Source: Pseudofrankia saprophytica
GTDB lineage: Bacteria; Actinomycetota; Actinomycetes; Frankiales; Frankiaceae
NCBI RefSeq assembly: GCF_000235425.2
Contig: NZ_KI912266.1
Span: 5,652,166-5,716,165, forward strand
Reading direction: 5' to 3'
DNA: 64,000 nt
Part shown: positions 1 to 64,000 of the stretch, piece by piece
How the letters are laid out: each line of letters opens with the position of its first letter
How positions within the stretch are numbered: position 1 is the first letter of the stretch
The notes under the pieces: model-generated
What the model was told of the DNA's origin: nothing
Databases searched by the model: none
Seen by the model: the letters and a program-made list of their open reading frames with translations, nothing else
Made by a program: the position numbers and the translations under genes

Positions 1-214
1 GGACCAGGAACGTCAGCGAACCGCCCGCGGCCAGCCCCTGACGCAGCGACAGCGCCTCACCGCCAACACCTGGGAGTAACTCGTCCGCGAACAGGACCTC
101 ACGCCGTGCCTGTGCCTGCTGCTCCTGGCGGTCCGCCTCCGCGTCGATCAGGCCCGCGGCCAGCCCGGCGACCGAGGAGGCGGCGCCGGGGGCGGCATCG
201 GTGGGGGCGCTCAC
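1..214 (-). CDS. Probable MFS transporter, N-terminal part only (runs off the window)
   Basis: An open frame starts at a GTG (codon at 212-214) and runs leftward out of the window, giving about 71 residues. After an Ala-rich start it reads LFADELLPGVGGEALSLRQG and then enters a hydrophobic stretch (GGSLTFLV). From memory, actinobacterial major facilitator sugar permeases have a similar lead-in before the first membrane helix, but the helix itself is cut off. It follows the GH3 gene on the same strand by 57 bases, so it would be the third gene of a GH2-GH3-transporter operon and could import the released sugars. No strong ribosome-binding site is visible. The transporter call is inference and another membrane protein is possible. 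Confidence 0.45.
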   Translation of the reverse strand, partial: MSAPTDAAPGAASSVAGLAAGLIDAEADRQEQQAQARREVLFADELLPGVGGEALSLRQGLAAGGSLTFLV

Positions 215-271
215 GACCGCGCCCGATCGGGGGGCGCTGGCCGGAACTCGAAGATGTCGGACACCACTGGC

Positions 272-2797
272 CTACTTCCCGGGCGTTGTCAGCGAGGCGG
301 GAGACGCGTCGCGGACGGTCGTGCTGGACAGGTAGGAGCGCCGGCCTTCGAGGACGGCCACGTCGCCCACGACCTCGAAGGCGCCGCGCAGCCGGATGTC
401 GTCGGACGAGCCGCCCACGAGGACCTGGACCGGCCCGGGCTCCAGGAGGAAACGTCCGTCGAGACCGACGTAGCCGAGCTGGCTCATCGCCACGGCGAAC
501 TCCACGGTCGCCGCCGCGCCAGGGGCGAGGCTGATCCGGGTGAAGCCGACCAGCTCCTGGGCGGGCCGGGTGACACCGGTCGCCTGGTCGGCGAAGTAAA
601 GCTGCACGACCTCGTCACCGGCGCGTTCACCGGAGTTCCGCACGGTCAGGCGGACGGTCACCGCCGCGTCGACATCGACGGCGGCCTCGACATCCGAGGG
701 GCTGATCGCGAGGTCGGTGTAGTCGAACGTGGTGTAGCTCAGGCCGTGGCCGAACGCGAACAGCGGGGTCGACGGCAGATCCAGGTAGCCCTGGTGCATG
801 TCCTGGTCGGTGCGCCGGTAGCCGGTGCCGGTCGGCTGGCCGGAGTAGACCGGCGCCTGCCCGGAATGGCGGGGAATCGAGATGGGGAGCTTCCCGCCGG
901 GGCTGATGTCTCCGAACAGGGCCCCGGCCAGGGCCGTCGCGGCGTGCTGGCCGCCGTAGTAGCCGTACAGCAGCGCAGGCAGGTCGTCGACCACGTGGGT
1001 CAGCGCCATCGGCCGGCCGGTGAGGATGACGCCGACGCACGGGGTGCCGGTGGCGGCGACCGCCTGGACGAGCGCGACCTGGTTCGCCGGCAGGTCGAGG
1101 TTCGCGGTGTCGCTGCCCTCGCCTTCGGTGATGCCCGGCGTGAACCAGCCTCCCCGCCCGCCGAGGGCGAGGATCACCACGTCGGCGTCCCGGGCCGCCG
1201 CCACCGCCGCCGGGATGTCGGCCGGTTCCCCGTCCTGGACGCCGCACCCGGCGGTCACCGTCACCTCGGCGCCAGGGGCGGCGGCGCGGACGGCCTCGGC
1301 CAGGGACCGTGCGCCGTACATCTCGCGCAGGTAGTCGTCGACCGACGTCCCCAGCGGGCCCGAAAGCTCCTCGATCATCATTCGGACGGTGTCGTCCGAG
1401 ATCGTTCCAGCCATCTGCTCGGTGCCGGGAATGTTGACCCGTTCTCCCCGGAACCGGGAGGCGAGCAGTTGCAGCGCGCCCGGATAGGTGTACGCCGGGA
1501 AGGCGACCGCGACGCCGTCCGCGTGCGGGCCGACGACCGCGACCCGCCGAAGGCCGCGGGACAGCGGAAGCAGGCCGTCGTTCTTGAGGAGGGTGACGGA
1601 CCGCTGGGCGAGACGGCGGGAGAGCTCGACGCCGTCGCGAGCCGTCGCGTTGATGACGACCGGGTCCTCGGGGACGTAGGGCGTGTCGAACAGGCCAAGG
1701 GCGAACTTGTCCCGCAGCACCCGCCAGCACGCCTGGTCCAGCTGCTCCACCGGGACCGCGCCGCGACGCACCGCCTGGGCGAGGACGGGGCCGTAGCCGT
1801 CGGGAATCGGCAGCTCGACGTCCAGGCCGGCGGCCAGCGCCAGCCGGCCGGCCTCCTCGGAGTCGCGGGCGACCCGCAGCCGACGGTGCAGGTGGCCGAT
1901 GGTGTCGTAGTCGGACACGACGGTCCCGGTGAACCCGAGGCGGTCGCGCAGCAGGTCGGTGAGGATGTCGCGGCTCGCGCCCGCCGGGACGCCGTCGACG
2001 GTGCTGTAGGAGTTCATCACCGACGCCAGCCCGGCCAGCTTGATGGCGGCCTCGAACGGGCGGGCGTACACCTCGTACAGCTCGCGCGGCCCGACGGCGG
2101 TCCGGGCCATGTTCTGGCCGGCCTCGGTGAGGCCGTAGCCCAGGAAGTGCTTGCCGGTGGCGATGGCGCCCTCGCGCAGGTCGGTGCCCTGCAGGCCGCG
2201 AGTGAACGCGACGCCCATCGCCGAGACCAGGTACGGGTCCTCGCCGTAGGTCTCGTGCACCCGCCCCCAGCGGCCGTCGCGGGCCACGTCCATCACGGGC
2301 GACAGGACGAAGGGGTGGCCGATCGCCCGGACCTGCCTGCGCAGGACGCCCGCCATCTCCTCGACCCCGGCCGGATCCCAGGTCGCGGCCAGGCCGATCG
2401 CCGTCGGGAACGACGTGAACCCGGGCGACACCACCCCGTTCAGCGCCTCCACATGGAAGATCGCCGGGATGCCGAGCCGGGTGCGGGCGACCAGGAACCG
2501 CTGGATCTCGTTGACGGCCTTCGCCACCCGGTCGGGCGTCTTGTGGCCCAGCATCCCGAGTGCCGCGACGTGCCCGATCCCCAGCCCGAGGGCGCGCTCC
2601 GCCTCGTCCTGGCGCAAGCCGTCGACGCCGAGAAGCCCGGTCGGCATCGTCGCGGTGACCTGCTGCGCCTTCTCCTCGACGGTCATCGCCCGCAGGAGCT
2701 CGGTCGCCCGATTCTCAGGACTCGCGGCGGCACCCAGGCTCATCCATGACTCCTTGCCAGGTTCGGCTGGCCGTCCGGAGGACCCCGTGCCCGTCAT
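272..2797 (-). CDS. Glycoside hydrolase family 3 beta-glycosidase
   Basis: This 841-residue protein is a GH3 enzyme that hydrolyses terminal beta-linked glucose or xylose from oligosaccharides with retention. The N-terminal TIM-barrel domain shows KHFLGYG and the nucleophile motif VVSDYDTIGH, with Asp near residue 296. The (alpha/beta)6 domain follows, with LLKNDGLLPLS at its start. A C-terminal fibronectin-III-like domain contains GDEVVQLYF. No signal peptide is visible, so it probably acts in the cytoplasm on imported oligosaccharides. Its ATG overlaps the stop of the upstream GH2 gene by 4 bases, so the two are translationally coupled. Internal Met19 (MSLGAAAS) is an alternative start. Beta-glucosidase versus beta-xylosidase cannot be decided from sequence. 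Confidence 0.93.
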   Translation of the reverse strand: MTGTGSSGRPAEPGKESWMSLGAAASPENRATELLRAMTVEEKAQQVTATMPTGLLGVDGLRQDEAERALGLGIGHVAALGMLGHKTPDRVAKAVNEIQRFLVARTRLGIPAIFHVEALNGVVSPGFTSFPTAIGLAATWDPAGVEEMAGVLRRQVRAIGHPFVLSPVMDVARDGRWGRVHETYGEDPYLVSAMGVAFTRGLQGTDLREGAIATGKHFLGYGLTEAGQNMARTAVGPRELYEVYARPFEAAIKLAGLASVMNSYSTVDGVPAGASRDILTDLLRDRLGFTGTVVSDYDTIGHLHRRLRVARDSEEAGRLALAAGLDVELPIPDGYGPVLAQAVRRGAVPVEQLDQACWRVLRDKFALGLFDTPYVPEDPVVINATARDGVELSRRLAQRSVTLLKNDGLLPLSRGLRRVAVVGPHADGVAVAFPAYTYPGALQLLASRFRGERVNIPGTEQMAGTISDDTVRMMIEELSGPLGTSVDDYLREMYGARSLAEAVRAAAPGAEVTVTAGCGVQDGEPADIPAAVAAARDADVVILALGGRGGWFTPGITEGEGSDTANLDLPANQVALVQAVAATGTPCVGVILTGRPMALTHVVDDLPALLYGYYGGQHAATALAGALFGDISPGGKLPISIPRHSGQAPVYSGQPTGTGYRRTDQDMHQGYLDLPSTPLFAFGHGLSYTTFDYTDLAISPSDVEAAVDVDAAVTVRLTVRNSGERAGDEVVQLYFADQATGVTRPAQELVGFTRISLAPGAAATVEFAVAMSQLGYVGLDGRFLLEPGPVQVLVGGSSDDIRLRGAFEVVGDVAVLEGRRSYLSSTTVRDASPASLTTPGK

Positions 2798-5313
2798 CGC
2801 GGCTCCTCCGCCCGGCCCGCCGGCAGCGCCTCGATGCGGGTGGTGGCGGGTGGACAGCCATCGGCTGTGACGGTCACCGTGATCGCGCCGGGCGCGGTCG
2901 GGCGGATGACGGCGAGCGCGCGCCCGTCGTAGGTCGTCCGGACGGTGTCGAAGAAGTTCTCCTCCGACCGCGGGTCCGCGCTGCCAAAACCCGCCAGCAC
3001 ACCCGGCCCGGCGACCTCCACGGCCACCCGTCGGTCGGCCGTGTTGAAAAGGTTGCCGGCGCCGTCGACCAGGCTGACGGCCACGAACGCGAGGTCGCGG
3101 TCGTCGGCCGTGATCCTGGCCCGATCGACCGCGGCCTCTAGTCGAACCTCGCCTGCGGCCGAGTTCAGGGACATCCGGCCGGTCTCGTGCCCGTCGATGT
3201 AAGCGACGGCGGTGAGTTCACCAGGCTCGTAGATGGTGTCGAACGCGGCGATAAACCGGTTCTTCTCCCCCGCCGGCGCCGTGGCGACCGAACGGCCGTT
3301 GACCAGCAGCTCGACCTCGTCCGCGGCCGAGTAGACGTCGATCCGGACCGGCCCGTCCTCGTGGCCGCCCCAGCTCCAGCTGGCCACGGAGTCACTCCAC
3401 GACCACCACGTCGCCAGCCGGACCCGCTGGCCGTACCGCTCGGGACGATGGACGGCGATGAAGGGCTCGGCCCGCAGACCGAAGACGATCTCCCGGTAGT
3501 AGGAGGCGGGACGACGATGGCCGGTGATGTCGATGTCACCGCACCACGCCGCCAGCCACGGATAGGCGCCCTGATGGTCTGGCATCGCGCCGGCCGACGG
3601 CTCGGGGTCGCCCTGGTACTCGACCCGGCCGATCCCCGGCTCGCCCAGGTAGTCCCAGCCGGTCCAGGTGAAGTCCCCGATGACGTGGCTGTTGTCCTGG
3701 ACGAGCCGCCAGTTGCGATCGATGTCCGACGGATGCGTCTCGGTACCGACGATCACCCGGTTGGGAAACAGCGTCCGGTCCAGCTGATATCGGGAGTCGA
3801 GATAGTTGTAGCCGGCGACATCCAGGTACGCCATGGACTCCGCGGTCCGCGTGGTGACGATCTCGGAGGTCATCAGCGTCGGCATGAACTCGCGAAAGCG
3901 AGTCATCAGATCGTTGACGTCGCCGGTCGTGTCGGTGGTTGAAGCGACGTCCGCGCTGGGCTTCTCCGCGGGCCCCGTTCCGCCACCGGCCATGACCGAG
4001 AACAGGTCCGGCCCGGCGGCCAACAGGCCGTTGACGGCGTTCGTGACGAACCGGGTGCCGTCGAGCTCACGGACCTTCTCGGCGAGCCGGCGACCGAGCA
4101 CCGCCCCGGGCGCGGTGCCCACCTCCGGGATCTCGTTGCCGATGCAGTAGAAGACGACGCAGGGGTGGTTGACGTCCTTCATCACCATCGCGCGCACGTC
4201 CGACTCCCAGCTGGCAAGGAAGTCGCCGGCATAGTCGTGAGCGGACTTCGACCGCGTCCAGACGTCACTGAGCTCGTCCATCACGAGCATGCCGAGCTCG
4301 TCGCACGCGTCGAGCAACGCCCTGCTGATCGGGTTGTGAGCGCTACGGATCGCGTTGAAGCCGGCCTGCTTGAGGATCTCCACCCGGCGCCACTCGGCCC
4401 GGTCGATGGTGGCCGCGCCGAGCAAGCCGTTGTCGTGGTGGATGCAGGCACCGCGCAGCTTTACCGGTTCGCCGTTGATCCGAAGACCCCGCCGGGTATC
4501 GACGGTCAGCGAGCGGATCCCGAAAGGCGTCGCCTGTTCGTCGAGACGGTCAGAGTCGGCGGTGACGGTCGTCCGGCACGTGTAGAGGTGCGGATGCTCC
4601 ACGCCCCACAGCCGAGGCCCGACCACGGTCAGGCGCTGACGCAGGACGGCTTCGTCGCCGGGAAAAATGGTGACCGGCGCGACGTCCCTGGCGACGACCT
4701 CGCCGTCGGCGTCCACGATCTCGGTGGTCACCTCGACCGTCCGCGTCACGGCCGACTCGTTCTGGATCTCGGTTGCCACCGCCACGATGGCCAGCTCGTC
4801 GTCGATGACCGGGGTCGTGACGCGCACGCCGTCGAGCGCCAGGTGCAGCAGGTCGGCGACGATGATGCTCGTGCCGCGGTAGATGCCTCCGCCGGTGTAC
4901 CACCGGCTGTCGTCCTGGCTGCGCGCCTCCACGCGTACCTCGTTGTCCGCTCCGTACCGCAGCAGGTGGTCGGCGCGGATGTGGAAGGTGGAGTAGCCGC
5001 TGGCGCACTGTCCCGCCAGGTCGCCGTTGAGGTAGACCCGGGCGTGGCGGTAGACGCCCTCGAACTCGAGCGTGACCCGCCGCGCGCGGTGCTCCTCCGG
5101 CACGAAGAACGTCTTCGTGTACTCGTAGCCATCCGCCGGGAAGTAGCCGCGGTGACCCGCCTCCGGATCCGAACCGTCCCGCTCGCGGCACACCATCGCG
5201 TCGTGCGGCAGCCGGACCGGCTCCCACCCGTCGTTCACCCGGCCTAGCAGCGCCTGAAACGAGTCACGCTTCCGGCGGTACGACCAGCCGTCATTGAACG
5301 ATCTGCGGATCAA
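2794..5313 (-). CDS. Glycoside hydrolase family 2 (beta-galactosidase-like)
   Basis: The protein has about 839 residues. The N-terminal jelly-roll domain contains EFEGVYRHARVYLNG and GGGIYR. An immunoglobulin-like domain and a TIM barrel follow, with the acid/base motif IGNE and the probable nucleophile Glu in VGTETHPS. A C-terminal extension has DUF4982/Big-type character (EVELLVNGRS). The frame is open further upstream to 5427, but the family-like start is LIRRSFNDGW. It begins at a TTG (5311-5313) preceded by GGGAGAG at good spacing, so I chose it. It is the first gene of the minus-strand glycosidase operon and ends in an ATGA overlap with the GH3 gene. Two LacI-type operators lie in its upstream region. 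Substrate could be a beta-galactoside or another beta-glycoside such as a glucuronide or mannoside. Confidence 0.9.
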   Translation of the reverse strand: MIRRSFNDGWSYRRKRDSFQALLGRVNDGWEPVRLPHDAMVCRERDGSDPEAGHRGYFPADGYEYTKTFFVPEEHRARRVTLEFEGVYRHARVYLNGDLAGQCASGYSTFHIRADHLLRYGADNEVRVEARSQDDSRWYTGGGIYRGTSIIVADLLHLALDGVRVTTPVIDDELAIVAVATEIQNESAVTRTVEVTTEIVDADGEVVARDVAPVTIFPGDEAVLRQRLTVVGPRLWGVEHPHLYTCRTTVTADSDRLDEQATPFGIRSLTVDTRRGLRINGEPVKLRGACIHHDNGLLGAATIDRAEWRRVEILKQAGFNAIRSAHNPISRALLDACDELGMLVMDELSDVWTRSKSAHDYAGDFLASWESDVRAMVMKDVNHPCVVFYCIGNEIPEVGTAPGAVLGRRLAEKVRELDGTRFVTNAVNGLLAAGPDLFSVMAGGGTGPAEKPSADVASTTDTTGDVNDLMTRFREFMPTLMTSEIVTTRTAESMAYLDVAGYNYLDSRYQLDRTLFPNRVIVGTETHPSDIDRNWRLVQDNSHVIGDFTWTGWDYLGEPGIGRVEYQGDPEPSAGAMPDHQGAYPWLAAWCGDIDITGHRRPASYYREIVFGLRAEPFIAVHRPERYGQRVRLATWWSWSDSVASWSWGGHEDGPVRIDVYSAADEVELLVNGRSVATAPAGEKNRFIAAFDTIYEPGELTAVAYIDGHETGRMSLNSAAGEVRLEAAVDRARITADDRDLAFVAVSLVDGAGNLFNTADRRVAVEVAGPGVLAGFGSADPRSEENFFDTVRTTYDGRALAVIRPTAPGAITVTVTADGCPPATTRIEALPAGRAEEPR

Positions 5314-5443
5314 TCCAGCTCTCCCGGTCGTGTGACAGCCTCGGCTGCCACGACAGGTGACAGCCGCAGGCAAGGCGTCCCTGCGGCGGGCATGAGGCAG
5401 GAGGCGGTGAACCTGGTCGGATGACACGCCTCGTGCCCGACGC

Positions 5444-5461
5444 CACTAGCGGGTGCTAGTG
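5444..5461. promoter_or_regulatory. Operator 1 of the LacI-type regulator
   Basis: The sequence CACTAGCGGGTGCTAGTG is a perfect 7-bp inverted repeat around a 4-bp spacer. It lies between the divergent GH2 and LacI genes. Two related 18-mers occur at 5487 and 6631. LacI-family proteins bind such palindromes, so this is the probable control site of the glycosidase operon. Confidence 0.75.
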
Positions 5462-5486
5462 ACGCGGAACGTAAGCTAGCATCGGC

Positions 5487-5504
5487 GACTAGCACGCACA
5501 AGTC
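5487..5504. promoter_or_regulatory. Operator 2 of the LacI-type regulator
   Basis: The reverse complement reads GACTTGTGCGTGCTAGTC. It matches operator 3 at 15 of 18 positions and operator 1 at 13 of 18, and is itself partly palindromic (GACT...AGTC). It lies 38 bp upstream of the chosen LacI start, suggesting autoregulation. Confidence 0.65.
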
Positions 5505-5541
5505 CAACGTGTTTCGGACCGACGTGACGGGAGGGCGGGCG

Positions 5542-6543
5542 GTGGCCGTGCCTGAGCCGACCACCAGTCGGCGGGTAACCGCCCTGGATGTGGCCCGCGA
5601 AGCGGGCGTCTCGCGGGCAACCGTCGGGTTCGTCCTGAACAACACCCCAGGCCAGACGATCCCGGAGAGCACCCGCGAACGGGTGCTACGGGCCGCCGAA
5701 CGCCTCAGCTACCGGCCGAACAGCGCCGCACGCGCCCTCGCCAGCGGACGCAGCCGCATCATCCTGCTCGTGCTGCCCGACTGGCCGGTGGAGTTCCGGA
5801 TGCGCGACTACCTGGACGAGGTCTCCCTCGTGCTGGACCAGGCCGGGTACTCACTGGTCACCTACACCCGCCACCCCGACCAGGCGGCCCGGCCACTCTG
5901 GGAGTCCCTCAACCCTGACCTGGTGGTCGGCACTCTCCCGTTCAGCGCACCCGACGTCGCGTCCATGCTCGCGTGCGGAGTCCGGCAGATCTATCCAGAT
6001 CCCGACCGCCCGGACCTTCCCGACGTATCCCTCGCGATCAGCGCCGGACCGGAACTCCAGGTCGACCACCTCCACGAGCGCGGCCACCGCAATCTGATCT
6101 TTGCCGCCTTCGGCGAGGCGCGCACATCCTCACTGGTCCTCGCCCGACACCAGGCGGCATCCGACCGAGCACGTTCTCAGGGCCTGGCGGCACTCGGGTT
6201 GGAGCGCATCAACTACCGGGATGCCACCCCTGACGACGCGGTCCGCCGATGGCTCCACGCCGGTATCACCGGCGTGGTCGCGTTCAACGACGACGTCGCC
6301 GCCGCCGTCGTCAGCGCGGCGATACGCGCCGGCGTGCGGATGCCCGAGGATCTCGCGGTGATCGGCCACGACGACTCCCCCATCGCGACGATGTTCGTAC
6401 CCGCGCTGTCCACCATCCAGATCGATACAGCCGCCCTCGGACGCGGATTCGCCGAGTTCGTACTCCACAGGGTCGAACGCCGTCCCCTGCCCGCCTCGCG
6501 CGCCTTGCCGAAACCCACCGTCGTGCGACGCGAGACCACCTGA
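5542..6543 (+). CDS. LacI-family transcriptional regulator
   Basis: The protein has 333 residues. The N-terminal helix-turn-helix reads VTALDVAREAGVSRATVGFVLNN, followed by the hinge helix RPNSAARALASG. A periplasmic-binding-protein-like sugar sensor domain fills the rest and ends with the typical DLAVIGHDDSPIA and LSTIQ elements. The frame is open from a GTG at 5509, but the GTG at 5542 has GGGAGGG six bases upstream and puts the helix-turn-helix at the usual distance, so I prefer it. It is divergent from the GH2-GH3 operon and is followed by the broken GH43 gene. The three matching palindromes around it indicate that it represses both sides and itself until a sugar ligand is present. Confidence 0.9.
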   Translation: MAVPEPTTSRRVTALDVAREAGVSRATVGFVLNNTPGQTIPESTRERVLRAAERLSYRPNSAARALASGRSRIILLVLPDWPVEFRMRDYLDEVSLVLDQAGYSLVTYTRHPDQAARPLWESLNPDLVVGTLPFSAPDVASMLACGVRQIYPDPDRPDLPDVSLAISAGPELQVDHLHERGHRNLIFAAFGEARTSSLVLARHQAASDRARSQGLAALGLERINYRDATPDDAVRRWLHAGITGVVAFNDDVAAAVVSAAIRAGVRMPEDLAVIGHDDSPIATMFVPALSTIQIDTAALGRGFAEFVLHRVERRPLPASRALPKPTVVRRETT

Positions 6544-6630
6544 ACCACCGCAAGGCGCGACCGATTTCGCGACCGATGTGCGGGCTTGCCCGGGGGTACT
6601 GAAACAGGCATGTTGGTAGACCCAAGCGTC

Positions 6631-6648
6631 GACTAGTGCGTGCTAGCG
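6631..6648. promoter_or_regulatory. Operator 3 of the LacI-type regulator
   Basis: GACTAGTGCGTGCTAGCG lies 9 bp upstream of the probable GTG start of the GH43 gene. It shares GTGCTAG and flanking bases with operators 1 and 2. Its closeness to the start codon would block transcription or early elongation. It links the GH43 remnant to the same regulon. Confidence 0.65.
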
Positions 6649-6657
6649 TTGGGCTGC

Positions 6658-7821
6658 GTGAACGTCAATCCGATCCTGCCCGGCTTCCACCCGGACCCGT
6701 CGATCTGCCGGGTCGGCGCGGACTACTACCTCGTGACCTCGAGCTTCGAGTACTTCCCGGGGGTGCCGATCTTCCACAGCACGGACCTCATCGGCTGGGA
6801 ACAGCTCGGCAACGTCCTCGACCGCCCCACCCAGCTGAACGTGGCCCCGGGCCTGGCCTCGGCCAGCACCGGGATCTTCGCGCCGACCCTGCGCCACCAC
6901 GACGGCAGGTTCTGGCTCGTGACGACGAACTTCGCCGACGTCCGCAGGGGCCATCTCATCGTCCACACGACCGACCCGGCCGGCGCCTGGACCGACCCGG
7001 TGCACACCGGCGGCGCGACGGTCGGGATCGACCCCGACCTGGCCTGGGACGAGGACGGCACCTGCTATCTGACGTGGTGCTTCCCCGGCCAGATCATGTA
7101 GGCCGTCGTCGACCCCGAGAGCGGGAAGCTGCTCTCCGAGCCCCAGAAACTGTGGAGCGGCACCGGGCTCGCACACCCCGAAGGCCCGCACCTTTTCCGC
7201 CGGGACGGCTGGTGGTACCTCGTCATCGCCGAAGGCGGCACCGACCGGGGCCACGCCGTGTCGATCGCGCGCTCGCGCTCCATCACCGGTCCCTTCACCG
7301 GCAACCCCGCCAACCCGATCCTCACCCGGAGCGTCACCCTGGCGGCGGGCCGGGCCCCCGACGCGACCGAAGCCAGGCGCCTGCTGGCCGTGCGCGTCCA
7401 GGACCAGCACTGGCAGGCCACCGCGACGCTCCCCGAGGGGGACGCGTGCCTGACCGTCCGGATCGACGACGCGCACTGGGTCGCCGTCGAGCGGCGCGGG
7501 GACGTCCTCGCCGCCAGGATGGTCCTCGGCCCGCTCGACCAGACCCTCGCGACCGCCGCCGGAATCAGCGCGGACGACGCCCTGGCCGTCCGCGCCGTGG
7601 CGCACGCCGACGCCGCCACCTTCCGCGCCGGACCCGACCAGCTCGAGCTGGGCCACCTCACCGGCGGCGCGTTCCGGCCGCTCGCCACGGTCGACGGGCG
7701 CTACCTCTCGACCGAGGTCGCCGGCGGCTTCACCGGGCGCGTCGTCGGCGTCGAGGCGATCGGCACCGACGCCGTGCTGTCACGGTTCGAGTACCGGGCC
7801 CTGGAGCCGGCCATGCCCTGA
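6658..7821 (+). pseudogene. GH43 beta-xylosidase/arabinofuranosidase, broken by an in-frame stop and an internal deletion
   Basis: The frame from GTG 6658 begins NPILPGFHPDPSIC, the classic GH43 start with the catalytic-base Asp, and continues with TSSFEYFPGVPIFHS. It hits an amber TAG at 7099-7101 after FPGQIM, where relatives usually have Gln, so a CAG-to-TAG change is likely. The same frame then continues (GTGLAHPEGPHLF, IAEGGTDRGHAVS) to a TGA at 7821. A second lesion is visible. After NPANPILT the usual remainder of the propeller is absent, and the frame jumps to the C-terminal beta-sandwich (RVQDQHWQATATL). The total of about 387 residues is well short of the usual 500 or more. It would once have released xylose or arabinose inside the cell. 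Confidence 0.82.
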
Positions 7822-7914
7822 GTTGGTCCGAGGTTGGTCCGGGCGGAGGCGGCCAGGTGCGGCCTCACCTCACCGCAGCCGGGCCGCCCGCGGGACCTCA
7901 TCTCCTGCTCTATG

Positions 7915-9678
7915 TCACGCGACTGCCTGCTCGCGGCAGTAGGAGCGGTACGTCGACGACGAACGAAGCAGCGAAGTATGGGAGCCGATGTCGCCGACTC
8001 GTCCCCGTTCGACGACCACGATCTGGTCGGCCTTGCGGATGGTGGCGATGCGATGGGCGATGACGAGTGACGTCCTGTCGGCGAGGAGCCGGTCGAGGGC
8101 GCCGAGCACGAGACGCTCGCCGGTGGCGTCGAGTGCGCTCGTCGCCTCGTCCAGGACGACGATCGCCGGGTCCTTCAGCATCACCCGGGCGATGGCGAGG
8201 CGTTGTCGCTGGCCGCCGGAGAGCGTGACGCCGCGTTCGCCGAGCTCCGTGTGGATTCCGCTGTCCCAGCCTCGGACGAACTCCCAGGCGTTCGCCGCCT
8301 CCAGCGCCGAGATGATCTCCTCGTCGGTGGCCGTCGGCCTGGCCATGCGAAGGTTGCGTGCCAGCGAGCCGCTGAGCAGGACGGAGTCCTGGAAGACGAC
8401 GCCCACGGCGGCGCGCACCGAGGCCTGGGTGACCTCGCGCAGATCGTGGCCGTCGATCGTCACGCGGCCGTCGGTCGGGTCGAAGAACCGAAGCAGCAGC
8501 TGGGCGACGGTGGACTTCCCCGCCCCGGACGGGCCGACGAGCGCCGTCGTCTGACCGGGTTCGATGGTCAGGTCGAACTGGTTGAGGACCAGGCGTGACT
8601 CCCTTCCCGGGTAGGCGAACGAGACCTGTTCGAAGGCGACGCCGCCGCGGGTGACGGCCAGGGCAGGTGCGTGGGGGCGGTCAGCCACCGCGGGCCGTTC
8701 GTGAAGCAGCTCCGCTGTGCGTTCGCTCGCGGTCAGTCCGGCGATGACCTCCGGCAGGGTGGTCATGACCTGCGTGAGCGCGTTCGACCCGCGCAGCCAG
8801 AAGCCCCAGACCGCGACCACGTCACCGATCTCGAGCGTGCCTGTCGCCGTGCGCCAGGCACCGATGAACAGGAGCAGGAAGGGCGCGACGAACGCGAGGT
8901 GGAAGCCGAGCGGGTCGGCGTAACGGTGCTGGAGCCGCGCGAAGGTCTCCGAGCCGATACGAATCCGTTCGGTTCCCCTGCGGACCTGGTCCAGGGCGTC
9001 GTCCTCGGCGTTGAACGCCTTGAGCAGTGCGTTCACGCCGAGCATTTCGGCGAGTGTTCCGGACGTCCTGCCCAGCTCGTCTCTGATGTCGCGGCTGTGG
9101 CGGCGAAGCCGCGGAAGGACCAGCAGCGTCCACACGACGGCCACAGCGAGCAGCCCGAGCGCGAGCAGCGCCATCCACAGGTCGACCCACGCGATGAGCC
9201 CCACCGAGATGATCAGCAGTGCGACCGCCCACCACAACACCAGGCCCTGCCAGACCGCCAGCTCCAGGCGCTCGGTGTCCTGGTTGATCAGGGCCGCGAC
9301 GTCGCCGACGCGCGAGCGGTGGAAGAAGTCCATCGACAGTCGCTGCACATGCTCGTACAGGGCGCGCCGCAGGTTGTTGGCCCACCGCGCTGCTCCGCGG
9401 CGGGTCCAGGTATGCGCGAGGTAGGCGGCGACAAGGAAGGTCGCGGCGATGGCGATCGCGGCCAACGCGGGTCCCTGCCAGCCCGCGCGGACGAACTGGT
9501 GCGGATCACGTTGGATGCGGTTGAGCACGACCCGGAACACGGCAGGGGTGAGACTCTGCGAGACGGCGTCGACGAGGATGAGCAGGTAGCCGCCGACGAG
9601 GAGCCCTCCTCCGTCACCGGCGTGCTCGAACAATGTGCGCAGCGCGTGCGGTTCCCGCGCACGGCGGCTAGGTGCCAT
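7915..9678 (-). CDS. ABC exporter half-transporter (membrane domain fused to ATPase)
   Basis: The protein has 587 residues. The N-terminal part is a six-helix type I exporter domain (hydrophobic segments near residues 27-50, 68-88, 140-185 and 265-300). The C-terminal ATPase has Walker A GPSGAGKST, the Q-loop GVVFQDSVLLSG, signature LSGGQRQRLAIAR, Walker B AIVVLDEATSALD and the H-loop AHR. It should work as a homodimer or heterodimer exporting a lipid, peptide or drug-like molecule. It begins 21 bases after the stop of the oxygenase gene on the same strand, so the two probably form one transcript. No ribosome-binding site is obvious. The cargo is unknown, but co-transcription suggests it may be the oxygenase product. 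Confidence 0.92.
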   Translation of the reverse strand: MAPSRRAREPHALRTLFEHAGDGGGLLVGGYLLILVDAVSQSLTPAVFRVVLNRIQRDPHQFVRAGWQGPALAAIAIAATFLVAAYLAHTWTRRGAARWANNLRRALYEHVQRLSMDFFHRSRVGDVAALINQDTERLELAVWQGLVLWWAVALLIISVGLIAWVDLWMALLALGLLAVAVVWTLLVLPRLRRHSRDIRDELGRTSGTLAEMLGVNALLKAFNAEDDALDQVRRGTERIRIGSETFARLQHRYADPLGFHLAFVAPFLLLFIGAWRTATGTLEIGDVVAVWGFWLRGSNALTQVMTTLPEVIAGLTASERTAELLHERPAVADRPHAPALAVTRGGVAFEQVSFAYPGRESRLVLNQFDLTIEPGQTTALVGPSGAGKSTVAQLLLRFFDPTDGRVTIDGHDLREVTQASVRAAVGVVFQDSVLLSGSLARNLRMARPTATDEEIISALEAANAWEFVRGWDSGIHTELGERGVTLSGGQRQRLAIARVMLKDPAIVVLDEATSALDATGERLVLGALDRLLADRTSLVIAHRIATIRKADQIVVVERGRVGDIGSHTSLLRSSSTYRSYCREQAVA

Positions 9679-9699
9679 CGAGGTGTTCGGGGCGCACTG

Positions 9700-10920
9700 T
9701 CACGGCCTGGCACCTTGTTCGAGGAGAATCCGCGATACCCGTTCACGCAGCTCGGAGAGGGCCTCGGCGCCCGTGGTGTCCGTCTCGCGCCGAGCGAGCG
9801 AGAACCCCGTGTACATGACGCGGCGTTCCTGGACGAGCGGCGGTGTCGACTCGTGCAGCGTGCAGCTCAGGTGCACCGTGACATCGCCCGGATCGGTCGG
9901 GACGGCGACGACGGGCAGGTAGGGCCGGGTTTTGGCGATCTCCACCGGCATCAGCACCCGGTGCGAACCGGCGATGACGCGTAGCTGCCCGTTCGCGTCG
10001 CCGCTGGCCGTGACGGCGATGCCCACGACCGTGCTGGAGCACTGGTAGGCGTGCCGGCCGAAGTGGCAGTCGCGGTGGAAGCTCACGTCCGACGCGCCGG
10101 CCACGACATCTCGAGGCTTGATGAGCGCTTCCAGTGCACGGCCGTCACCCTGCTTCTGGACGAGATCATCGCTCCCGGCCAGCGTGCGACGCAGCTGGTC
10201 CCAGCGGTCGCCGCGCAGAATCGACGCGGTCGTCGGGGACCTGCCGACGAACTCCTGGAGCCGGACGCACAGACGGGTTCCGTCCGCCAGGGTCGCCCAC
10301 CAGGACCGGCCGTCACCCTCGTGGTAGTCGGGCAGTGCCCGGTCCATGTCGTCTGAGACCGCCCGCATGTCAGCTGGGTCCGCCCAGCCTCGCAGATGGA
10401 GAAAACCTGCCTCGCGCAGGAAGTGCGCGACGTCCGCCGGGTCGTCGTCCGGGGTGAAGACGCGACCGAGGTCCAGGGACGCGCCATGGCGGTCAAGGAA
10501 CTCGATCCCGTCGTCGACGAGCGGCCAGCCCTCGAGCAATGCCAGCCACAGCGAGTCCCAGACCGACACGTCCCGCTCGCTGCCGCCACGATAATGCAGC
10601 TCGCGCGCGGTGATCATGGCATTGAACGAACGCTGGTTCTGCACCCAGTCGGAGAACGCGTCCTCGTCGAGCGTCACGACGAGCGCGCCGTCGGCGATGC
10701 CCGGCGACACGGCCAGGCTGCCGTCAGCACCGGAAAACGACCAGGACCGGTCGCCGACCTTGATAGCGAGCGGCGGCGCGTCGAACCTCTCGATCCCTTG
10801 CGCCACCAGAGCACCGTTACGCGCGACGAGGTCGGGGAACTCGCTCGCGAGAAAGTCCTCCATCTCCATCTTGCGCACGTCGGCGTCGAACCGGGTACGG
10901 CGGTCCAGAGGTATTTGCAT
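9700..10920 (-). CDS. PhyH-type Fe(II)/2-oxoglutarate oxygenase with N-terminal SCP2-like domain
   Basis: The protein has 406 residues from the ATG at 10918-10920, which has GGGAG four bases upstream. The frame extends to 10947 without support. Residues about 25-135 resemble an SCP2-like lipid-carrier fold (SFSGADGSLAVSPG). The C-terminal half is a phytanoyl-CoA-dioxygenase-like barrel, with the iron ligands HRD in SFHRDCHFGRH, a distal His in LHESTPP, and Arg in ERRVMYTGF for 2-oxoglutarate. The predicted reaction is hydroxylation of a lipid-like substrate held by the carrier domain. It is upstream of an ABC exporter and divergent from a MarR gene. The substrate is unknown. Confidence 0.8.
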   Translation of the reverse strand: MQIPLDRRTRFDADVRKMEMEDFLASEFPDLVARNGALVAQGIERFDAPPLAIKVGDRSWSFSGADGSLAVSPGIADGALVVTLDEDAFSDWVQNQRSFNAMITARELHYRGGSERDVSVWDSLWLALLEGWPLVDDGIEFLDRHGASLDLGRVFTPDDDPADVAHFLREAGFLHLRGWADPADMRAVSDDMDRALPDYHEGDGRSWWATLADGTRLCVRLQEFVGRSPTTASILRGDRWDQLRRTLAGSDDLVQKQGDGRALEALIKPRDVVAGASDVSFHRDCHFGRHAYQCSSTVVGIAVTASGDANGQLRVIAGSHRVLMPVEIAKTRPYLPVVAVPTDPGDVTVHLSCTLHESTPPLVQERRVMYTGFSLARRETDTTGAEALSELRERVSRILLEQGARP

Positions 10921-11288
10921 ACGTCTCCCACTCCCCACTGTTCCCACGGATCATGAATTGCCGAATCGTCGCCATCCGCGGCGTCCCCCGCCAGGCATGG
11001 CCGGTGTCGCCCGCCAGGACGCCCCCTGTAGATCGCATCCGAGCTCAGGTCGGGAAGATGGGGCACGCCGGAGCACCGGACGCTCTGGAGGGCGGTCACG
11101 AGGGGACGTCACATCCGCGCGGGCGCGCGGGGCGGCGCAAGCAAACGGATCAGCACGCGGCCTCCCCCGCGGCCTCCCATCGACGTTCGGTCCGACTGAC
11201 AGGCGGGGCCCGGCCTGCACACCTGGCACACTGGCCCAGGACCGGAGTTCCACCAAGATAGATGTATCATCTTTGATGTAAGGATGCC
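10921..11288. other. Divergent intergenic region between the oxygenase and MarR genes
   Basis: No convincing gene is present in these 368 bases. The right end holds a MarR-type operator candidate and the MarR ribosome-binding site. The left end holds the oxygenase ribosome-binding site. Frames crossing it look like compositional noise. Confidence 0.5.
11255..11280. promoter_or_regulatory. Candidate MarR operator and promoter
   Basis: This AT-rich island in GC-rich DNA contains AAGAT and ATCTT as 5-bp arms around nine bases (11255-11273). GATGTATCATC and a second GATGTA are nested in or next to it. It ends 8 bp before the MarR start codon. Autoregulation by the MarR protein is likely, and control of the divergent oxygenase is plausible. 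Confidence 0.5.
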
Positions 11289-11747
11289 ATGGATGGATTC
11301 GAGCTGTTCCTGTTGGGTCGCAGGCTGATGAAGCTCGGCGAGCAGTCGATCCCGGAGGTCGGCGTCCTGCGCCTGTCCGGCCCCACCCGGGCAGTCGTGT
11401 TCGACGTCTTCGAGAACCCCGGCAGCTCCATCTCGGAGATCACCGCCCGCGTCCAGTTCCCGCAGAGCCAGGTCTCGGCGTGCGTGGCGCGGCTACGCGA
11501 GGCCGGTGTCGTCGAGACGATCAGCGACCCCGAGGACCGGCGCAGGACTCTGGTCCAGCCCACGGCCGACGCGAGGGAGCGAGCGCGGCATCGTCCCGCC
11601 GCAGAGATCGACCAGGCCATCGTCACGGCGATTGGTACCAGCGACCACTCCGAGGTCCAGCGCGTCAAGGACGCGCTGGAGGCCGTCGCGAACCTGCTCC
11701 GGAGAGACGATCACGACGGCGCCTCGAACGGGCGGGCGGAACCCTGA
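11289..11747 (+). CDS. MarR-family transcriptional regulator
   Basis: The protein has 152 residues. The winged helix-turn-helix lies at about residues 38-95 (SISEITARVQFPQSQVSACVARLREAGVV, then the wing SDPEDRRRTLVQPT). The C-terminal helix region carries the dimer contact. An AAGGA ribosome-binding site precedes the ATG by four to five bases. It is divergent from the oxygenase-exporter pair, the classic arrangement for a ligand-released repressor of an export operon. The ligand is unknown. Confidence 0.87.
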   Translation: MDGFELFLLGRRLMKLGEQSIPEVGVLRLSGPTRAVVFDVFENPGSSISEITARVQFPQSQVSACVARLREAGVVETISDPEDRRRTLVQPTADARERARHRPAAEIDQAIVTAIGTSDHSEVQRVKDALEAVANLLRRDDHDGASNGRAEP

Positions 11748-12177
11748 TGCCTGCCGCCGTACCGTCGCGAACCTCGCGACTCGGAGACCAGCTACCAGCA
11801 CGGCCGCCCCGGACCTTGCCCCGGCCGCCAGCGCGACGCCGATTTGACTTCGCTATCACGCGCTAGTTTCGGCCGATCGGGGCACCCGGGCCGCGATGAC
11901 CTCGATCCTCCGCAAGAACACGGCGGTCGCCGGCTATCGGTGGTCGCCGCTCCGCTTCGAGGGGCGACTGGCCGTATGTCGAGTGCTCGACGAGCGGAGT
12001 TCACGCGGCCGGCCCTGCTCCGGGCGGATTATTCGGCTGGTACTCGGTCGAAGGCGTGTGATGGCTTGACCGGGTCGAGGTCCACGGCGCCGGCGACTGG
12101 CTGCTACCGCCTCGTGCCCGGACCGCCACCGCTTCGAGCGGCCGGGCCGTCACCGTGGTGCGCATCGGAGAAGGTGC
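11748..12177. other. Convergent intergenic region, no gene recognised
   Basis: These 430 bases lie between the 3' ends of the MarR gene and the SGNH hydrolase gene. Open frames here have no family resemblance and biased Arg/Pro composition. No clear terminator stem was found. Confidence 0.4.
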
Positions 12178-13776
12178 TCACAGTCGCAGGAAGTCGCGGC
12201 ACGCATTCCTCGAGAAGATGGCGCGCCGCAGCAGGTAGGTGGTCTGATCGGCCCATCCGAGCAGGTCGAGGCCGGCCTGGATGTTTCCGGGGGGCCGTTT
12301 GATGAGGGTGTCCCGCCTGATCAGCCTGGCGAAGTCGACGGTGACGGGATCCGGGCGCGGCCGGCCGTCGGGGTAGCGGAACACGACGCCTGCGTGGTGC
12401 CGCATCAGGTTGATGAGCTCCTGGGCAAGGATTCCGTAGCCGACGGTCGTTGGGTGCACGCCGTCGAGGGAGAACAGGCCGCCGCCGGAGCGTTTCTCGC
12501 CGTCGCTGGTGAGGAACGTCGAGTCGGGTGTTGGGTCGAGCGCCGCGAGTTCCGGTGGCAGTGAGTACGGCGTCCACCAGGCGGGGCGGGACCTCGGGTC
12601 GTCGATGTAGCGGCGCGACGCCAGGCGGTCCAGGACGCCGGCCGCCTCGAAGACGTACCAGTTCAGCTTTCTCCGCCGCGCCTCCCTGACCTTGGTCACG
12701 ATCGCGTCGTTGTACTGGTCGATCGCGCTGTCGATCGCGCGGGCCTGCTGCCCGGTGATGTTGGGGTCTTTTCTCGGGTCGAACTCCTGGTCAGTGATCC
12801 AGGGGCGGGTGTAGTACGGGAAGTACCGCGAGCCCGGTTCGGCCTTTTTGTCGACGCCGCGGGCGATGGGCGCGATCGTGACGTGCGGGACGGTGCACCA
12901 GATGACATGGCGGGCCTTGATCTTGGAGACCGCCTCCGCCACCAGGTCGAGCTCGCGGGCGAAGTGGGTGGGTCGCCATACCGTGAAGTCACGGTTGCGC
13001 TCGAGATCGTCGAATCCGTCATCGCTCCAGGCGACGCAGAGCTGGACCACCGCGGGCAGGGCGTTGTTGGCGCCCAGAAAGACGATCAAAGTCTCGATGC
13101 CGCCGTCGTCGCCCAGCTCCTGGGCGAGGTCGAAGAGCGTGCTGTCCGGGCGGCTGGGCGACAGGACGCGCAGCGCGGCCCGGTTGCCGTTGTCCTCGAC
13201 CAGCTGGTCGAGCAGGTTGTCCTTGGGGGCGCCGATGCCCGCGGCGCAGATCTTGGGGGTTCGCTCGAGCGCGTCCCGCAGGTCCCAGCCGTACACCCCG
13301 AGGGCATGGTTGATGCCGGTCGCGCCGGGCGTCCTGGCGCCGGCGCCGCGTTCCCAGTAGTCCTCGACCTCGTCGGCGAACTGCCGCGCCCAGAACGCGG
13401 CCAGCGGTGCCTCGAACCAGTCGACCTGCCGGCCGAACTTCTCCGCCGCCTTGCGCGCGAACAGCTCGATATTGAACGGGATACCGCCGTAGCCGTCATA
13501 CGTGGGATATCGGAAATGCCCGGACCAGCCAAGCTCATGGGCGATGACCGCCGAGTAGGACAGGGCCGTGTTGAACACGGCTCCGCTCTGGAAACCGTGG
13601 GTCAGCGAGTCGCCGATGGCGACTATCCGATGCTTCGGCTCCGGCTCGCCCGCCGCTGGCGGCGCCACCGAAATCCCCAGCGTGGGGTCGTCTTCCGGCT
13701 GCCGGGCCTCTTCCGTGATCAGTACATCCTCCGGCGTATGGGGGTCGCGTTTGCGCCGGGAAACAGAGTTTGCCAT
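12178..13776 (-). CDS. SGNH/GDSL-type esterase or lipase
   Basis: The protein has 532 residues. The SGNH blocks are in order: GDSLTHG near residue 56 (nucleophile Ser), a Gly-containing block, LGANN near residue 232 (block III Asn), and LDGVHPTTVGYG near residue 445 (catalytic Asp and His). The N-terminus is charged, without a signal peptide, so a cytoplasmic or unconventional location is suggested. The protein is longer than the usual 200-350 residues, with extra segments around residues 290-400. It is monocistronic, with long intergenic regions on both sides. The natural ester substrate is unknown. Confidence 0.85.
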   Translation of the reverse strand: MANSVSRRKRDPHTPEDVLITEEARQPEDDPTLGISVAPPAAGEPEPKHRIVAIGDSLTHGFQSGAVFNTALSYSAVIAHELGWSGHFRYPTYDGYGGIPFNIELFARKAAEKFGRQVDWFEAPLAAFWARQFADEVEDYWERGAGARTPGATGINHALGVYGWDLRDALERTPKICAAGIGAPKDNLLDQLVEDNGNRAALRVLSPSRPDSTLFDLAQELGDDGGIETLIVFLGANNALPAVVQLCVAWSDDGFDDLERNRDFTVWRPTHFARELDLVAEAVSKIKARHVIWCTVPHVTIAPIARGVDKKAEPGSRYFPYYTRPWITDQEFDPRKDPNITGQQARAIDSAIDQYNDAIVTKVREARRRKLNWYVFEAAGVLDRLASRRYIDDPRSRPAWWTPYSLPPELAALDPTPDSTFLTSDGEKRSGGGLFSLDGVHPTTVGYGILAQELINLMRHHAGVVFRYPDGRPRPDPVTVDFARLIRRDTLIKRPPGNIQAGLDLLGWADQTTYLLRRAIFSRNACRDFLRL

Positions 13777-14309
13777 GATTCACCGTTCTGCTGGCCTGGA
13801 CGTGCCTTTCCGCCGTGGATCTGTTCGATCCGCGCGACAGCATCGGCGTGCCCGCCCGGTTTATCGCTCGCGTTTCCTGATGTCGAGATCGCCGATCGAG
13901 CCGTCCGCGTACGTCGCTGCAGCGCCGGGTTTGTCGAAAATGTCGCGGCACCGTGCCGGAGCCTGTAGGGCGCATCTGGGCGGTGTCCCTGCCGAAAATG
14001 CCATCCGCCCTGGTCAGGCCGGCGCGGCCGTCGAGACCGAGCGTGGCGCGCCAGCGCCACCCCGCACCCCACCGCCGCCTGGGTGACACAGGTTGCCCGC
14101 GGCCTCGCGATGGATCTCCACGACGTCAGTTCGGATGCTCGCTATGAACCGCCCCACAGGACTGACCCAATCCCCTGTGCGCGAACACATTTTTCAAGAT
14201 CGGTGTCTCCTGCCGCCCACCCGGACCAGTTGACAACCCAGGGGCGTCAGTGCCGACCCACTCCTTCATCGCATCGGGGCGGGGATGTGGGTGAGTATCG
14301 TCGGCCTGG
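13777..14309. other. Long divergent intergenic region
   Basis: No gene is recognised in these 533 bases between the SGNH and SARP genes. A perfect 7-bp inverted repeat, GTGGCGC-GCCA-GCGCCAC, lies at 14043-14060. It could be an operator or a chance GC-rich palindrome. The AT-richer stretch around 14150-14210 is the likeliest promoter zone. Confidence 0.4.
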
Positions 14310-17300
14310 ATGGACATGAACATCTGCCTGTTCGGCGGCCTGCGGGTGTTCAGGGCGGGACAAGCCGTCGACCTTGGACGACCCAAGCAGCGGTTTCTGC
14401 TCGGTGTGCTGGTCCTCGAGGCGGGCCGGACTGTGCCGGCGCAACGACTCGCCGAACTGCTCTGGGGACGGGACGGCGACCGCGAGCGGGCCTCGCTGCA
14501 CGCATATGTCTCCCACCTCCGCCGCGTGCTGGAGCCGCCGCGCGCCGTTGGGGCGGGGCCGTCGGTAGTCGTTCGCCAGCCGCCCGGGTACCGGCTTGTG
14601 GCCGAGCGGGCGCAGGTGGACGTCCTGCGATTCGAGGATCTACTGAGTGCCGGCCGCCGGTGCGCAGGGGCGGGCCGGGACGCCGAGGCGCTGGACGCGT
14701 TTGAGTCGGTGGCCGCGCTGTGGACCGCACCCCCGCTCCCGGAGTTCGCCGACCGACCGGTCGTCCTTGACGCCGCCACCCGGCTGCGCGGCCTGTTGGG
14801 GGTCGCGCTTGAGGGCGCGGCGGAGATTCATCTGCGGACCGGACGCGCCGACGCGGCGGTGTCGCTTCTGGAACCTGCCGTGGCAGAGTTCCCGCTGCGT
14901 GAGCGACTGCATAGCCTGCTCGCGCGCGCGTTGTACCGCATGGGCCGGCAGGCCGATGCACTCAGCGTGATCGAGCGCTCTCGCCGTGCGCTGATCGACG
15001 CCGTCGGGTTGGCACCGAGTGCGGAACTGCGGGAGCTCCAGCGACGCATCCTCGCCCAGGCAGCCGATCTGGACTGGCAGCCGACGATGGCGACGCCACC
15101 CGAACTGACAGCGGGCGCGATTGGAGCCGGCCCGCCGTCCTCGCTGCGATTGGAGCCGCTCCTGGGCCGGGACGGCGAACTCGAACTACTACGGCGTGCG
15201 GCGGCCGGCGCCGCCCGGGGGCGCGGCGGCGCGGTCACCGTGAGCGGGCCGCCTGGCATCGGCAAGACCGCTCTCGTCGAGCGGGTGACCGACCTCGTCG
15301 CCACCAGCGGCTTTGCCACCGCCTGGGCACGGTGCCCCGAGAACGGCGGCTCGCCGCCGTTCTGGGCGCTGGCGCACCTCGGCCGACAACTCCGCGACGT
15401 CGGCGCGCTCCATGTCGACATGCTGGCGGCCGACCCGGCCAGTGCTGGCGACCCCTTCGTCCTGGCCCAGGCCACCGTTGGCGCCCTACGCGGGGCGAAC
15501 CGGCCGGTCCTGCTCGTCATAGATGACCTGCAGTGGGCCGATCGGGACACCCTGCGCGTGCTCGCGCATCTCATCAGAGAACTGCGCACCACCCGAACCC
15601 TCCTGCTGGCGACCACTCGCCTGCCGGAGTCGGCTACCGGCGACGAACTGGGCCGCTGCCTCGCAGAACTCGCCCGGCAGCAGATTGCGGAGGTAACGCT
15701 ACGCGAGCTTGACCTCACCACAGTGACCGAATGGCTCGCCGTCCGGGCTGGATCCCCGGTACCACCGGCGATAGCCGCCCATGTGCAGTCGCGGACCGGG
15801 GGCCTTCCGCTGTTCATCCGAGAGCTCGTCGAGCTTCTCGCTGCCGAGGGCCGCCTCTCCGACCCCGCGTTGCCCGCGGGGTGGGCTGCCGTGCCGTTCG
15901 GCGTGAAGTCGATCGTCCGTAGACGCGTCGCGAAATTGCCGACAGCTCGGGCGCAGCGGCTGCTGTCCATCGCGTCGGTGCTCGGGTCGCCGTTCGACCT
16001 CGCCGTCGTGGCGGACGTGGCCGAGAGCCCACTCGAGGAAGCGTTGGTCGACCTCGCCGACATCCTGGACGCGGGGCTGGTGGTGCCCGACGACGCCGCC
16101 GGCATGTTCAGGTTCTCCCACGTCCTCGTCGCGGAGGCACTCGCGGACGAGGTGAACGTCGCCCGCCGGGCCGGGCTGCACGCCGCGGCCGCCCGGTCGG
16201 TGGCCCGACGTCACCCAGGCGACGAGCACGCCGCGCGGGTCGCTGCGCATGCTGTGGCCGGCGCCGCCGCGGGCACAGCTCCGCTTGCCGCGACGGCGGG
16301 GCGCCGGGCAGCCCGGCTGGCCCAGGCACGGGCGGCACCTGCCGAGGCGGCCCGGCACTGGGCAAGCGTGGTGGAGATGCTCGAACGCAGCCAGCCCGCG
16401 GATGGGACGGCCCGGCTGCGGGCAATGGTCGAACTGGCCCGCGCCCACCAGCAGGCCGGCGAGGTCCGTGCCGCCCAGCAGGCCGTGGTCGCCGCCGTCG
16501 AGGTGGCCCGCTCGCTCGGGGACGTCGCGGCCACGGGTACCGCCGTGGCTGTGCTCAACCATCCGAGCATCTACCCCAACCAGCCCTACGGGGTTGTCGA
16601 CCTCCGGCTCGTCGCGGTGCTGGACGGCGTCCTTGCGGCGCTCCCGGCGGACGACAGCGCAGCGCGGGTGCTCGTTCTCGCGGCTTTGGCGACCGAACTG
16701 TCCCACAGCAGCGACACCGAACGCAGAGACCGCGCTACGAACGAGGCGATCGACATCGCGCGGCGCCTCGGCGATCCCGCGGTGCTGGCTGGCGCGTTGC
16801 ATGCCCGTACCTTCGCGCTGAAGCGGCCTGCCGCGGTGCCGGTCCGCCGGCGGGTCGCGCTCGAACTGCTCGCCCTCGCCGAGCAGGCCGCGCTGGGTGA
16901 CGATCTCGTCCTCGTCGCCCAGTTGCAGGTGACCCAGGCGGACTTCGCGCTCGGCGACTTCGACGCCGTCCAGGCGCGATTGCCGCGATGTCTCGGATTG
17001 GGCGACCGGCCCGTCGGCCAGGCGCTGCGCGGCCAGCTCGCCTTCTTCCGAGCCCTCTTCGAGCTCGCACGGGGACGTTACAGCGAGGCAGTGCGGCACG
17101 CCGAGGAGGCGTTCGAGGTGTTCCGCCGCGGCCGCGGCGACGAGGCCGGGTTCTATCGCCTCGCCCAACGCCTGACGATCGGCCATGACCTCGGCGGACT
17201 GGATGATGGTCTCATCGACGCGGTACTGGCTGGCGCCGACGTCACCGGCTTCGCGCTCGCCATCCGGCTCTACGTCGCGGTGATCCTGTTCGACCTCGGA

Positions 17301-17774
17301 CGGCCCGACGATGCTGTCCGGCAACTGCCATACCCACAGGGGACGGTGCCGGATCGGCCTCTCGACTACGTCACCGTGTTCATCGACGTAGCCGCCGCCA
17401 TCGTGGCTGCCGAGACCGGCGACGCCGTCGCTGCCGCCGTCCTGCTCGACCGGATCACGCCGTGGGCCGGCCGGTGGGCGTCGGCCGGCACAGCCGCTGG
17501 CTCGCTCGGCCTCGTCGACCTGGCCATCGCCCGGCTGCACGCGACGGTGGGCGACACGGCCCGGGCTCGCCCCGCCTTCGCGGCCGCTGTCGCCGGACAC
17601 GAGAGGGTGGGCTCACCCGCCTGGCTGGCCCGCTCGCTGCTGCACCAGGGCCGGTTCCTTCGCGCGGCCGGGGACGAAGCCGCGGCCTTGGCCGCATTCA
17701 CCCGAGCCGCGGCGCTCGCCGACGCGTTCGCGCTGCCGATCGTGGCCCGCCAGATCGTCACCGCGCGGAGCTGA
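14310..17774 (+). CDS. SARP/AfsR-like regulator with BTAD, AAA ATPase and TPR-like region
   Basis: The protein has 1154 residues. Residues 1-95 form an OmpR-type winged helix (LGRPKQRFLLGVLVLEAGRTV, ending PPGYRL). Residues about 100-245 are a bacterial transcriptional activation domain (RFEDLLSAGR, LALYRMGRQADALSVIERSR-like helices). An AAA ATPase follows with P-loop SGPPGIGKTAL near residue 313 and Walker B VLLVIDDLQWAD. The C-terminal 550 residues are Ala-rich helical repeats of TPR type. Such large regulators activate secondary-metabolite or stress operons in actinomycetes when ATP and a signal are bound. ATG 14310 and ATG 14316 are both possible starts. Downstream on the same strand are a hemerythrin-like and a SnoaL-like gene that may be its targets. 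Confidence 0.9.
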   Translation: MDMNICLFGGLRVFRAGQAVDLGRPKQRFLLGVLVLEAGRTVPAQRLAELLWGRDGDRERASLHAYVSHLRRVLEPPRAVGAGPSVVVRQPPGYRLVAERAQVDVLRFEDLLSAGRRCAGAGRDAEALDAFESVAALWTAPPLPEFADRPVVLDAATRLRGLLGVALEGAAEIHLRTGRADAAVSLLEPAVAEFPLRERLHSLLARALYRMGRQADALSVIERSRRALIDAVGLAPSAELRELQRRILAQAADLDWQPTMATPPELTAGAIGAGPPSSLRLEPLLGRDGELELLRRAAAGAARGRGGAVTVSGPPGIGKTALVERVTDLVATSGFATAWARCPENGGSPPFWALAHLGRQLRDVGALHVDMLAADPASAGDPFVLAQATVGALRGANRPVLLVIDDLQWADRDTLRVLAHLIRELRTTRTLLLATTRLPESATGDELGRCLAELARQQIAEVTLRELDLTTVTEWLAVRAGSPVPPAIAAHVQSRTGGLPLFIRELVELLAAEGRLSDPALPAGWAAVPFGVKSIVRRRVAKLPTARAQRLLSIASVLGSPFDLAVVADVAESPLEEALVDLADILDAGLVVPDDAAGMFRFSHVLVAEALADEVNVARRAGLHAAAARSVARRHPGDEHAARVAAHAVAGAAAGTAPLAATAGRRAARLAQARAAPAEAARHWASVVEMLERSQPADGTARLRAMVELARAHQQAGEVRAAQQAVVAAVEVARSLGDVAATGTAVAVLNHPSIYPNQPYGVVDLRLVAVLDGVLAALPADDSAARVLVLAALATELSHSSDTERRDRATNEAIDIARRLGDPAVLAGALHARTFALKRPAAVPVRRRVALELLALAEQAALGDDLVLVAQLQVTQADFALGDFDAVQARLPRCLGLGDRPVGQALRGQLAFFRALFELARGRYSEAVRHAEEAFEVFRRGRGDEAGFYRLAQRLTIGHDLGGLDDGLIDAVLAGADVTGFALAIRLYVAVILFDLGRPDDAVRQLPYPQGTVPDRPLDYVTVFIDVAAAIVAAETGDAVAAAVLLDRITPWAGRWASAGTAAGSLGLVDLAIARLHATVGDTARARPAFAAAVAGHERVGSPAWLARSLLHQGRFLRAAGDEAAALAAFTRAAALADAFALPIVARQIVTARS

Positions 17775-17920
17775 GCAGTCCCGCCTGTCCTCGGGCCGCG
17801 CGCCGTCCTCACCGTTGTCAGGCCGGGTAGTCCCTGCCCGTCGTCAGGCCGCGGGCGGTCGCGGTGGACGTCAAGCTTCCGTCAAGGTTCCGTCCCAGCC
17901 CGGGCTCACATCCTTGCACC

Positions 17921-18565
17921 ATGCGAACCAATACCCGTCCGGCCGCGTCCACTCCCAACCTCAGCAGCTATCTCCGGGTCCACCAGGCGCTAAGGGCGAG
18001 CGCCGCCCGGCTGGCCGCGGCCGCCTCCTCAGCGACGGCGGACGCCGACACCGCCAGGGCGCTCGCCCGCTGGTTCCACGGCTTCGCCGAGGAGATCCGA
18101 CTCCACCATCACATCGAGGACACCCTGCTGTTCCCGGCCCTGGCGGCCCGCGTCGCAACCTACGGCGACTACGCGCCCGCGCTGGAAAACGACCACGCGG
18201 AACTCGATGCGATCCTGAACCAGCTCCGCGCGGCCCTCGTCAGCGGCGACCACGGACGCTCCGCCGCCCTGGCCGAGGACCTGTCAGACCACCTCGACCG
18301 TCACCTGGGGTTCGAGGATGACGAGATCGCCCCGCTGTTCGCCCGCCATTTCACTGGCGCCGAGTTCGACGAGCTGAACGCGAAAGCCGTACGGATGACG
18401 CCCATGAGGCAGCTTCCGTTCACCGCCCCCTGGCTGTTGTCACACCTCGACGAGGCGGAAAAGGCCGAGCTGCTCGCGTCGGTCCCGCGGGCCATGCACC
18501 TGCTGTGGATCCTCACTCGTCGCCGCTACGCCCGGCTCGCCGCGGCCACCTTCACCCCGCGTTGA
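17921..18565 (+). CDS. Hemerythrin (HHE) domain protein
   Basis: The protein has 214 residues from ATG 17921. The frame is open from 17864, but the upstream residues look non-coding. The four-helix bundle carries His/Glu ligands in FAEEIRLHHHIEDTLLFPAL, ENDHAELD and HLDRHLGFEDDEIAPLF, the pattern of a non-heme di-iron O2- or NO-sensing hemerythrin. The C-terminal 80 residues (PWLLSHLDEAEKAELLASVP) form a helical tail seen in actinobacterial members. It lies 146 bases after the SARP regulator and 64 bases before the SnoaL-like gene. Confidence 0.85.
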   Translation: MRTNTRPAASTPNLSSYLRVHQALRASAARLAAAASSATADADTARALARWFHGFAEEIRLHHHIEDTLLFPALAARVATYGDYAPALENDHAELDAILNQLRAALVSGDHGRSAALAEDLSDHLDRHLGFEDDEIAPLFARHFTGAEFDELNAKAVRMTPMRQLPFTAPWLLSHLDEAEKAELLASVPRAMHLLWILTRRRYARLAAATFTPR

Positions 18566-18629
18566 TCCTTTCGCGCTGATCCTTCACGGAACACGACACC
18601 GCAGCGAAGACCCCACCGGAGGACATGCA

Positions 18630-19088
18630 ATGACCGCGACCACGATGACCCCCTCTCCGACCCAGCTGGCCGCTGCCCGTGCGCGCAACGAGGCGGTCTG
18701 GAGGACGTCGAGCGCGTTGCTCTACGCCGGGCGTATCGACGAGTTCATCGCCTGCTGGCACGACGAGGCCCGCTATGAGGTGGCCTATCCCGTTGGGAGC
18801 TTCCCGGCGCTCGTCGAGGGCCGAGCGGCACTGGCGCAGCTGTTCAAGGGTTTCGGCGCCGCCACCGAGCGAATCGACGTGCATGACGTCCGCTTCTACC
18901 AGACCGACGACCCCGAGGTGGCCTTCGTCGAGGAGCGTATGGTCGCGGAACTGGTCGGCGGTGGGCGGTATGAGAACAAGCTCGCCATCCGGGTAACCTT
19001 CCGCGATGGCCTGCTCGCCCAGATGTTCGAATACTACGGTCAGCGGGCGCACGGGGAACTCCTGCGCCGCCTGGGCCTGACGGCCTGA
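18630..19088 (+). CDS. SnoaL-like / NTF2-fold protein
   Basis: The protein has 152 residues with the cone-shaped NTF2 fold pattern: N-terminal helices, then FIACWHDEARYEVAYP, LVEGRAALAQLF and a final beta strand GLLAQMFEYYGQ. Family members include polyketide cyclases, ketosteroid isomerases and PhzB-like proteins, so it may be a small isomerase or ligand-binding protein. GGAGG precedes the ATG by seven bases. A two-codon ATG-CAA-TGA overlaps just upstream of the start, which is probably incidental. It is the last gene of the SARP-hemerythrin run. Confidence 0.8.
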   Translation: MTATTMTPSPTQLAAARARNEAVWRTSSALLYAGRIDEFIACWHDEARYEVAYPVGSFPALVEGRAALAQLFKGFGAATERIDVHDVRFYQTDDPEVAFVEERMVAELVGGGRYENKLAIRVTFRDGLLAQMFEYYGQRAHGELLRRLGLTA

Positions 19089-19092
19089 CCGT

Positions 19093-19107
19093 CGCCCCTT
19101 GTGGGCG
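19093..19107. terminator. Weak stem-loop between convergent genes
   Basis: CGCCC and GGGCG form a short stem with a five-base loop a few bases after the SnoaL-like stop. It also lies downstream of the minus-strand low-complexity gene. There is no T-run. It may act as a bidirectional terminator. Confidence 0.3.
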
Positions 19108-19143
19108 GCGTCGAGACAGGCGAACTGTGGCGGGGTCGGGGCG

Positions 19144-20067
19144 CTACGTCAGAGACCGCCACCCTGGCGACTCGCTGGCTTTCAGGAGGTCGGCTTGTAC
19201 GACGTCCGTGGATTGCGGCGTGAACGGAGGCGCCGTCGCTGCGGCCTCCGCGCCTTCCGGTGGATTCTCCGATGTGTCGCCGGACGGCGGGAGGGCGAGG
19301 TGTTCCGGTTCCGTGGATTCTGGCGGGAAGGGTGGTCCTGTCGCTATCTTCCCCTTGTCGGTCGGTGGGTTCTCCGCCAGTTGCTCGTCCACTTCGCGTC
19401 GACGCTCTCCCGTCATTGCCACGGCCTGCGTGGGTGAGATGTCGGGGGTTACTTTCGCAGCCGAACCTTCCCCGCTCGGGACGGCCGCTGCGATGACCGC
19501 CGCGGCAACGAGTCCGATTTTCTTCAATGCGGGCGTCGAGCCGTCGGCCCGGTCCGAGTTCCCGGCCGGAGTTTCGGTCTCGGTCGGGAGCCCGGTTGTT
19601 TCGGGCCCGAACGTGCCGTCGAGACTGGCAGCCTTGTCGTGGGTGCTTGCGGGCAATGCTGCCTCCCCGGCTTCGTGATCGATCGGGGTTGAATGCTCCG
19701 CATTGACACCTGAGCCCGGTTCGATGGCCTGCCCCGGTGTATCGGCCTGCGTCGGATTCACGAGTGCCGATTCCACCGGGCTCGGTTCCGCCGGAACCCC
19801 GGCAGGTGCCTCGACAAGGTCCGGCAGGGGCTCCGCGGAGCCGTCGAGGGCGCTGGCCTTGGCAAGCGCGCCCTCCAGGGCGGGCGCGCCGGTCTCGACC
19901 GCGGCGCTCGACGCCTCCGTGGCGGCCTCCCCAGCGGTCTCCGCGACCGTGCCGACCGCTTCGGCGGCCTTCCCGGCCGCGCCGCCGACCTCCTCGGTAA
20001 CGGAACTGACCACGTCGGCGACCGCCTTGATGGTCTCGGAGATTCCTTGAACGGGAAGCTCAGACAT
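19144..20067 (-). CDS. Low-complexity acidic Ala/Pro/Glu/Thr-rich protein of the HerA operon
   Basis: The protein has 307 residues and no family is recognised. Residues 1-75 are Ala/Glu/Val-rich and predicted helical (SETIKAVADVVSSVTEEVGG and similar LEA-like repeats). Residues 75-190 are Pro/Glu/Thr-rich and likely disordered. A short hydrophobic stretch LVAAAVIAAAV lies at about residue 200. The tail holds two copies of a PPF-P-ST motif (GPPFPPEST and APPFTPQST). Its start overlaps the HerA-like gene stop by 8 bases, so it is translationally linked as third gene of the operon. The composition suggests a surface-exposed, scaffold or secreted partner of the ATPase complex, which is inference only. 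Confidence 0.75.
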   Translation of the reverse strand: MSELPVQGISETIKAVADVVSSVTEEVGGAAGKAAEAVGTVAETAGEAATEASSAAVETGAPALEGALAKASALDGSAEPLPDLVEAPAGVPAEPSPVESALVNPTQADTPGQAIEPGSGVNAEHSTPIDHEAGEAALPASTHDKAASLDGTFGPETTGLPTETETPAGNSDRADGSTPALKKIGLVAAAVIAAAVPSGEGSAAKVTPDISPTQAVAMTGERRREVDEQLAENPPTDKGKIATGPPFPPESTEPEHLALPPSGDTSENPPEGAEAAATAPPFTPQSTDVVQADLLKASESPGWRSLT

Positions 20068-23000
20068 GCGTGCCCTCCAGAGATCCGGCTTCGACGAGGT
20101 TGGCTGCCTGTTTGACGAGGTCGTCCAGGACGGTGCCCGAGCAGGCCTGGTGCATGGCTCGGTCGAGGCAGGCGGCGGTGTGGCCGCCGGTCAGGGCCAC
20201 GACCGCCTGACACAGTCGGCTGGTCGCCAGGTTCCCCGTGACGACCTGGTCCTGCCCGTCGGCGAACGAGCGGTGGACGAGCATGGCGTCGTGCTGGGCG
20301 CCCAGGGTGAGCCCGTCGAGGACGAGCCCGCGGCGGCGCCACAGGTCGGTGTCCGCGTGCGGCGGGGCGTCTCTCCCCAGCTTTCGGCAGCCTTCGACGA
20401 GGGCGCGCCGGACGTCGAGCCAGCGGTACATGCCGGCGGTGAACCGGCGGCCGTCGGCCGGTGCGAGCGGCGTCCCGTCGAGCTGGGCGAGCAGGAGCGC
20501 GAGCAGCCGATCGGCAAGGTCGTCGGGGTCTACCGCCCCGGCCAGCTGGGTGTTCCGGGCGGCGATCGCGCGCTCCACGCAGTAGTCGAGCGCGCAGCGC
20601 CGGATCTCCGGATCGGCCTCGCTCAGCAGGCCGGCCAGGGCCGGCCGGAGAAGTGGCGGCGGTGCCCCGCGCAGGTCTCCCAGGCCGGTGACGAGGTGCA
20701 TCGTCACGGCCTCGACCCAGACCACCAGGAGGGGTTCACGGGCCAGCCGGTCGGCGACGACCATGTGAACCAGCCGGCAGGGGCTGGCGGCGCAGGTCGG
20801 CGGGCACAGGCGCGATCGCGGCCCGGCCAGCGGAACTCCGTCGTAGGACGCCAGCCGCGGCGACTCCCGATTCCCACCTGGGGTCATCCGGACGAGCAGC
20901 GGCCGGTCCATGCCGTCGACGGTGACCGCGGCGACGCCCGGGGGCAGCGCGACGACGAGTTCGGACTGCTCCTCGGTGAGGTTCATCGTCGCGCCCACGA
21001 CCTGCCGGTCGTCGGCGGCCGGCAGGCGGTGCATCACCTTCAGCGCGGTGTTCTTGACGACGTCGGGCAGGATCTTCGCCGGGATCTGCTCCACGACGAT
21101 GACGCCCTCGCCGTAGGCGCGGATCTCGGCGAGCAGGGCGGCGAACATCTCCACCGCCGCCGCGGCCGGGCCGTCGGCGACGTTGCGCAGCAGCCGGTGC
21201 GCCTCCTCGACGACGAGCAGGTGCCGTAGCCCGTCGGCGCCCCCGCGGCCATGGCGAACCCGAAGGTGCTCGACGATCCGGATCAGCACGGCGCCGAGCA
21301 GGAACGCCTTGTCCTGGTCGTTGGTGATGTCCTCCAGCTCGAACACCACGTTGCGGGTCAGCAGCGCGCCGATGTCGATCGGATGCCCGCCCTCGAAGAA
21401 CCGCCCCGGGGTGCCCTCGCGCAGGCTGCCGATCCGCACGTCGACGAACCCGCGGACGTCGGCGGTCACCTCCGCCCCGTAGCCGATGTTCTGGATCACC
21501 GTGCTGGCGGTGCGCTGAAGGTCGCCCAGCGTCGGGTATCGCCGCCGGGTCGGCACGTCCGGGTCGGCGTCCGGCCCGCGGCGCCACAGCTTGGGTCTCG
21601 TCGGTGGTTCGGGCCGGTCCAGGACGAGGTTCCAGCCGTGCTCGCTGTAGCAGGCGGTCAGTGCGCGGGCCAGTACCTGTGGAAACGGCTCGTGGGCCTC
21701 GAACGCGGCGAGGAACAGCGCTCGGACCAGGTCGAGGTGGCTCTGCAACGGGAAACCCGGCTCGGGTTCGAGCGGGTTCAACGATGGCGGGCGGACGCCG
21801 GTCAGCCCTGGCCGGATGACGACGACCTCGCCGTGACCGGCGAGCCGGCCGGCCATCCGGGCGTACTCGGCCTTCGCCGGTTCGAGCACCAGCCAGGGGA
21901 TCGGCTCCGGCGCGAGACTCACCGACTCCAGCAGCGAGCGCACGGTCTGCGACTTGCCCGCGCCCGTGGCGCCGCAGACGAAGGCATGCCGGTTCAGCGT
22001 CGCCCGGGACACCATCAGCGGCCCGCTCGGCGCCCAGCCGGCGTCCAGCACGTCACCCAGCAGCACCGGCGTCCCGCCGCCGGGTTCGGCGCTCCTGGTG
22101 GGTCCCCCGTTCTCTTCGGGGGTCACGTCGAACGTGTGGGGCAGGACCAGGTTGATGCCCGGGAGTTCCCGGCGGGGCAGCCGAGCGATCGCCATGACGA
22201 GTTCCGCGCTCGCGGCGAAGGGGGCACGCGGGCCATCGTCGTCGACCGCCCCGGTGTCAGCTCGCGGGCCGTGGGCCGGACCGGACCGGACGCCTTCCGC
22301 GGCGGTGGGGCCGGTGGCGAACGACCAGGACGGGGCGCTGGCGACCGGTCCGCACGGGGCGAGGGCGTAGGGCAGGCCGTCCAGGTCACTCGATCCGCAC
22401 ATCAGCGCGGCGACCATCCGGGCCGAGGCCGCGGACGTGGCGCCGACCTGGATGTCCACGTCCCACATGCCGACTGAGTGGGCCCGGCTCAGTTCCCGGT
22501 ACCGCGACTCGGCACGTTCGAGGTCCACCTTCGCCGAGGCCAGGTTCTCCCGCTGCCGCAGCAGCGGGATCCGCGCGGTCAGGTGGGCCAGCTCGAGGTC
22601 GACGTCCGTCGCCGGCCGAGGCTGGGCCACCACCAGCCACGCGTACGCCGTGTCGAGGTGGGCCGCGTAGTCGTCGAAGCCTCCCCGGCGTACGGGGTTG
22701 GTTCCCCGCGCCTCGGGCGCCCAGAGTGCCTCGGGGCGCCCGGCGCACCGCAGCCAGCAGGGGAAGGCGTCCAGATCCGCGGCGACGTCCAGCGTGCTGA
22801 CCGGCCGAGCGAGACTGCCCGGCGGGTAGAGGACCCGGCGCGGGCCGTCGCCGTCCTGGCCCGCGACCGCCTCCTGAACGTCGGCCGGCGGGAAGAACGG
22901 CCGCCCGCCGAGCAGGAACCGCATCCGGCGCTCACCCCGCGGTCGGATCCAGCCGACCATGATCGCGGGCGAGGCGGCACCGCTGGCCGCGCCCGCGGTC

Positions 23001-23146
23001 TCGCCGGGGCCGGCACGGCTGGTCAGCTCGGCGTGCGCGCCGATGAGCGCGGCGAAGACCTGGGCGCCGGCCAGCTCGGTGTCCGCGGAGCCCGCGCGCG
23101 GCCTGGGCACCGACACGACCTGGAAGAGCTCGAACCCGTCGAACAC
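20060..23146 (-). CDS. HerA/VirB4-like ATPase (DUF87-type) with long N- and C-terminal extensions
   Basis: The protein has 1028 residues. The N-terminal 370 residues are family-specific, with a charged helical stretch at about 185-225 (LLRQRENLASAKVDLERAES). The HerA/FtsK-type motor has Walker A CGATGAGKSQT near residue 392, LVLEPAKAEYARMAG after it, Walker B LLVVEEAHRLL near 645, and a sensor VVEQIPAKILPDVVKNT. The last 250 residues contain CPPTCAASPC and a helical region. HerA-like ATPases are hexameric DNA or protein translocases. The GTG start directly abuts the TAG stop of the upstream membrane gene (zero spacing), so the products are made together. Its conserved motor and membrane partner suggest a translocation machine at the membrane. 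The substrate is unknown. Confidence 0.85.
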   Translation of the reverse strand: MFDGFELFQVVSVPRPRAGSADTELAGAQVFAALIGAHAELTSRAGPGETAGAASGAASPAIMVGWIRPRGERRMRFLLGGRPFFPPADVQEAVAGQDGDGPRRVLYPPGSLARPVSTLDVAADLDAFPCWLRCAGRPEALWAPEARGTNPVRRGGFDDYAAHLDTAYAWLVVAQPRPATDVDLELAHLTARIPLLRQRENLASAKVDLERAESRYRELSRAHSVGMWDVDIQVGATSAASARMVAALMCGSSDLDGLPYALAPCGPVASAPSWSFATGPTAAEGVRSGPAHGPRADTGAVDDDGPRAPFAASAELVMAIARLPRRELPGINLVLPHTFDVTPEENGGPTRSAEPGGGTPVLLGDVLDAGWAPSGPLMVSRATLNRHAFVCGATGAGKSQTVRSLLESVSLAPEPIPWLVLEPAKAEYARMAGRLAGHGEVVVIRPGLTGVRPPSLNPLEPEPGFPLQSHLDLVRALFLAAFEAHEPFPQVLARALTACYSEHGWNLVLDRPEPPTRPKLWRRGPDADPDVPTRRRYPTLGDLQRTASTVIQNIGYGAEVTADVRGFVDVRIGSLREGTPGRFFEGGHPIDIGALLTRNVVFELEDITNDQDKAFLLGAVLIRIVEHLRVRHGRGGADGLRHLLVVEEAHRLLRNVADGPAAAAVEMFAALLAEIRAYGEGVIVVEQIPAKILPDVVKNTALKVMHRLPAADDRQVVGATMNLTEEQSELVVALPPGVAAVTVDGMDRPLLVRMTPGGNRESPRLASYDGVPLAGPRSRLCPPTCAASPCRLVHMVVADRLAREPLLVVWVEAVTMHLVTGLGDLRGAPPPLLRPALAGLLSEADPEIRRCALDYCVERAIAARNTQLAGAVDPDDLADRLLALLLAQLDGTPLAPADGRRFTAGMYRWLDVRRALVEGCRKLGRDAPPHADTDLWRRRGLVLDGLTLGAQHDAMLVHRSFADGQDQVVTGNLATSRLCQAVVALTGGHTAACLDRAMHQACSGTVLDDLVKQAANLVEAGSLEGTHV

Positions 23147-25162
23147 CTAACCCCCCGGCTCGGTGACCTGACGACCGCGGGACACCCGATATCCGTGATC
23201 CCCGGTGCGGGCCCGTTCGGAGACGGCCGCCGGACGCGCCGACCGTGGGACCGCGGACGTGTTGCGCAGGGACGCCAGACCGGGGTTGCAGTCGCCGGAT
23301 CGGGTCAGGCGGTTGCCTTCCACCGTGTCGATCAGGAAGAACGCGGTCCCGGGCAGGCTCTGGATCCGGGTTGGCTCGACGGCGAACTCGTAGACGCGCT
23401 GGACGGTCGCGCCGTGGCTGACGCTGTCCGCCACAGCGAGGTTGTGGGTGGTCTGCCAGCTGCGCGACCAGTTGTGCGACGACGACTCGGTGCCCGCCGC
23501 GTGGGTGTACGACCAGCCCTCCTGTCCGCCGACGCTCTCGGCGGACCCCTTGGTCAGTGAGCGGCCGACCTGCACCGTGAGCTGTGAGAACACGAACTTG
23601 TAACCACGTCCGATGAACCGCGCGGCGGCCTCGGCCTCCCGCGCGTTGCCGAGCTGCATGACGACGGTGGCGCTGCCCGGCGAACCGATCAGCTTCTCGA
23701 CCTCGTCGTCCAGGCCGTGGTGGAGGTAGACCAGCCGTGCCTTCGCCCGGGTCGCATAGCGGGCGAGCTCGCGCAGCGCCGCGCGGCCGAGATGGTCCAC
23801 CCCGGCAACGACGAGGACCATTCCCGTCGGAGTCGGCCGCCGTTGCCGGAGATGGTGCAGAACGACCTGAAAGGTGACCCGGTCGGTAAGGTCCTTCCCG
23901 GCGCTCGACGTCATCCGCGCCGAGGTCTCCACGATCCGCAGGCCTGGCCCCGGTGACCACCAGTGGTCACCGTCGGGCGTCGTCGTCTCCGCCTCGTTCT
24001 CGGCCGTGACCGGCCCGATCGGCGGGCCGGCAAGTAGCTGCACCGAGGCGCGGACGTGTCGCACCTCGTCCCGCGCCCGGTCGCTGCGGGTGAACCGGTC
24101 CATCGCCGCGACGAGGCCGGTGATCTCCTCGGTGGTGAGCAGGGCCGCGATGCCCTCGTCGTCGGCGCTCTCGAGAACGCGCAACCCGGCGGCGATGCGC
24201 GGGAAGGTGAATGATCCGCCCAGCCGGTCGACTACCGTCCGCACGATGTCTGCGTCCAGGGTGCGCATCGCCGGGTCCGCGCCTTCGCCGCGGACCGAGT
24301 GCACCGCCTCGGCCAGCAGGTCCGCCACCTCGTCCGCGCCGAGCGCGTCAAGCGACATCAGCCGCGGCAGGTCCGCGGGCAGCTCCCAGCGGCGAACCTG
24401 ATGGTCCTCCTGCGCCGCCAGGTCGGCCAGCCCGTGCGCGACACCCCACTCGCTCAGGTCGAGCACGACGATGCCAGCGCCGCCCGCCAGCGCCGATGAC
24501 CCGAACGTGGCCAGTAGGCTCGCCCAGCCGGCCTCCGTGCCACCCACCACGTCGAGCCGCTCGCAGGGCGAACGCAACAGGATCGGATCGAACAGCGTCG
24601 CCGCCGCACGTCGTCGGCGCTCGGCCTCCTCGTGACCGTCGAACGCCTTCTTCCACTTCGCCCACGTGTTCCGGTACGACACCTGCGCGTTGAAGACCTC
24701 GACCCGCCATTTCTCCCGCCGCGCTTCGAGCTTGGATTTCAGGCGCCTCTCGATCCAGGAAAACCGCACGAGGCAAAGAAGACCGAAAGGGGCGATCATG
24801 AGTAGGAATTCGGCGGCGAGAACAGGGTAGCTGTAGCCTTGGTCTTCTATCTCGGACTTGCGCCAGCTCGGCACCAGAAACGTTATGGTCACACCGACGA
24901 GGGCCAGGGCGGCGAACGCGGCGAGGATGCCGGTCAGAAAGCCGAACAGCCCGAACACCCCGAGGGCGACATCACGCTTCTTCAGCTGCGCGCGCACCTC
25001 TTTCTCGTTGAACGACGGCTCCACGAGCCTGGGTTCACGGCCGCGGTGCGGGTTAGGCCTGCGGCCAGGATCCAGGTAGGCCCAGCCCAGCCGCCAGGAG
25101 GGACTGGAAACGAAGAGTGCGCGGGCTAGCTCGGGAGTCGGAACCTCAGGACCAACCGTCAT
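23147..25162 (-). CDS. Two-pass membrane protein resembling a TraD/VirD4 coupling protein with a degenerate P-loop
   Basis: The protein has 671 residues from the ATG at 25160-25162, preceded by GGGGG. The frame extends to 25195. Two membrane helices lie at about residues 66-97 and 110-133, followed by a charged helix (RRLKSKLEARREKWRVEV). The cytoplasmic domain then has the layout of a TraD/FtsK motor, but where Walker A is expected it reads VVGGTEAGWAS (about 205-215), lacking the P-loop Lys. The strand GIVVLDLSEWG follows. Near the end, VMQLGNAREAEAAARFIG and FAVEPTRIQSLPGTAFFLI resemble the C-terminal motifs of coupling proteins. It is the first gene of the operon with the active HerA-like ATPase. 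I infer a catalytically dead membrane anchor. Confidence 0.7.
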   Translation of the reverse strand: MTVGPEVPTPELARALFVSSPSWRLGWAYLDPGRRPNPHRGREPRLVEPSFNEKEVRAQLKKRDVALGVFGLFGFLTGILAAFAALALVGVTITFLVPSWRKSEIEDQGYSYPVLAAEFLLMIAPFGLLCLVRFSWIERRLKSKLEARREKWRVEVFNAQVSYRNTWAKWKKAFDGHEEAERRRRAAATLFDPILLRSPCERLDVVGGTEAGWASLLATFGSSALAGGAGIVVLDLSEWGVAHGLADLAAQEDHQVRRWELPADLPRLMSLDALGADEVADLLAEAVHSVRGEGADPAMRTLDADIVRTVVDRLGGSFTFPRIAAGLRVLESADDEGIAALLTTEEITGLVAAMDRFTRSDRARDEVRHVRASVQLLAGPPIGPVTAENEAETTTPDGDHWWSPGPGLRIVETSARMTSSAGKDLTDRVTFQVVLHHLRQRRPTPTGMVLVVAGVDHLGRAALRELARYATRAKARLVYLHHGLDDEVEKLIGSPGSATVVMQLGNAREAEAAARFIGRGYKFVFSQLTVQVGRSLTKGSAESVGGQEGWSYTHAAGTESSSHNWSRSWQTTHNLAVADSVSHGATVQRVYEFAVEPTRIQSLPGTAFFLIDTVEGNRLTRSGDCNPGLASLRNTSAVPRSARPAAVSERARTGDHGYRVSRGRQVTEPGG

Positions 25163-25297
25163 CCAACCCCCACGACGTCGTCGACCCGCTCGCAATCGGC
25201 CGCAACCACATCAATTGTCCCCCGAAAAAGAGCGGCGCGGGGCCCGCATGGCGCATGTGGTCCAGTCATCCACGCGACACTTCGAGAGGGGTTGGGT

Positions 25298-26122
25298 GGC
25301 GCTGTTGCACAGGCCGATGTCGTGGTCCATCTGGGTGCTCGAGGCATGATCGAGTGGTGTCTCGAGGCCGCGCTCGTCCGTCGGTGCCGGTGTCGGAGTT
25401 CGCCGGGTACCGGTTCCCGGCCGAGGTGATCGTTCTCGGCGTGCGCTGGTATCTGCGGTTCACGCTGTCAGATCGGGACGTCGAGGAGCTGCTGGCCGAG
25501 CGCGGCATCGAGGTCGATCACGTCACGATCTGCCGGTGGGTCCGCCGGTTCACGCCGCTGCTGGTCGACGCCGCCAGGCCGTGTCGCCACAGCCCTGGTG
25601 CCAGGTGGTTCGCCGAAGAAACGTATGTCAAGATCACGGGTCGGTCGTGCTTCCTGTACCGGGCGATCGACCAGTTCGGGCAGGTCATCGACGTGCCGGC
25701 ATCCGAGAAACGGGACCTGGCCGCCGCGCGCCGGTTCTTCGCCCGGGCTTTGTCGCACGGTCGCCGCCCAGTGGAGGTGACCACCGACCGGGCCCCGGCC
25801 TACCCGCAGGTCCTGGACGAGCAGCTGCCCGCCGCGCCCCATCTCGACGTCCGGTATGCGAACAACAAGGTCGAAGCTGATCACGGCCGGCTGAAAGCCC
25901 GGCTGCGGCCGATGCACGGGCTCAAACGCCTGCGCTCCGCCAGACGGTCAGCACCGGACACGCCCTGATCCAGAACATCCGCCGCGGCCACTACGAACTC
26001 GCCACCGACGCCGAGCCACAGCTGCGGCTATCGCTCGCGTTCACTGAACTCGCCGCGATGGTCTGATCCTCGCGCCTGTCAGGGCCTTCGCGCGCCCCCG
26101 GCCCTCCGAATGCAACAGGCCC
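25298..26122 (+). mobile_element. IS6-family element, left copy, inactive
   Basis: The left end GGCGCTGTTGCAC (25298-25310) matches the known IS6/IS26 terminal repeat GGCACTGTTGCAAA. The right end ATGCAACAGGCCC (26110-26122) matches its reverse complement at 10 of 13 positions. The length of about 825 bp is normal for the family. No flanking 8-bp duplication was found. The same orientation copy at 28523 brackets the amine oxidase gene. Confidence 0.8.
25357..26067 (+). pseudogene. IS6-family transposase, frameshifted, first catalytic Asp changed
   Basis: The frame from GTG 25357 shows FPAEVIVLGVRWYLRF, RDVEELLAERGIEVDHVTI (helix-turn-helix) and the DDE core. The first acidic motif reads WFAEETYVKI where the family has DET, so the first catalytic Asp is Glu. 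The second Asp is in TTDRAPAYP and the third residue is in NNKVEADHGRLKARL. A one-base deletion near 25943 shifts the frame into a stop at 25968. The correct reading then continues in another frame (GHALIQNIRRGHYELATDAE) to a stop at 26065-26067. Both lesions should inactivate it. Confidence 0.85.
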
Positions 26123-26235
26123 ACCGCGTTCCGTTGGGTCCCGGGCATGACGTGGGCGCAGGTGTTCATGATCAGCTGGATTGTCGAGTAGCCGAGCAGC
26201 TCCATCACGGTGCGGGCTGGAACGCCTTCGGTGAA
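26110..26235 (-). pseudogene. Tyrosine recombinase (phage-type integrase) C-terminal remnant
   Basis: The minus-strand frame reads FTEGVPARTVMELLGYSTIQ followed by LIMNTCAHVMPGTQR and NAVGLL. This is the C-terminal end of actinobacterial phage or plasmid integrases (LGHS...MNTYAHVMPG...). The position of the catalytic Tyr holds Cys (TCAHV), and the rest of the gene is missing. Resemblance stops where the IS6 right end begins, so the IS probably interrupted it. It marks a former integrative element. Confidence 0.72.
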
Positions 26236-26404
26236 ACCGGTAGGCGGCAATGTTCTGATCCAACCGTGGTCGGCTCGGCGCCGGTTGCTCTGCCCTGGGC
26301 TTGGCGGTTTTTCCTGAGCGAAATGTGGGTGGCGTCTGCCAGGTACGGAGCGCGGCTAGCGTGGTCCGCCTGACTGTGAGGACCACGCCTCGGCAAGGAG
26401 CACG

Positions 26405-28399
26405 ATGACTACCACCGCCGATGCGATCGGCACCGCGCCGCACCCGCTCGAGCCGCTCAGCGGTGACGAGGTGCGCGCGGCAACCGCGATCCTGACGACC
26501 TCCGACCTGTTCGTCGAGGGCTCCCGGTTCGCCTACGTCGAGCTCGCCGAGCCGCCGAAGGCTCAGGTCGTCGCCTGGACGGCCGGAACGCCGTGGGACC
26601 GGCAGGCCGCGATGGTGCTGCGCAACCCGAAGACGCGGACCACCTACGAGGCCGTCGTCTCGCTCACCCGCGGCCATGTTGTCTCCTGGCGCGCTGTCGA
26701 CGGGATGCAGGCGCCGATGATGACCGAGGAGTTCATGGCCTGCGAGGCGGTCGTGCGCGCGGACCCGCGCTGGCGGGAGGCAGTTCGCAAGCGTGGGGTC
26801 ACCGACTTCGAACTCTGCATGATCGACCCGTGGGCCAGCGGCTACACCGGACCCGAGGACGACCCGGCTCTGCGCCGCATCATCCGCCCGCTCACCTTCG
26901 TCCGCTCGTCCCAGTTCGACAACGGCTACGCGCGCCCGGTCGAGGGACTGATCGTCACGGTCGACCTCGACACGATGGAGGTCGTCGAGGTCGCTGACCA
27001 TGGCGTCGTCCCACTGCCGCCGCTGGGCGGCAACTACGAGCCCGACCTCATGGTCCAGGCGGGCAACGTCACGGGTTTCACCGAGCAACGTCCGCCGATG
27101 AAGCCGATCGAGATCATCCAGCCGGACGGGCCGAGCTTCACGGTCGGGGGTCACTACGTCGAGTGGGCGAACTGGCGGCTGCGGATCGGTTTCACGCCCC
27201 GCGAGGGTCTGGTGCTGCACGACGTCTGCTATGTCGACAGAGGTGAGGTACGTCCCGTTCTGTACCGGGCCTCGCTGGCCGAGATGTACGTCCCGTATGG
27301 CGACCCGGCGCCGACGCATTGGAACAAGAACGTGTTCGACGAGGGCGAGTACGGCCTGGGCTGGCTGGCGAACTCGCTCACCCTCGGCTGCGACTGCCTC
27401 GGCGAGATCTTCTACTTCGATGGCGTCGTCAATGACCAGGACGGCCAGCCGGTCACGATCGACAACGCGGTCTGCATGCACGAGGAGGACGCGTCGGTCG
27501 GCTGGAAGCACACCGACTTCCGCACCCTGCGCGGCGAGGTCCGCCGCAACCGCCGCCTCGTCGTCTCCTTTTACGCCACCGTCGGCAACTACGAGTACGG
27601 CTTCTACTGGAATCTCTATCTCGACGGCTCGATCGAGCTGGAAATCAAGCTGACGGGAATCCTCTCGACCGGTGCCTGCGAGGTCGGTGCGACGCCGGAG
27701 TACGGCACCCTGATCGCGCCCGGGCTGCACGCGCCGAACCACGAGCACTACTTCAGCATTCGGTTGGACATGCGGGTCGACGGCGACCGGAACACCGTCT
27801 ACGAGGTCGACTCGGTCTCGGCCGGCCCGATGAGCCCCGCGAACCCCCACGGCAACGCCTGGCGGACGGTGAAGACTCCGATTACCTCCGAGGCCATGAG
27901 CGGCAGGGACGGCAACCCGCTGAACGGCCGCGCGTGGCTGATCGCCAGTGCGGACCGGACGTCCAAGCTGGGCGCCCCGACGGCGTACAAGCTCGAGCCC
28001 GGCGCCTACACCGCGCCGCTGTGGGTCGACGGTTCCCAGCAGGCCCAGCGTGGCGGCTTCGCGACGAAGCAGTTGTGGGTGACCGCGTATGACCCGGCTG
28101 AGCGCTACGCCTGCGGCGACTACGTCGCCCAGAACATCAGCGGCGACGGCGTGGCCAGGTACGTCCAGGCCGACCGTCCGCTGGCGGACACGGACGTCGT
28201 CCTCTGGTACACGGCCGGCGCCCACCACGTCGTCCGACCGGAGGACTGGCCGGTCATGCCGGTCACGAAGATCGGCTTCCACCTGAAGCCGTTCGGTTTC
28301 TTCGACGGCAACCCGATGCTCGACGTCCCGCCCGAGCCCGCCGCCTGCCACACCGGCTGCGCCCACTGCGCCGCCGGCGGCGAGTGCAACTGCCACTGA
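26405..28399 (+). CDS. Copper-containing primary amine oxidase with a Cys/His-rich tail
   Basis: The protein has 664 residues. It oxidises primary amines to aldehydes with release of ammonia and hydrogen peroxide. The topaquinone precursor Tyr396 is in VGNYEYGFYW. The catalytic base is Asp300 in VPYGDPAP. The copper ligands are His446 and His448 in HEHYFSIRLDM and His626 in GFHLKPFG. AGGAG precedes the ATG. No signal peptide is present, so it should be cytoplasmic. The last 17 residues, after PEPAA, hold five Cys and three His (CHTGCAHCAAGGECNCH), a possible metal-binding or copper-loading tail. The gene is complete and lies between two broken IS6 copies, pointing to capture by transposition. 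Tyramine or histamine-like amines are typical substrates of the family. Confidence 0.92.
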   Translation: MTTTADAIGTAPHPLEPLSGDEVRAATAILTTSDLFVEGSRFAYVELAEPPKAQVVAWTAGTPWDRQAAMVLRNPKTRTTYEAVVSLTRGHVVSWRAVDGMQAPMMTEEFMACEAVVRADPRWREAVRKRGVTDFELCMIDPWASGYTGPEDDPALRRIIRPLTFVRSSQFDNGYARPVEGLIVTVDLDTMEVVEVADHGVVPLPPLGGNYEPDLMVQAGNVTGFTEQRPPMKPIEIIQPDGPSFTVGGHYVEWANWRLRIGFTPREGLVLHDVCYVDRGEVRPVLYRASLAEMYVPYGDPAPTHWNKNVFDEGEYGLGWLANSLTLGCDCLGEIFYFDGVVNDQDGQPVTIDNAVCMHEEDASVGWKHTDFRTLRGEVRRNRRLVVSFYATVGNYEYGFYWNLYLDGSIELEIKLTGILSTGACEVGATPEYGTLIAPGLHAPNHEHYFSIRLDMRVDGDRNTVYEVDSVSAGPMSPANPHGNAWRTVKTPITSEAMSGRDGNPLNGRAWLIASADRTSKLGAPTAYKLEPGAYTAPLWVDGSQQAQRGGFATKQLWVTAYDPAERYACGDYVAQNISGDGVARYVQADRPLADTDVVLWYTAGAHHVVRPEDWPVMPVTKIGFHLKPFGFFDGNPMLDVPPEPAACHTGCAHCAAGGECNCH

Positions 28400-28522
28400 A
28401 CGTAGAAATGACAGCCGACCGCGGCCACCGGCGCGGTCACGGACAGCGTGCAGGCCTCGAGCACGGCCAGGCCAGCGCGGCAGAGATCGTCGTCGAGCGG
28501 GCCGGCCGGTATCAGCTGGCGG

Positions 28523-29115
28523 GGCGCTGTTGCACGGGCTGGTGCAGTGGTCCACTTCGGTGGTCGAGGCATGATCGAGTGGTGTCTCGCTGCCCTGGTC
28601 CGCCGGTACCAGTGCCGGAGTTCGCCGGGTTCCGGTTCCCGCAGGAGGTGATCGTTCTGGCGGTGCGGTGGTACCTGCGGTTCTCTCTGTCCTACCGCGA
28701 TGTCGAGGAGCTGCTCGCCGAGCGCTGCATCGACGTCGACCACGTCACGATCTGCCGATGGGTCTGCCGCTTCACCCCGCTGCTGATCGACGCCGCCCGG
28801 CCGTGTCGCCACAGCCCCGGCGACAGATGGTTCGCGGACGAAACGTACGTCAAGATCGCCGGCAAGTGGCCGATCATGGCCGGTCGAAAGCCCGGCTGCG
28901 GCCGATGCGAGGGCTCAAACGGCTGCGCTCCGCCCAGATCATCAGCTCCGGCCACGCCTTCGTCCAGAACCTTCGCCGCGGCCACTACGAACTCGCCACC
29001 GACACCGAACCCCACCGCCGCCTCGCGGCAGCGTTCACCGAGCTCGCTCTGGCGCCGTGACCAGGGCACGGAACCGCATCTGCCATGCCGTGTCTCGGCC
29101 GGGCGCAACAACGCC
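28523..29115 (+). mobile_element. IS6-family element, right copy, internally deleted
   Basis: The left end GGCGCTGTTGCAC (28523-28535) is identical to the left copy. The right end GCGCAACAACGCC (29103-29115) matches the inverted repeat at 11 of 13 positions. The length of about 593 bp indicates loss of about 230 bp. It has the same orientation as the copy at 25298. Confidence 0.78.
28582..29060 (+). pseudogene. IS6-family transposase with internal deletion
   Basis: The frame from GTG 28582 reads FPQEVIVLAVRWYLRFSLSY and keeps the first catalytic Asp (WFADETYVKIAGKW). After KWP the sequence jumps, in a different frame, to KARLRPMRGLKRLRSAQ and GHAFVQNLRRGHYELATDTE, ending at 29060. The middle of the catalytic core, including the second Asp and third acidic residue, is gone. 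It is clearly dead. Confidence 0.85.
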
Positions 29116-29441
29116 GTCGGTGACGGTGGTGGCTTTCGGATCGGGCCGGGCCGGCTCGATCAGCGTCTCGTGGGCCGAGGGCGGCATGCCCGGCATCCCT
29201 CTGTCGGATCCGAACCGCCCTGGGCAGGCCACCGAACATCTTGCAGCATGCCAGGTGGTGCGCCGGCGGAGCGCCGAAAGTGCTGGACCCGGATCGGAGC
29301 CGCGTTTGGCCTTTCTAACAAGGCAGGTGACCTCGGGGCTGTCCTCCGGCGAGGGTTGGCCCCTTACCTCGGCGCGCTTCTCACCGGCGCGAGCAGCTCT
29401 GACCGAAGACACCGCTGGGGGCCTCCTTCTTTGACAGGACG
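29116..29441. other. Intergenic region after the right IS6 copy
   Basis: No gene is recognised in these 326 bases. Minus-strand frames (for example 29035-29412) show no family resemblance. The promoter of the TIR gene should lie in the last 100 bases. Confidence 0.35.
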
Positions 29442-32400
29442 GTGATATGGGACCCTAGATGGGTGGTGACCGAAGCGGACTCGCCCGCTGGCCCGCAAAC
29501 TGGCGGCGGCGTAGATTTTCTCGTGTCCTACATAGAAACCGACGAGGAGTGGGCGACCTGGATATCCAGTCGGCTGGAGGAAGCCGGGTACAGCGTTCGG
29601 GTTGAGGCATGGGACCTCTCCGTCGGGATGCACCGGACCGGGGAGCAGCATCGCGCCCTGATAGAAGCAAAGCGGATCATAGCGGTTGCCTCGCCTGCCT
29701 ATTTTGCGTCAAAGCGTAAGGCGGTGGAATGGCTATCCGCACTGGCGGAGGACCCGTTGGGTGATCTCCGCAAACTCCTGCCGATGCGGGTAGAAGACTT
29801 CCTCTTGCCGGGATTGCTTTCCGAACGGGTCACTACCGACCTGTTCGGCGTTGATGAAGCAACCGCCTATGAACGGCTGCTGGCGGCCGTGCGCGGCGCG
29901 AAGAGACCTGAACATGTCCTGGCGTTCCCAGGCAGGCCAGGTACTGGTACTGGCCAGAAGGCGCTGTACTTCCCCGGTCAGTTTCAGGGACGGGGGGCGG
30001 CATGGCCGCCGGGCAGGTCACCATTTCCCGGTCTCGCTGCCTTCGACGCCAGCCTGGCGGCAGTGTTCAAAGGCCGAGACGCGGAGATCAGATGGCTCGT
30101 AGACACCTTGACCAGCCCGGCTGGGGACAGAGCTGGGCTGCTGGCAGTGGTTGGCCCGTCCGGGTGCGGCAAGTCGTCTCTTGTCGCAGCCGGGCTTGTC
30201 CCGGCGATGACGGACGATCCCTACCACTGGCTGGTGGCACCTCCCTTCGCCCCCGGTGACCGGCCACTGGTCGCGTTGGCAGAGGTGCTCGCCGATCTAG
30301 CCCGCGATCACGGGTTGAATTGGGAAAGCAGCCAGCTGACCAGCCAGCTCGCCAAGCCGGATGCGATCGTGGAGGTTACGCGAGCACTTCTCGCGGCAGC
30401 TCGGACCGCGCCGCGGCTGCTGGTCATCATCGACCAAGCGGAGGAGCTGCTGGTTCGAGCCAGCCCAGACAGCAGGAAGGAATTTCTCGCCGTGCTCGCC
30501 GCGGCAAGTGCCGGACCTGTGCGGGTGGTCGCTACCCTGCGCTCGGAGTATCTTGGACGGCTCGTCGAGGAGACCACACAGGTAGGGCTACCAATACGTA
30601 CCGAGGCAATCCTCCCATTGCGCCAAGAAATGCTTCGTCTGGTGGTCAGCGAGCCGGCGCGACTGGCCGGGCTGACCATCGACGACCAGCTGGTTGCTCG
30701 TCTGGTTACCGACACCGGAGACGGGCAAGCCCTGCCGCTACTTGCCTTTACGCTACAACGGCTCTGCGTCCAAGCGCACCGGGTAGGCACGACAATAATC
30801 TCCGATGTTCTGTACGAAGCTATCGGCGAAGTGCGTAGCGTTCTCATCGAACATGCCGACGTCGCCCTCGACAAGGCCGCCACCGCTACTGGCCTCAGCC
30901 GTGAAGAGGTGCTGACTGGCCTGCTGCAACTGATCAGCGTTGACACCGAGGGCCGCCCAACGCGCCACCGTCTTACCCTCGACGACATAAATGATCGCAT
31001 CCGCAGTACACTCGCGCCGTTCATTGCCCACCGGCTGCTTACTGTTGACGCTACTCCCGGCGGCTCAGCGACCATTGACATCGCCCACGAACGGCTCTTC
31101 GCAGACTGGTGCCCTCTCGCCAAAGCGATCGATCAGAGGTCCGACCAGCTCCGGCTACGCAGTCAGGCCGATACTGCTGCCGCCGACTGGGATCATCACG
31201 GTCGCCCACCCAAACGGTTGTGGAGCCTTCCCCTAGCGGCTGAAGCACTCGCTGCTTTCGACTCAGACAACCTCACGTCCGTCACCCGCGATTTTCTGAT
31301 CGATAGCCGTCGTCGAGGCCGACGCAGGCTCGCCCGCATTTGGACCGTTTTTATCGGCCTCCTCGTCGCCCTCGTCGTTCTTGTGGTCTATGGCCTTCAG
31401 ATGAGGGGTACTGCGGAAGAAGGAGACCGTGTCAGGACCGCCGACCAGCTCCTTGTCCGCGCCGACAGTATCCGCGCCAAGGACCCGGTCCTAGCACTTC
31501 GTCTTGCCGTGGCCGCCTACGACCTTTCCCCCCGCAATCACCGAGACCGCATTCGCGGCAATCTGCTCGGCCTCTTGGGCGACACCCCCGCTCTGCGCGC
31601 CACCATCACCGCCCACTCCAGCCAGGTGTGGGTAGTGGCCTTTGGACCCAATGAGACACTGGCCTCCGCCGGCAACGACGGAACGGTACTGCTATGGAAC
31701 GTCACAGACCCAGCGCACCCCGACCCGGCGGGTCGCTTCTTCACGGGTGACGCCGGCCTTTTGTCCACAATGACATTCAGCGTCAATGGGCTCATCGCCA
31801 CAACCAGCGACAGCGGGACGGCACAACTCTGGGACGTCACTGACCCCACCAACCCTCAGCAACTCGACGCTTCCTTCATCGGCCCCGTCGACACGCTGGC
31901 CTTCGGCCCTGGCGGAGTTCTCGCCGCCGTCAGCGGGAAGACGGTGCAGCTCTGGGACGTCACCGACCCGGCCAACCCTCGCAGAGGCGGCAGTCTGACC
32001 GGCCACACCGACGATATATTCACGCTGGCATTCGGACCAAACGGTATCCTCGCCACCGCCAGCTGGGACACCACAGTACGACTGTGGGACGTCACTGATC
32101 TCGATCACCCCTACCAGCGCGGTAAGCCTCTTACCACCAGCTACGCCAGTTCGGTGACCTCGGTGGCCTTCGGACGAAATGGGATACTAGTATCCGCCAG
32201 CGATGACGGGACAGTACGACTGTGGGACGTGGCCAGTCCAGATAGCGCCCACCAGTTTGGCAACCCCCTCACCGGCCACACCAACTCTGAGGCGGACGTG
32301 GCGCTCGGACCCGGCAGTCTCCTCGCCACCGCCGACGAGAAGACGATACAGCTCTGGGACATATCCGACCCAATCAATCCACGCCAAGTCGGCGACCCCC

Positions 32401-32642
32401 TCACCGCCCACACCGACTCGATATCCAAACTGGAATTTGGCCCCGACGGCATCCTCGCCACCGCCAGCTGGGACACCACAGTACGACTGTGGGACGCCGC
32501 CAGTTTGCAGCAGCTTCGGACGCATGTGGTAGAGGTGTCCTGTCAACGCGCGGGCGGCGGCCTAACCGAAAAAGAATGGGACCAGTATCTGCCGGATGAA
32601 CCATTCCGGAATACCTGCGACCCAGCCCGCATCGGGCGTTAG
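29442..32642 (+). CDS. TIR domain - nSTAND NTPase - membrane segment - WD40 protein (probable defence sensor)
   Basis: The protein has 1066 residues. Residues about 24-130 are a TIR_2 domain (VDFLVSYIETDEEWATWIS, AEWDLSVG-like AWDLSVGM, AVEWLSAL with the candidate catalytic Glu). The NTPase has Walker A VGPSGCGKSSL at about 238 and Walker B LLVIIDQAEELL near 325. One membrane helix lies at about 631-653 (FIGLLVALVVLVVYG). Seven or so WD40 blades follow from about residue 714, many with the motif VRLWDV/VQLWDV. TIR-NTPase-repeat proteins are known or suspected anti-phage sensors in which TIR cleaves NAD. The GTG at 29442 is uncertain because its AGGA is too close. Codon use is visibly more AT-rich than neighbours. 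It sits beside IS remnants, suggesting transfer. Confidence 0.88.
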   Translation: MIWDPRWVVTEADSPAGPQTGGGVDFLVSYIETDEEWATWISSRLEEAGYSVRVEAWDLSVGMHRTGEQHRALIEAKRIIAVASPAYFASKRKAVEWLSALAEDPLGDLRKLLPMRVEDFLLPGLLSERVTTDLFGVDEATAYERLLAAVRGAKRPEHVLAFPGRPGTGTGQKALYFPGQFQGRGAAWPPGRSPFPGLAAFDASLAAVFKGRDAEIRWLVDTLTSPAGDRAGLLAVVGPSGCGKSSLVAAGLVPAMTDDPYHWLVAPPFAPGDRPLVALAEVLADLARDHGLNWESSQLTSQLAKPDAIVEVTRALLAAARTAPRLLVIIDQAEELLVRASPDSRKEFLAVLAAASAGPVRVVATLRSEYLGRLVEETTQVGLPIRTEAILPLRQEMLRLVVSEPARLAGLTIDDQLVARLVTDTGDGQALPLLAFTLQRLCVQAHRVGTTIISDVLYEAIGEVRSVLIEHADVALDKAATATGLSREEVLTGLLQLISVDTEGRPTRHRLTLDDINDRIRSTLAPFIAHRLLTVDATPGGSATIDIAHERLFADWCPLAKAIDQRSDQLRLRSQADTAAADWDHHGRPPKRLWSLPLAAEALAAFDSDNLTSVTRDFLIDSRRRGRRRLARIWTVFIGLLVALVVLVVYGLQMRGTAEEGDRVRTADQLLVRADSIRAKDPVLALRLAVAAYDLSPRNHRDRIRGNLLGLLGDTPALRATITAHSSQVWVVAFGPNETLASAGNDGTVLLWNVTDPAHPDPAGRFFTGDAGLLSTMTFSVNGLIATTSDSGTAQLWDVTDPTNPQQLDASFIGPVDTLAFGPGGVLAAVSGKTVQLWDVTDPANPRRGGSLTGHTDDIFTLAFGPNGILATASWDTTVRLWDVTDLDHPYQRGKPLTTSYASSVTSVAFGRNGILVSASDDGTVRLWDVASPDSAHQFGNPLTGHTNSEADVALGPGSLLATADEKTIQLWDISDPINPRQVGDPLTAHTDSISKLEFGPDGILATASWDTTVRLWDAASLQQLRTHVVEVSCQRAGGGLTEKEWDQYLPDEPFRNTCDPARIGR
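32046..32091 (+). repeat. 46-bp exact repeat inside WD40 coding region, copy 1
   Basis: It is identical over 46 bases to 32451-32496, 405 bases (135 codons, three blades) downstream. It encodes ILATASWDTTVRLWD. Such identity at DNA level indicates recent duplication or gene conversion of WD40 blades. Confidence 0.85.
32451..32496 (+). repeat. 46-bp exact repeat inside WD40 coding region, copy 2
   Basis: Second copy of the repeat described at 32046, in the last WD40 blade. The flanking bases differ, so the unit of recent exchange is short. Confidence 0.85.
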
Positions 32643-33085
32643 GAATAACCGTTAAGAGTGATCTGCCAGTGAAGACATCGCTAGGCCGCGTGGAGTGAAG
32701 CGCCCGTCGGGCTCGTTGCGAATGGCGGCTCTCCCTCGCCGACGGGACGGCCACACGGTCCAACGTGGTGTCCACCTCGGTCCCGGCCGTCGACCAGTGC
32801 CGTACGTGGACATGTCGCCCAGACCGCGAGGAACTGCAACATACCGGATCATGGCGTTTTCCAGACACAGGTCGGTGTGGCAAACCAGATCGCCTCGCAC
32901 GCTAGGGGGAAGCAGGGCGACACCGGAGGGGCCGAGAATCCTCCATCTCTCACGCAGCACGCGTATCCACGCAAATGTCCGCGGCCGGGCGCTCGTCCGG
33001 GATCGGCGCTGGCTCGATGCTGGCGGCAGCGCGGCTGGACCATCCCGGCGGGCGATGCCGGCGGGGCGTCGGCGATGCTGTGCGC
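32643..33085. other. Intergenic region after the TIR gene
   Basis: No gene is recognised in these 443 bases. A minus-strand frame at 32652-32960 (containing YVAVPRGLGDMSTYG) is the longest, but it has no family resemblance and no clear ribosome-binding site. It may be decayed sequence. Confidence 0.35.
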
Positions 33086-33925
33086 GTGGAGTACGTGTCC
33101 AGAGTGCCGCGACCGCCGCTGGACGGGCTGATCGACGACCTTTACTACCTGGAGGGTGCGCCGCCGTACGCCCGGCTGACGCTGCCGCCGGCGCCGGCGG
33201 CGCTGCTCATCGTCAACCTCGGGGCGCCGTTCCGTATCCGCGCCGGGACCGACATCGAGACGGCCGAGTACGCCGACGGCTGCGTGGTCACCATGCCCAC
33301 CCGCGCGTGGGACTTCGGCTACCCACTCCCGACCCGGTCCGTCGGCGTGCACGTCAAGCCGTGGGGGCTGGCGCCGTTCCTGCCGATGCCCGCGGCCGAG
33401 CTGTGTGACCGGCCGGTGACGGTAGAGCAGGTTTGGGGCCGGCCCGCCACCGCTGAGCTGCGAGACCGGCTGGCCACGGCGGACGGACCGCACGAGATGC
33501 TGACGCTGCTCGAAGAGGAGCTGATGCGACGGCTGTGCGAGACCCCCGGCCTGAGGCTGGTCCGCCATACGAGCAGCGTCATCGCGGCGACCAGCGGGGC
33601 GGTGGCGATCGGCGACCTGAGCGTGGCAGCCGGTGTCAGCAACACTCACCTGGCACAGCGGTTCAAGGAGCTCATCGGCGTCACGCCGAAGCGGCTGGCC
33701 CGCACCCGCCGCTTCGCCGCCACCGTGCTCGCGATCAACCCCGCCGAACCGATCGACTGGGGCGAGCTCGCCGGTGGCGCAGGCTACTTCGACCAGGCCC
33801 ACTTCGGCCACGAGTTCCGGGCGTTCACCGGGCTCACGCCGACCCGGTACGTCGAAGTCCGGCGGCGGTTCCTGCGCGATCATCCCGGCCACGCGCTGGA
33901 CGGCTGGCCGCTGCCGGCCGATTGA
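33086..33925 (+). CDS. AraC-family transcriptional regulator
   Basis: The protein has 279 residues from GTG 33086. The frame is open from 32975, but VEYVSRVPRPPLDGLIDDLYYLEG is the typical start of this subfamily. The N-terminal cupin-like sensor (DUF6597 type) contains APAALLIVNLGAPFRIR. The C-terminal double helix-turn-helix contains IGDLSVAAGVSNTHLAQRFKE and the signature GYFDQAHFGHEFRAFTGLTP. It is followed 65 bases later by a DHFR-like reductase gene that it may control. This pairing is common in actinomycetes. Confidence 0.87.
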   Translation: MEYVSRVPRPPLDGLIDDLYYLEGAPPYARLTLPPAPAALLIVNLGAPFRIRAGTDIETAEYADGCVVTMPTRAWDFGYPLPTRSVGVHVKPWGLAPFLPMPAAELCDRPVTVEQVWGRPATAELRDRLATADGPHEMLTLLEEELMRRLCETPGLRLVRHTSSVIAATSGAVAIGDLSVAAGVSNTHLAQRFKELIGVTPKRLARTRRFAATVLAINPAEPIDWGELAGGAGYFDQAHFGHEFRAFTGLTPTRYVEVRRRFLRDHPGHALDGWPLPAD

Positions 33926-33990
33926 TTTCTTACAAGAGCGACAGCTGAGGACGCGCTAATTTGGGGCTCCCCGAAGCAGAGGAGAGCCCC

Positions 33991-34572
33991 GTGGGCAAGG
34001 TGGTCATGTACAGCTCCGTGTCGGTGGACGGCTTCGTCGCGGACGAGAATGACCAGCCCGGACCGCTGTTCGACTGGTTGGTCAGCGGTGACGTCCCGTT
34101 GGACGAGAGCGGCGAGGTGAAGGTGTCGCAGACGTCCTACGACTACACCCGGCCGTACTGGGACCAGATCGGGGTGACAATCGCCGGCCGCCACGTCTTC
34201 GACCTGACGGACGGCTGGGACGGGAAGCCGCCGAGCGGGGTCGACCACGTGGTCGTCGTGACGCACCGGCCGGAGCCCAAGGGCTGGGACCCCGAGGCGC
34301 CGTTTCACTTCGTCGACGGCGTCGAGGCAGCCGTGGCCAAGGCGCAGGAGCTTGCGGGTGACCGCATGGTCGAGGTCGCCGCTGGCGACGTCGGTGGCCA
34401 GGTGCTTGCCGCGGGCCTGATCGACGAGGTGCGCATGGACGTCGTACCCGTCGTGTTCGGGTCCGGCAAGCGCTACTTCGGGTCGGTCCACGCACAGCAC
34501 CTGTTGGAGGGTCCTGACGTGGTGATTCAGGGCAGCCGGGTGCTTCACCTGCGCTATCGGGTACGCCGTTGA
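33991..34572 (+). CDS. RibD C-terminal / dihydrofolate-reductase-like protein
   Basis: The protein has 193 residues from the GTG at 33991, which has AGGAGAG five to ten bases upstream. The frame extends to 33961. It starts GKVVMYSSVSVDGFVAD, the strand-loop of the DHFR-like fold that binds NADPH. Further markers are TIAGRHVFDLTDGW and QVLAAGLIDEVRMDVVPVVFGSGKRYF. Members are annotated as dihydrofolate reductase family proteins, but true folate reduction is rarely shown. Substrate unknown. Confidence 0.85.
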   Translation: MGKVVMYSSVSVDGFVADENDQPGPLFDWLVSGDVPLDESGEVKVSQTSYDYTRPYWDQIGVTIAGRHVFDLTDGWDGKPPSGVDHVVVVTHRPEPKGWDPEAPFHFVDGVEAAVAKAQELAGDRMVEVAAGDVGGQVLAAGLIDEVRMDVVPVVFGSGKRYFGSVHAQHLLEGPDVVIQGSRVLHLRYRVRR

Positions 34573-34808
34573 CCGATCTGAGCGGGTACGCGAAGAAGTC
34601 CACTGCGAACGGTGACACAAGATCGGGCCTCCGGCTGCGTTTGCGCATCGCTGTCCCCTGGTCGGGCAGCCGACGCCGATCCGCCCCAGCACCTCACCTG
34701 CGGCAAGTTCAACTCAAGATCACTGGTTGCCGGTTTCCGTCGTATCTTGGCCGGCCCCCTCCCTTGTCCGAACACCGACGCCGCTTCACTGTCGGCCTGG
34801 TCGCTCGG

Positions 34809-35231
34809 TCAGTTGCATGAGCCAATGGTCGCTGCCCGTTGCGGAAGTCGGCTGACTCGGCTGGCGGAGGTGGCGGCGGCTCGCAGACGGATGATCTCGT
34901 CATGTTGAGCGGCGAGTCGCGCGAGGGCCTGGGTCTGGAACTCGGTGAGTTCGTTGATCGTGCTGGTTGACTCGACCACACGGTTCTTCAGCCCGGTGAT
35001 CTCGGTCTTGAGGCGGGTGATCTGCGCGTCGCGCGGGTCGGGCTGATCGCTAGCCTGCTGGAGGGTCCGTAGGCGCCGTCCGAACTCGGCGCGGAGATCG
35101 GCGTAGGGCCGGGTGCCGCGGAAGGCGGTGCGGTCGACGCCGGACTCGACGGCCAGGGTTGTGATGTCGCAGCGGCCGCCGAGCGGGATCTCGCCGCGCA
35201 GGAGCCGGTGGCTTGCGGGCAGCGCGCGGAG
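34809..35231 (-). pseudogene. Remnant of a transposon accessory (DUF6262/TnpC-like) coiled-coil protein
   Basis: The open minus-strand frame of 140 codons has no good start and is preceded in frame by a stop at 35232-35234. It reads CDITTLAVESGVDRTAFRGT (a degraded helix-turn-helix), PYADLRAEFGRRLRTLQQ and then a coiled coil (RDAQITRLKTEITGLKNRVV) to a TGA at 34809-34811. The arrangement recalls the small proteins encoded with tyrosine recombinases of Tn554-type elements. The N-terminus is missing or shifted. Family assignment is tentative. Confidence 0.5.
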
Positions 35232-35310
35232 TCACACATGCCGGCCAGGGGCCGGTCGGCGTGCGGGGTGCCGACGAGCTTCAGACAGAGCGCCCGGGAC
35301 GGGTCGGTGA

Positions 35311-35682
35311 ACCCGCAACCCCCATCGTGAGGGCGTTGCCTGGTGCAAGAGTGCCGTGCAGGCGATCTTGGCCAACCGTCGATACACCGGCCACCAGGTG
35401 TGGAACAAGCAGCGCAAGCATGAGGAGCTACTCGACGTCGAGGACGTCGCCTTCGGCTACGAAACCAAGCTGAAGTGGAACGAGAAGGACAAGTGGGTCT
35501 GGTCGGAGCGCCCCGCGCACCCGGCAATCATCGACGAGAGCACCTTCCTCGCCGCCCAGCAGCGCCTCAGCACCCGTGGCCCGGCCTCAGGACGCATCGG
35601 TACGCCGCGAACACAGCATCCCTACGCGCTTCGAAGCCTGCTGTTCCACCAGCAGTGCGGCCGGCGCATGCAGGGCAAAGCG
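35311..35682 (+). pseudogene. Large serine recombinase fragment (recombinase plus zinc-ribbon region)
   Basis: The frame reads NPHREGVAWCKSAVQAILAN, RRYTGHQVWNKQRK and then HPAIIDESTFLAAQQRL and SLLFHQQCGRRMQGK. These match the Recombinase and zinc-ribbon domains of actinobacterial serine integrases. One Cys of the ribbon is replaced (HQQCG). The catalytic N-terminal resolvase domain is absent, and an in-frame TGA lies at 35308-35310. The fragment ends abruptly at the oxidoreductase remnant. It is a deletion relic of a mobile element. Confidence 0.75.
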
Positions 35683-35826
35683 AGCTCAGCGACAAGCTCA
35701 CGAACGGGGGCGGCCATGACGCTGGTGCCGGTCAGGCCGACGGCGGCGAGGGTCTGTTCGTCGGCGGCGGCGCCCAGGGTGCTGGCGACCTTCCCGCCCC
35801 TGCGGACCACGTCCAACGGCGTCAGT
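35683..35826 (-). pseudogene. Zinc-type alcohol dehydrogenase/quinone reductase fragment
   Basis: The minus-strand frame reads TPLDVVRRGGKVASTLGAA and GLTGTSVMAAPVRELVAELA, the nucleotide-binding region of medium-chain quinone reductases. Both ends are lost. The join with the serine recombinase fragment at about 35682 shows that a deletion fused them. The intact gene was probably divergent from, and regulated by, the adjacent MarR gene. Confidence 0.55.
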
Positions 35827-35829
35827 CTA

Positions 35830-35841
35830 TTGAAGTTTCAA
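35830..35841. promoter_or_regulatory. MarR operator candidate A
   Basis: TTGAAGTTTCAA has 5-bp inverted arms around two bases. A near copy, TTGATGCTTCAA, lies at 35897. It sits between the oxidoreductase remnant and the MarR gene, where a divergent promoter is expected. Confidence 0.6.
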
Positions 35842-35896
35842 CGAAAACCTAGACGGAGTCGCTTGACCTGTCAAATAGTTTCCGATCGTTGCCTTG

Positions 35897-35908
35897 TTGA
35901 TGCTTCAA
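35897..35908. promoter_or_regulatory. MarR operator candidate B
   Basis: TTGATGCTTCAA matches candidate A at 10 of 12 positions and lies 67 bases from it, 15 bp before the MarR start. The shared consensus is TTGAWGYTTCAA. It would mediate autorepression. Confidence 0.6.
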
Positions 35909-35922
35909 GCTAGGCTGACGGT

Positions 35923-36414
35923 GTGGACGCGCAGCAGCCGCGCTGGCTGACCGACGAGGAGATGCAGACCTGGCTGACCCTTGCCAGGGTGCTGATCAGG
36001 CTTCCCGCCGCACTCGACGACCAGCTCCAGCGGGACGCCGGGATCAGCCACTTCGAGTACCAGGTGCTGGCGATGCTGTCCGGGGCCCCCGAGCGCACCC
36101 TGCGCATGAGCGCCCTGGCCGTCTTCGCCAACGGATCACTCTCCCGGCTCTCCCACGTGGCCGGGCGGCTGGAGAAGGCGGGCTGGGTCCGCCGCGCGCC
36201 GGACCCCACCGACGGCCGCTGCACCCTGGCAACCCTGACGGACGCGGGCTGGGAGAAACTCGCCGCGGCCGCTCCCGGGCACGTCGAGACGGTCCGCGCT
36301 CTGGTCTTCGATCCCCTCACCCGCGCGCAGCAGCGGCAGCTGGGCGACATCGGGCGCCGCATCTCCCGCACCGTCGATCCTGACGGTAGCGACCTCGACA
36401 GATTCTCCGGCTGA
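35923..36414 (+). CDS. MarR-family transcriptional regulator
   Basis: The protein has 163 residues. The winged helix region runs from HFEYQVLAMLSGAPERTLRM through the recognition helix GSLSRLSHVAGRLEKAGWV to the wing DPTDGRCTLATLT. The start is a GTG at 35923 with GTG-rich upstream sequence. No strong ribosome-binding site is seen. It is divergent from an oxidoreductase remnant and convergent with the catabolic cluster. Two matching palindromes upstream suggest autoregulation. Confidence 0.87.
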   Translation: MDAQQPRWLTDEEMQTWLTLARVLIRLPAALDDQLQRDAGISHFEYQVLAMLSGAPERTLRMSALAVFANGSLSRLSHVAGRLEKAGWVRRAPDPTDGRCTLATLTDAGWEKLAAAAPGHVETVRALVFDPLTRAQQRQLGDIGRRISRTVDPDGSDLDRFSG

Positions 36415-36476
36415 GTCGTCTGACCACGTCGACCGCGGGTCCTTCCAGCAATCACCAGCGACGCGCCCGCGAGGAC

Positions 36477-36509
36477 CGGTGGGCTCAAGGCTAGGGAATG
36501 AGCCCACCG
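36477..36509. terminator. Stem-loop over the end of the dihydrodiol dehydrogenase gene
   Basis: CGGTGGGCTCA (36477-36487) pairs perfectly with TGAGCCCACCG (36499-36509) across an 11-base loop that contains the TAG stop of the minus-strand gene. It lies between convergent genes, so it can end transcription from both sides. There is no T-run. Confidence 0.55.
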
Positions 36510-37234
36510 TCAGTTCGGAGGATCTGTCCGGTGATCGATGCCGCCCCAGGTCCGCAGAGGAAACGGAAGGCGGAAACGACGTCCTCGAGTTCGATCGCCC
36601 GATTCAGAAGGGTGCGGGAGGCGACAGCGCTACGAAGGCGTGCGGCGTCGGTGATCGCGGGGCGTTCGTCGCGATCACCGTCCGCGGCGACAAGGGATGT
36701 CGGTACTCCGCTCGGAGCGACACCATTCACCCGAACAGCCGGCGCCAGGTCACGCGCCAGGCCATGCACGAGACCGACGCAGGCATGTTTGGCGGTCAGG
36801 TACGCGATTCCGGCGTTGTTGGACCTGACGTCGAACGCGGCGTCGGACAACGTCAGTACGACGCATCCTGAGGCAGCGATCAGAGAGTCTGCCGCCGCAC
36901 GCGCGGCCAGCAGGTAGCCGACGACGTCGACATCGATCACACGCCTGAACGTCTCCTCGAGATGATGCGGTTGGGTATCGAGGAGACGCAGTCCCCCATC
37001 ATGGATTCCGGCATTCACGATCAGAACGTCGAGCCTACCGTCGATGGCGGCGGTCCCGACCGCCCTTTCGTTGTCCTCGTAGACCCGGACATCCCCCAGG
37101 ACCGATTTCACGCGAGGATCGGTCGACCGTCTCCTGTCGAATATGGTCACAGCGGCGCCGTCGTCGAGAAAGCTGTCAGCGACGGCCTTTCCGATGCCGG
37201 AGGCTCCCCCGGTCACCAGTACGGACAGTGTCAT
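36491..37234 (-). CDS. SDR dehydrogenase, cis-dihydrodiol dehydrogenase (BphB)-like
   Basis: The protein has 247 residues from the ATG at 37232-37234. The longer open frame upstream is noise. The NAD motif is TGGASGIG. The catalytic residues are Ser in VVLTLSDAAFD and YLTAK. The family-specific parts NAGIHDGG and RVNGVAPSGVPTSL resemble BphB/HcaB-type dehydrogenases, which oxidise arene cis-dihydrodiols to catechols. That role fits the Rieske oxygenase in this cluster. It ends the minus-strand cluster at a stem-loop, 52 bases after the second SDR gene. Confidence 0.82.
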   Translation of the reverse strand: MTLSVLVTGGASGIGKAVADSFLDDGAAVTIFDRRRSTDPRVKSVLGDVRVYEDNERAVGTAAIDGRLDVLIVNAGIHDGGLRLLDTQPHHLEETFRRVIDVDVVGYLLAARAAADSLIAASGCVVLTLSDAAFDVRSNNAGIAYLTAKHACVGLVHGLARDLAPAVRVNGVAPSGVPTSLVAADGDRDERPAITDAARLRSAVASRTLLNRAIELEDVVSAFRFLCGPGAASITGQILRTDGGLIP

Positions 37235-37286
37235 GCGAGCGAGCCCGCCTCCGTAAGCCGACGGCCGCCTGTGAAAGCGGCCGGGT

Positions 37287-38087
37287 CTAGTAGTGGATGG
37301 TCCCGGGCAGGCCGCCGCCGGCACCGACGACGTCGCCGTGCATCGCCATCGACCGTTCGGACGCCAGGAACGTGACCACGTCGGCCACCTCCCGCGCGGT
37401 GACCATGCGCCCCAGCGCCGACCCGCGGGCGAGACGCGCCTCGATCTCATCGGGCTCGACGCCGGCGCGCCGTGCGCGGTCGAGTACCAGCTGGGCGGTG
37501 CGTTCGGTCCGGGTAGCACCCGGGTTGACGACGAAGACTCCGACGCCGTGCGGTCCCAGTTCGTCGGCCAACGTCTTGGTGAGAGCCACGACGGCGGCGT
37601 TACGCATGCTGGTGAGGGGCGAACCGGTGGTGCGGGCGGCCTGGCCCGCGATGTTGATGATCCGACCCCAGCGCTGCTCGACGAAGCGGGGCGCGCAGGC
37701 CTGGGCGCAGCGGGCGTAGCCGAACACCTTGTCGTTCATGGCTGAGGCGAACCGTGGACCGCTCAGCTCCGCGACCGTCCTGACCGGTGCCGCGCCCCCC
37801 GGCGCCGCAGCACAGTTCACCAGGATGTCCAGGCCGCCGAGCAGGCCCACGGCCCGATCGACCGCCTCGCGGACCGAGCCGTCGTCCTCGGTGTCACCCA
37901 CGACGGCCACGACGTTCCCTTTTCCATGGCCGGACAGTTCTCGGACCGTCGCGTCCAGCCGCTCGGAACCCCGGGCGAGAAGTGCTACGTCGCAGCCCTC
38001 CCAAAGGAGTTGTCGGGCGATGGCCTTTCCGATGCCACCGCTGCCCCCGGTGACCAGCGCGCGGCGGCCGGTCAGATGAAGGTCCAC
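37287..38087 (-). CDS. SDR-family protein lacking the usual YxxxK motif
   Basis: The protein has 266 residues. The cofactor motif TGGSGGIGKAIA and the strand-4 motif NCAAAPGG are intact. At the catalytic position it reads TTGSPLTSMRNAAVVAL, so neither the expected Tyr nor Lys is present. The remainder, GVFVVNPGATRTE, is normal. It may be a reductase with shifted catalytic residues or a binding protein. It begins 5 bases after the GntR stop and belongs to that transcript. Confidence 0.8.
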   Translation of the reverse strand: MDLHLTGRRALVTGGSGGIGKAIARQLLWEGCDVALLARGSERLDATVRELSGHGKGNVVAVVGDTEDDGSVREAVDRAVGLLGGLDILVNCAAAPGGAAPVRTVAELSGPRFASAMNDKVFGYARCAQACAPRFVEQRWGRIINIAGQAARTTGSPLTSMRNAAVVALTKTLADELGPHGVGVFVVNPGATRTERTAQLVLDRARRAGVEPDEIEARLARGSALGRMVTAREVADVVTFLASERSMAMHGDVVGAGGGLPGTIHY

Positions 38088-38092
38088 CTCGC

Positions 38093-38776
38093 TCAGGCCT
38101 CCTCGCTCGGTCCGCCGCCGAGGCCGGCGGCGGGCGGCGTGAAATGCCTCGCTAGCATGTCGCGCGTATGCCGGATATGGGTCCGTAGCACCCGCTCTGC
38201 CTCGTCGGCGTCGCCCGCCGCCATCGCCTCGATGATCAGATGGTGTTCGGCGCAGGCCTCCTGCCGCCGACCAGGACTCGAGACGACCGATCTGACGTAA
38301 CGGTGCACGCGGTCGCGGATGTCCTGCACGATGCGGCTGGCCTCGGTCCCGGCGCCGTTCAGCAGGGTGTGCAACGCGATGTCGCCCTGGAACCAGGATT
38401 CGGGATCCTTGACCGCGGCGAGCTTTCTGTTCGCGGCGAACAGGGCCGAGGACCCGGCCCGCGAGAGTCTGTCGGTCTGGCGGCGGACGGCGAACACCTC
38501 AAGGTGCTCCCGCAGGTCGATCAGCTCCATCAGCGCGTCGGGGCTGATCCCCGTGACGACGTAGCGCTGGAACGGGGTGCCCTCGATGAGCCGCTCGGCC
38601 TGCAGGCGCCGCAGCGCCTCGCGCACCGGTACGCGGCTGACGTTGAGCTCGCGCGCGAGGTGCACCTGGTTCAGCTCGACACCGACGGCGAGCGTGCCGT
38701 CGAGCACCTGCTCGCGCACCAGCTGGTAGATGTCGTCAGCCATGGTCTGACGACGGACCACGCCGTTCTCAGCCAT
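38093..38776 (-). CDS. GntR-family regulator, FCD subfamily
   Basis: The protein has 227 residues from Met (codon 38774-38776). The frame continues to 38833. The winged helix contains VREQVLDGTLAVG and LARELNVSRVPVREALRRLQAERLI. The C-terminal FCD domain has the metal-ligand pattern DLREHLEVFAV, DIALHTLL and EHHLIIEAMAAGD. FCD regulators sense organic acids and usually repress the adjacent catabolic operon. It follows the aldolase gene after a stem-loop and overlaps into the two SDR genes downstream. Confidence 0.88.
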   Translation of the reverse strand: MAENGVVRRQTMADDIYQLVREQVLDGTLAVGVELNQVHLARELNVSRVPVREALRRLQAERLIEGTPFQRYVVTGISPDALMELIDLREHLEVFAVRRQTDRLSRAGSSALFAANRKLAAVKDPESWFQGDIALHTLLNGAGTEASRIVQDIRDRVHRYVRSVVSSPGRRQEACAEHHLIIEAMAAGDADEAERVLRTHIRHTRDMLARHFTPPAAGLGGGPSEEA

Positions 38777-38869
38777 GCCGACCGCCTCGATCGTGTCGCC
38801 GCCGCCAGGCACCGGCAGGCGCGCCCGGGGCATGCCCGGACGCCGCCTGCCGTGACGGCCATGTATCGT

Positions 38870-38893
38870 CGCCGCCGGCGAATACCGGCGGCG
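38870..38893. terminator. Stem-loop after the aldolase gene
   Basis: CGCCGCCGG (38870-38878) pairs with CCGGCGGCG (38885-38893) around six bases. It lies about 42 bases downstream of the minus-strand aldolase stop and about 94 bases upstream of the GntR start. It probably separates the large upstream operon from the regulator-SDR part. Confidence 0.5.
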
Positions 38894-38934
38894 GCAACGT
38901 ACAGCACTTCATGCTCATCGTACTGGCGCGCCTG

Positions 38935-39960
38935 TCACTGGTCCGTGACCCGGCCCTGAAAATACGCGCCGAGGTCGTCGGGCTGGCTGTCGATGATGCC
39001 GGACTTGATGAGCCCATCGGCAGCACGGCGCATCTGGCCGTCGGCCAGCTTCATCGCGGGCTGGCGCAGCGGGCCGCCGTTGTATCCGTTGAGCCAGCCC
39101 TGGTACTTCCAAAGATAACGGTGAATGAAGTTGGCACCCCCGAGCTCGGCCTGGATGTTCGCCCGCATGACCCGCGCGGGCTGGATCTTCCAGTAGAGCT
39201 CCAGCGCGCTCTCCCGATCCCCCTTCTTCAGGAGGTCGAACATCAGCGGCACGGAGTTTCCGTAGTATTCGTAGTTCGACGTGCCCACCCACTGCATGTC
39301 GAAGAACTCCGTCCACACCGGCGCATTCGCCTCGAACGGGTCCGAGACCACCACCGGCTTGCCGGCCAGGCGCCGGAAGCACTCGGCGTTTCCGACGACG
39401 CCGGGCCGACCCACCTCGTACTTGACGCCGATGACGTTGGGCACGTTGTCGACGAGGTGTTCGATCGCGTCCAGCGGATATCCGCTCGGGTCCACGCGCT
39501 GGAAGTTGAAATGCACGGCGCAGAACAGGATGACACCGAGCTCGGTGGCGTCGCAGATGTGGCTCGTGTAGTCGATGATGTCCTGGGCGGTGCGTGGATA
39601 GAAGCTGTTCGGGTGTCCGAGCAGCACGGCGTCCACACCGGCGTCCTCGGCCGCCTTGCACATCGCGATGATGTCCCGCGAGGTGTCGAACGCGCCGTGC
39701 AGCAGGATCTGGTGCTGGCCGCCCGCCTCGTCGACGGCGACCTCCATGAACCGGCGCATCTCGTCGAGGGTGGTGCCGGCCTCGGAGACGAGCAGGCCGC
39801 CGGAGAAGCCGAGCTCCATGTTCCGGCGCACGTCATGGCGGATCGCGGCCTCGTTGAGGCCACTGAGGTCCTGCCGGAAGCTCGGCATGATGACGTTGCA
39901 GACGCCCTTGAGGTTGTCGAGCGCCCAGTCCTTGGCGGTGCTCTTCGTGTACTGCGCCAT
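38935..39960 (-). CDS. DapA/NanA-superfamily aldolase, possibly a hydratase-aldolase
   Basis: The protein has 341 residues from the ATG at 39958-39960 with AAAGGA upstream. It shows the TIM-barrel class I aldolase pattern: GGLLVSEAGTTLDEMRRF (GTTGE-like loop), HPNSFYPRT, and the Schiff-base Lys in VIGVKYE. The tail YNGGPLRQPAMKL resembles hydratase-aldolases of aromatic degradation. It likely splits a pyruvate unit or similar from a ring-cleavage product, but dihydrodipicolinate-type chemistry is not excluded. It lies 28 bases after the alpha/beta hydrolase. Confidence 0.82.
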   Translation of the reverse strand: MAQYTKSTAKDWALDNLKGVCNVIMPSFRQDLSGLNEAAIRHDVRRNMELGFSGGLLVSEAGTTLDEMRRFMEVAVDEAGGQHQILLHGAFDTSRDIIAMCKAAEDAGVDAVLLGHPNSFYPRTAQDIIDYTSHICDATELGVILFCAVHFNFQRVDPSGYPLDAIEHLVDNVPNVIGVKYEVGRPGVVGNAECFRRLAGKPVVVSDPFEANAPVWTEFFDMQWVGTSNYEYYGNSVPLMFDLLKKGDRESALELYWKIQPARVMRANIQAELGGANFIHRYLWKYQGWLNGYNGGPLRQPAMKLADGQMRRAADGLIKSGIIDSQPDDLGAYFQGRVTDQ

Positions 39961-39988
39961 GGTGGCTGTCCTTTCGATGAGCCCGATG

Positions 39989-40798
39989 TCAGGCGTGGTG
40001 GGAGGTGAAGAACGTCTCGAGCAGTCCACCGACCTCCTCGGGGCGCTCGACGGGGGTGAGGTGGCGAGCGCCTCGCAGCACATGCAGTGAGGCGCCGGGA
40101 ATCCGCTCGCAGAGGTCCTGTGCGTGGCTCGGCGGCGTCGCCGGGTCGTCGCTGCCGACGATCACCAGGGTCGGTGCGCTGATCTCGGTGACCCGGTCGC
40201 GCAGGTCGAACGCGCCGAGCGCCCGGCAGGTCGCCTCGTACGACGGCAGGTCATTGCGAGCGAAGCGGTCCAGCAGCTCCTCGCACAGCCGCGGGTGCTC
40301 CTGCCGGAAACCGTCGGAGAACCAACGGTCGAGCTGGAACTCCGCCAGTGATCGCATGCCGGAGGCGTGCGCCTTGGCGGCCCTCTGCCCCCACTGCTGC
40401 GGCGCGTCGGGCCCGTACCAGGCGGTGGTGTCGATGAGCGCCAGGGCAACCGTCCGGTCGACGTCGCGGCTCGCGAAGGCCTGGGCCACCGACCCTCCCA
40501 GCGAGAGGCCCGCGACGGCGACCCGCCCGATCCCGGCCGCGTCCAGTGTCGCGGCGACGTCGTCGGCCATCTGCTCGATCGTGAAGTCCGGGCTCGGCGG
40601 CGAGGCCCCGTGCCCGCGCAGGTCGACGGTCACGACCGGTCGGCGACGGCGCAGCGTGGGCAGCAGGCCGTCCCAGACGCGCCGGTCGAGGGCGAGCGAG
40701 TGCAGCAGGAGAAGCGGGACGGTGTCGCCCCCGGTGTCGCCTCGGGAGCCGGCGTCGTGCCGCTCGTGGGCGAGGAGCATCGTCGCGACCTCGGTCAC
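39989..40798 (-). CDS. Alpha/beta hydrolase, enol-lactonase (PcaD)-like
   Basis: The protein has 269 residues from a GTG at 40796-40798, in GTGA overlap with the upstream gene stop. The fold markers are LLLLHSLALDRRVWDG, DLRGHGASP, the nucleophile elbow GLSLGGS, Asp in VIVGSDDPATP and His in GARHLTPVE. Its resemblance to 3-oxoadipate enol-lactonase fits the carboxymuconolactone-decarboxylase-like partner. It may instead hydrolyse a C-C bond of a ring-cleavage product. Confidence 0.85.
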   Translation of the reverse strand: MTEVATMLLAHERHDAGSRGDTGGDTVPLLLLHSLALDRRVWDGLLPTLRRRRPVVTVDLRGHGASPPSPDFTIEQMADDVAATLDAAGIGRVAVAGLSLGGSVAQAFASRDVDRTVALALIDTTAWYGPDAPQQWGQRAAKAHASGMRSLAEFQLDRWFSDGFRQEHPRLCEELLDRFARNDLPSYEATCRALGAFDLRDRVTEISAPTLVIVGSDDPATPPSHAQDLCERIPGASLHVLRGARHLTPVERPEEVGGLLETFFTSHHA

Positions 40799-41181
40799 GA
40801 CGTGGACTCCGGCGCCCCGCCGTGCTCTCGCACGCACCCGGACAGCACGCCCAGCCCGTCGACGGTCTCCGTCAGGGTCGTCGCGGCGCCGAAACAGGCG
40901 ACGAGAGCGTGCGCGATGGCCGCCTGCTCGACACCCATGTCCAGCAGGCGCGTGATATGCACGCGCAGCGCGTCGCGCCGGTGTGTGGCCGCCAGGCCGG
41001 CGACCACGATCAGCTCGATCGTCTCGTCGGTGAGCGGGCCGGCCTTCAGGGCCTCGCGCCGGAGGTGGCGGAACCCGTCGGCGAGGTCCGGCAGCACGGC
41101 GGCGAGCTTTCCCAGTTCGGTCGTGGGCACAGAACTCGATGTCCTCTCCGTGGATGGGCGCGTACGCGGTGGCGCGGTCAT
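40795..41181 (-). CDS. Carboxymuconolactone decarboxylase / AhpD-like protein
   Basis: The protein has 128 residues with one CMD domain (KAGPLTDETIELIVVAGLAATHRRDALRVHI, in pieces). The CxxC redox pair of AhpD is absent, since this region reads ATHRRDALRVH, so a decarboxylase-type or binding role is more likely than a peroxidase role. It is coupled by 4-base overlaps to the aldehyde dehydrogenase upstream and the hydrolase downstream. PcaC-like decarboxylation next to a PcaD-like lactonase is a reasonable inference. Confidence 0.82.
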   Translation of the reverse strand: MTAPPRTRPSTERTSSSVPTTELGKLAAVLPDLADGFRHLRREALKAGPLTDETIELIVVAGLAATHRRDALRVHITRLLDMGVEQAAIAHALVACFGAATTLTETVDGLGVLSGCVREHGGAPESTS

Positions 41182-42620
41182 CGCGCGACGCTCACGTACT
41201 TGGTCTCGGTGAACTCCAGGAGCCCGTCGTGGCCGCCCTCCCGCCCGAGGCCGCTGCCCTTCATGCCGCCGAAGGGCGCGGCGGGATCGGAGAGCAGGCC
41301 GCGGTTGACGGCGACCATGCCGAACTCGAGCGCCTCGGAGCAGTGCGTGGCGAGCCGGAGATCACGGGTGTACAGGTAGGCCGCCAGGCCGTACCCGGTG
41401 TCGTTCGCGAGCGCGACGGCCTCGTCCGCGTCGTCGAAGGTCACGACCGGCGCGACCGGACCGAAGATCTCGTGGCGGAGCGCGTCGGCCTCGGGCGGCA
41501 CGTCGGCGAGGACGGTGGGGGCGTAGAACCAGCCGGGCCGCTGTTCGGCGGCGCCGGTCACGACCTGCGCGCCGGCCTGCGTGAGCGAGGCGACGGTCGT
41601 GCCCATCGAGACCTGTGCGCGACGGTTGATGACGGGGCCGAGGTCGACGCCGGCGCGGCTGCCCGGCCCCACCGAGACCGACCGCATCCGCTCGGCGAAC
41701 CGTTCGGTGAACTCGGCCACCACCCGCCGGTGCACGTAGAACCGGTTCGCCGCCGTGCAGGCCTGGCCGCCGTTGCGCATCTTGGCGACCATGGCGCCGT
41801 CGACCGCGGCCGCGACGTCCGCGTCGGCGTGCACGAGGAACGGGGCGTTGCCCCCCAGCTCCATGGAGCAGCTGATCACCTGATCGGCCGCCTGTCGCAG
41901 CAGCAGCCGCCCGACCTCGGTCGAGCCGGTGAAGCTGAGCTTGCGCACCCGCGGGTCCCGCAGAACCGCCTCCACCAGCGGGCCGGGGTCCGCCGTGGGC
42001 AGGATGTTCACGAGCCCGTCGGGGATGTCGCAGCGCGCGAGGATCCGTCCCAGGGCGAGGGCGGTCAGCGGAGTCTCCTCGGCTGGCTTCAGCAGCGTGC
42101 CGCAGCCGGCCGCGAGCGCCGGCGCGATCTTGCGCGTCGCCATCGCCAACGGGAAGTTCCAGGGTGTGACGAGCAGGGCTGTCCCGATCGGCTGGTGCCG
42201 CACGACGATGTCGGCGCCGCCGTCCGGGGCGGACAGCAGCTGCCCGTAGTTGCGCACGGCCTCCTCGGCGTACCAGCGGAAGAACTCCGCGGCGTACCGG
42301 ACCTCGGCCAGCGCGTCGGCGCGCACCTTGCCGTTCTCGGCGACGATGAGGTCGGCCAGCTCGTCGGCCTCGGCCATCACCGTCGAATACACACGCCGCA
42401 GAAGGACGGACCGCTGGCGAGGGCTGACGGCCGCCCAGTCGGCGCCCGCGCGCTGCGCGGCGTCGATCCCGGCCAGCGCGTCCGCCGGGCCGGCCGAGGC
42501 GACGTCGGCGATCACCCGTTCGGTGGCCGGATCGGTCACCGAGAAGCTCGTTCCCTCCGATGCCGCGGTCCACCGGCCACCGATCAGCAACTGGTGGGCC
42601 GTAGCCGTCGTGGAAGTCAT
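41178..42620 (-). CDS. NAD(P)-dependent aldehyde dehydrogenase
   Basis: The protein has 480 residues. The cofactor and catalytic motifs are VTPWNFPLA, LSFTGSTEVGR, the general-base Glu in MELGGNAPF and the nucleophile Cys in NGGQACTAANR. It ends with GMKGSGLGREGG. Sequence style is closest to succinate-semialdehyde dehydrogenases, so the substrate may be a small semialdehyde from ring cleavage. It is coupled by ATGA overlaps on both sides. Confidence 0.92.
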   Translation of the reverse strand: MTSTTATAHQLLIGGRWTAASEGTSFSVTDPATERVIADVASAGPADALAGIDAAQRAGADWAAVSPRQRSVLLRRVYSTVMAEADELADLIVAENGKVRADALAEVRYAAEFFRWYAEEAVRNYGQLLSAPDGGADIVVRHQPIGTALLVTPWNFPLAMATRKIAPALAAGCGTLLKPAEETPLTALALGRILARCDIPDGLVNILPTADPGPLVEAVLRDPRVRKLSFTGSTEVGRLLLRQAADQVISCSMELGGNAPFLVHADADVAAAVDGAMVAKMRNGGQACTAANRFYVHRRVVAEFTERFAERMRSVSVGPGSRAGVDLGPVINRRAQVSMGTTVASLTQAGAQVVTGAAEQRPGWFYAPTVLADVPPEADALRHEIFGPVAPVVTFDDADEAVALANDTGYGLAAYLYTRDLRLATHCSEALEFGMVAVNRGLLSDPAAPFGGMKGSGLGREGGHDGLLEFTETKYVSVAR

Positions 42621-43597
42621 CGGCCGACCGCCTTGAGCGAGAGAAGATCTCCGGCGTCCGTGCCGAGGCCCGCCTGCTCGGCCCGGGCCAGGACGGCATG
42701 CGCGAGCGCGACGTCCTGGGTGGCCAGGCCGACCGACTTGTAGAGCGTGATGTCGTCGTCGTGGCTGCGACCGCGTACTCGGCGCGCGACGGCGTCGGAC
42801 AGGTTCGCCGCGGCGGTGAACAACCCCTCGTCAGCCCGACGGGCCACGATGGCGTCGCCAGCCTCGCTGAACACCTGGACGGCGGAGTCGCACACGATCG
42901 CGTCGAAACGGGCGAAGGCGTCGGTGGTGAGCTCGTACTGGTCTCCACGGGCCGCGCCGATCGAGTTGACGTGCATGCCCGCCCGCAGGTGCGAGGCGGC
43001 CAGCACCGGAGTCGGCGACTTGGTGGCGAGGACGACCAGATCGGCGCCGTCCACCGCCTCCTCGACGCTGGAGCAGGCGACCAGCTCGTCGACGAGCGGG
43101 TCGGCCATGTCCGTGACGAACGCGGCGCGGTTCGCGCTCGACCGGCTGTAGACGGCCACCTGGCTGGCCGGCCGGACGAGGCGCATGGCGGCGAGATGGT
43201 GCCGGGCCTCGGCGCCGGTCCCGATGACAGCCAGGCGGTCGACGTTCTTGCGGGCCATCAGGTCGGTCGCGACCGCCGTGCTGGCGGCGGTCCGCATGGC
43301 GGTGATCAGTCGAGCGTCGAGGATGCCGCGCAGCTCCCCTGACGGGAGGTCATAGATCCAGATGGCGTACCGGACCCCGACCCGCGGAGCGAGGTTCATC
43401 GCCTTGAAGCCGAAGGTGTTCAGCCCACCGATAGCGACGGGCATCAGCCGCAGCCATCCGCCGCCCGCGGGGACGTCCAGCCGCCGGGGCGTGTCGGCAA
43501 GGCCCTCCGACTGTAAACAGAAGACATCTCTCATCGCGTCGATGGCCAGTTCCATCGTCAGGGTCGAGGCGACGTCGTCGTGGCGGAGTATCAGCAT
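42617..43597 (-). CDS. Ornithine cyclodeaminase / mu-crystallin-family protein
   Basis: The protein has 326 residues. The N-terminal substrate domain has GGLNTFGFKAMNLAP with the conserved Lys. The Rossmann motif is VIGTGAEARHHLAAM. Further markers are SIGAARGDQYEL and the last domain TLYKSVGLATQDVALA. Members reduce cyclic imines, act as alanine or ornithine enzymes or as ketimine reductases. The presence of a C-N enzyme suggests that the substrate of this cluster may contain nitrogen. It overlaps the aldehyde dehydrogenase by 4 bases and follows the reductase after 112 bases. Confidence 0.87.
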   Translation of the reverse strand: MLILRHDDVASTLTMELAIDAMRDVFCLQSEGLADTPRRLDVPAGGGWLRLMPVAIGGLNTFGFKAMNLAPRVGVRYAIWIYDLPSGELRGILDARLITAMRTAASTAVATDLMARKNVDRLAVIGTGAEARHHLAAMRLVRPASQVAVYSRSSANRAAFVTDMADPLVDELVACSSVEEAVDGADLVVLATKSPTPVLAASHLRAGMHVNSIGAARGDQYELTTDAFARFDAIVCDSAVQVFSEAGDAIVARRADEGLFTAAANLSDAVARRVRGRSHDDDITLYKSVGLATQDVALAHAVLARAEQAGLGTDAGDLLSLKAVGR

Positions 43598-43709
43598 GGG
43601 TTCGCTTTCGGATCAGGCGCCCGGACGACGTTCTCGTCCAGGTCGGTATCGGGCCGGCGGCCGGGCGGCGGCGCTGCTGCCCCCCTCGAGCTCGGAGATC
43701 CCTGGGGAT

Positions 43710-44714
43710 TCAGAGATCCAGGACGAGCCGCGGTGAGCGTGCTCTGGAGACGCAGATGTACATACGGTCACCGCGGTCGCGCTCCTCGTCGCTCAGGATC
43801 ACGTCGCGGTGGAGCGGGACGCCGTCGAGCACGCGGGTCTCGCAGGTGCCGCAGAAGCCCTCCTCACACGAGGAGACGACCGTCGGGACGACCTCGGCGA
43901 CGACGTCGAGGACGGTGCGGCCCGGCGGAACGGTGACGGTGATGCGACTGCGCCGCAGCTCGACGTCGAAGCTCGTCTCGTCGTCGACATGAGCGGGCTC
44001 GACAGGCCGGCCCGCGCTGAATCGCTCCGTGTGTACGCGTCCGCCCGGCAGGTGCGTCGCCACGGCGCCCTCGAGGGCGGTGAGCAGGCCCTCGGGCCCA
44101 CAGCAGTAGATCTCGGTGCCGGGCCGGAGGCCGCGCGCGATCCCGGCCAGGTCGAGCGGTCCGGCCTCGTCCTCGGGCACGACATGGACCCGCGAGGGAT
44201 CCAGGGCACGAAGCTCGTCGACGAACGCCATGGCCCGCCGGCTGCGCCCGCCGTAGTACAGCGTCCAGGGCGCGCCGGCGCGGTGCAGGGCGCGGCACAT
44301 CGCCAGGATCGGGGTGATGCCGATGCCGCCAGCGACGAGCACGTATCGCGCCGCGGGGACGAGAGCGAAGGTGTTGCGCGGCGCGCTCACCGTCAGTCTG
44401 GACCCGATTCCCACACTGTCGTGGATCTCCCGCGAGCCTCCCCGCCCCTGCGCCTCGCGGCGGACGGCGATCGTGTACCCGTCGCGGTCGTCGGGCAGGC
44501 CACACAGCGAGTACTGGCGGACCAGCCCCGACGGAAGGACCACGTCCACGTGCGCCCCGGCGCTCCACTCGGCAAGCGGCGCCCCCGCCGGGTCGACGAG
44601 CCGTAGCAGGACGACATCGGCGCTGACCCGCGTGACGTCGGCGACCCTGACCACGAGCCGCTGGACGGTCGCGGGGACGGCGTTCGTGGTCGCAGGGGCG
44701 GTGTTCGTGGTCAT
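43710..44714 (-). CDS. Flavin/2Fe-2S oxygenase reductase (phthalate dioxygenase reductase type)
   Basis: The protein has 334 residues. The flavin domain has RQYSLCG. The NAD domain has LVAGGIGITPILAMC and YCCGPEGLL. The C-terminal plant-type 2Fe-2S ferredoxin has CEEGFCGTC plus a distal Cys in YICVSRA. It passes electrons from NAD(P)H to the Rieske oxygenase two genes upstream. A 4-base ATGA overlap links it to the Uma2-like gene. Confidence 0.92.
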   Translation of the reverse strand: MTTNTAPATTNAVPATVQRLVVRVADVTRVSADVVLLRLVDPAGAPLAEWSAGAHVDVVLPSGLVRQYSLCGLPDDRDGYTIAVRREAQGRGGSREIHDSVGIGSRLTVSAPRNTFALVPAARYVLVAGGIGITPILAMCRALHRAGAPWTLYYGGRSRRAMAFVDELRALDPSRVHVVPEDEAGPLDLAGIARGLRPGTEIYCCGPEGLLTALEGAVATHLPGGRVHTERFSAGRPVEPAHVDDETSFDVELRRSRITVTVPPGRTVLDVVAEVVPTVVSSCEEGFCGTCETRVLDGVPLHRDVILSDEERDRGDRMYICVSRARSPRLVLDL

Positions 44715-45256
44715 GCGGCCACGCTCCCCACCGGGCTCCGGCGCAGATAGTCAGGCAACAGGACGTCGACGGGCACGGCCACGCCGGGGCAGCACAGCGG
44801 CTCGTAGGACTCGCCCGGGAGCAGGTCGCGGGCCGGCCACGCGTAGTCGTGGCGGGCCGGCGCGGGCCGCATGACGCGCATCCGCCCCGCCTGCGGGTCG
44901 GCGAAGCAGTACTCGGCGATGCCCGCGCGTCCGTAGAGCAGCCGCTTGGGTCCCAGCGCGAACCGGGCGGTGGACTCGACCCGCAGTTCGATGACCGTCT
45001 CCGGAACAGGCGCGCCGTCGCGGACGAGGGAGATCGCCGGGACCACATGGTTGCGGGCATCGAGATCGAACGGGCGGAAGACGGCGACGACGAGACTCGA
45101 CGTCGTGCGCAGCGCGTCGGTGAGGGCGTCGGCGATCTGGTTGATGGCCCGCATCAGCAACGGCGTCGGCTCGGCGCGCACGAACGGCGCGCCGTCTATC
45201 AGCTCGTAGCGCCCGGTCTCGCCTCGGAACAGGTCGTCGGGCCGATCGAGCGTCAT
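44711..45256 (-). CDS. Uma2/DUF820-like protein embedded between oxygenase and reductase
   Basis: The protein has 181 residues. The pattern YELIDGAPFVRAEPTPLL, ELRVESTARFALGPKRLLY and GIAEYCFADPQAGRMRV follows the Uma2 restriction-endonuclease-like fold. The usual PDV/PDL strand reads VVPAISLVR, so the first metal-binding Asp appears lost, and the EVLSPS motif is ELRVES. It is therefore probably not a nuclease. Both ends overlap the neighbours by 4 bases (ATGA), so it is made in step with the oxygenase and reductase. A chaperone, maturation or small-ligand role is inference. Confidence 0.72.
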   Translation of the reverse strand: MTLDRPDDLFRGETGRYELIDGAPFVRAEPTPLLMRAINQIADALTDALRTTSSLVVAVFRPFDLDARNHVVPAISLVRDGAPVPETVIELRVESTARFALGPKRLLYGRAGIAEYCFADPQAGRMRVMRPAPARHDYAWPARDLLPGESYEPLCCPGVAVPVDVLLPDYLRRSPVGSVAA

Positions 45257-46428
45257 AGCCCGTCACCCGAGTTCTCGTCGAGTCCCATCATGTCGCGCCA
45301 GGCGTCCCAGAACTGACGCAGCCGGTTGTCGTCGCCGCGTGTGCCGGTCGTCGCGTCGGCTCCGCGGGCGATCACGCTGAAGCGCAGGAGCGGGGCGGAG
45401 ACGCCGGCCTGCTGCTTCAGGAAGACCGGCGCGTCCTCTTCCTCGATGGGATTGGCGAACCAGTAGCGCTGGTTGCGGCGTCGCACCTCACGCACGTCGT
45501 CGTCGTCGGACGCCAGTCCCAGCGTGCGGTTCTCCATCACCGACTCCGTCGGCGACAGGACGCGAAGGAAATCGATCGAGATCATGTTCCAGCGCAGCAT
45601 GATCATCGTGTCCGGGAACAGGTTGACGATCCAGCCGTCGCCGACCTCCAGCCCCGGGAAGGGGTTCGTCGCGACGTACTCCCAGTCGGCGGGGTCGAAG
45701 CCGGCCGGGTCCGCCCCGAGCTGCTGCACCGCGTGGCCGTTCGCGAAGAGCCGGTAGGGCCCCGGCGGGCTGGCCTTGCGCAGGAACGGGTGGACGAAGG
45801 GCACGTGGTACCCGTCGCGGCCGTTCTCCGTCACGACCTTCCAGTTCACCGGTATCGGCTGGGGCGGGTTGCTGTTGATGACCGCGAACTCGGCCAGACC
45901 GAGTGGCTTCGCCATCGTCTCGAGGAGCTCCTCGCCCAGCCACGCACGCAGCGTCCCGTGCTCCTTGGACAGGTTGACGAAGACCAGCCCGAGCTCGATG
46001 GAGCAGTCGACCTCGATGAGCGGGTAGTTCTCCTTCTCGAAGCCGGTCCCGTCGTACGCCGCCTCCTGCGAGATGCCGACCAGGTCGCCCGTCAGCGAGT
46101 AGACCCAGAAGTGGTAGGGGCAACGGAAGGCCGAACAGTGCCCGCGCGCCTCGTCGACGAGCATGCTTCCCCGGTGCCGGCACACGTTCAGGAAGGCATG
46201 GACCTTGTTCTCCCGGTCGCGGGTGATGAGCAGCGGATTGCCGAACAGGGTGGTGGTGACGAAGTCGCCGGTGTTGGCGATCTCGGACTCGTGCGCGACG
46301 AACAGCCAGGACCGCAGGAAGATGCGCTCGACCTCGCGGTCGTAGGTCCGCTGGTCGGTGTACACACGGTTGTCGACGACCCGGCGGCCACCGAGCTTCT
46401 CGATCGCCGCCGACATGTTGTCAGTCAT
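45253..46428 (-). CDS. Rieske non-heme iron oxygenase, alpha subunit
   Basis: The protein has 391 residues from the ATG at 46426-46428, with AAAGGA upstream. The frame extends to 46485. The Rieske cluster is CRHRGSMLVDEARGHC with FRCPYHFWVY (CxH and CxxH). The mononuclear iron site is ENGRDGYHVPFVHP, with bridging Asp and two His. No small subunit gene is next to it, so it is probably an alpha-only oxygenase. With the reductase it should hydroxylate or dihydroxylate a ring, or demethylate. It overlaps the ABC fusion gene by 8 bases. Confidence 0.93.
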   Translation of the reverse strand: MTDNMSAAIEKLGGRRVVDNRVYTDQRTYDREVERIFLRSWLFVAHESEIANTGDFVTTTLFGNPLLITRDRENKVHAFLNVCRHRGSMLVDEARGHCSAFRCPYHFWVYSLTGDLVGISQEAAYDGTGFEKENYPLIEVDCSIELGLVFVNLSKEHGTLRAWLGEELLETMAKPLGLAEFAVINSNPPQPIPVNWKVVTENGRDGYHVPFVHPFLRKASPPGPYRLFANGHAVQQLGADPAGFDPADWEYVATNPFPGLEVGDGWIVNLFPDTMIMLRWNMISIDFLRVLSPTESVMENRTLGLASDDDDVREVRRRNQRYWFANPIEEEDAPVFLKQQAGVSAPLLRFSVIARGADATTGTRGDDNRLRQFWDAWRDMMGLDENSGDGL

Positions 46429-49093
46429 GAGGGGTCCTTTCTGCCGTGCCGATGGCGGGCATTGCGTCGGCCCCGACGGTTTCACCGGTGACCAGGGCGC
46501 CGGACGTCATGCGCACGGTCCGGTCGGCGAGCCGGTCGAGCACTGTCCTGTTCTGCTCGACGACGAGCAGGGTCATCGTTCCCCTGAGCTGCGCCAACGC
46601 GTCGGTGAGGACGTCGACCATGGCTGGCGACAGGCCCTGGCTCGGTTCGTCGAGCAGCAGGACGTCGGGTGAGGTCATCAGGGCGCGGCCGATCGCGAGC
46701 ATCTGCTGCTCGCCGCCGGACAGGACCGCGCCAGGGACGGCCGCCCGCTCGGCCAGGCGCGGGAACAGCTCGTAGACGCGGGCGCGTCGGACCTCGAAGG
46801 GCTCGTCCGTCCGGGCGCGGCCGCTGCCGACCTCGGTGATGGCGAGATTGGCCTCGACGCTGAGGGAGCCGATGACCTGCCGTCCCTCGGGAACCAGGGC
46901 GAGCCCCGCCCCGAGGCGCCGGTGGCTCGGCAGTCGCTCGATGCTCGCACCGTCCAGCGCGATCCGGCCCCGGGCGGTGCGGTTGGCCCCGGCGATCGCG
47001 GACAGCAGCGTCGACTTGCCCGCCCCGTTCGGGCCGATGACCCCCAGCACCTCCCCGGCACGCGCGGTGACGGTCACCTCGCGGATCACGGTGATCTGCC
47101 CGTATCCGGCGCTGAGGCCCCGCACCGTCAGCTCGGCGCCGCGGCCGGATCTCGCCTCGTTCCCAGTGGCCCCGGCCGCGGTCGCCGCTGCCGTTGCCGT
47201 TGCCGCCCGCGGCCGCGTCACCGTCGGCGCCGTGCCCGGCCGCGGGGCGCGCCCGCCGGCGGCCACGGCGGCGGGACGACGGTCGGGGGTCGCGAGGTCG
47301 GCCGCCCGGCCGCTCCACGTCACCCGCCCGTTCTCCATCGCGTACACGTGGTCGGCGATGTCCCTGATGAAGTCGAGGTTGTGGTCGATCACCAGGATCG
47401 CGGCACCGGCCGAGCGGAGCTGTTCGAGCCAGGTACGCAGCGCCTCCACCTCCGGCGCCGACAGCCCGACCGCCGGCTCGTCCAGCAGGAGGACCGAGGC
47501 GGAGGAGAAGACCGCGCGGGCGAGCTCGACGTACTTGCGCTCGCCCGTCGACAGCGTGGCCGCGGGCCGGAGCGCGAGATGGTCGAGCGAGAGGCTGGCC
47601 AGCGTCGCCGCGGCCCGCGCTCGGCCGTCCCGCTCGCCGCGCGGGCTCCTGCGCAGCAGCGGCCGGTGCGACGCCTCGGGGCCGACGACGATGTTGTCGA
47701 GCGCGGACAGGTCGCCGACCAGGCGGGGCACCTGGAACGTGCGGATGATCCCCCGGCGGGTGCGTCCCGCCGGTCCGACCTGCGCGATGTCGTCCGGTCC
47801 GAGGGTGATCGTCCCGCGGTCGAGCCGCTCGATGCCCGAGATGACGTTCACCAGGGTGCTCTTTCCGGCGCCGTTGGCGCCGATGACCGCGGTCACCGCC
47901 CCGGCGCGCACGTCGACGCTGACGTCGTCGAGGGCCACGACCGAGCCGAAGCTGCGGTGGGCGTTGCGGACCAGGAGGTCGCCGGCGTGCCGGGGAGCGG
48001 TGTCCGCGGTCCGCGCGACCGTCGGCAGCGCGCTCTCGCGCGCGGCGACCCGGGTGTGCGCGCGGTCCCGGACGAGGCGGCGCCACCCCGCGATCGCGGC
48101 GCCCTCCACCCCGGTCGGCAGGTACAGCACGACACCGAGCAGGACGACGCCGTACACGAGCAGCTCGTAGTCGCCGAAGCCGCCGAGCCCGGACTGGAGC
48201 CAGTAGATGACGAAGGCGCCGACGACGCCGGCCAGGCGAAGTCCCGTACCCCCGATGACCACCAGCATCGTCAGCTGCACGGACGTCACCACCGACACGC
48301 TGTCCGGGCTGACCAGGCCCTGCGAGGTGAACAGCAGCACCCCGCTGATGCCGGTGAAGGTGCCGCCGATGGTGAACAGCAGCACCTTGGTCCGCGCCAC
48401 GGGCACCCCGAGCACGGACGCGGCCAGCTCGTCGTTCCGGACGAGGCGGAAGAGCCGGCCCCGCTTGCCCGCTACGGTCCAGCTCATCGCGAGCAGCACG
48501 ACGGCCACCAGGACGACCGAGGCGACGTACCAGTCGGTCGCGGTGGACAGCCGGGTCACCCCGAGGTCGAGTTCGGGCAGCGAGACGAAGCCGGTCCCGC
48601 CACCCGTCCCAGGCAGTGCGAGAAGCAGGGAGCTGAACGCGAACGACAGGCCGAGCGTGGCGACCCCGAAGTAGTGCCCGGAAAGACGCACGAGCAGGAG
48701 TCCGAGCAGCAGCGCGGCCAGCGCGCAGAAGACGACGCCCAGGCCGGCGGCCGCCAGGACCGGCCACCCGAAGGTGAGGTGCGCGATCGCCGTGGTGTAG
48801 GCGCCGACGCCCATGAAGATGGCGCCGCCGAGGGACAGCATGCCCCCGTAGCCGAGCATCAGGTTCAGCCCGGTCGCGGCGATGCCGTAGATGCAGACCA
48901 GGGTCATGAGGGTCAGGTTGAGACCCGTCAGGCCGTACCAGGGGCTGAAGAAGGCGAGGACGGCGACGGCGAACGCGGCGCCCCGATGCGTCGCGAGCTG
49001 CCGCAGCCGGTCTCGGCCGTCGGCGCGCTGCGCCCTGCGCAGCGGTGTGCCCGTCGCGCCGGACGGGCCGGTGTGGACCGCTGGTGTGGTCAT
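46421..49093 (-). CDS. Branched-chain-type ABC transporter: LivM permease fused to LivG and LivF ATPases
   Basis: The protein has 890 residues from the ATG at 49091-49093. A larger frame to 50011 is not real. Residues about 1-315 are a LivM permease (GLNLMLGYGGMLSLGGAIF, RNDELAASVLGVPVARTK). A LivG-type ATPase follows with Walker A GANGAGKST near residue 405, signature LSTGERKYVELARA and Walker B VLLLDEPAVGLS. An Ala/Arg-rich linker leads to a LivF-type ATPase with GPNGAGKST near 686, LSGGEQQMLAIGRA and VLLLDEPSQGLSP. A triple fusion is unusual. It is coupled to LivH by ATGA and overlaps the Rieske gene by 8 bases, so uptake and oxidation are co-expressed. Confidence 0.92.
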   Translation of the reverse strand: MTTPAVHTGPSGATGTPLRRAQRADGRDRLRQLATHRGAAFAVAVLAFFSPWYGLTGLNLTLMTLVCIYGIAATGLNLMLGYGGMLSLGGAIFMGVGAYTTAIAHLTFGWPVLAAAGLGVVFCALAALLLGLLLVRLSGHYFGVATLGLSFAFSSLLLALPGTGGGTGFVSLPELDLGVTRLSTATDWYVASVVLVAVVLLAMSWTVAGKRGRLFRLVRNDELAASVLGVPVARTKVLLFTIGGTFTGISGVLLFTSQGLVSPDSVSVVTSVQLTMLVVIGGTGLRLAGVVGAFVIYWLQSGLGGFGDYELLVYGVVLLGVVLYLPTGVEGAAIAGWRRLVRDRAHTRVAARESALPTVARTADTAPRHAGDLLVRNAHRSFGSVVALDDVSVDVRAGAVTAVIGANGAGKSTLVNVISGIERLDRGTITLGPDDIAQVGPAGRTRRGIIRTFQVPRLVGDLSALDNIVVGPEASHRPLLRRSPRGERDGRARAAATLASLSLDHLALRPAATLSTGERKYVELARAVFSSASVLLLDEPAVGLSAPEVEALRTWLEQLRSAGAAILVIDHNLDFIRDIADHVYAMENGRVTWSGRAADLATPDRRPAAVAAGGRAPRPGTAPTVTRPRAATATAAATAAGATGNEARSGRGAELTVRGLSAGYGQITVIREVTVTARAGEVLGVIGPNGAGKSTLLSAIAGANRTARGRIALDGASIERLPSHRRLGAGLALVPEGRQVIGSLSVEANLAITEVGSGRARTDEPFEVRRARVYELFPRLAERAAVPGAVLSGGEQQMLAIGRALMTSPDVLLLDEPSQGLSPAMVDVLTDALAQLRGTMTLLVVEQNRTVLDRLADRTVRMTSGALVTGETVGADAMPAIGTAERTPHD

Positions 49094-49962
49094 GCGCGGC
49101 TGACCCCACCGAATCGGACGCCCCGGCTGAGCAGGACGACGCCGGCGAGCAGGACGCCCCCGAGGACGACCGGCACCTGGTACAGCGGATTCCAGTACGC
49201 CCCGACGATGCCCTGGACGAGCCCGAGAGCGAGGCCTCCCCAGAGCACCCGCGTCACGCTGGTCATGTTCGCGAAGGCGGCCGCGACGAACCCGTTGAGC
49301 GTGACGGCGAGCCCGCTGTTGTAGCTGATTCCGGTGGCCGGGACGATGAGCAGGGCGCTGAGCGCCCCGATCGCGCCGGCGAGGCCGAAGGACAGCTGCC
49401 GCAGCCGCGCCGTGTTGACCCCGAGCAGCTCCGTGGCCCGTGGCGACTCGGCGCTTGCGGTCATGGCCTTCCCGGTGGTCGTCCAGCGGAAGAACGCGGC
49501 CAGCGCGAGCGGCACGACGACGGCGACCCCGACCGCGAGAACGGCCTGGCGACTGATCGCCGCCCCCTGCATCCGGATCGGCGAACCCGTGAGCATGGCC
49601 GGGAAGTTGCGTGCGTCCGCGCCGAAGGCGACGTTGAGCACCCCTTCGACGAGTACCGCGAAGCCGAGGGCCACGATGATGAGCCGCCCCGGCTGCCAGT
49701 CCAGGCGGGGACGGAGGATCACCCGTTCGAGGAACAGGGCCAGCGCGACCGCCGCGGCGAGCCCGATCACGCCGGCCAGCGCCAGGGCCAGACCGGCGGC
49801 CACGAGCTTCGCGATGACCAGCCCGGCCACGGCGAAGCTCTCGCCGTGGGCCAGGTTCACGACCCGGGAGCTGCGGTAGCACAGGACGATGCCCGCGCCC
49901 ATGAGCACGAACAGCGACCCGTTGGCCAGCGACGAGAACAGGGTTTGAAGCGCCAGAGTCAT
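49090..49962 (-). CDS. livH: Branched-chain amino-acid-type ABC permease, LivH
   Basis: The protein has 290 residues with about eight membrane helices. Motifs SLFVLMGAGIVLCYRSSRVVN, NLAHGESFAVAG and the EAA-like GKAMTASAESPRATELLGVN identify LivH. It pairs with the LivM domain of the fused protein and the binding protein just upstream (14 bases). Substrates of such transporters in catabolic clusters are often aromatic acids or amides. Confidence 0.92.
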   Translation of the reverse strand: MTLALQTLFSSLANGSLFVLMGAGIVLCYRSSRVVNLAHGESFAVAGLVIAKLVAAGLALALAGVIGLAAAVALALFLERVILRPRLDWQPGRLIIVALGFAVLVEGVLNVAFGADARNFPAMLTGSPIRMQGAAISRQAVLAVGVAVVVPLALAAFFRWTTTGKAMTASAESPRATELLGVNTARLRQLSFGLAGAIGALSALLIVPATGISYNSGLAVTLNGFVAAAFANMTSVTRVLWGGLALGLVQGIVGAYWNPLYQVPVVLGGVLLAGVVLLSRGVRFGGVSRA

Positions 49963-49976
49963 GGTCGATCCGGCCC

Positions 49977-51191
49977 TTAGAAGTTCTCGCCCACGGGGAC
50001 CCAGCTGCCACCGGCCTCGTCGGTCGCCTTGACCACCTGCGTCGGCACGCCGGACGCGACGTTCAGGGCGGGATTCGAGAAGGTCAGCGGCGACCCGAGG
50101 CAGGTCGTGGTCTTGCTCAGCAGGTACTTCTGGATGGCGTCGGCCGAGCTGGCCTTCGTGTCGTCGATCGCCGCCTTCATCAGGCAGCTCGCGTAGGCGA
50201 ACGAGGAGCCGACGGAGTCGACCGGCTTACCGATCGCCTGCTGGTAGTCGGCCTGGAAGCTGGTCCATTCCTTCGTCACCGCGGGCGGGAACGCCGAGCC
50301 CTTCGCCATGGTGGCGATGCCGAAGAGGTTCTTCGGGACCCCGCCCGAGAGGGACCGCAGGAAGTTGTTGGTCACGTTGCCGTTGCCGACGACCACGGGG
50401 AGCGTGAGGCCGAGGGTCCCCGCCGAGGACAGGACCACGTTGGTCGGGCTGCCCAGCGTCGCGGAGAAGACGAGACCGGCGCCCTGGGACCGTAGCTGCA
50501 CGAGCTGCGGGGTCACGTCCGTCGCGGTGGGCTCCATCGGAGACGCGACCACGGAGAGACCAGCGCTCGCGGCAGCGGCCTTGATCGCCGCGAGCTGTGC
50601 GGTGCCCGAGCTGTCGCTCGTGTAGATCACACCGAGCGTTCCGATGTTGTTCGACTTCGCCATCGCGATCATGGGCTGCACGACGGTGCCGAACAGGGGG
50701 ACGACCTGGAAGGACTTGCTGCCGCCCTTGGGCAGCATCACCGGGATGATCGACAGCGACACCTGGTTCGCCAGCCGCGTCTGCGCGCTCTGCGCGGCAG
50801 GAAGACCGGTCATCAGGACGACGACATGGGAGTTGACCGAGCCGACCTGTGCGGCGCACTGCGCCCCGCCGGCCGGCGTGCTCTTCGAGTCGCAGTACTT
50901 GACCTCGAGCTTGCGCCCACCGGCGCCGCCCTCGGCGTTGAACTTGTCGACCCATAACTGGAACGCTAATTTCGACGCCGCGCCGGCGTTCGCCGCCGAG
51001 CCCGTCTGGTCGACGATCCCGCCGATGACCCAGGAGTCGCCGCCGCCGCCCGCCGCCGCGCCGGAGTCGCCACCCCCGTTCGAGCAGGCCGCCAGGCACA
51101 CCGCGGCGGCGACCGGCGCCGCCGCCAGCGTGCCCAGCCGACGTACGCGACCAGGCCGACGGCCGACGGCGTCGGCGAATCTTGCTTTCAT
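49977..51191 (-). CDS. ABC-transporter substrate-binding lipoprotein
   Basis: The protein has 404 residues from the ATG at 51189-51191, with GGAGG upstream. The frame extends to 51551 without support. A lipoprotein signal with lipobox LAAC (VCLAACSNGGG) is present near residue 36. The mature protein is a type 1 periplasmic-binding fold (WVIGGIVDQTGSAANAG, IYTSDSSGTAQLAAIKAA). It captures the substrate outside the membrane for LivH/LivMGF. It starts the transporter-oxygenase transcript. Confidence 0.92.
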   Translation of the reverse strand: MKARFADAVGRRPGRVRRLGTLAAAPVAAAVCLAACSNGGGDSGAAAGGGGDSWVIGGIVDQTGSAANAGAASKLAFQLWVDKFNAEGGAGGRKLEVKYCDSKSTPAGGAQCAAQVGSVNSHVVVLMTGLPAAQSAQTRLANQVSLSIIPVMLPKGGSKSFQVVPLFGTVVQPMIAMAKSNNIGTLGVIYTSDSSGTAQLAAIKAAAASAGLSVVASPMEPTATDVTPQLVQLRSQGAGLVFSATLGSPTNVVLSSAGTLGLTLPVVVGNGNVTNNFLRSLSGGVPKNLFGIATMAKGSAFPPAVTKEWTSFQADYQQAIGKPVDSVGSSFAYASCLMKAAIDDTKASSADAIQKYLLSKTTTCLGSPLTFSNPALNVASGVPTQVVKATDEAGGSWVPVGENF

Positions 51192-51224
51192 GAGGTGCCT
51201 CCAGGGCTCTGCGTGGACCGGCGC

Positions 51225-51241
51225 CATCGGTGCGGCCGATG
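51225..51241. terminator. Small stem-loop between the LigA-like and binding-protein genes
   Basis: CATCGG and CCGATG form a stem around five bases. It lies 110 bases downstream of the minus-strand LigA-like stop and just upstream of the binding-protein gene. It may attenuate read-through or be incidental. Confidence 0.3.
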
Positions 51242-51351
51242 TCGGACGGGCTGCCACCGCGGACCACCCGTCGATCACGGTGGTCCGCCGAGTTCGGTAT
51301 CGCTGCTGAATGCGGTGTTGGTGTCGGCGGCCGCTGCCGGCCCGGCCGTGG

Positions 51352-51654
51352 CTATCGCTTCGACGTGGCCTTCGAGAACAGCGAGCCAAGCTGGTCGACG
51401 CGCTCGGACCCGGCGCCGATGGCCGCGAGGTAGGAGGCCATCGGCTCGCGGTTGTCCTGACTGAGAAAAAGCACCGCCATCGGATGCACACCGTGGCGAT
51501 GTAGCCATGCGTAGTCCTTCGCCAGGATGGCCGCGCGCTCCTCGGCCTCAAGGCGATAGCCGTCCAGGAATTTGTCCCGCAACGGGGCGAGGCGAACCGG
51601 GTCGGGAGAGCGGTGGCGATCGCGGATCAGCCGTTCGATCTCAGTGACCGCCAT
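51352..51654 (-). CDS. LigA-like small subunit of an extradiol dioxygenase
   Basis: The protein has 100 residues from the ATG at 51652-51654. GGAGG lies eight bases upstream, within the end of the LigB-like gene. An earlier GTG (51663) overlaps that ribosome-binding site and is less likely. The helical pattern LDGYRLEAEERAAILAKDYA and LHRHGVHPMAVLF is that of the LigA subunit of protocatechuate 4,5-dioxygenase-type enzymes, which caps the LigB active site. It overlaps the LigB-like gene by 14 bases. Confidence 0.8.
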   Translation of the reverse strand: MAVTEIERLIRDRHRSPDPVRLAPLRDKFLDGYRLEAEERAAILAKDYAWLHRHGVHPMAVLFLSQDNREPMASYLAAIGAGSERVDQLGSLFSKATSKR

Positions 51655-52534
51655 CGAACTCACCTCCGGCCGGCCGCACCTGACTAGTCGGTCTTGCTTT
51701 CGCCTCGCGCGGCCCGGCCACGTCCCACGCGACCTGGTACCCCCCGACGTTCCAGCCGGGAATGAAACTTTCCTCGACGATCGACTCGACTCGGCAGTCG
51801 GACATCGCCGCCGCGACCGAGATCCAGCTCCGGATCTCGTTGGCGCCGTCCCCGCCCTCGTCGATCTGTTCCTGGCTCATCGTCCGGAGCGCCTCGAGAT
51901 CTCCGGCCCGCAGATGCCCGATGAACCACTCGTCGAACTCGACGTTCAGATCACCGTGCCGCGCGTTGCCAACCCAGTGTGAGATGCCTCCGGCGGCAAC
52001 GAGAGCGACGCGCCGACCGGCGGGGTCCTGCTCGATGAAGGCGCGGAGCAGGACGCCGAAGTCATAGGCACGTCTGGCTGTGTGCATGGGCGACCAGATC
52101 GTGTTCTGCAGCACGGGAACCACCGGCACGTCGTTCTCAGGGCGGAGGAGATGCAGCGGCAGCCCGACACCGTGGTCGAGAACGAGCTCGCTCGAGTGCG
52201 CGACGTCGAAGTCGTTCTCATAGGCGAAGTGGACGAACGCGCGCGCGAAGTCCGGCGCCCCGGGGATCTTTGCGTCGGGAAGATTGAACTCCGGGATACA
52301 GGCGTGCGTGCTGCCGATCCCGACGACGAAGGGAGGGACGTTCGTCGACAGAATGTTCGTGATGTGTTCGCTCGACAGCACGACCAGAACGTCGGGGCGG
52401 GCTGCCGTGAGGCGTTCGCGCAGGCGAGCGAACCCGTCGTAGACCGCGGTCCGCTGATCGTCCGGGGCGAGCTGCGGCAGACCGGTGATGAACGGTGCGT
52501 GCACCGTCGCCACCGCCGCAACCACGTCGCTCAT
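51641..52534 (-). CDS. LigB-superfamily extradiol ring-cleavage dioxygenase
   Basis: The protein has 297 residues. The iron-ligand regions are VATVHAPFITG (first His), LSSEHITN (second His) and the C-terminal Glu-containing stretch EQIDEGGDGANEIRSW. LDHGVGLPLHLL and VAAGGISHWVG are family signatures. It cleaves catecholic rings next to the hydroxyls. With the LigA-like subunit it should act on the catechol made by the Rieske enzyme and dehydrogenase. It is preceded by an intergenic region of 58 bases. Confidence 0.88.
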   Translation of the reverse strand: MSDVVAAVATVHAPFITGLPQLAPDDQRTAVYDGFARLRERLTAARPDVLVVLSSEHITNILSTNVPPFVVGIGSTHACIPEFNLPDAKIPGAPDFARAFVHFAYENDFDVAHSSELVLDHGVGLPLHLLRPENDVPVVPVLQNTIWSPMHTARRAYDFGVLLRAFIEQDPAGRRVALVAAGGISHWVGNARHGDLNVEFDEWFIGHLRAGDLEALRTMSQEQIDEGGDGANEIRSWISVAAAMSDCRVESIVEESFIPGWNVGGYQVAWDVAGPREAKARPTSQVRPAGGEFDGGH

Positions 52535-52557
52535 GGGTCCTCCTCGACCTCGGTAGT

Positions 52558-52587
52558 GACAACTGTATCCACTTCGGATGGAGTGTC
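52558..52587. promoter_or_regulatory. Possible operator upstream of the LigB-like gene
   Basis: Nested inverted repeats GACA...TGTC and ATCC-ACTTC-GGAT lie in an AT-richer 30-bp stretch, 24 bases before the LigB start. It could bind the FCD-GntR regulator. The match is short and no second copy was found. Confidence 0.3.
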
Positions 52588-52592
52588 AAGGG

Positions 52593-53018
52593 TCACGACG
52601 AGGGCCTCAGCCAGCCCTTACGCTCCACCGGCGCCGCCACCGGTACGGCCACCGGAACTCCTTCCGCGGGAGGCGGTACGTTGATCGACAGGTGGAGGGT
52701 GGGCCCCTCCGGAGCCCAGTTGCGGTGCGGGACGCCCTCCGGGAAGACGACCAGACTCCCTGGGCCAGCGACGTGGCGCTCTTCGTCGATCTCCAGGTGC
52801 ATCAGGCCTTCGAGGACGTAGAAGATCTGCTCGAACGCGTGCGTGTGGAGCCCTTCTGGGGAGCCTCCACCCGTCGGCGTGCGAATAAGACTTGCTGAGA
52901 CGCGGTCGGCGCCGGTGGCCCGATCGAGCAGCGGCAGCGAAAGACGTTCGTCGGCGGCGCGGGCCACGAAGGCGTCGCGATCGATATGCCGCACAGGGGT
53001 ATCTCTGCGATCCGTCAC
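52593..53018 (-). CDS. Cupin-domain protein
   Basis: The protein has 141 residues from the GTG at 53016-53018, which has GGAGGAG upstream. The frame extends to 53117. The cupin motifs are GLHTHAFEQIFYVLEG (two His and Glu) and FPEGVPHRNWAPEG (third His). All metal ligands look present. The protein may be a small ring-modifying dioxygenase, an isomerase or a sensor in the aromatic pathway. It opens the cluster on the minus strand. Confidence 0.85.
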   Translation of the reverse strand: MTDRRDTPVRHIDRDAFVARAADERLSLPLLDRATGADRVSASLIRTPTGGGSPEGLHTHAFEQIFYVLEGLMHLEIDEERHVAGPGSLVVFPEGVPHRNWAPEGPTLHLSINVPPPAEGVPVAVPVAAPVERKGWLRPSS

Positions 53019-53119
53019 GTGTGCTCCTCCTGCGATGAGGTCCGGCAGGCTCCCATAGCCGCCGCCGGTTGGCAAGAGCACGTCCGCGGTAATTGGGTTG
53101 GAGCAACGGCCGGGCATGC

Positions 53120-53490
53120 GACCCCTACCGCAGATGCAATTTCTCGCGAGACGACGTGATCGCCAGTGTGGTCAGGTAAGAGGATCTCGGATTCTCGCGC
53201 GGTGTCGGGGTAGTTGACCGGAAGAAAGAGGCAACGACGTCGCAGCGCGTCGGAGAGCTCGCGGGTGCCGTTGGATGTCAGGAACACCTGTGGCTGGCTG
53301 CGGGCCCGCATCGTGCCGAGCTCGGGAATGGTGACCTGAAAGTGCGACAGGACCTCCAACAGCAGAGCCTCGGTCTCGACCTCCACTCGGTCAATCTCGT
53401 CGATCAGAAATACTAGCGGCTCCGCGGCCAGGATTGCTTCCAGCAAGGGTCGCGCCAGCAGGAATTCTTCACTGAACAGCGCCGCGGATC
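53120..53490 (-). pseudogene. MoxR/CoxD-type AAA ATPase fragment
   Basis: The minus-strand frame reads SEEFLLARPLLEAILA, Walker B PLVFLIDEIDRVE, ALLLEVLSHFQVTIPELG and the sensor QVFLTSNGTRELSDALRRRC. This is the middle of a MoxR-type chaperone ATPase. The Walker A region upstream is absent, and the downstream part loses resemblance after ESEILL. The gene is truncated at both ends. Confidence 0.78.
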
Positions 53491-53572
53491 GGCGTCGCCA
53501 GCCGTGTGGGGTGCAAATCGACGGTCAGGGGCCCTGAGCTGGGCGGACAGCCGTCGGAGATCATGGTGAGTC

Positions 53573-53920
53573 ATGGTGTCGACGGTGGTGTTCCCGCTGA
53601 TGCGCAGACTGCTCAGCGCGGCCGGATTCGGCGGTCGGCCCGAGGAGAAGGACGTCGAGATCGCCGCCCTGCGCCATCAGTTGGCAGTGCTACACCGTCA
53701 GGTCGCCCGGCCGCGATACACCCAAGCCGATCGGATTCTGTTGGCCACGCTGCTCAGCTTCTCCCCCGGTCGCGCTGGTCGGCGTTCCTCGTCACCCCGC
53801 AACCGTGCTGCGCTGGCACCGAGACCTGGTCAGCCGCCACTGGACCTTGTACCGTGCCAGAGCTCGATTCCGGGCCGCTGACCTGCGGCTCCGCTACCAC
53901 GCGCCTTAGTGGATGATCGT
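53573..53920 (+). pseudogene. Transposase N-terminal fragment 1 (IS3/IS481-like), frameshifted
   Basis: The frame from 53573 reads DVEIAALRHQLAVLHRQVAR and YTQADRILLATL, the N-terminus common to actinobacterial integrase-core transposases. It then shifts frame (RSRWSAFLVTP in one frame, ATVLRWHRDLVSRHWTLYR in another). At least two indels are needed. No catalytic core remains. Confidence 0.75.
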
Positions 53921-53925
53921 GTCTC

Positions 53926-54060
53926 GTGGCGGTGCGGCTCATCTATCTGATCATGGTGCGAGTGTTCGGCTGGCTCGTGCTGCTGACGCGCAGCGACGCG
54001 GCTAGGACGGCAGAACTGCTGGTGCTGCGCCATGAGGTGGCGGTCCAGCGGACGAGCGGA
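53926..54060 (+). pseudogene. Transposase N-terminal fragment 2, related to fragment 1
   Basis: The frame reads [20 protein letters not shown] and [10 protein letters not shown], the same N-terminal family ([12 protein letters not shown]) as fragment 1, in the same orientation. It ends abruptly at the TetR remnant. Two related insertion elements evidently decayed next to each other. Confidence 0.68.
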
Positions 54061-54061
54061 G

Positions 54062-54388
54062 CTCTTCAGCCGCCAGATGTTGACGTCGACCGCCATCGCG
54101 CGCTGCCGGATGATCGTCGTGGACACCCGCGTCGACTGGGCCGCCCTCGGCTACGACGACCAGACGCTCGACGAACTCGTCGAGTTCCTGCTCCGGATCA
54201 TCCAGTCCATGGTCATCGCTCCGCTGGAGCGACCTCGCTCCCGCGACGAGCTCCGCGGGTACCTCCGGCGGTGGCTCGGGCCGGCGCTGTACCCCGGACC
54301 AGTGCCCGCGACAGCCGCCCACACCTCTCCAAGCCACGCTGGCGTGCCTGGGAGAGACACAGCGCCCGCACTCTTGGACCAAGATTGA
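54062..54388 (+). pseudogene. TetR-family regulator C-terminal remnant
   Basis: The frame reads [39 protein letters not shown] and [16 protein letters not shown]. This is the C-terminal ligand domain end of a common actinobacterial TetR group. The DNA-binding N-terminus is replaced by transposase sequence. Confidence 0.65.
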
Positions 54389-54420
54389 TGTTTGACTAGT
54401 CACCAGTAGTAGCTGACTCC

Positions 54421-54684
54421 GCGGCGCAGAAGAAGCGTCCGAGGATCGCCGCCAACGTCGTCAACTACCTGGTCGGAGACCCCGTACAACAGACCCACGA
54501 CGACTTCCTGCGGGTTCGCCTCGAGGCCGGGCAGAGCGCCACCGTCAGGTTCGTCATCGGGCCGGCGCAGCTGGGGATCTGGGACAGCAGGATGGAGCAC
54601 ACCGTCGGGGCCGGAACCGTGGATGTGATGGTAGGACCGAACGCCGCCGACACGCATTCGGTCGAACTCAAGGTTCTCCCTTGA
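54421..54684 (+). pseudogene. C-terminal fibronectin-III-like fragment of a GH3 glycosidase
   Basis: The open frame has no start and ends at TGA 54682-54684. It reads RVRLEAGQSATVRFVIGPAQ, LGIWDSRMEHTVGAG and VDVMVGPNAADTHSVELKV, the final Fn3-like domain of GH3 enzymes. It is not identical to the tail of the GH3 enzyme at 272-2797, so a second GH3 gene was lost here. Confidence 0.65.
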
Positions 54685-54816
54685 TCCAGTCGCCGCCCGC
54701 CTGCTCGCTACAAGGCTGCCGCGACAAGCAGAAGATCTCGCCCTCCCGTCGAGTCACGAGCCCCGGGGCAGCCACAGAGACGGGGCCGGACGATGCGCCT
54801 CTCGATCGGGAGTACC

Positions 54817-56034
54817 TCAGCGGGGGAAGGTGAGTTCCCTGGCGTTGTCATACATGATGCGGCGCTGTTCGGCGGGGGTGAAGTCGGCGACGTTGGTGAG
54901 GAAGTCCTTCGGTGCGGGGAAGCCTTCGCCGTGGGGCCAGTCGGAGCCGAAGAGGATGCGTTCGACCGGCAGGAAGCGGGCGAGGTCGGGGACGTTCTCC
55001 TCGACGAAGGGCGCGACCCAGCAGTGCTCGATGAACTGGTCGCGTGGGCTGGTTTTGAAGCCCCCGCCGTGGGCCAGGTAGTCGAGGGCGAGCAGGAGCG
55101 ACGGTACCCAGGCTCCGCCGTTCTCGATGAAGGCGAACTTCAGCGTCGGGAATCGCTCGAAGAGCCGGTGGGCGACGAGGACGTAGGCGAAGTCGTGGAC
55201 GATCCGGTGCTTGGTGAGCCCCGAGAAGGTCGAGGACTGGCCGAGGTGCTCGGTGTCGCCCGGCGCGATCCCGCCCATGTGCGCCTCGCCCCAGACCTCG
55301 TCCATCAGCTCGTGCACTGGTGTGTACGTCTCGTCGGAGCCGTCGTGGGTGGCGACCACGACGCCCGCCTCCGCGGCGAGGTGCCAGAAGCGGTCGAACA
55401 TCGGGTCGGCCGGTGACCGGTTGCCGTCACGGGTGAAGGCGGCGCCGTGGCGGATGTTCACCACCCGGGCGCCGTGGTCGAGGCACCATGTCAACTCGCG
55501 CAGTGTCTCGTCCGGATCGCACATGGTGATGAAAGGCACGCCGAAGATGCGGTCCTGGTAGGCGAACCCCCACTGCTCCTGCAGCCACCGGTTGAAGGCG
55601 CGGTAGCACTCGACGGCCGCCTCGATGTCAGTGTGTAACAGCGGCTCGATCACCACGCCCTGCGACGGGAACAGCCAGGTTGCCTCGACGCCCTGACCGT
55701 CCATCACCCTGAGGCGGGCGTCGCGTTCGTACCAGTCCGGATGGTCCGACGGCTGCTCGGTGAACCCGGACTCGAAGGCGTCTCGGCTGGTGCCGCCCTG
55801 GAAGTAGTCCAGGAACGCGCCCGGGCGCGGACGTGGGTGCACGTCGGCCGGGCCGGGAAGCCACTCGGTCTGCACGCCGTCGACCAGGTAACGGAGTACC
55901 CCGTCGACCTCCTTGATCTGGACCCCGCGGTCCGCGAACTTCGGATCGCGGTGACGCGTGAACGCGTCGCTCGTCTCCCAGTAGTGGTTGTCCGCATCGA
56001 AGAGCCTGGGGATTGCCGTCCCGGTCTCGGTCAT
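54817..56034 (-). CDS. Amidohydrolase-2 family TIM-barrel protein (pair A)
   Basis: The protein has 405 residues from Met at 56032-56034. The frame extends to 56079. It begins FDADNHYWETSDAFTRHRDP, with the metal-binding D-x-(H) start. A barrel His lies in VVVATHDGSDE, and the C-terminal metal Asp is in RILFGSDWPHGEG. The family includes decarboxylases such as gamma-resorcylate decarboxylase and lactone hydrolases. It is the second gene of a pair with the amidohydrolase upstream (55 bases). A paralogue lies at 60383. Confidence 0.88.
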   Translation of the reverse strand: MTETGTAIPRLFDADNHYWETSDAFTRHRDPKFADRGVQIKEVDGVLRYLVDGVQTEWLPGPADVHPRPRPGAFLDYFQGGTSRDAFESGFTEQPSDHPDWYERDARLRVMDGQGVEATWLFPSQGVVIEPLLHTDIEAAVECYRAFNRWLQEQWGFAYQDRIFGVPFITMCDPDETLRELTWCLDHGARVVNIRHGAAFTRDGNRSPADPMFDRFWHLAAEAGVVVATHDGSDETYTPVHELMDEVWGEAHMGGIAPGDTEHLGQSSTFSGLTKHRIVHDFAYVLVAHRLFERFPTLKFAFIENGGAWVPSLLLALDYLAHGGGFKTSPRDQFIEHCWVAPFVEENVPDLARFLPVERILFGSDWPHGEGFPAPKDFLTNVADFTPAEQRRIMYDNARELTFPR

Positions 56035-56089
56035 GTTGTCTCCTCGGTCATCGCTGTGTGGCCTCGTCCTCGTCGCCATACCGCGGTCG

Positions 56090-57817
56090 CTATGCCGTGC
56101 CGTGCCGCAGCAGCTTGCCGGGAGTCTCGTCCGTGCAGATCCCGTCGATGAAGGTCGTCCTGCCGTTCACGATGATCCGGTCGTAACCGACGGCCTTCTG
56201 GACGAGCCGCCACTCGCCGGCCGGGTAGTCGAACAGCCGCTCCTGCGGCAGCGCGCCAACCGTGTCGGGGTCGTAGACGATGATGTCCGCAGGCTTTCCC
56301 TCGGCGATCGAGCCCCGATCGCGCAGCCCGATGGCCATCGCCGGGTAGGCGGAAAGGCGCCAGTGCGCCTCCTCGAGGGACATGATCTCGTGCTCGCGGA
56401 CCCAGTGGCCGATCAGCTCGGTGGCGAAACGGGCCGTGGTGACGAACTTGGTGTGCGCGCCGCCGTCGCTGATGCCGGGCAACGCCACGGAGCACGACGC
56501 GACCTCCTTGACCGCCGTGGCGTCCATGTCGATCATCGTCGTGCCGAATCCCACGTTGAGATCGCCGGCGACCGCGATGTCGAGCAGGGCGTCGGCCAGG
56601 TGCTTGCCCTCGCGGGTCGCGATCTCGCCGATGGTGAACCCCTCGTAGCGCTCCTTGAGCGCCAGGGCGTCCTTGGCGTCACTGGTGATCCAGTTCACCG
56701 TGATCTCGGCGAGCGGGTAGCCGGCGGCACCGAAACCACCGCCCAGCTCGTCGATCGCGGCGCGCAGAGCCGGTCGGCGTTCCGGGTCGGAGAACTTGGC
56801 GATCTTCTCCTCGAGCGTGCCGAGTCCGGCGTCCTTCCAGGCGGGGAAGATGTCCATGAGGTTGTAGTTCTCGAGGACGATCTCGGACTGGAAGCGCACG
56901 ATCTGGGCCGACGCGAAGACGCGCAGGCCTTCCTTCTCGTTCAGTTCGTCGAGGCGGTCGATGGTCGCCAGGTGGGGGAACTGCGACTCGCCGTGCTGGT
57001 TGACGGACCCGGTGGGCGCCAAGGCGTTCCAGATGATGGGGCGGCCGCTCTCGCGGGCGATCAGCGCCGCTGTCTCGAGCTGCCCGGTGATCTGCGTGGT
57101 GCCCCGGCCGATCCTGCGCAGTGCCCGCGAGAACGCCGTGATCTCCCGTTCGGTCATCATGTCCGTGACCATCGGCGAGCCGTCGTAGTCGAGCTGGACG
57201 TTGAACAGGTCACCCGCGATCTGCGAGCTCCACCCGCAGCCGCCGGCCTCCATCCCCTCGAGCAGGAGCTGGCACATCCTGTCCAGTTCCTCGTCGGACG
57301 CCCTGTTCTTCTTGGCCTGATCGACACCGACCACGTAGGTGTACAGCGGTGCCAGCGGCACCAGCGACATCACGTTGACGCCCTTGGGTGTCCGGTCGAG
57401 GCTGTCGAGGAACTCGGGGTAGGTGACCCAGTCCCAGGGCATGCCGGCCCGCATCGTCTTGATCGGCACCGCCTCGTTGCGGGACAGGCTGAGCATCGTG
57501 CGGTCCTGGTCCTCGGGCTTGCAGGGCGCGAACCCGAAGCCACAGTTGCCGAGCAGCACCGTGGTGACCCCGTGCCAGCCCGACATGGTGCACCACGGGT
57601 CCCAGAAGACCTGGCTGTCGTAGTGGGTGTGGATGTCGACGAAGCCCGGGGCGACGATCTTGCCGGTGGCGTCGACCACCTCGGCGCCATCGGAGGCGTC
57701 GACGCGCCCGATCTGGACGATCCTGCCGTCCTTGATCGCCACATCGGCCTTGTAGCGCGGCGTCCTGAGCCCGTCGATGACGGTGCCACCCTTGATCACG
57801 ATGTCGTATAAGGCCAT
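56090..57817 (-). CDS. Amidohydrolase-3 / N-acyl-D-amino-acid deacylase-like protein (pair A)
   Basis: The protein has 575 residues from the ATG at 57815-57817, with GGAGG upstream. It begins IKGGTVIDGLRTPRYKADVA and has the metal motif PGFVDIHTHYDSQVFWDP, plus GNCGFGFAPC with the conserved Cys. The C-terminal parts SDGGAHTKF (metal Asp/His) and GKPADIIVYDPDTV are typical. It resembles D-aminoacylases, but the in vivo substrate is unknown. It is divergent from the TetR gene, with a strong inverted-repeat operator between them. Confidence 0.9.
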   Translation of the reverse strand: MALYDIVIKGGTVIDGLRTPRYKADVAIKDGRIVQIGRVDASDGAEVVDATGKIVAPGFVDIHTHYDSQVFWDPWCTMSGWHGVTTVLLGNCGFGFAPCKPEDQDRTMLSLSRNEAVPIKTMRAGMPWDWVTYPEFLDSLDRTPKGVNVMSLVPLAPLYTYVVGVDQAKKNRASDEELDRMCQLLLEGMEAGGCGWSSQIAGDLFNVQLDYDGSPMVTDMMTEREITAFSRALRRIGRGTTQITGQLETAALIARESGRPIIWNALAPTGSVNQHGESQFPHLATIDRLDELNEKEGLRVFASAQIVRFQSEIVLENYNLMDIFPAWKDAGLGTLEEKIAKFSDPERRPALRAAIDELGGGFGAAGYPLAEITVNWITSDAKDALALKERYEGFTIGEIATREGKHLADALLDIAVAGDLNVGFGTTMIDMDATAVKEVASCSVALPGISDGGAHTKFVTTARFATELIGHWVREHEIMSLEEAHWRLSAYPAMAIGLRDRGSIAEGKPADIIVYDPDTVGALPQERLFDYPAGEWRLVQKAVGYDRIIVNGRTTFIDGICTDETPGKLLRHGTA

Positions 57818-57878
57818 CGGTCCGCTTCCTCCCGTCGCCGGAACACCGCTCGGACACCCGTGTCCTCGCAAGGCACCG

Positions 57879-57910
57879 TACCTACTTGCTGGTCGCTCAA
57901 CAAGTAGATA
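57879..57910. promoter_or_regulatory. TetR operator between the amidohydrolase pair and the TetR gene
   Basis: TACCTACTTG (57879-57888) and CAAGTAGATA (57901-57910) are inverted arms with nine of ten matches around a 12-base spacer. The inner seven base pairs are perfect. It lies between divergent starts at 57817 and 57940, so it can control both. Confidence 0.75.
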
Positions 57911-57939
57911 GCCAGGGAGCAAGAAAGTACTCTGCCGTC

Positions 57940-58629
57940 ATGGATCCCGCCGCTCCCCGCCGTCGGACTCAGGTCGAACGACGCGCCGAGTCCGAGGATG
58001 CCCTGCTCGACGCGGCCGCCGCCCTGGTGGCCGAGCGTGGCATCGAAGGCGCCTCCCTCGCTCGCATCGGACAGCGGGCCGGGGCAAGCCGCGGCCTAAC
58101 GACCCATCACTTCGGGTCGAAGGACGGCCTCGTCGCCCGACTCGCCCGCAGAGCACAGAACCAGATCGACGACGCGGCCTGGGCCGCCGTCGAACGAGGC
58201 GGACGCCATGTCGAGGACCTCCCCGGCCTCGACCTCGTCCGGGCGACGGTCGACACCTATCTGAAGCGGTTCGAGGACCCCAGCAGCAACGACCGAGCCC
58301 TGATCGTCATGTGGGGAGCCACCTTCCCCGCGGAGGCATCGGTCGAGGGCATGCTCGAAGCCGACACGCGCAGCCGCGAAGGCTGGGCCGGACTGATCGA
58401 ACAAGGCCAGCGCGACGGCTCGATCAGGACAGACCTCGACCCCAGGACCGGGGCGATCCTGCTTCAGGGACTGGTCCGCGGCGTGGCCGCGACCTTCCTC
58501 ACCGACGCCCACCTGACCGAAAAAGGCCAGGCGCGGCAAGCCTGCCAGGCATGGATCACATCCGCCCTCGCGCCGCCCCGGGACGAGCCCACCATTCCGG
58601 CCAGGCCACCCCGGTCCGTGCACCGTTAG
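57940..58629 (+). CDS. TetR-family transcriptional regulator
   Basis: The protein has 229 residues from ATG 57940. The frame extends upstream to 57886 through the operator, so the later ATG is preferred. The helix-turn-helix is LDAAAALVAERGIEGASLARIG followed by GASRGLTTHHFGSKDGL. The ligand domain contains TVDTYLKRFEDPSS and LIVMWGATFP. It is divergent from the pair A amidohydrolases and likely represses them and itself. Confidence 0.9.
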   Translation: MDPAAPRRRTQVERRAESEDALLDAAAALVAERGIEGASLARIGQRAGASRGLTTHHFGSKDGLVARLARRAQNQIDDAAWAAVERGGRHVEDLPGLDLVRATVDTYLKRFEDPSSNDRALIVMWGATFPAEASVEGMLEADTRSREGWAGLIEQGQRDGSIRTDLDPRTGAILLQGLVRGVAATFLTDAHLTEKGQARQACQAWITSALAPPRDEPTIPARPPRSVHR

Positions 58630-58725
58630 CTGGCCCAGGCGAGCGCTCGGGATCCACTCCCACCGTTTCCTGGCCGCCCTTGTCATGACGGGCGATCCCG
58701 GAACGTCGAGACGCTGTCGCCCTGG

Positions 58726-58869
58726 TCAGCCGGACTTCGCGGCGCCGATCACTCTCTGCAGGAATGCCATGACCGACCGGTGTGCCTCTGCGGACGTACT
58801 TTCTCGGGAGATGACGGCCAGGTATTCGGAGAGCGTCGCGCCGACAGCCGCGGCGCCGATCGAGGTCAT
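58726..58869 (-). other. Short frame of 47 codons, possibly a gene-end remnant
   Basis: The minus-strand frame reads EYLAVISRESTSAEAHRSVM and FLQRVIGAAKSG. It weakly recalls the C-terminal helix of enoyl-CoA hydratases, but it is short and lacks a clear ribosome-binding site. Nothing else is seen in the surrounding 58630-58900. Confidence 0.25.
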
Positions 58870-58904
58870 CGGGTGGACAACCGGCCCGGCGTCCTACCTG
58901 GACG

Positions 58905-58932
58905 CGGCGGCGGCGCCTTGGCGCCGCCGCCG
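58905..58932. terminator. Strong GC stem-loop after the binding-protein gene
   Basis: CGGCGGCGGCGCC (58905-58917) pairs with GGCGCCGCCGCCG (58920-58932) around TT. It lies just past the stop of the minus-strand binding protein. There is no T-run, as is usual in GC-rich actinomycetes. Confidence 0.7.
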
Positions 58933-58939
58933 GCCGGGA

Positions 58940-60250
58940 TCAGTTCTCGATCGGAGTGACGCCGACGGGCACGTAGTCGGTCGGCTGCCCCTTGTCGTCG
59001 AGGGTGGTGGTGAGCCAGCCGCGGACGCAGACCGCGGGCTCGCTCGGGATGGCCTTGCCGTTGCACCGGAACCGCAGGCCGCCCGCACCTGGCAGGTCCT
59101 GCTCCGGCATTGCCCGGATCGCGGCGACGATGGACTCGGGCGTGACGTCGCCGGAGATGCTCTCTGTCGCCAGTTGGAAGGCGGTGACCTGGGTGAACAT
59201 CGAGAGACCGGCGACTCTGTCGATGTCGATGTCCTTGTTGCCGTAGGCGGCGACGACGGCCTTGTAAAGACGCGTCGACGGGCTGTCCACGCCGACGGGG
59301 GCCACCCCTGGCACAACCAGCCCCTTCAGGAAACTTCCCGGCACCGCCGTCCGGGTCTTGTCCGACATGCAGTTGGGGTGCGGGACAACCGTGCCGGTGA
59401 ATGCGACGGCGCGCAGCCCGTTGAAGGCGCTGATGCAGAACGCGTCGTTACCCACGACGTGCACGACCCCCGGATCGCCGCGCGAGATCATGCCCTGGAT
59501 CTGCGGTGTCATGTCGGCTGTGCCCGGGGGAACCGGGACGACCGCCAGTTCGAGGCCGGCCGACCTGAACATCGCTGGCGCGGAGTTCCGCCAGACGCCC
59601 ATCGCGGCGGGAACGTCGATCGTGACGGCGGTGACCTTGGTCGCGCCCTTGTCCTTGGCCTGCTGGATCACGGCCTTGACCGGGTACGCGAGGTCGGTGA
59701 GGGAGAACGTCGTGTCGGCGTTCTTCACCATGTCTCCGGACCCGTAGCTGAGCCACGTCGGCATGTGCGCCTCGTGTAGCGGCTGCCAGATGCTCTCCAC
59801 GACCGAGGAGGTGCCGACGAGGACGGAGGCGACATTGTTCTCGACCATCTGGTTCCCGCAGTCCGTGCCCATGGCCGGGTCGGCCAGCGCCTTACAGGTG
59901 ACCAGCTCGATCGGGTGGCCGGCGAGACCGCCCTTGTGGTCATTCAGGAAGCCGACGGTGGCTTTGGCCACGGCGGCCTCGATGGACAGGTCCGAGACGG
60001 GGCCCTTGTCGTCCGAGATCAACCCGATCCGCACCGGGGTGCCTTTCGCCAGGTCGGACGGCCCCAGGAGGCCGTCCGCGCTCGGCGTTCCTCCCGAGGA
60101 GGCGCCCGCGCCGCCGCTGTCGCCGCCGCAGGCAGTGAGTACGGCGAGCAGTCCGGTGGCCAACGCGACGGCACCCCAGCGTGTGGCCGCCGGCCGTCGC
60201 CATGACCGCGCACGGGCAGCCCGGCCGGGAGAGATCTCTGTCCTGTGCAT
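58940..60250 (-). CDS. ABC-transporter substrate-binding lipoprotein
   Basis: The protein has 436 residues. A lipoprotein signal ends in lipobox LTAC (LLAVLTACGGDSGG) near residue 41. The mature part has the type 1 periplasmic-binding fold (VRIGLISDDKGPVSDLS, VASVLVGTSSVVESIW). No permease or ATPase gene is next to it, so it may use a transporter elsewhere, or the fused one at 46421. It lies between the two amidohydrolase pairs and probably delivers their substrate. Confidence 0.9.
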   Translation of the reverse strand: MHRTEISPGRAARARSWRRPAATRWGAVALATGLLAVLTACGGDSGGAGASSGGTPSADGLLGPSDLAKGTPVRIGLISDDKGPVSDLSIEAAVAKATVGFLNDHKGGLAGHPIELVTCKALADPAMGTDCGNQMVENNVASVLVGTSSVVESIWQPLHEAHMPTWLSYGSGDMVKNADTTFSLTDLAYPVKAVIQQAKDKGATKVTAVTIDVPAAMGVWRNSAPAMFRSAGLELAVVPVPPGTADMTPQIQGMISRGDPGVVHVVGNDAFCISAFNGLRAVAFTGTVVPHPNCMSDKTRTAVPGSFLKGLVVPGVAPVGVDSPSTRLYKAVVAAYGNKDIDIDRVAGLSMFTQVTAFQLATESISGDVTPESIVAAIRAMPEQDLPGAGGLRFRCNGKAIPSEPAVCVRGWLTTTLDDKGQPTDYVPVGVTPIEN

Positions 60251-60361
60251 GCTCTACCCATCTCTTTCAGTCGCGGTGAGGAGGATGGCGAGACGAAAGG
60301 GCAGAAGGAATCAGCTCCTTCCTCCATTTCGGCGAGGAACGAGCTGAGGTTTGGCGCAGGT

Positions 60362-60382
60362 CGCCGGCGCCCGGCGCCGGCG
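60362..60382. terminator. Stem-loop directly after the pair B amidohydrolase
   Basis: CGCCGGCGCC and GGCGCCGGCG are perfect 10-bp arms around one C (60362-60382), ending at the stop codon of the minus-strand gene. It separates pair B from the binding-protein gene. Confidence 0.6.
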
Positions 60383-61606
60383 TCAGCCGAAGGTCAGTTC
60401 CCGGGCGTTGTCGACCATGATCCGGCGTTGGGCTTCGGGCGTGAACCCGGTCAGTCCGGCCAGGAAGTCCTTCGGCGCGCCGAGTCCTTCGGCGTGCGGC
60501 CAGTCCGAGCCGAAGAGGATCCGCTCGACCGGCAGGTGCGTGGCCAGGTCCTCGACGCTGTCCTCGACGAACGGGGCGACCCAGCAGTGCTCGACGAACT
60601 GGTCGACCGGAGAGGTCGTGAACATGCCAGGGTTCTGGGCCGCGAGCAGTTCGAGGCCGTGCAGCAGTGACCCGACCCAGGTTCCGCCGTTCTCGATGTA
60701 GGCGACGCGCACGCCCGGGAACCGGTCGAACAGGCCGTGGGCCACGAGGGCGGCCGCGAAGTCCTGGACGAGCCGGTGCTTCATCAGCATGGTCACGAAC
60801 GGCTCGCTCAGCGTGATCGCGTTCGTGTCGCCCTGACGCTGGGCGGCGCCGTAGCCCCATGCCCGCGCCACCGCCGCCTCGACCTCGCGGTAACCGTCGT
60901 CGAAACCGGCGTGCGGCGCGACGACGACGCCGGCGTCCTGGACGCGCGCCCAGAACCGGTCGAACATCAGGTCGGCGGGCGACCGCGTGCCGTCCGGGGT
61001 GAACGCCGGCCCATTGCGGATGCTCACCACGCGGGCGCCGCGGTCCAGGCACCAGTCCAGTTCCGCGATTGCGCCGTCGACGTCTGAGAGCGAGAGGTAC
61101 GGCACGCCGAAGATCCGGTTCTGGTAGGCGAACCCCCAGTCCTCGTCGAGCCAGCGGTTGAAGGCTCTCAGGACCTCCAGCGACGCCTCGATGTCGGGCT
61201 GCATCGGCCCCTCGAGGCAGACGGCGTGCGATGGGAACATCCACGCCGCCTGGACGCCCTGGGCGTCCATGCAGGCCAGCCGGGCGTCCCGGTCGAACCA
61301 CTCGGGATGCTCGGCGGGCGCCTCGCAGGCCAGCTCCGCGCCGACCGAGCCCTTGTCGGAACGGCCGCTGAAGTAGTCGTACAGGGCGCCGGGCCGGGGC
61401 CGCGGATGGGCGTCCCCCGGGCCTGGCAGGATCGGATGCGGCCGGTCGCCGACGAAGTACCGCAGCGCGCCGTCCACCTCGATGACCCGCAGGCCCCGAT
61501 CCGCGAACGCGGGGTCGCGGTGCCGGGTGAACGCGTCACTCGACTCCCAGTAGTGGTTGTCCGCGTCGAACACGTTTTCTAACGGACCGGCGTCGTTGTC
61601 TGCCAT
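60383..61606 (-). CDS. Amidohydrolase-2 family TIM-barrel protein (pair B)
   Basis: The protein has 407 residues and is a close paralogue of the one at 54817. It begins VFDADNHYWESSDAFTRHRD and ends VERILFGSDWPHAEGLGAP. The barrel His is in VVVAPHAGFDDG. The middle segment differs (AWGYGAAQRQGDTNAI against WGEAHMGGIAPGDTEH), suggesting a different substrate pocket. It follows the pair B deacylase-like gene after 18 bases. Confidence 0.88.
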   Translation of the reverse strand: MADNDAGPLENVFDADNHYWESSDAFTRHRDPAFADRGLRVIEVDGALRYFVGDRPHPILPGPGDAHPRPRPGALYDYFSGRSDKGSVGAELACEAPAEHPEWFDRDARLACMDAQGVQAAWMFPSHAVCLEGPMQPDIEASLEVLRAFNRWLDEDWGFAYQNRIFGVPYLSLSDVDGAIAELDWCLDRGARVVSIRNGPAFTPDGTRSPADLMFDRFWARVQDAGVVVAPHAGFDDGYREVEAAVARAWGYGAAQRQGDTNAITLSEPFVTMLMKHRLVQDFAAALVAHGLFDRFPGVRVAYIENGGTWVGSLLHGLELLAAQNPGMFTTSPVDQFVEHCWVAPFVEDSVEDLATHLPVERILFGSDWPHAEGLGAPKDFLAGLTGFTPEAQRRIMVDNARELTFG

Positions 61607-61624
61607 CAGGTTTCGCTCCCGCGC

Positions 61625-63349
61625 TCAGTCCGTGCCGTGGCGAAGGAGCCGGCCCGGAGTCGCCTTCGTGCACTCGCCGTCGATGAACGTGGTCTTCCCG
61701 TTGACGATGATCCGGTCGTAGCCCCTGGCCTTCTGGATCAGCCGCCATTCGCCGGCCGGGTAGTCCCAGACCCGCTCGGCCGGCAGGCTGTCGACGGTGT
61801 CCGGGTCGTACACGACCACGTCGGCCGGCGCGCCCTCGGCCAGGAATCCCCGCCCTTTCAGGCCCGCGGCGGCGGCCGGATAGGCGGACAGCCGCCAGTG
61901 CGCCTGCTCCAACGTCATGATCCCGTGTTCACGGACCCACAGCCCCAGCAGTTCGCTCGGGTACCGGGCCGTCGTGACGAACTTGGTGTGCGCCCCGCCG
62001 TCGCTGACGCCGGGAAGCGCCACCGGGCAGTTCGCGATCTCGCGCATGGACTCCGGCGGGGTCTCCAGCAGCGGCGTGGCGAACCCGACCCGCAGCTCAC
62101 CCGCGACGGCCACATCCAGCATCGCGTCGATCGGATGCTTGCCCTCACGCGCCGCGATCTCGCCGACCGTGAATCCCTCGTAGGTCTCCTTGAGCTCCCT
62201 GGCCCGCGCCACGTCGCTGGATATCCAGTGAACCTTGATCTCGCCAAGCGGATAGCCGGCACCGAACAGCCCACCGCGCAGCTCGTGGACCTCCTTCATC
62301 GCTGCGCGCCGCGCGGGGTCGGCGAGCTTCACCCGCTTCTCGGCGACCGTGCCGAGCAGGGCCTCCTTCCAGCACGGAATCGTGTCGGTGAGGTTGTACT
62401 CCTCGAACGTGAACTCGGAGGCGAAGTTCGTGGTGAGCGCCTGAGCGAAGACCCGGAGTCCCTCGTCCTCATTCAGCTCGGCCAGGCGCGCGAGCGCGTC
62501 CCGATGCGAGAGCTGCTGGCCGCCGTGCTGGTTGAGCGCGCCATCGGCCAACAGCGCGTTCCAGATGATCGGCCGACCGCTCTCCCGGGCCATGAACGCC
62601 GCCGTTTCCAATGGCGATGTCACCTGGGCCACACCCCGGCCCAACGAGCCAAGCGCCCGGCAGAACGCCCGCAGGTCGCGCTCGCTCATCAGATCGGTCA
62701 CCATCGGCGTGCCGTCGTAGTCGAGCTGCACGTTGCCGACATCGCCGAGGATCTGCGCCGATAAACCGCAGCCGCCGGCCTCCATCGCCTCGACGAGCAG
62801 CCGGCACATGCGCTCCAGCTCGTCGTCGGTGACCGCGCGGCCCTTGGCCTCGTCGAGGCCGACCACGTACCCATACAGGGGGGCGAGCGGGACGAATGAC
62901 ATGACGTTGACGCCCTTGGGCGCCCGGCCGACGCTCTCGAGGAACTCCGGGAACGTCTCCCAGTCCCACGGCATGCCGACCTTCATGGTTTCCATCGGCA
63001 CGGCCTCGTTGCGCGACAGGCTCAACATGGCCCGCTCGCGATCGGCAGGCTTGCAGGGCGCGAAACCAAAGCCACAGTTACCGATCACCACGCTGGTGAC
63101 GCCATGCCAGCCCGACATCGTGCACCACGGGTCCCAGAACAGCTGGCTGTCGTAGTGCGTGTGCAGATCGACGAACCCGGGCGCGACGACCTTCCCGGCC
63201 GCGTCAACGACCTCGGCGCCGTCGGCCGCGCTCACCCGGCCGATGTGGACGATCCGGCCGCCGGCGATGGCGACGTCAGCTCTGTAGCGGGGAGTCTGCA
63301 AGCCGTCGATGACCGTTCCGCCTTTGATCACAAGGTCGTAGAGCGGCAT
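61625..63349 (-). CDS. Amidohydrolase-3 / N-acyl-D-amino-acid deacylase-like protein (pair B)
   Basis: The protein has 574 residues and is a close paralogue of the one at 56090, with identical landmarks (IKGGTVIDGLQTPRYRADVA, PGFVDLHTHYDSQLFWDP, GNCGFGFAPC, SDGGAHTKF). AAGGTGAG lies nine bases before the ATG. An operator-like repeat is present 26 bases upstream. The start region of the metal site is intact. The function is probably hydrolysis of a cyclic or acylated amide-like compound. Confidence 0.9.
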   Translation of the reverse strand: MPLYDLVIKGGTVIDGLQTPRYRADVAIAGGRIVHIGRVSAADGAEVVDAAGKVVAPGFVDLHTHYDSQLFWDPWCTMSGWHGVTSVVIGNCGFGFAPCKPADRERAMLSLSRNEAVPMETMKVGMPWDWETFPEFLESVGRAPKGVNVMSFVPLAPLYGYVVGLDEAKGRAVTDDELERMCRLLVEAMEAGGCGLSAQILGDVGNVQLDYDGTPMVTDLMSERDLRAFCRALGSLGRGVAQVTSPLETAAFMARESGRPIIWNALLADGALNQHGGQQLSHRDALARLAELNEDEGLRVFAQALTTNFASEFTFEEYNLTDTIPCWKEALLGTVAEKRVKLADPARRAAMKEVHELRGGLFGAGYPLGEIKVHWISSDVARARELKETYEGFTVGEIAAREGKHPIDAMLDVAVAGELRVGFATPLLETPPESMREIANCPVALPGVSDGGAHTKFVTTARYPSELLGLWVREHGIMTLEQAHWRLSAYPAAAAGLKGRGFLAEGAPADVVVYDPDTVDSLPAERVWDYPAGEWRLIQKARGYDRIIVNGKTTFIDGECTKATPGRLLRHGTD

Positions 63350-63374
63350 CCGCCATCACTCACCTTCCCAAGCC

Positions 63375-63394
63375 CGATATCGACCTCAATATCG
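63375..63394. promoter_or_regulatory. Operator-like repeat upstream of pair B
   Basis: CGATAT and ATATCG are inverted arms around eight bases, with a direct repeat of ATATCGA inside. The part TCAATATCGA (63386-63395) matches the palindrome TCAATATTGA at 63953-63962 at nine of ten positions. It is a candidate site for a regulator encoded elsewhere. Confidence 0.5.
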
Positions 63395-63448
63395 AGCTTC
63401 ATAGTGACCCGGAGCACAGTAGCGGTCAAGGAGAGTTGGGACATCGAT

Positions 63449-63800
63449 GGCACGTTGTCCGACCTTCCGGAGATCGCATACGTCCGCTCCCGGTTGGCCT
63501 CCTGCGGGCGACCGGTGCCGTGGCTGACGGTCGCCCTGCTCGACGGCCAGGTACACCCGGTCCCGCGCGACGAGCCCGGGGAGATCTGCGTGCGTGGGCC
63601 GCTGGCCATGAAGGGCTACTGGATCAAGCCGGAGCAGACCGCCGAGGCCTAGGCGGGCGGCTGGCTGCACACCGGCGGCATCGCCCCTGAGGACGACCAC
63701 GGTTTCTACGTGATCGTGGACCGCAAGAAGGACATGATTGTCAGCGGCGGCTTCAACGTCTTCCCCGCGAGATCGAGGACGTGCTGTCCACGCACCCGCC
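63449..63800 (+). pseudogene. Acyl-CoA synthetase (AMP-binding) C-terminal fragment, stop and frameshift
   Basis: The frame reads SCGRPVPWLTVALLDGQ, GEICVRGPLAMKGYWIKPEQ and TAEA, then hits TAG at 63650-63652. The same frame continues [20 protein letters not shown] and [17 protein letters not shown], the adenylation core A8-A10 region. A further one-base loss shifts to [10 protein letters not shown]. The N-terminal half is absent. It is an inactivated fatty or aromatic acyl-CoA ligase gene. Confidence 0.82.
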
Positions 63801-64000
63801 ATGGCCGCGCGACTGGCTCACCGACGAGGACATCCGTCCGGCGGGGCGAGCCCAGGCAGGCAGCACCGGCGTGGCCGACCTGCCCGAGCCCCGCCACGGC
63901 CGCATGGCCGTCCCGTCTGACCGGGTCGACGGTGAAGCCACCGTCCCATATGTCAATATTGATGTCAACTTTTACAAAGCACGTCGCCCCGAGCTCGCCC
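63801..64000. other. Window end, no gene recognised
   Basis: An open plus-strand frame continues to the edge ([34 protein letters not shown]) without a family I recognise. An AT-rich palindrome TCAATATTGA at 63953-63962 suggests a promoter or operator rather than coding sequence. Confidence 0.3.

What the first reader, a model, noticed from the sequence alone, without database searches (positions are those of the whole stretch)
19144..25162. Three-gene membrane motor operon: dead coupling-protein-like anchor, active HerA-like ATPase, low-complexity acidic partner
The membrane protein has two helices and a motor-like domain whose P-loop reads GGTEAGWAS with no Lys. The next gene, at zero spacing, has a perfect Walker A and B of HerA/VirB4 type. 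The third overlaps by 8 bases and is disordered, with a repeated PPF-P-ST motif. Known HerA partners (NurA, SIR2, DUF4297) are absent. A pseudo-ATPase paired with an active ATPase at the membrane suggests an export, DNA-uptake or defence machine not described for this combination.
Basis: partly seen in the sequence, partly recalled or inferred. Interest (0 to 1): 0.85.

Follow-up and report, generated by a model that had tools for sequence, protein, structure and literature searches.

The report
Toxin-export motor with a dead subunit
Three linked genes in a Frankia-like soil bacterium encode a membrane protein that looks like a burnt-out motor, a working motor, and a floppy passenger; in relatives the passenger's place is often taken by a protein ending in a changeable toxin, so this looks like an unrecognised machine for exporting toxins.

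Summary
On the minus strand lie A (23147-25162, membrane protein), B (20060-23146, ATPase) and C (19144-20067, disordered). AlphaFold2/Foldseek place A with the T4SS coupling protein TrwB/VirD4 (E 1e-7) and B with VirB4/TrwK (E 1e-10), then HerA. The P-loop Lys of A is gone (W in 47, Lys in 0, of 54 sequences); B keeps GxTGxGKS and EEAH in 49 of 49. A is found beside B in 75 of 80 actinomycete loci.

The key result lies outside the window: the gene after B in relatives is a polymorphic-toxin-like protein, a disordered N-part plus a variable C-terminal domain. At most 16 of 61 such ORFs match Pfam toxin families (calpain, YwqJ-deaminase, Zeta, CdiA tRNase, ADP-ribosyltransferase, nuclease and others); some are followed by a matching immunity gene (MORN/YwqK-like, YezG-like, Imm49). 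Best reading: a T4SS-derived export system for polymorphic toxins, with an active VirB4-like motor and a catalytically dead coupling protein as membrane receptor. No channel was identified and secretion is untested. C in the window has no toxin domain. Closest hints in print: one alarmone-synthetase locus near TrwB/TrwK/TrwI genes (PMC12691689) and T4SS-tagged Lipocone toxins (PMC12419801).

The parts
23147..25162 (-). A: membrane pseudo-ATPase with the fold of a T4SS coupling protein (TrwB/VirD4), 671 aa
   Evidence: AF2 pLDDT 81.8, pTM 0.75; the first 32 Foldseek PDB rows are TrwB or Cagbeta
24518..24544 (-). P-loop position of A: GGTEAGWAS, Lys replaced by Trp (residues 207-215)
   Evidence: sequence; W in 47 of 54, K in 0 of 54; register with coupling-protein P-loops in hhalign, probability only 23.5%
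24743..25006 (-). predicted membrane anchor of A (helix 53-96 and start of helix 112-187)
   Evidence: AF2 model helices; that they span the membrane is inference
23411..23572 (-). serine-rich disordered insert of A (residues 531-584)
   Evidence: pLDDT below 50; alignment
20060..23146 (-). B: VirB4/HerA-type ATPase, 1028 aa, with an extra helical C-terminal domain (about residues 783-1026)
   Evidence: AF2 pLDDT 88.6, pTM 0.83; Foldseek R388 inner-membrane complex chain E 9e-11, TrwK/VirB4 E 2e-10; Pfam HerA_C, DUF87
21950..21973 (-). Walker A of B, GATGAGKS (residues 392-399)
   Evidence: K and S invariant in 49 of 49
21197..21214 (-). Walker B of B, VVEEAH (residues 645-650)
   Evidence: EEAH invariant in 49 of 49 (EEAH was part of the search pattern)
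20777..20806 (-). conserved Cys cluster of B (C781, C785, C790), possible metal site
   Evidence: invariant in alignment A3, 14 sequences, not in the invariant list of the 49-sequence alignment; metal binding is inference
19144..20067 (-). C: disordered protein in the cargo position, 307 aa, no recognisable toxin domain
   Evidence: translation; no Pfam match up to E 1; no convincing reading frame follows on this strand
19840..19860 (-). cargo-type repeat KASALDG in C (residues 70-76)
   Evidence: AxxLDG test
19615..19638 (-). cargo-type repeat DKAASLDG in C (residues 144-151)
   Evidence: AxxLDG test

Best explanation
A, B and C are the receptor, motor and passenger of a type-IV-secretion-derived protein export system that actinomycetes use to move polymorphic toxins. 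Shown by sequence and model: A has a membrane-anchored coupling-protein fold that has lost its nucleotide-binding Lys; B is an intact VirB4/HerA-family ATPase; the gene after B in relatives is a disordered carrier that in a good part of the loci ends in one of many different toxin domains, sometimes followed by a matching immunity gene. Inferred: the disordered N-part of the cargo is the export signal; A captures it at the membrane without hydrolysing ATP; a B hexamer supplies the power to unfold and thread it outwards, so that A has kept the receptor job of VirD4 and handed the energy job to VirB4. In the window copy the passenger has no toxin end, so this copy is either an accessory carrier or a decayed one. 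The transmembrane channel is unknown.
For: A fold: TrwB, Foldseek E 1.2e-7. B fold: R388 inner-membrane complex chain E 9e-11, TrwK/VirB4 E 2e-10, VirB4 4ag6 TMt 0.70. P-loop dead in A, intact in B. Linkage: A found in 75 of 80 B loci (the 80 are the best of 547 matches to the B alignment); of the 78 with a called B ORF, 44 have A upstream on the same strand, overlapping or within 400 bases, 14 the order B..A, 7 opposite strands, 3 A upstream at a distance, 10 no called A ORF (5 of these found by tblastn); among 296 class genomes 31 of 33 with B have A. A/B distance matrices correlate, r 0.81 over 40 rows, 0 of 1000 permutations reach it. Immunity after the cargo, 36 ORFs: Imm49 3, MORN_2 3, YezG-like 1, HD_4 1; pairs seen one by one: L129 nuclease/YezG-like, L134 RelA_SpoT (25.9 bits, cut-off 27)/HD. 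The last 120 codons of cargo are foreign in composition: GC 0.624 against 0.680 (rest) and 0.712 (B), P 8e-7, 52 genes. L116 and L118 share the first 423-472 residues but not the rest. NCBI-annotated operon on Streptomyces clavuligerus pSCL4: hypothetical (A), ATP-binding protein (B), ADP-ribosyltransferase, small ORF, overlapping or 10 bases apart; A and B confirmed there by HMM, with GGTSDGWA and GATGGGKS.
Against: No channel was identified: apart from A and B the largest gene cluster in the 80 loci covers 10 loci (an ABC-type ATPase), and conserved small membrane proteins are local (7 Frankia loci; family f17). SCO6880-type T4SS genes are not universal partners: 24 of 31 genomes with A and B have any match. 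C in the window has no toxin domain and none follows it. At least 45 of the 61 cargo ORFs have no Pfam toxin hit. Some related cargo pairs share both parts (L121/L122, L149/L156, L179/L180) or mainly the C-part (L165/L178). A without B exists in 19 genomes. Sequence-profile support that A is a coupling protein is weak (TrwB E 0.09; hhalign 23.5%): the case rests on the fold, with modest TM-scores (TMt 0.49-0.57). The full-length B/TrwK superposition has rmsd 17-18 A. The control scan lists only the 25 most frequent of 138 families, so single-member families are unseen. Shared host history may explain part of the A/B correlation. No secretion experiment exists.
Confidence: 0.63

Rival explanations
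1. An intracellular defence or suicide module: B (HerA-like) with A senses invading DNA at the membrane and releases or activates the toxin end of the third protein inside the same cell.
For: B profile hits include antiphage HerA and mad8; in five Frankia-family loci a GAP1/DO-GTPase-type conflict protein lies next to A (Pfam checked on L034 only); Zeta, RelA and ADP-ribosyltransferase domains also act in self-killing modules (recalled).
Against: Immunity-type families (Imm49, MORN_2, YezG-like) match at least 7 times among the 36 ORFs scanned after the cargo, which fits toxins sent to other cells; no NurA, SIR2 or DUF4297 match in the 8 window ORFs scanned (not searched for in the other loci).
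Confidence: 0.16
2. A DNA-transfer (conjugation-like) pump; toxins are merely neighbours that travel with it.
For: Both folds are those of conjugation ATPases; homologues occur on plasmids, and 6 of 42 plasmid records matching B at E 1e-20 are typed conjugative (these include distant HerA-like proteins).
Against: The cargo ORF starts within -65 to +60 bases of the end of B in 57 of 61 (my start choice favours overlaps); of 19 plasmid records with an A match 16 are typed non-mobilizable, 3 mobilizable, 0 conjugative (many are copies of one S. clavuligerus plasmid). Relaxase genes were not searched for.
Confidence: 0.08
3. A and B serve the cell envelope (for example wall synthesis), and toxin cargo is a later or local addition.
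For: In one family (L038, L071-L076) A-B sits in a conserved block upstream of MurT-GatD, which amidate the peptidoglycan precursor (recalled), and a further clade keeps A alone there (L081-L090) (Pfam checked on L038).
Against: In the 80 named loci no MurT- or GatD-like cluster came up among the 16 gene clusters printed (by eye), while toxin families follow B.
Confidence: 0.1

Closest known systems
Type IV secretion system ATPases VirB4 (TrwK) and VirD4 (TrwB)
   Same: Folds of B and A respectively; VirD4-type proteins are the substrate receptors of T4SS (review PMC12857230, passages seen).
   Different: A has lost the Walker A Lys; no VirB2/B3/B6/B8/B10 set was recognised beside the pair; B carries an extra helical C-terminal domain.
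Bacteria-killing T4SS of Xanthomonas/Stenotrophomonas
   Same: A T4SS that transfers toxins into target cells (starts of abstracts of PMC6759196 and PMC8262851 in search listings).
   Different: That is a full Gram-negative machine with an active VirD4 and a C-terminal recognition domain (recalled; the C-terminal domain also in the start of the abstract of PMC11253643 in a listing); here the disordered part is N-terminal and the toxin C-terminal.
Exported alarmone synthetase of Streptomyces albireticuli near TrwB/TrwK/TrwI (PMC12691689, section 9 read)
   Same: A RelA-type synthetase gene next to TrwB- and TrwK-like genes in Streptomyces; our L134 has A, B, a RelA_SpoT-type cargo and an HD gene.
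   Different: One locus noted in a sentence; no dead P-loop and no general cargo family described in that section. Identity with our family not tested.
Polymorphic toxin systems (PMC3482391, passages read; PMC12419801, 12 of 17 passages)
   Same: Variable C-terminal toxin domains, adjacent immunity genes. PMC12419801 names T4SS (VirD4-binding domain) among delivery routes of Lipocone toxins, and a table row of PMC3482391 lists T4SS for Ntox21.
   Different: [quoted passage not shown] the passages seen describe no VirB4/dead-VirD4 pair.
T7SS EccC/YueA
   Same: FtsK/HerA-superfamily motor with inactive units beside an active one, exporting toxins in Gram-positives (footnote on mobile T7SS versions and text in PMC3482391).
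   Different: Here the intact and dead units are separate proteins; the EccC profile match of B is marginal (E 0.083).
NCBIfam NF033849 ser_rich_anae_1
   Same: A 1163-position model whose C-part matches B (1.5e-13) and whose serine-rich part matches A at noise level (0.48).
   Different: Single chain; no match over its cut-off in 246 genomes of the phylum; function unknown.

Membership tests
Type IV secretion system | VirB4-type ATPase | tested here: met
   Foldseek TrwK/VirB4 E 2e-10, VirB4 TMt up to 0.70
Type IV secretion system | VirD4/TrwB coupling-protein fold at the membrane | tested here: met
   Foldseek TrwB E 1.2e-7, TMt 0.49-0.57; two long N-terminal helices; weak by sequence profile
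Type IV secretion system | catalytically competent coupling protein | tested here: not met
   no Lys in the P-loop in 54 of 54; activity itself not testable here
Type IV secretion system | channel subunits (VirB3/B6/B8/B10 types) encoded with the ATPases | tested here: inconclusive
   no gene cluster beside A-B exceeds 10 of 80 loci, 16 clusters printed; local small membrane proteins exist; SCO6880 in 24 of 31 A+B genomes
Polymorphic toxin system | exchangeable C-terminal toxin domain on a conserved carrier | tested here: met
   ten families in 61 ORFs of relatives; shared N, different C in L116/L118; not met in the window copy C
Polymorphic toxin system | adjacent immunity gene | tested here: met
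   Imm49, MORN_2, YezG-like after the cargo in relatives; none identified in the window
Polymorphic toxin system | N-terminal domain tying it to a known export route | tested here: inconclusive
   no export-type Pfam domain in the N-parts of the proteins shown one by one; tally
HerA antiphage systems (HerA with SIR2, DUF4297 or NurA) | partner enzyme gene beside HerA | tested here: not met
   none among 8 window ORFs scanned (which also held 2 ORFs of L021); other loci not searched for these partners
T7SS | EccC motor with EccB/EccD and WXG100 partners | not tested
   no dedicated search made; EccC match of B only E 0.083
GAP1/DO-GTPase conflict systems | GAP1 and double GTPase in the neighbourhood | tested here: not met
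   not among the 8 window ORFs scanned; such a protein lies beside A in five Frankia-family loci

The most novel reading that the evidence does not exclude
A distinct, widespread actinomycete secretion system, not yet numbered, built from a VirB4 motor and a pseudo-VirD4 receptor (P-loop Lys replaced by Trp), dedicated to polymorphic toxins that carry a disordered N-terminal export tag, and working with a minimal or unknown channel through a single-membrane envelope.
Probability: 0.43. Interest if true: 0.92.

Novelty: new variant of a known kind. Interest (0 to 1): 0.8.

Why it matters
How actinomycetes export protein toxins without a signal peptide is poorly known beyond T7SS, contractile injection systems and umbrella particles (recalled). 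A compact A-B-toxin-immunity operon, found from Frankia to Streptomyces, Nocardia and Kribbella, would give a new route, a new source of toxins and immunity proteins, and a natural experiment in dividing the receptor and motor jobs of a secretion ATPase between a dead and a live enzyme. A ready test bed exists: a four-gene operon on the S. clavuligerus plasmid pSCL4.

Tried and rejected
A common export motif for all cargo: rejected, because AxxLDG is enriched only in Frankia-family cargo (6 of 13, others 3 of 55) and a run of five or more prolines near the start is found in 13 of 61 only. Dependence on the SCO6880 T4SS-like locus: rejected as general, since 7 of 31 A+B genomes have no match. 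A first profile comparison of A with coupling proteins used wrong frames; it was redone with the 5 of 20 loci that passed the frame and P-loop filters, giving weak support for A (23.5%) and strong for B (96%). A-B as a MurT-GatD accessory: seen in one family only. DNA-uptake and antiphage readings: no positive evidence. Rows dropped before the cargo count: of 80 loci, 15 were set aside (7 where the next ORF is A itself; L103, L104, L127, L146, L162, L168, L170, L171 with no credible ORF or an open end), 2 ended at the contig edge, and 2 cargo ORFs were open-ended, leaving 61; L173 among the 61 is probably not cargo (HD domain, inference), and L179/L180 are 98% identical. Immunity scan: 36 of 50 candidate ORFs were given. 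Control scan: 61 of 74 candidate ORFs were given. Some unnamed loci are the same DNA as named ones (L029 = L111 by sequence, L036 = L138 by identity of cargo; others by equal contig length), so counts from the two sets are not added.
Full report
OBSERVATION. A has no Pfam or PADLOC match up to E 1, only noise in NCBIfam (best 0.13), and no PDB sequence match up to E 1. B matches HerA_C, DUF87 and many HerA profiles. C has no Pfam or PADLOC match and only noise in NCBIfam (0.41). The host is a 9.98 Mb actinomycete; its genome is held unnamed, and contigs of the same family have the lengths of named Frankia and Parafrankia contigs (inference).

HOMOLOGUES. In 58 related genomes A is found in 26 and B in 28 at E 1e-3 (weak hits included). 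In a draw of 296 genomes of the class, profile searches find A in 50 at E 1e-3 and B in 33 at E 1e-20. 31 of the 33 also have A (the other two, G170 and G228, are partial, weaker matches; in G201 A and B are on different contigs), while 19 genomes have A without B: 4 of genus g3 and 15 of family f17. A is present in 75 of these 80 (HMM plus tblastn). Of the 5 without A, 2 have B near the contig edge (L115, L168) and 3 had room (L139, L172, L178). Of the 78 loci with a called B ORF, 44 have A upstream on the same strand (overlapping or within 400 bases), 14 have the order B..A, 7 are on opposite strands, 3 have A upstream at a distance, and 10 had no called A ORF (5 found by tblastn); in 2 loci B was miscalled by my ORF caller.

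A IS A DEAD COUPLING PROTEIN BY FOLD. The AlphaFold2 model of A from 54 sequences has pLDDT 81.8 and pTM 0.75. Foldseek against the PDB puts TrwB and Cagbeta in all of the first 32 rows, from E 1.2e-7, then HerA, VirB4, the Legionella coupling complex and TdpAB. TM-scores are modest (TMt 0.49-0.57 for TrwB). Sequence-only support is weak: TrwB at E 0.09 in a profile search of the PDB, and hhalign probability 23.5% against five actinobacterial coupling proteins, although the P-loop comes into register. The P-loop column holds W in 47 of 54 and never K. The usual Walker B DE seems replaced by G-A/V, followed by D (my reading of the register).

B IS AN INTACT VIRB4-TYPE MOTOR. The B model (49 sequences) has pLDDT 88.6 and pTM 0.83. 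Best matches are a chain of the R388 T4SS inner-membrane complex (E 9e-11), TrwK/VirB4 (E 2e-10; about 890-910 columns, rmsd 17-18 A), VirB4 of Thermoanaerobacter (TMt 0.67-0.70), then archaeal and antiphage HerA. K and S of the P-loop and EEAH are invariant in 49 of 49 (EEAH was part of the search pattern, GKS was not). A helical C-terminal domain is extra; three cysteines at its start are invariant in 14 of 14 sequences but not in the list of the 49-sequence alignment. A and B distances correlate at r 0.81 over 40 rows, which shared ancestry of the hosts may partly explain.

THE THIRD GENE IS A TOXIN CARGO IN RELATIVES. In 57 of 61 full-length cases the ORF after B starts between -65 and +60 bases from its end (my choice of start favours overlaps). 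Its N-part is mostly low-complexity, rich in Pro, Glu, Asp, Ala, Ser and Thr in those printed; 13 of 61 have a run of five or more prolines near the start. In 61 ORFs from named genomes, at E 0.01, it found calpain 3, YwqJ-deaminase 3, Zeta 2, CdiA tRNase 2, and one each of ADP-ribosyltransferase, Endonuclea_NS_2, Gln_amidase, CdiA_C, RelA_SpoT and RHS, so at most 16 of 61 with a toxin family (a protein may count twice, near-identical loci such as L179/L180 are included). The ORF after the cargo gave Imm49 3, MORN_2 3, YezG-like 1, HD_4 1 among 36, next to unrelated families such as nucleoside hydrolase 3 and protein kinase 1. Pairs checked one by one: L129 nuclease with YezG-like; L134 RelA_SpoT (25.9 bits, cut-off 27) with an HD-domain protein 226 bases on; L125 has Imm49 after a cargo with no Pfam hit. 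L111, L121 and L122 have a deaminase-type end and are followed by related small proteins, MORN_2 in the one shown, L111. As a control, 61 ORFs upstream of the pair gave 138 families; the 25 most frequent, which are all that the tool lists, hold no toxin or immunity family, but families with one member are not seen. The last 120 codons of cargo genes are poorer in GC than the rest (0.624, 0.680; B 0.712; 52 genes; P 8e-7) and lie below their own N-part in 37 of 52. L116 and L118 share the N-part but not the C-part; L128 and L134 share 276 residues, after which L128 ends; against this, L121/L122, L149/L156 and L179/L180 share both parts, and L165/L178 mainly the C-part. NCBI annotation of the S. 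clavuligerus plasmid pSCL4 shows the whole set independently: hypothetical protein (A), ATP-binding protein (B), ADP-ribosyltransferase, small ORF. A Streptomyces antimycoticus plasmid has A, B, a 664-aa ORF, a 94-aa ORF and an HD gene. A and B of both plasmids were confirmed by HMM, with GGTxDGWA in A and GATGxGKS in B.

THE WINDOW COPY. C has two AxxLDG repeats, a motif of Frankia-family cargo (6 of 13 with the window left out, 0.4 expected), but no toxin end, and no convincing frame follows on the minus strand. An IS240-type transposase gene lies just upstream of A (25117-25968). The genome has a second A-B pair on its second contig whose cargo has a long C-part without a Pfam hit. The window copy may therefore be an accessory or decayed unit.

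MECHANISM. Shown: the folds (as models), the dead and intact P-loops, the linkage, the toxin cargo and the immunity genes in relatives. Inferred: export, direction, the N-part as signal, A as a non-hydrolysing receptor, B as the motor. Unknown: the channel. Besides A and B the largest gene cluster in the 80 loci covers 10 of them (16 clusters printed, strict BLAST criteria). A 348-aa protein with one predicted membrane segment recurs in 7 Frankia loci, and four small or multi-span membrane proteins lie near A-B in family f17, three of them divergent from it; these are candidates only. SCO6880-type T4SS genes occur in 24 of 31 A+B genomes, and in genus g3 A sits beside such a locus without B, so a T4SS-like channel elsewhere in the genome is possible but not required everywhere.

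KNOWN OR NEW. PMC3482391 (passages) lists the export routes of polymorphic toxins and says T4SS do not appear to be used by classical ones, although a table row lists T4SS for Ntox21. PMC12419801 (12 of 17 passages) names T4SS, by a VirD4-binding domain, among delivery routes of Lipocone toxins. PMC7159879 (section 29 and passages) describes GAP1-N2 systems without such a pair. PMC12691689 (abstract, passages and section 9) notes one Streptomyces alarmone-synthetase gene near TrwB, TrwK and TrwI, the nearest hint found. The passages of PMC12857230 that were shown (12 of 20) describe no such system. Library searches, judged by titles and starts of abstracts, showed no paper on the pair; most subscription papers and all preprints are outside the library. 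I therefore call it a new variant of a known kind (T4SS-derived secretion).

Noticed in passing
L213 6613-11966 (own genome, C1 about 3.25 Mb): Another B-like ATPase (HMM E 1.7e-111) followed at -4 by an 81-aa acidic ORF and a 656-aa Ser-rich ORF, with no A found by HMM: a related A-less system.
   Followed up: partly
L214 4050-10855 (same phylum, outside the class by its listing): An 838-aa ORF, a 1141-aa B-like ATPase (2.6e-66) and small ORFs in a row; possibly the wider ser_rich_anae_1 family.
   Followed up: no
L034-L037, L039: A GAP1-N2/GAP1-M and DO-GTPase protein (about 1000 aa; Pfam checked on L034 only) lies next to A in five Frankia-family loci.
   Followed up: partly
L038, L071-L076 and L081-L090: In one family A-B sits upstream of MurT-GatD; a further clade keeps only A there, with a conserved C-terminal tail. 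Why A alone persists is unexplained.
   Followed up: partly
L026 2471-10728: In genus g3 A without B lies beside SCO6880, SCO6881-like and VirB4-like genes.
   Followed up: partly
window 25117-25968: IS240-type DDE transposase immediately upstream of A, possibly affecting its promoter.
   Followed up: no
window 29442-32642: TIR-nSTAND-WD40 protein, a defence-type architecture about 4 kb from A.
   Followed up: no
L148, L149, L151, L153, L156: In Nocardia loci the cargo-position gene is followed by a nucleoside-hydrolase-like gene (Pfam match in 3 of the 36 ORFs scanned) in a conserved block.
   Followed up: no
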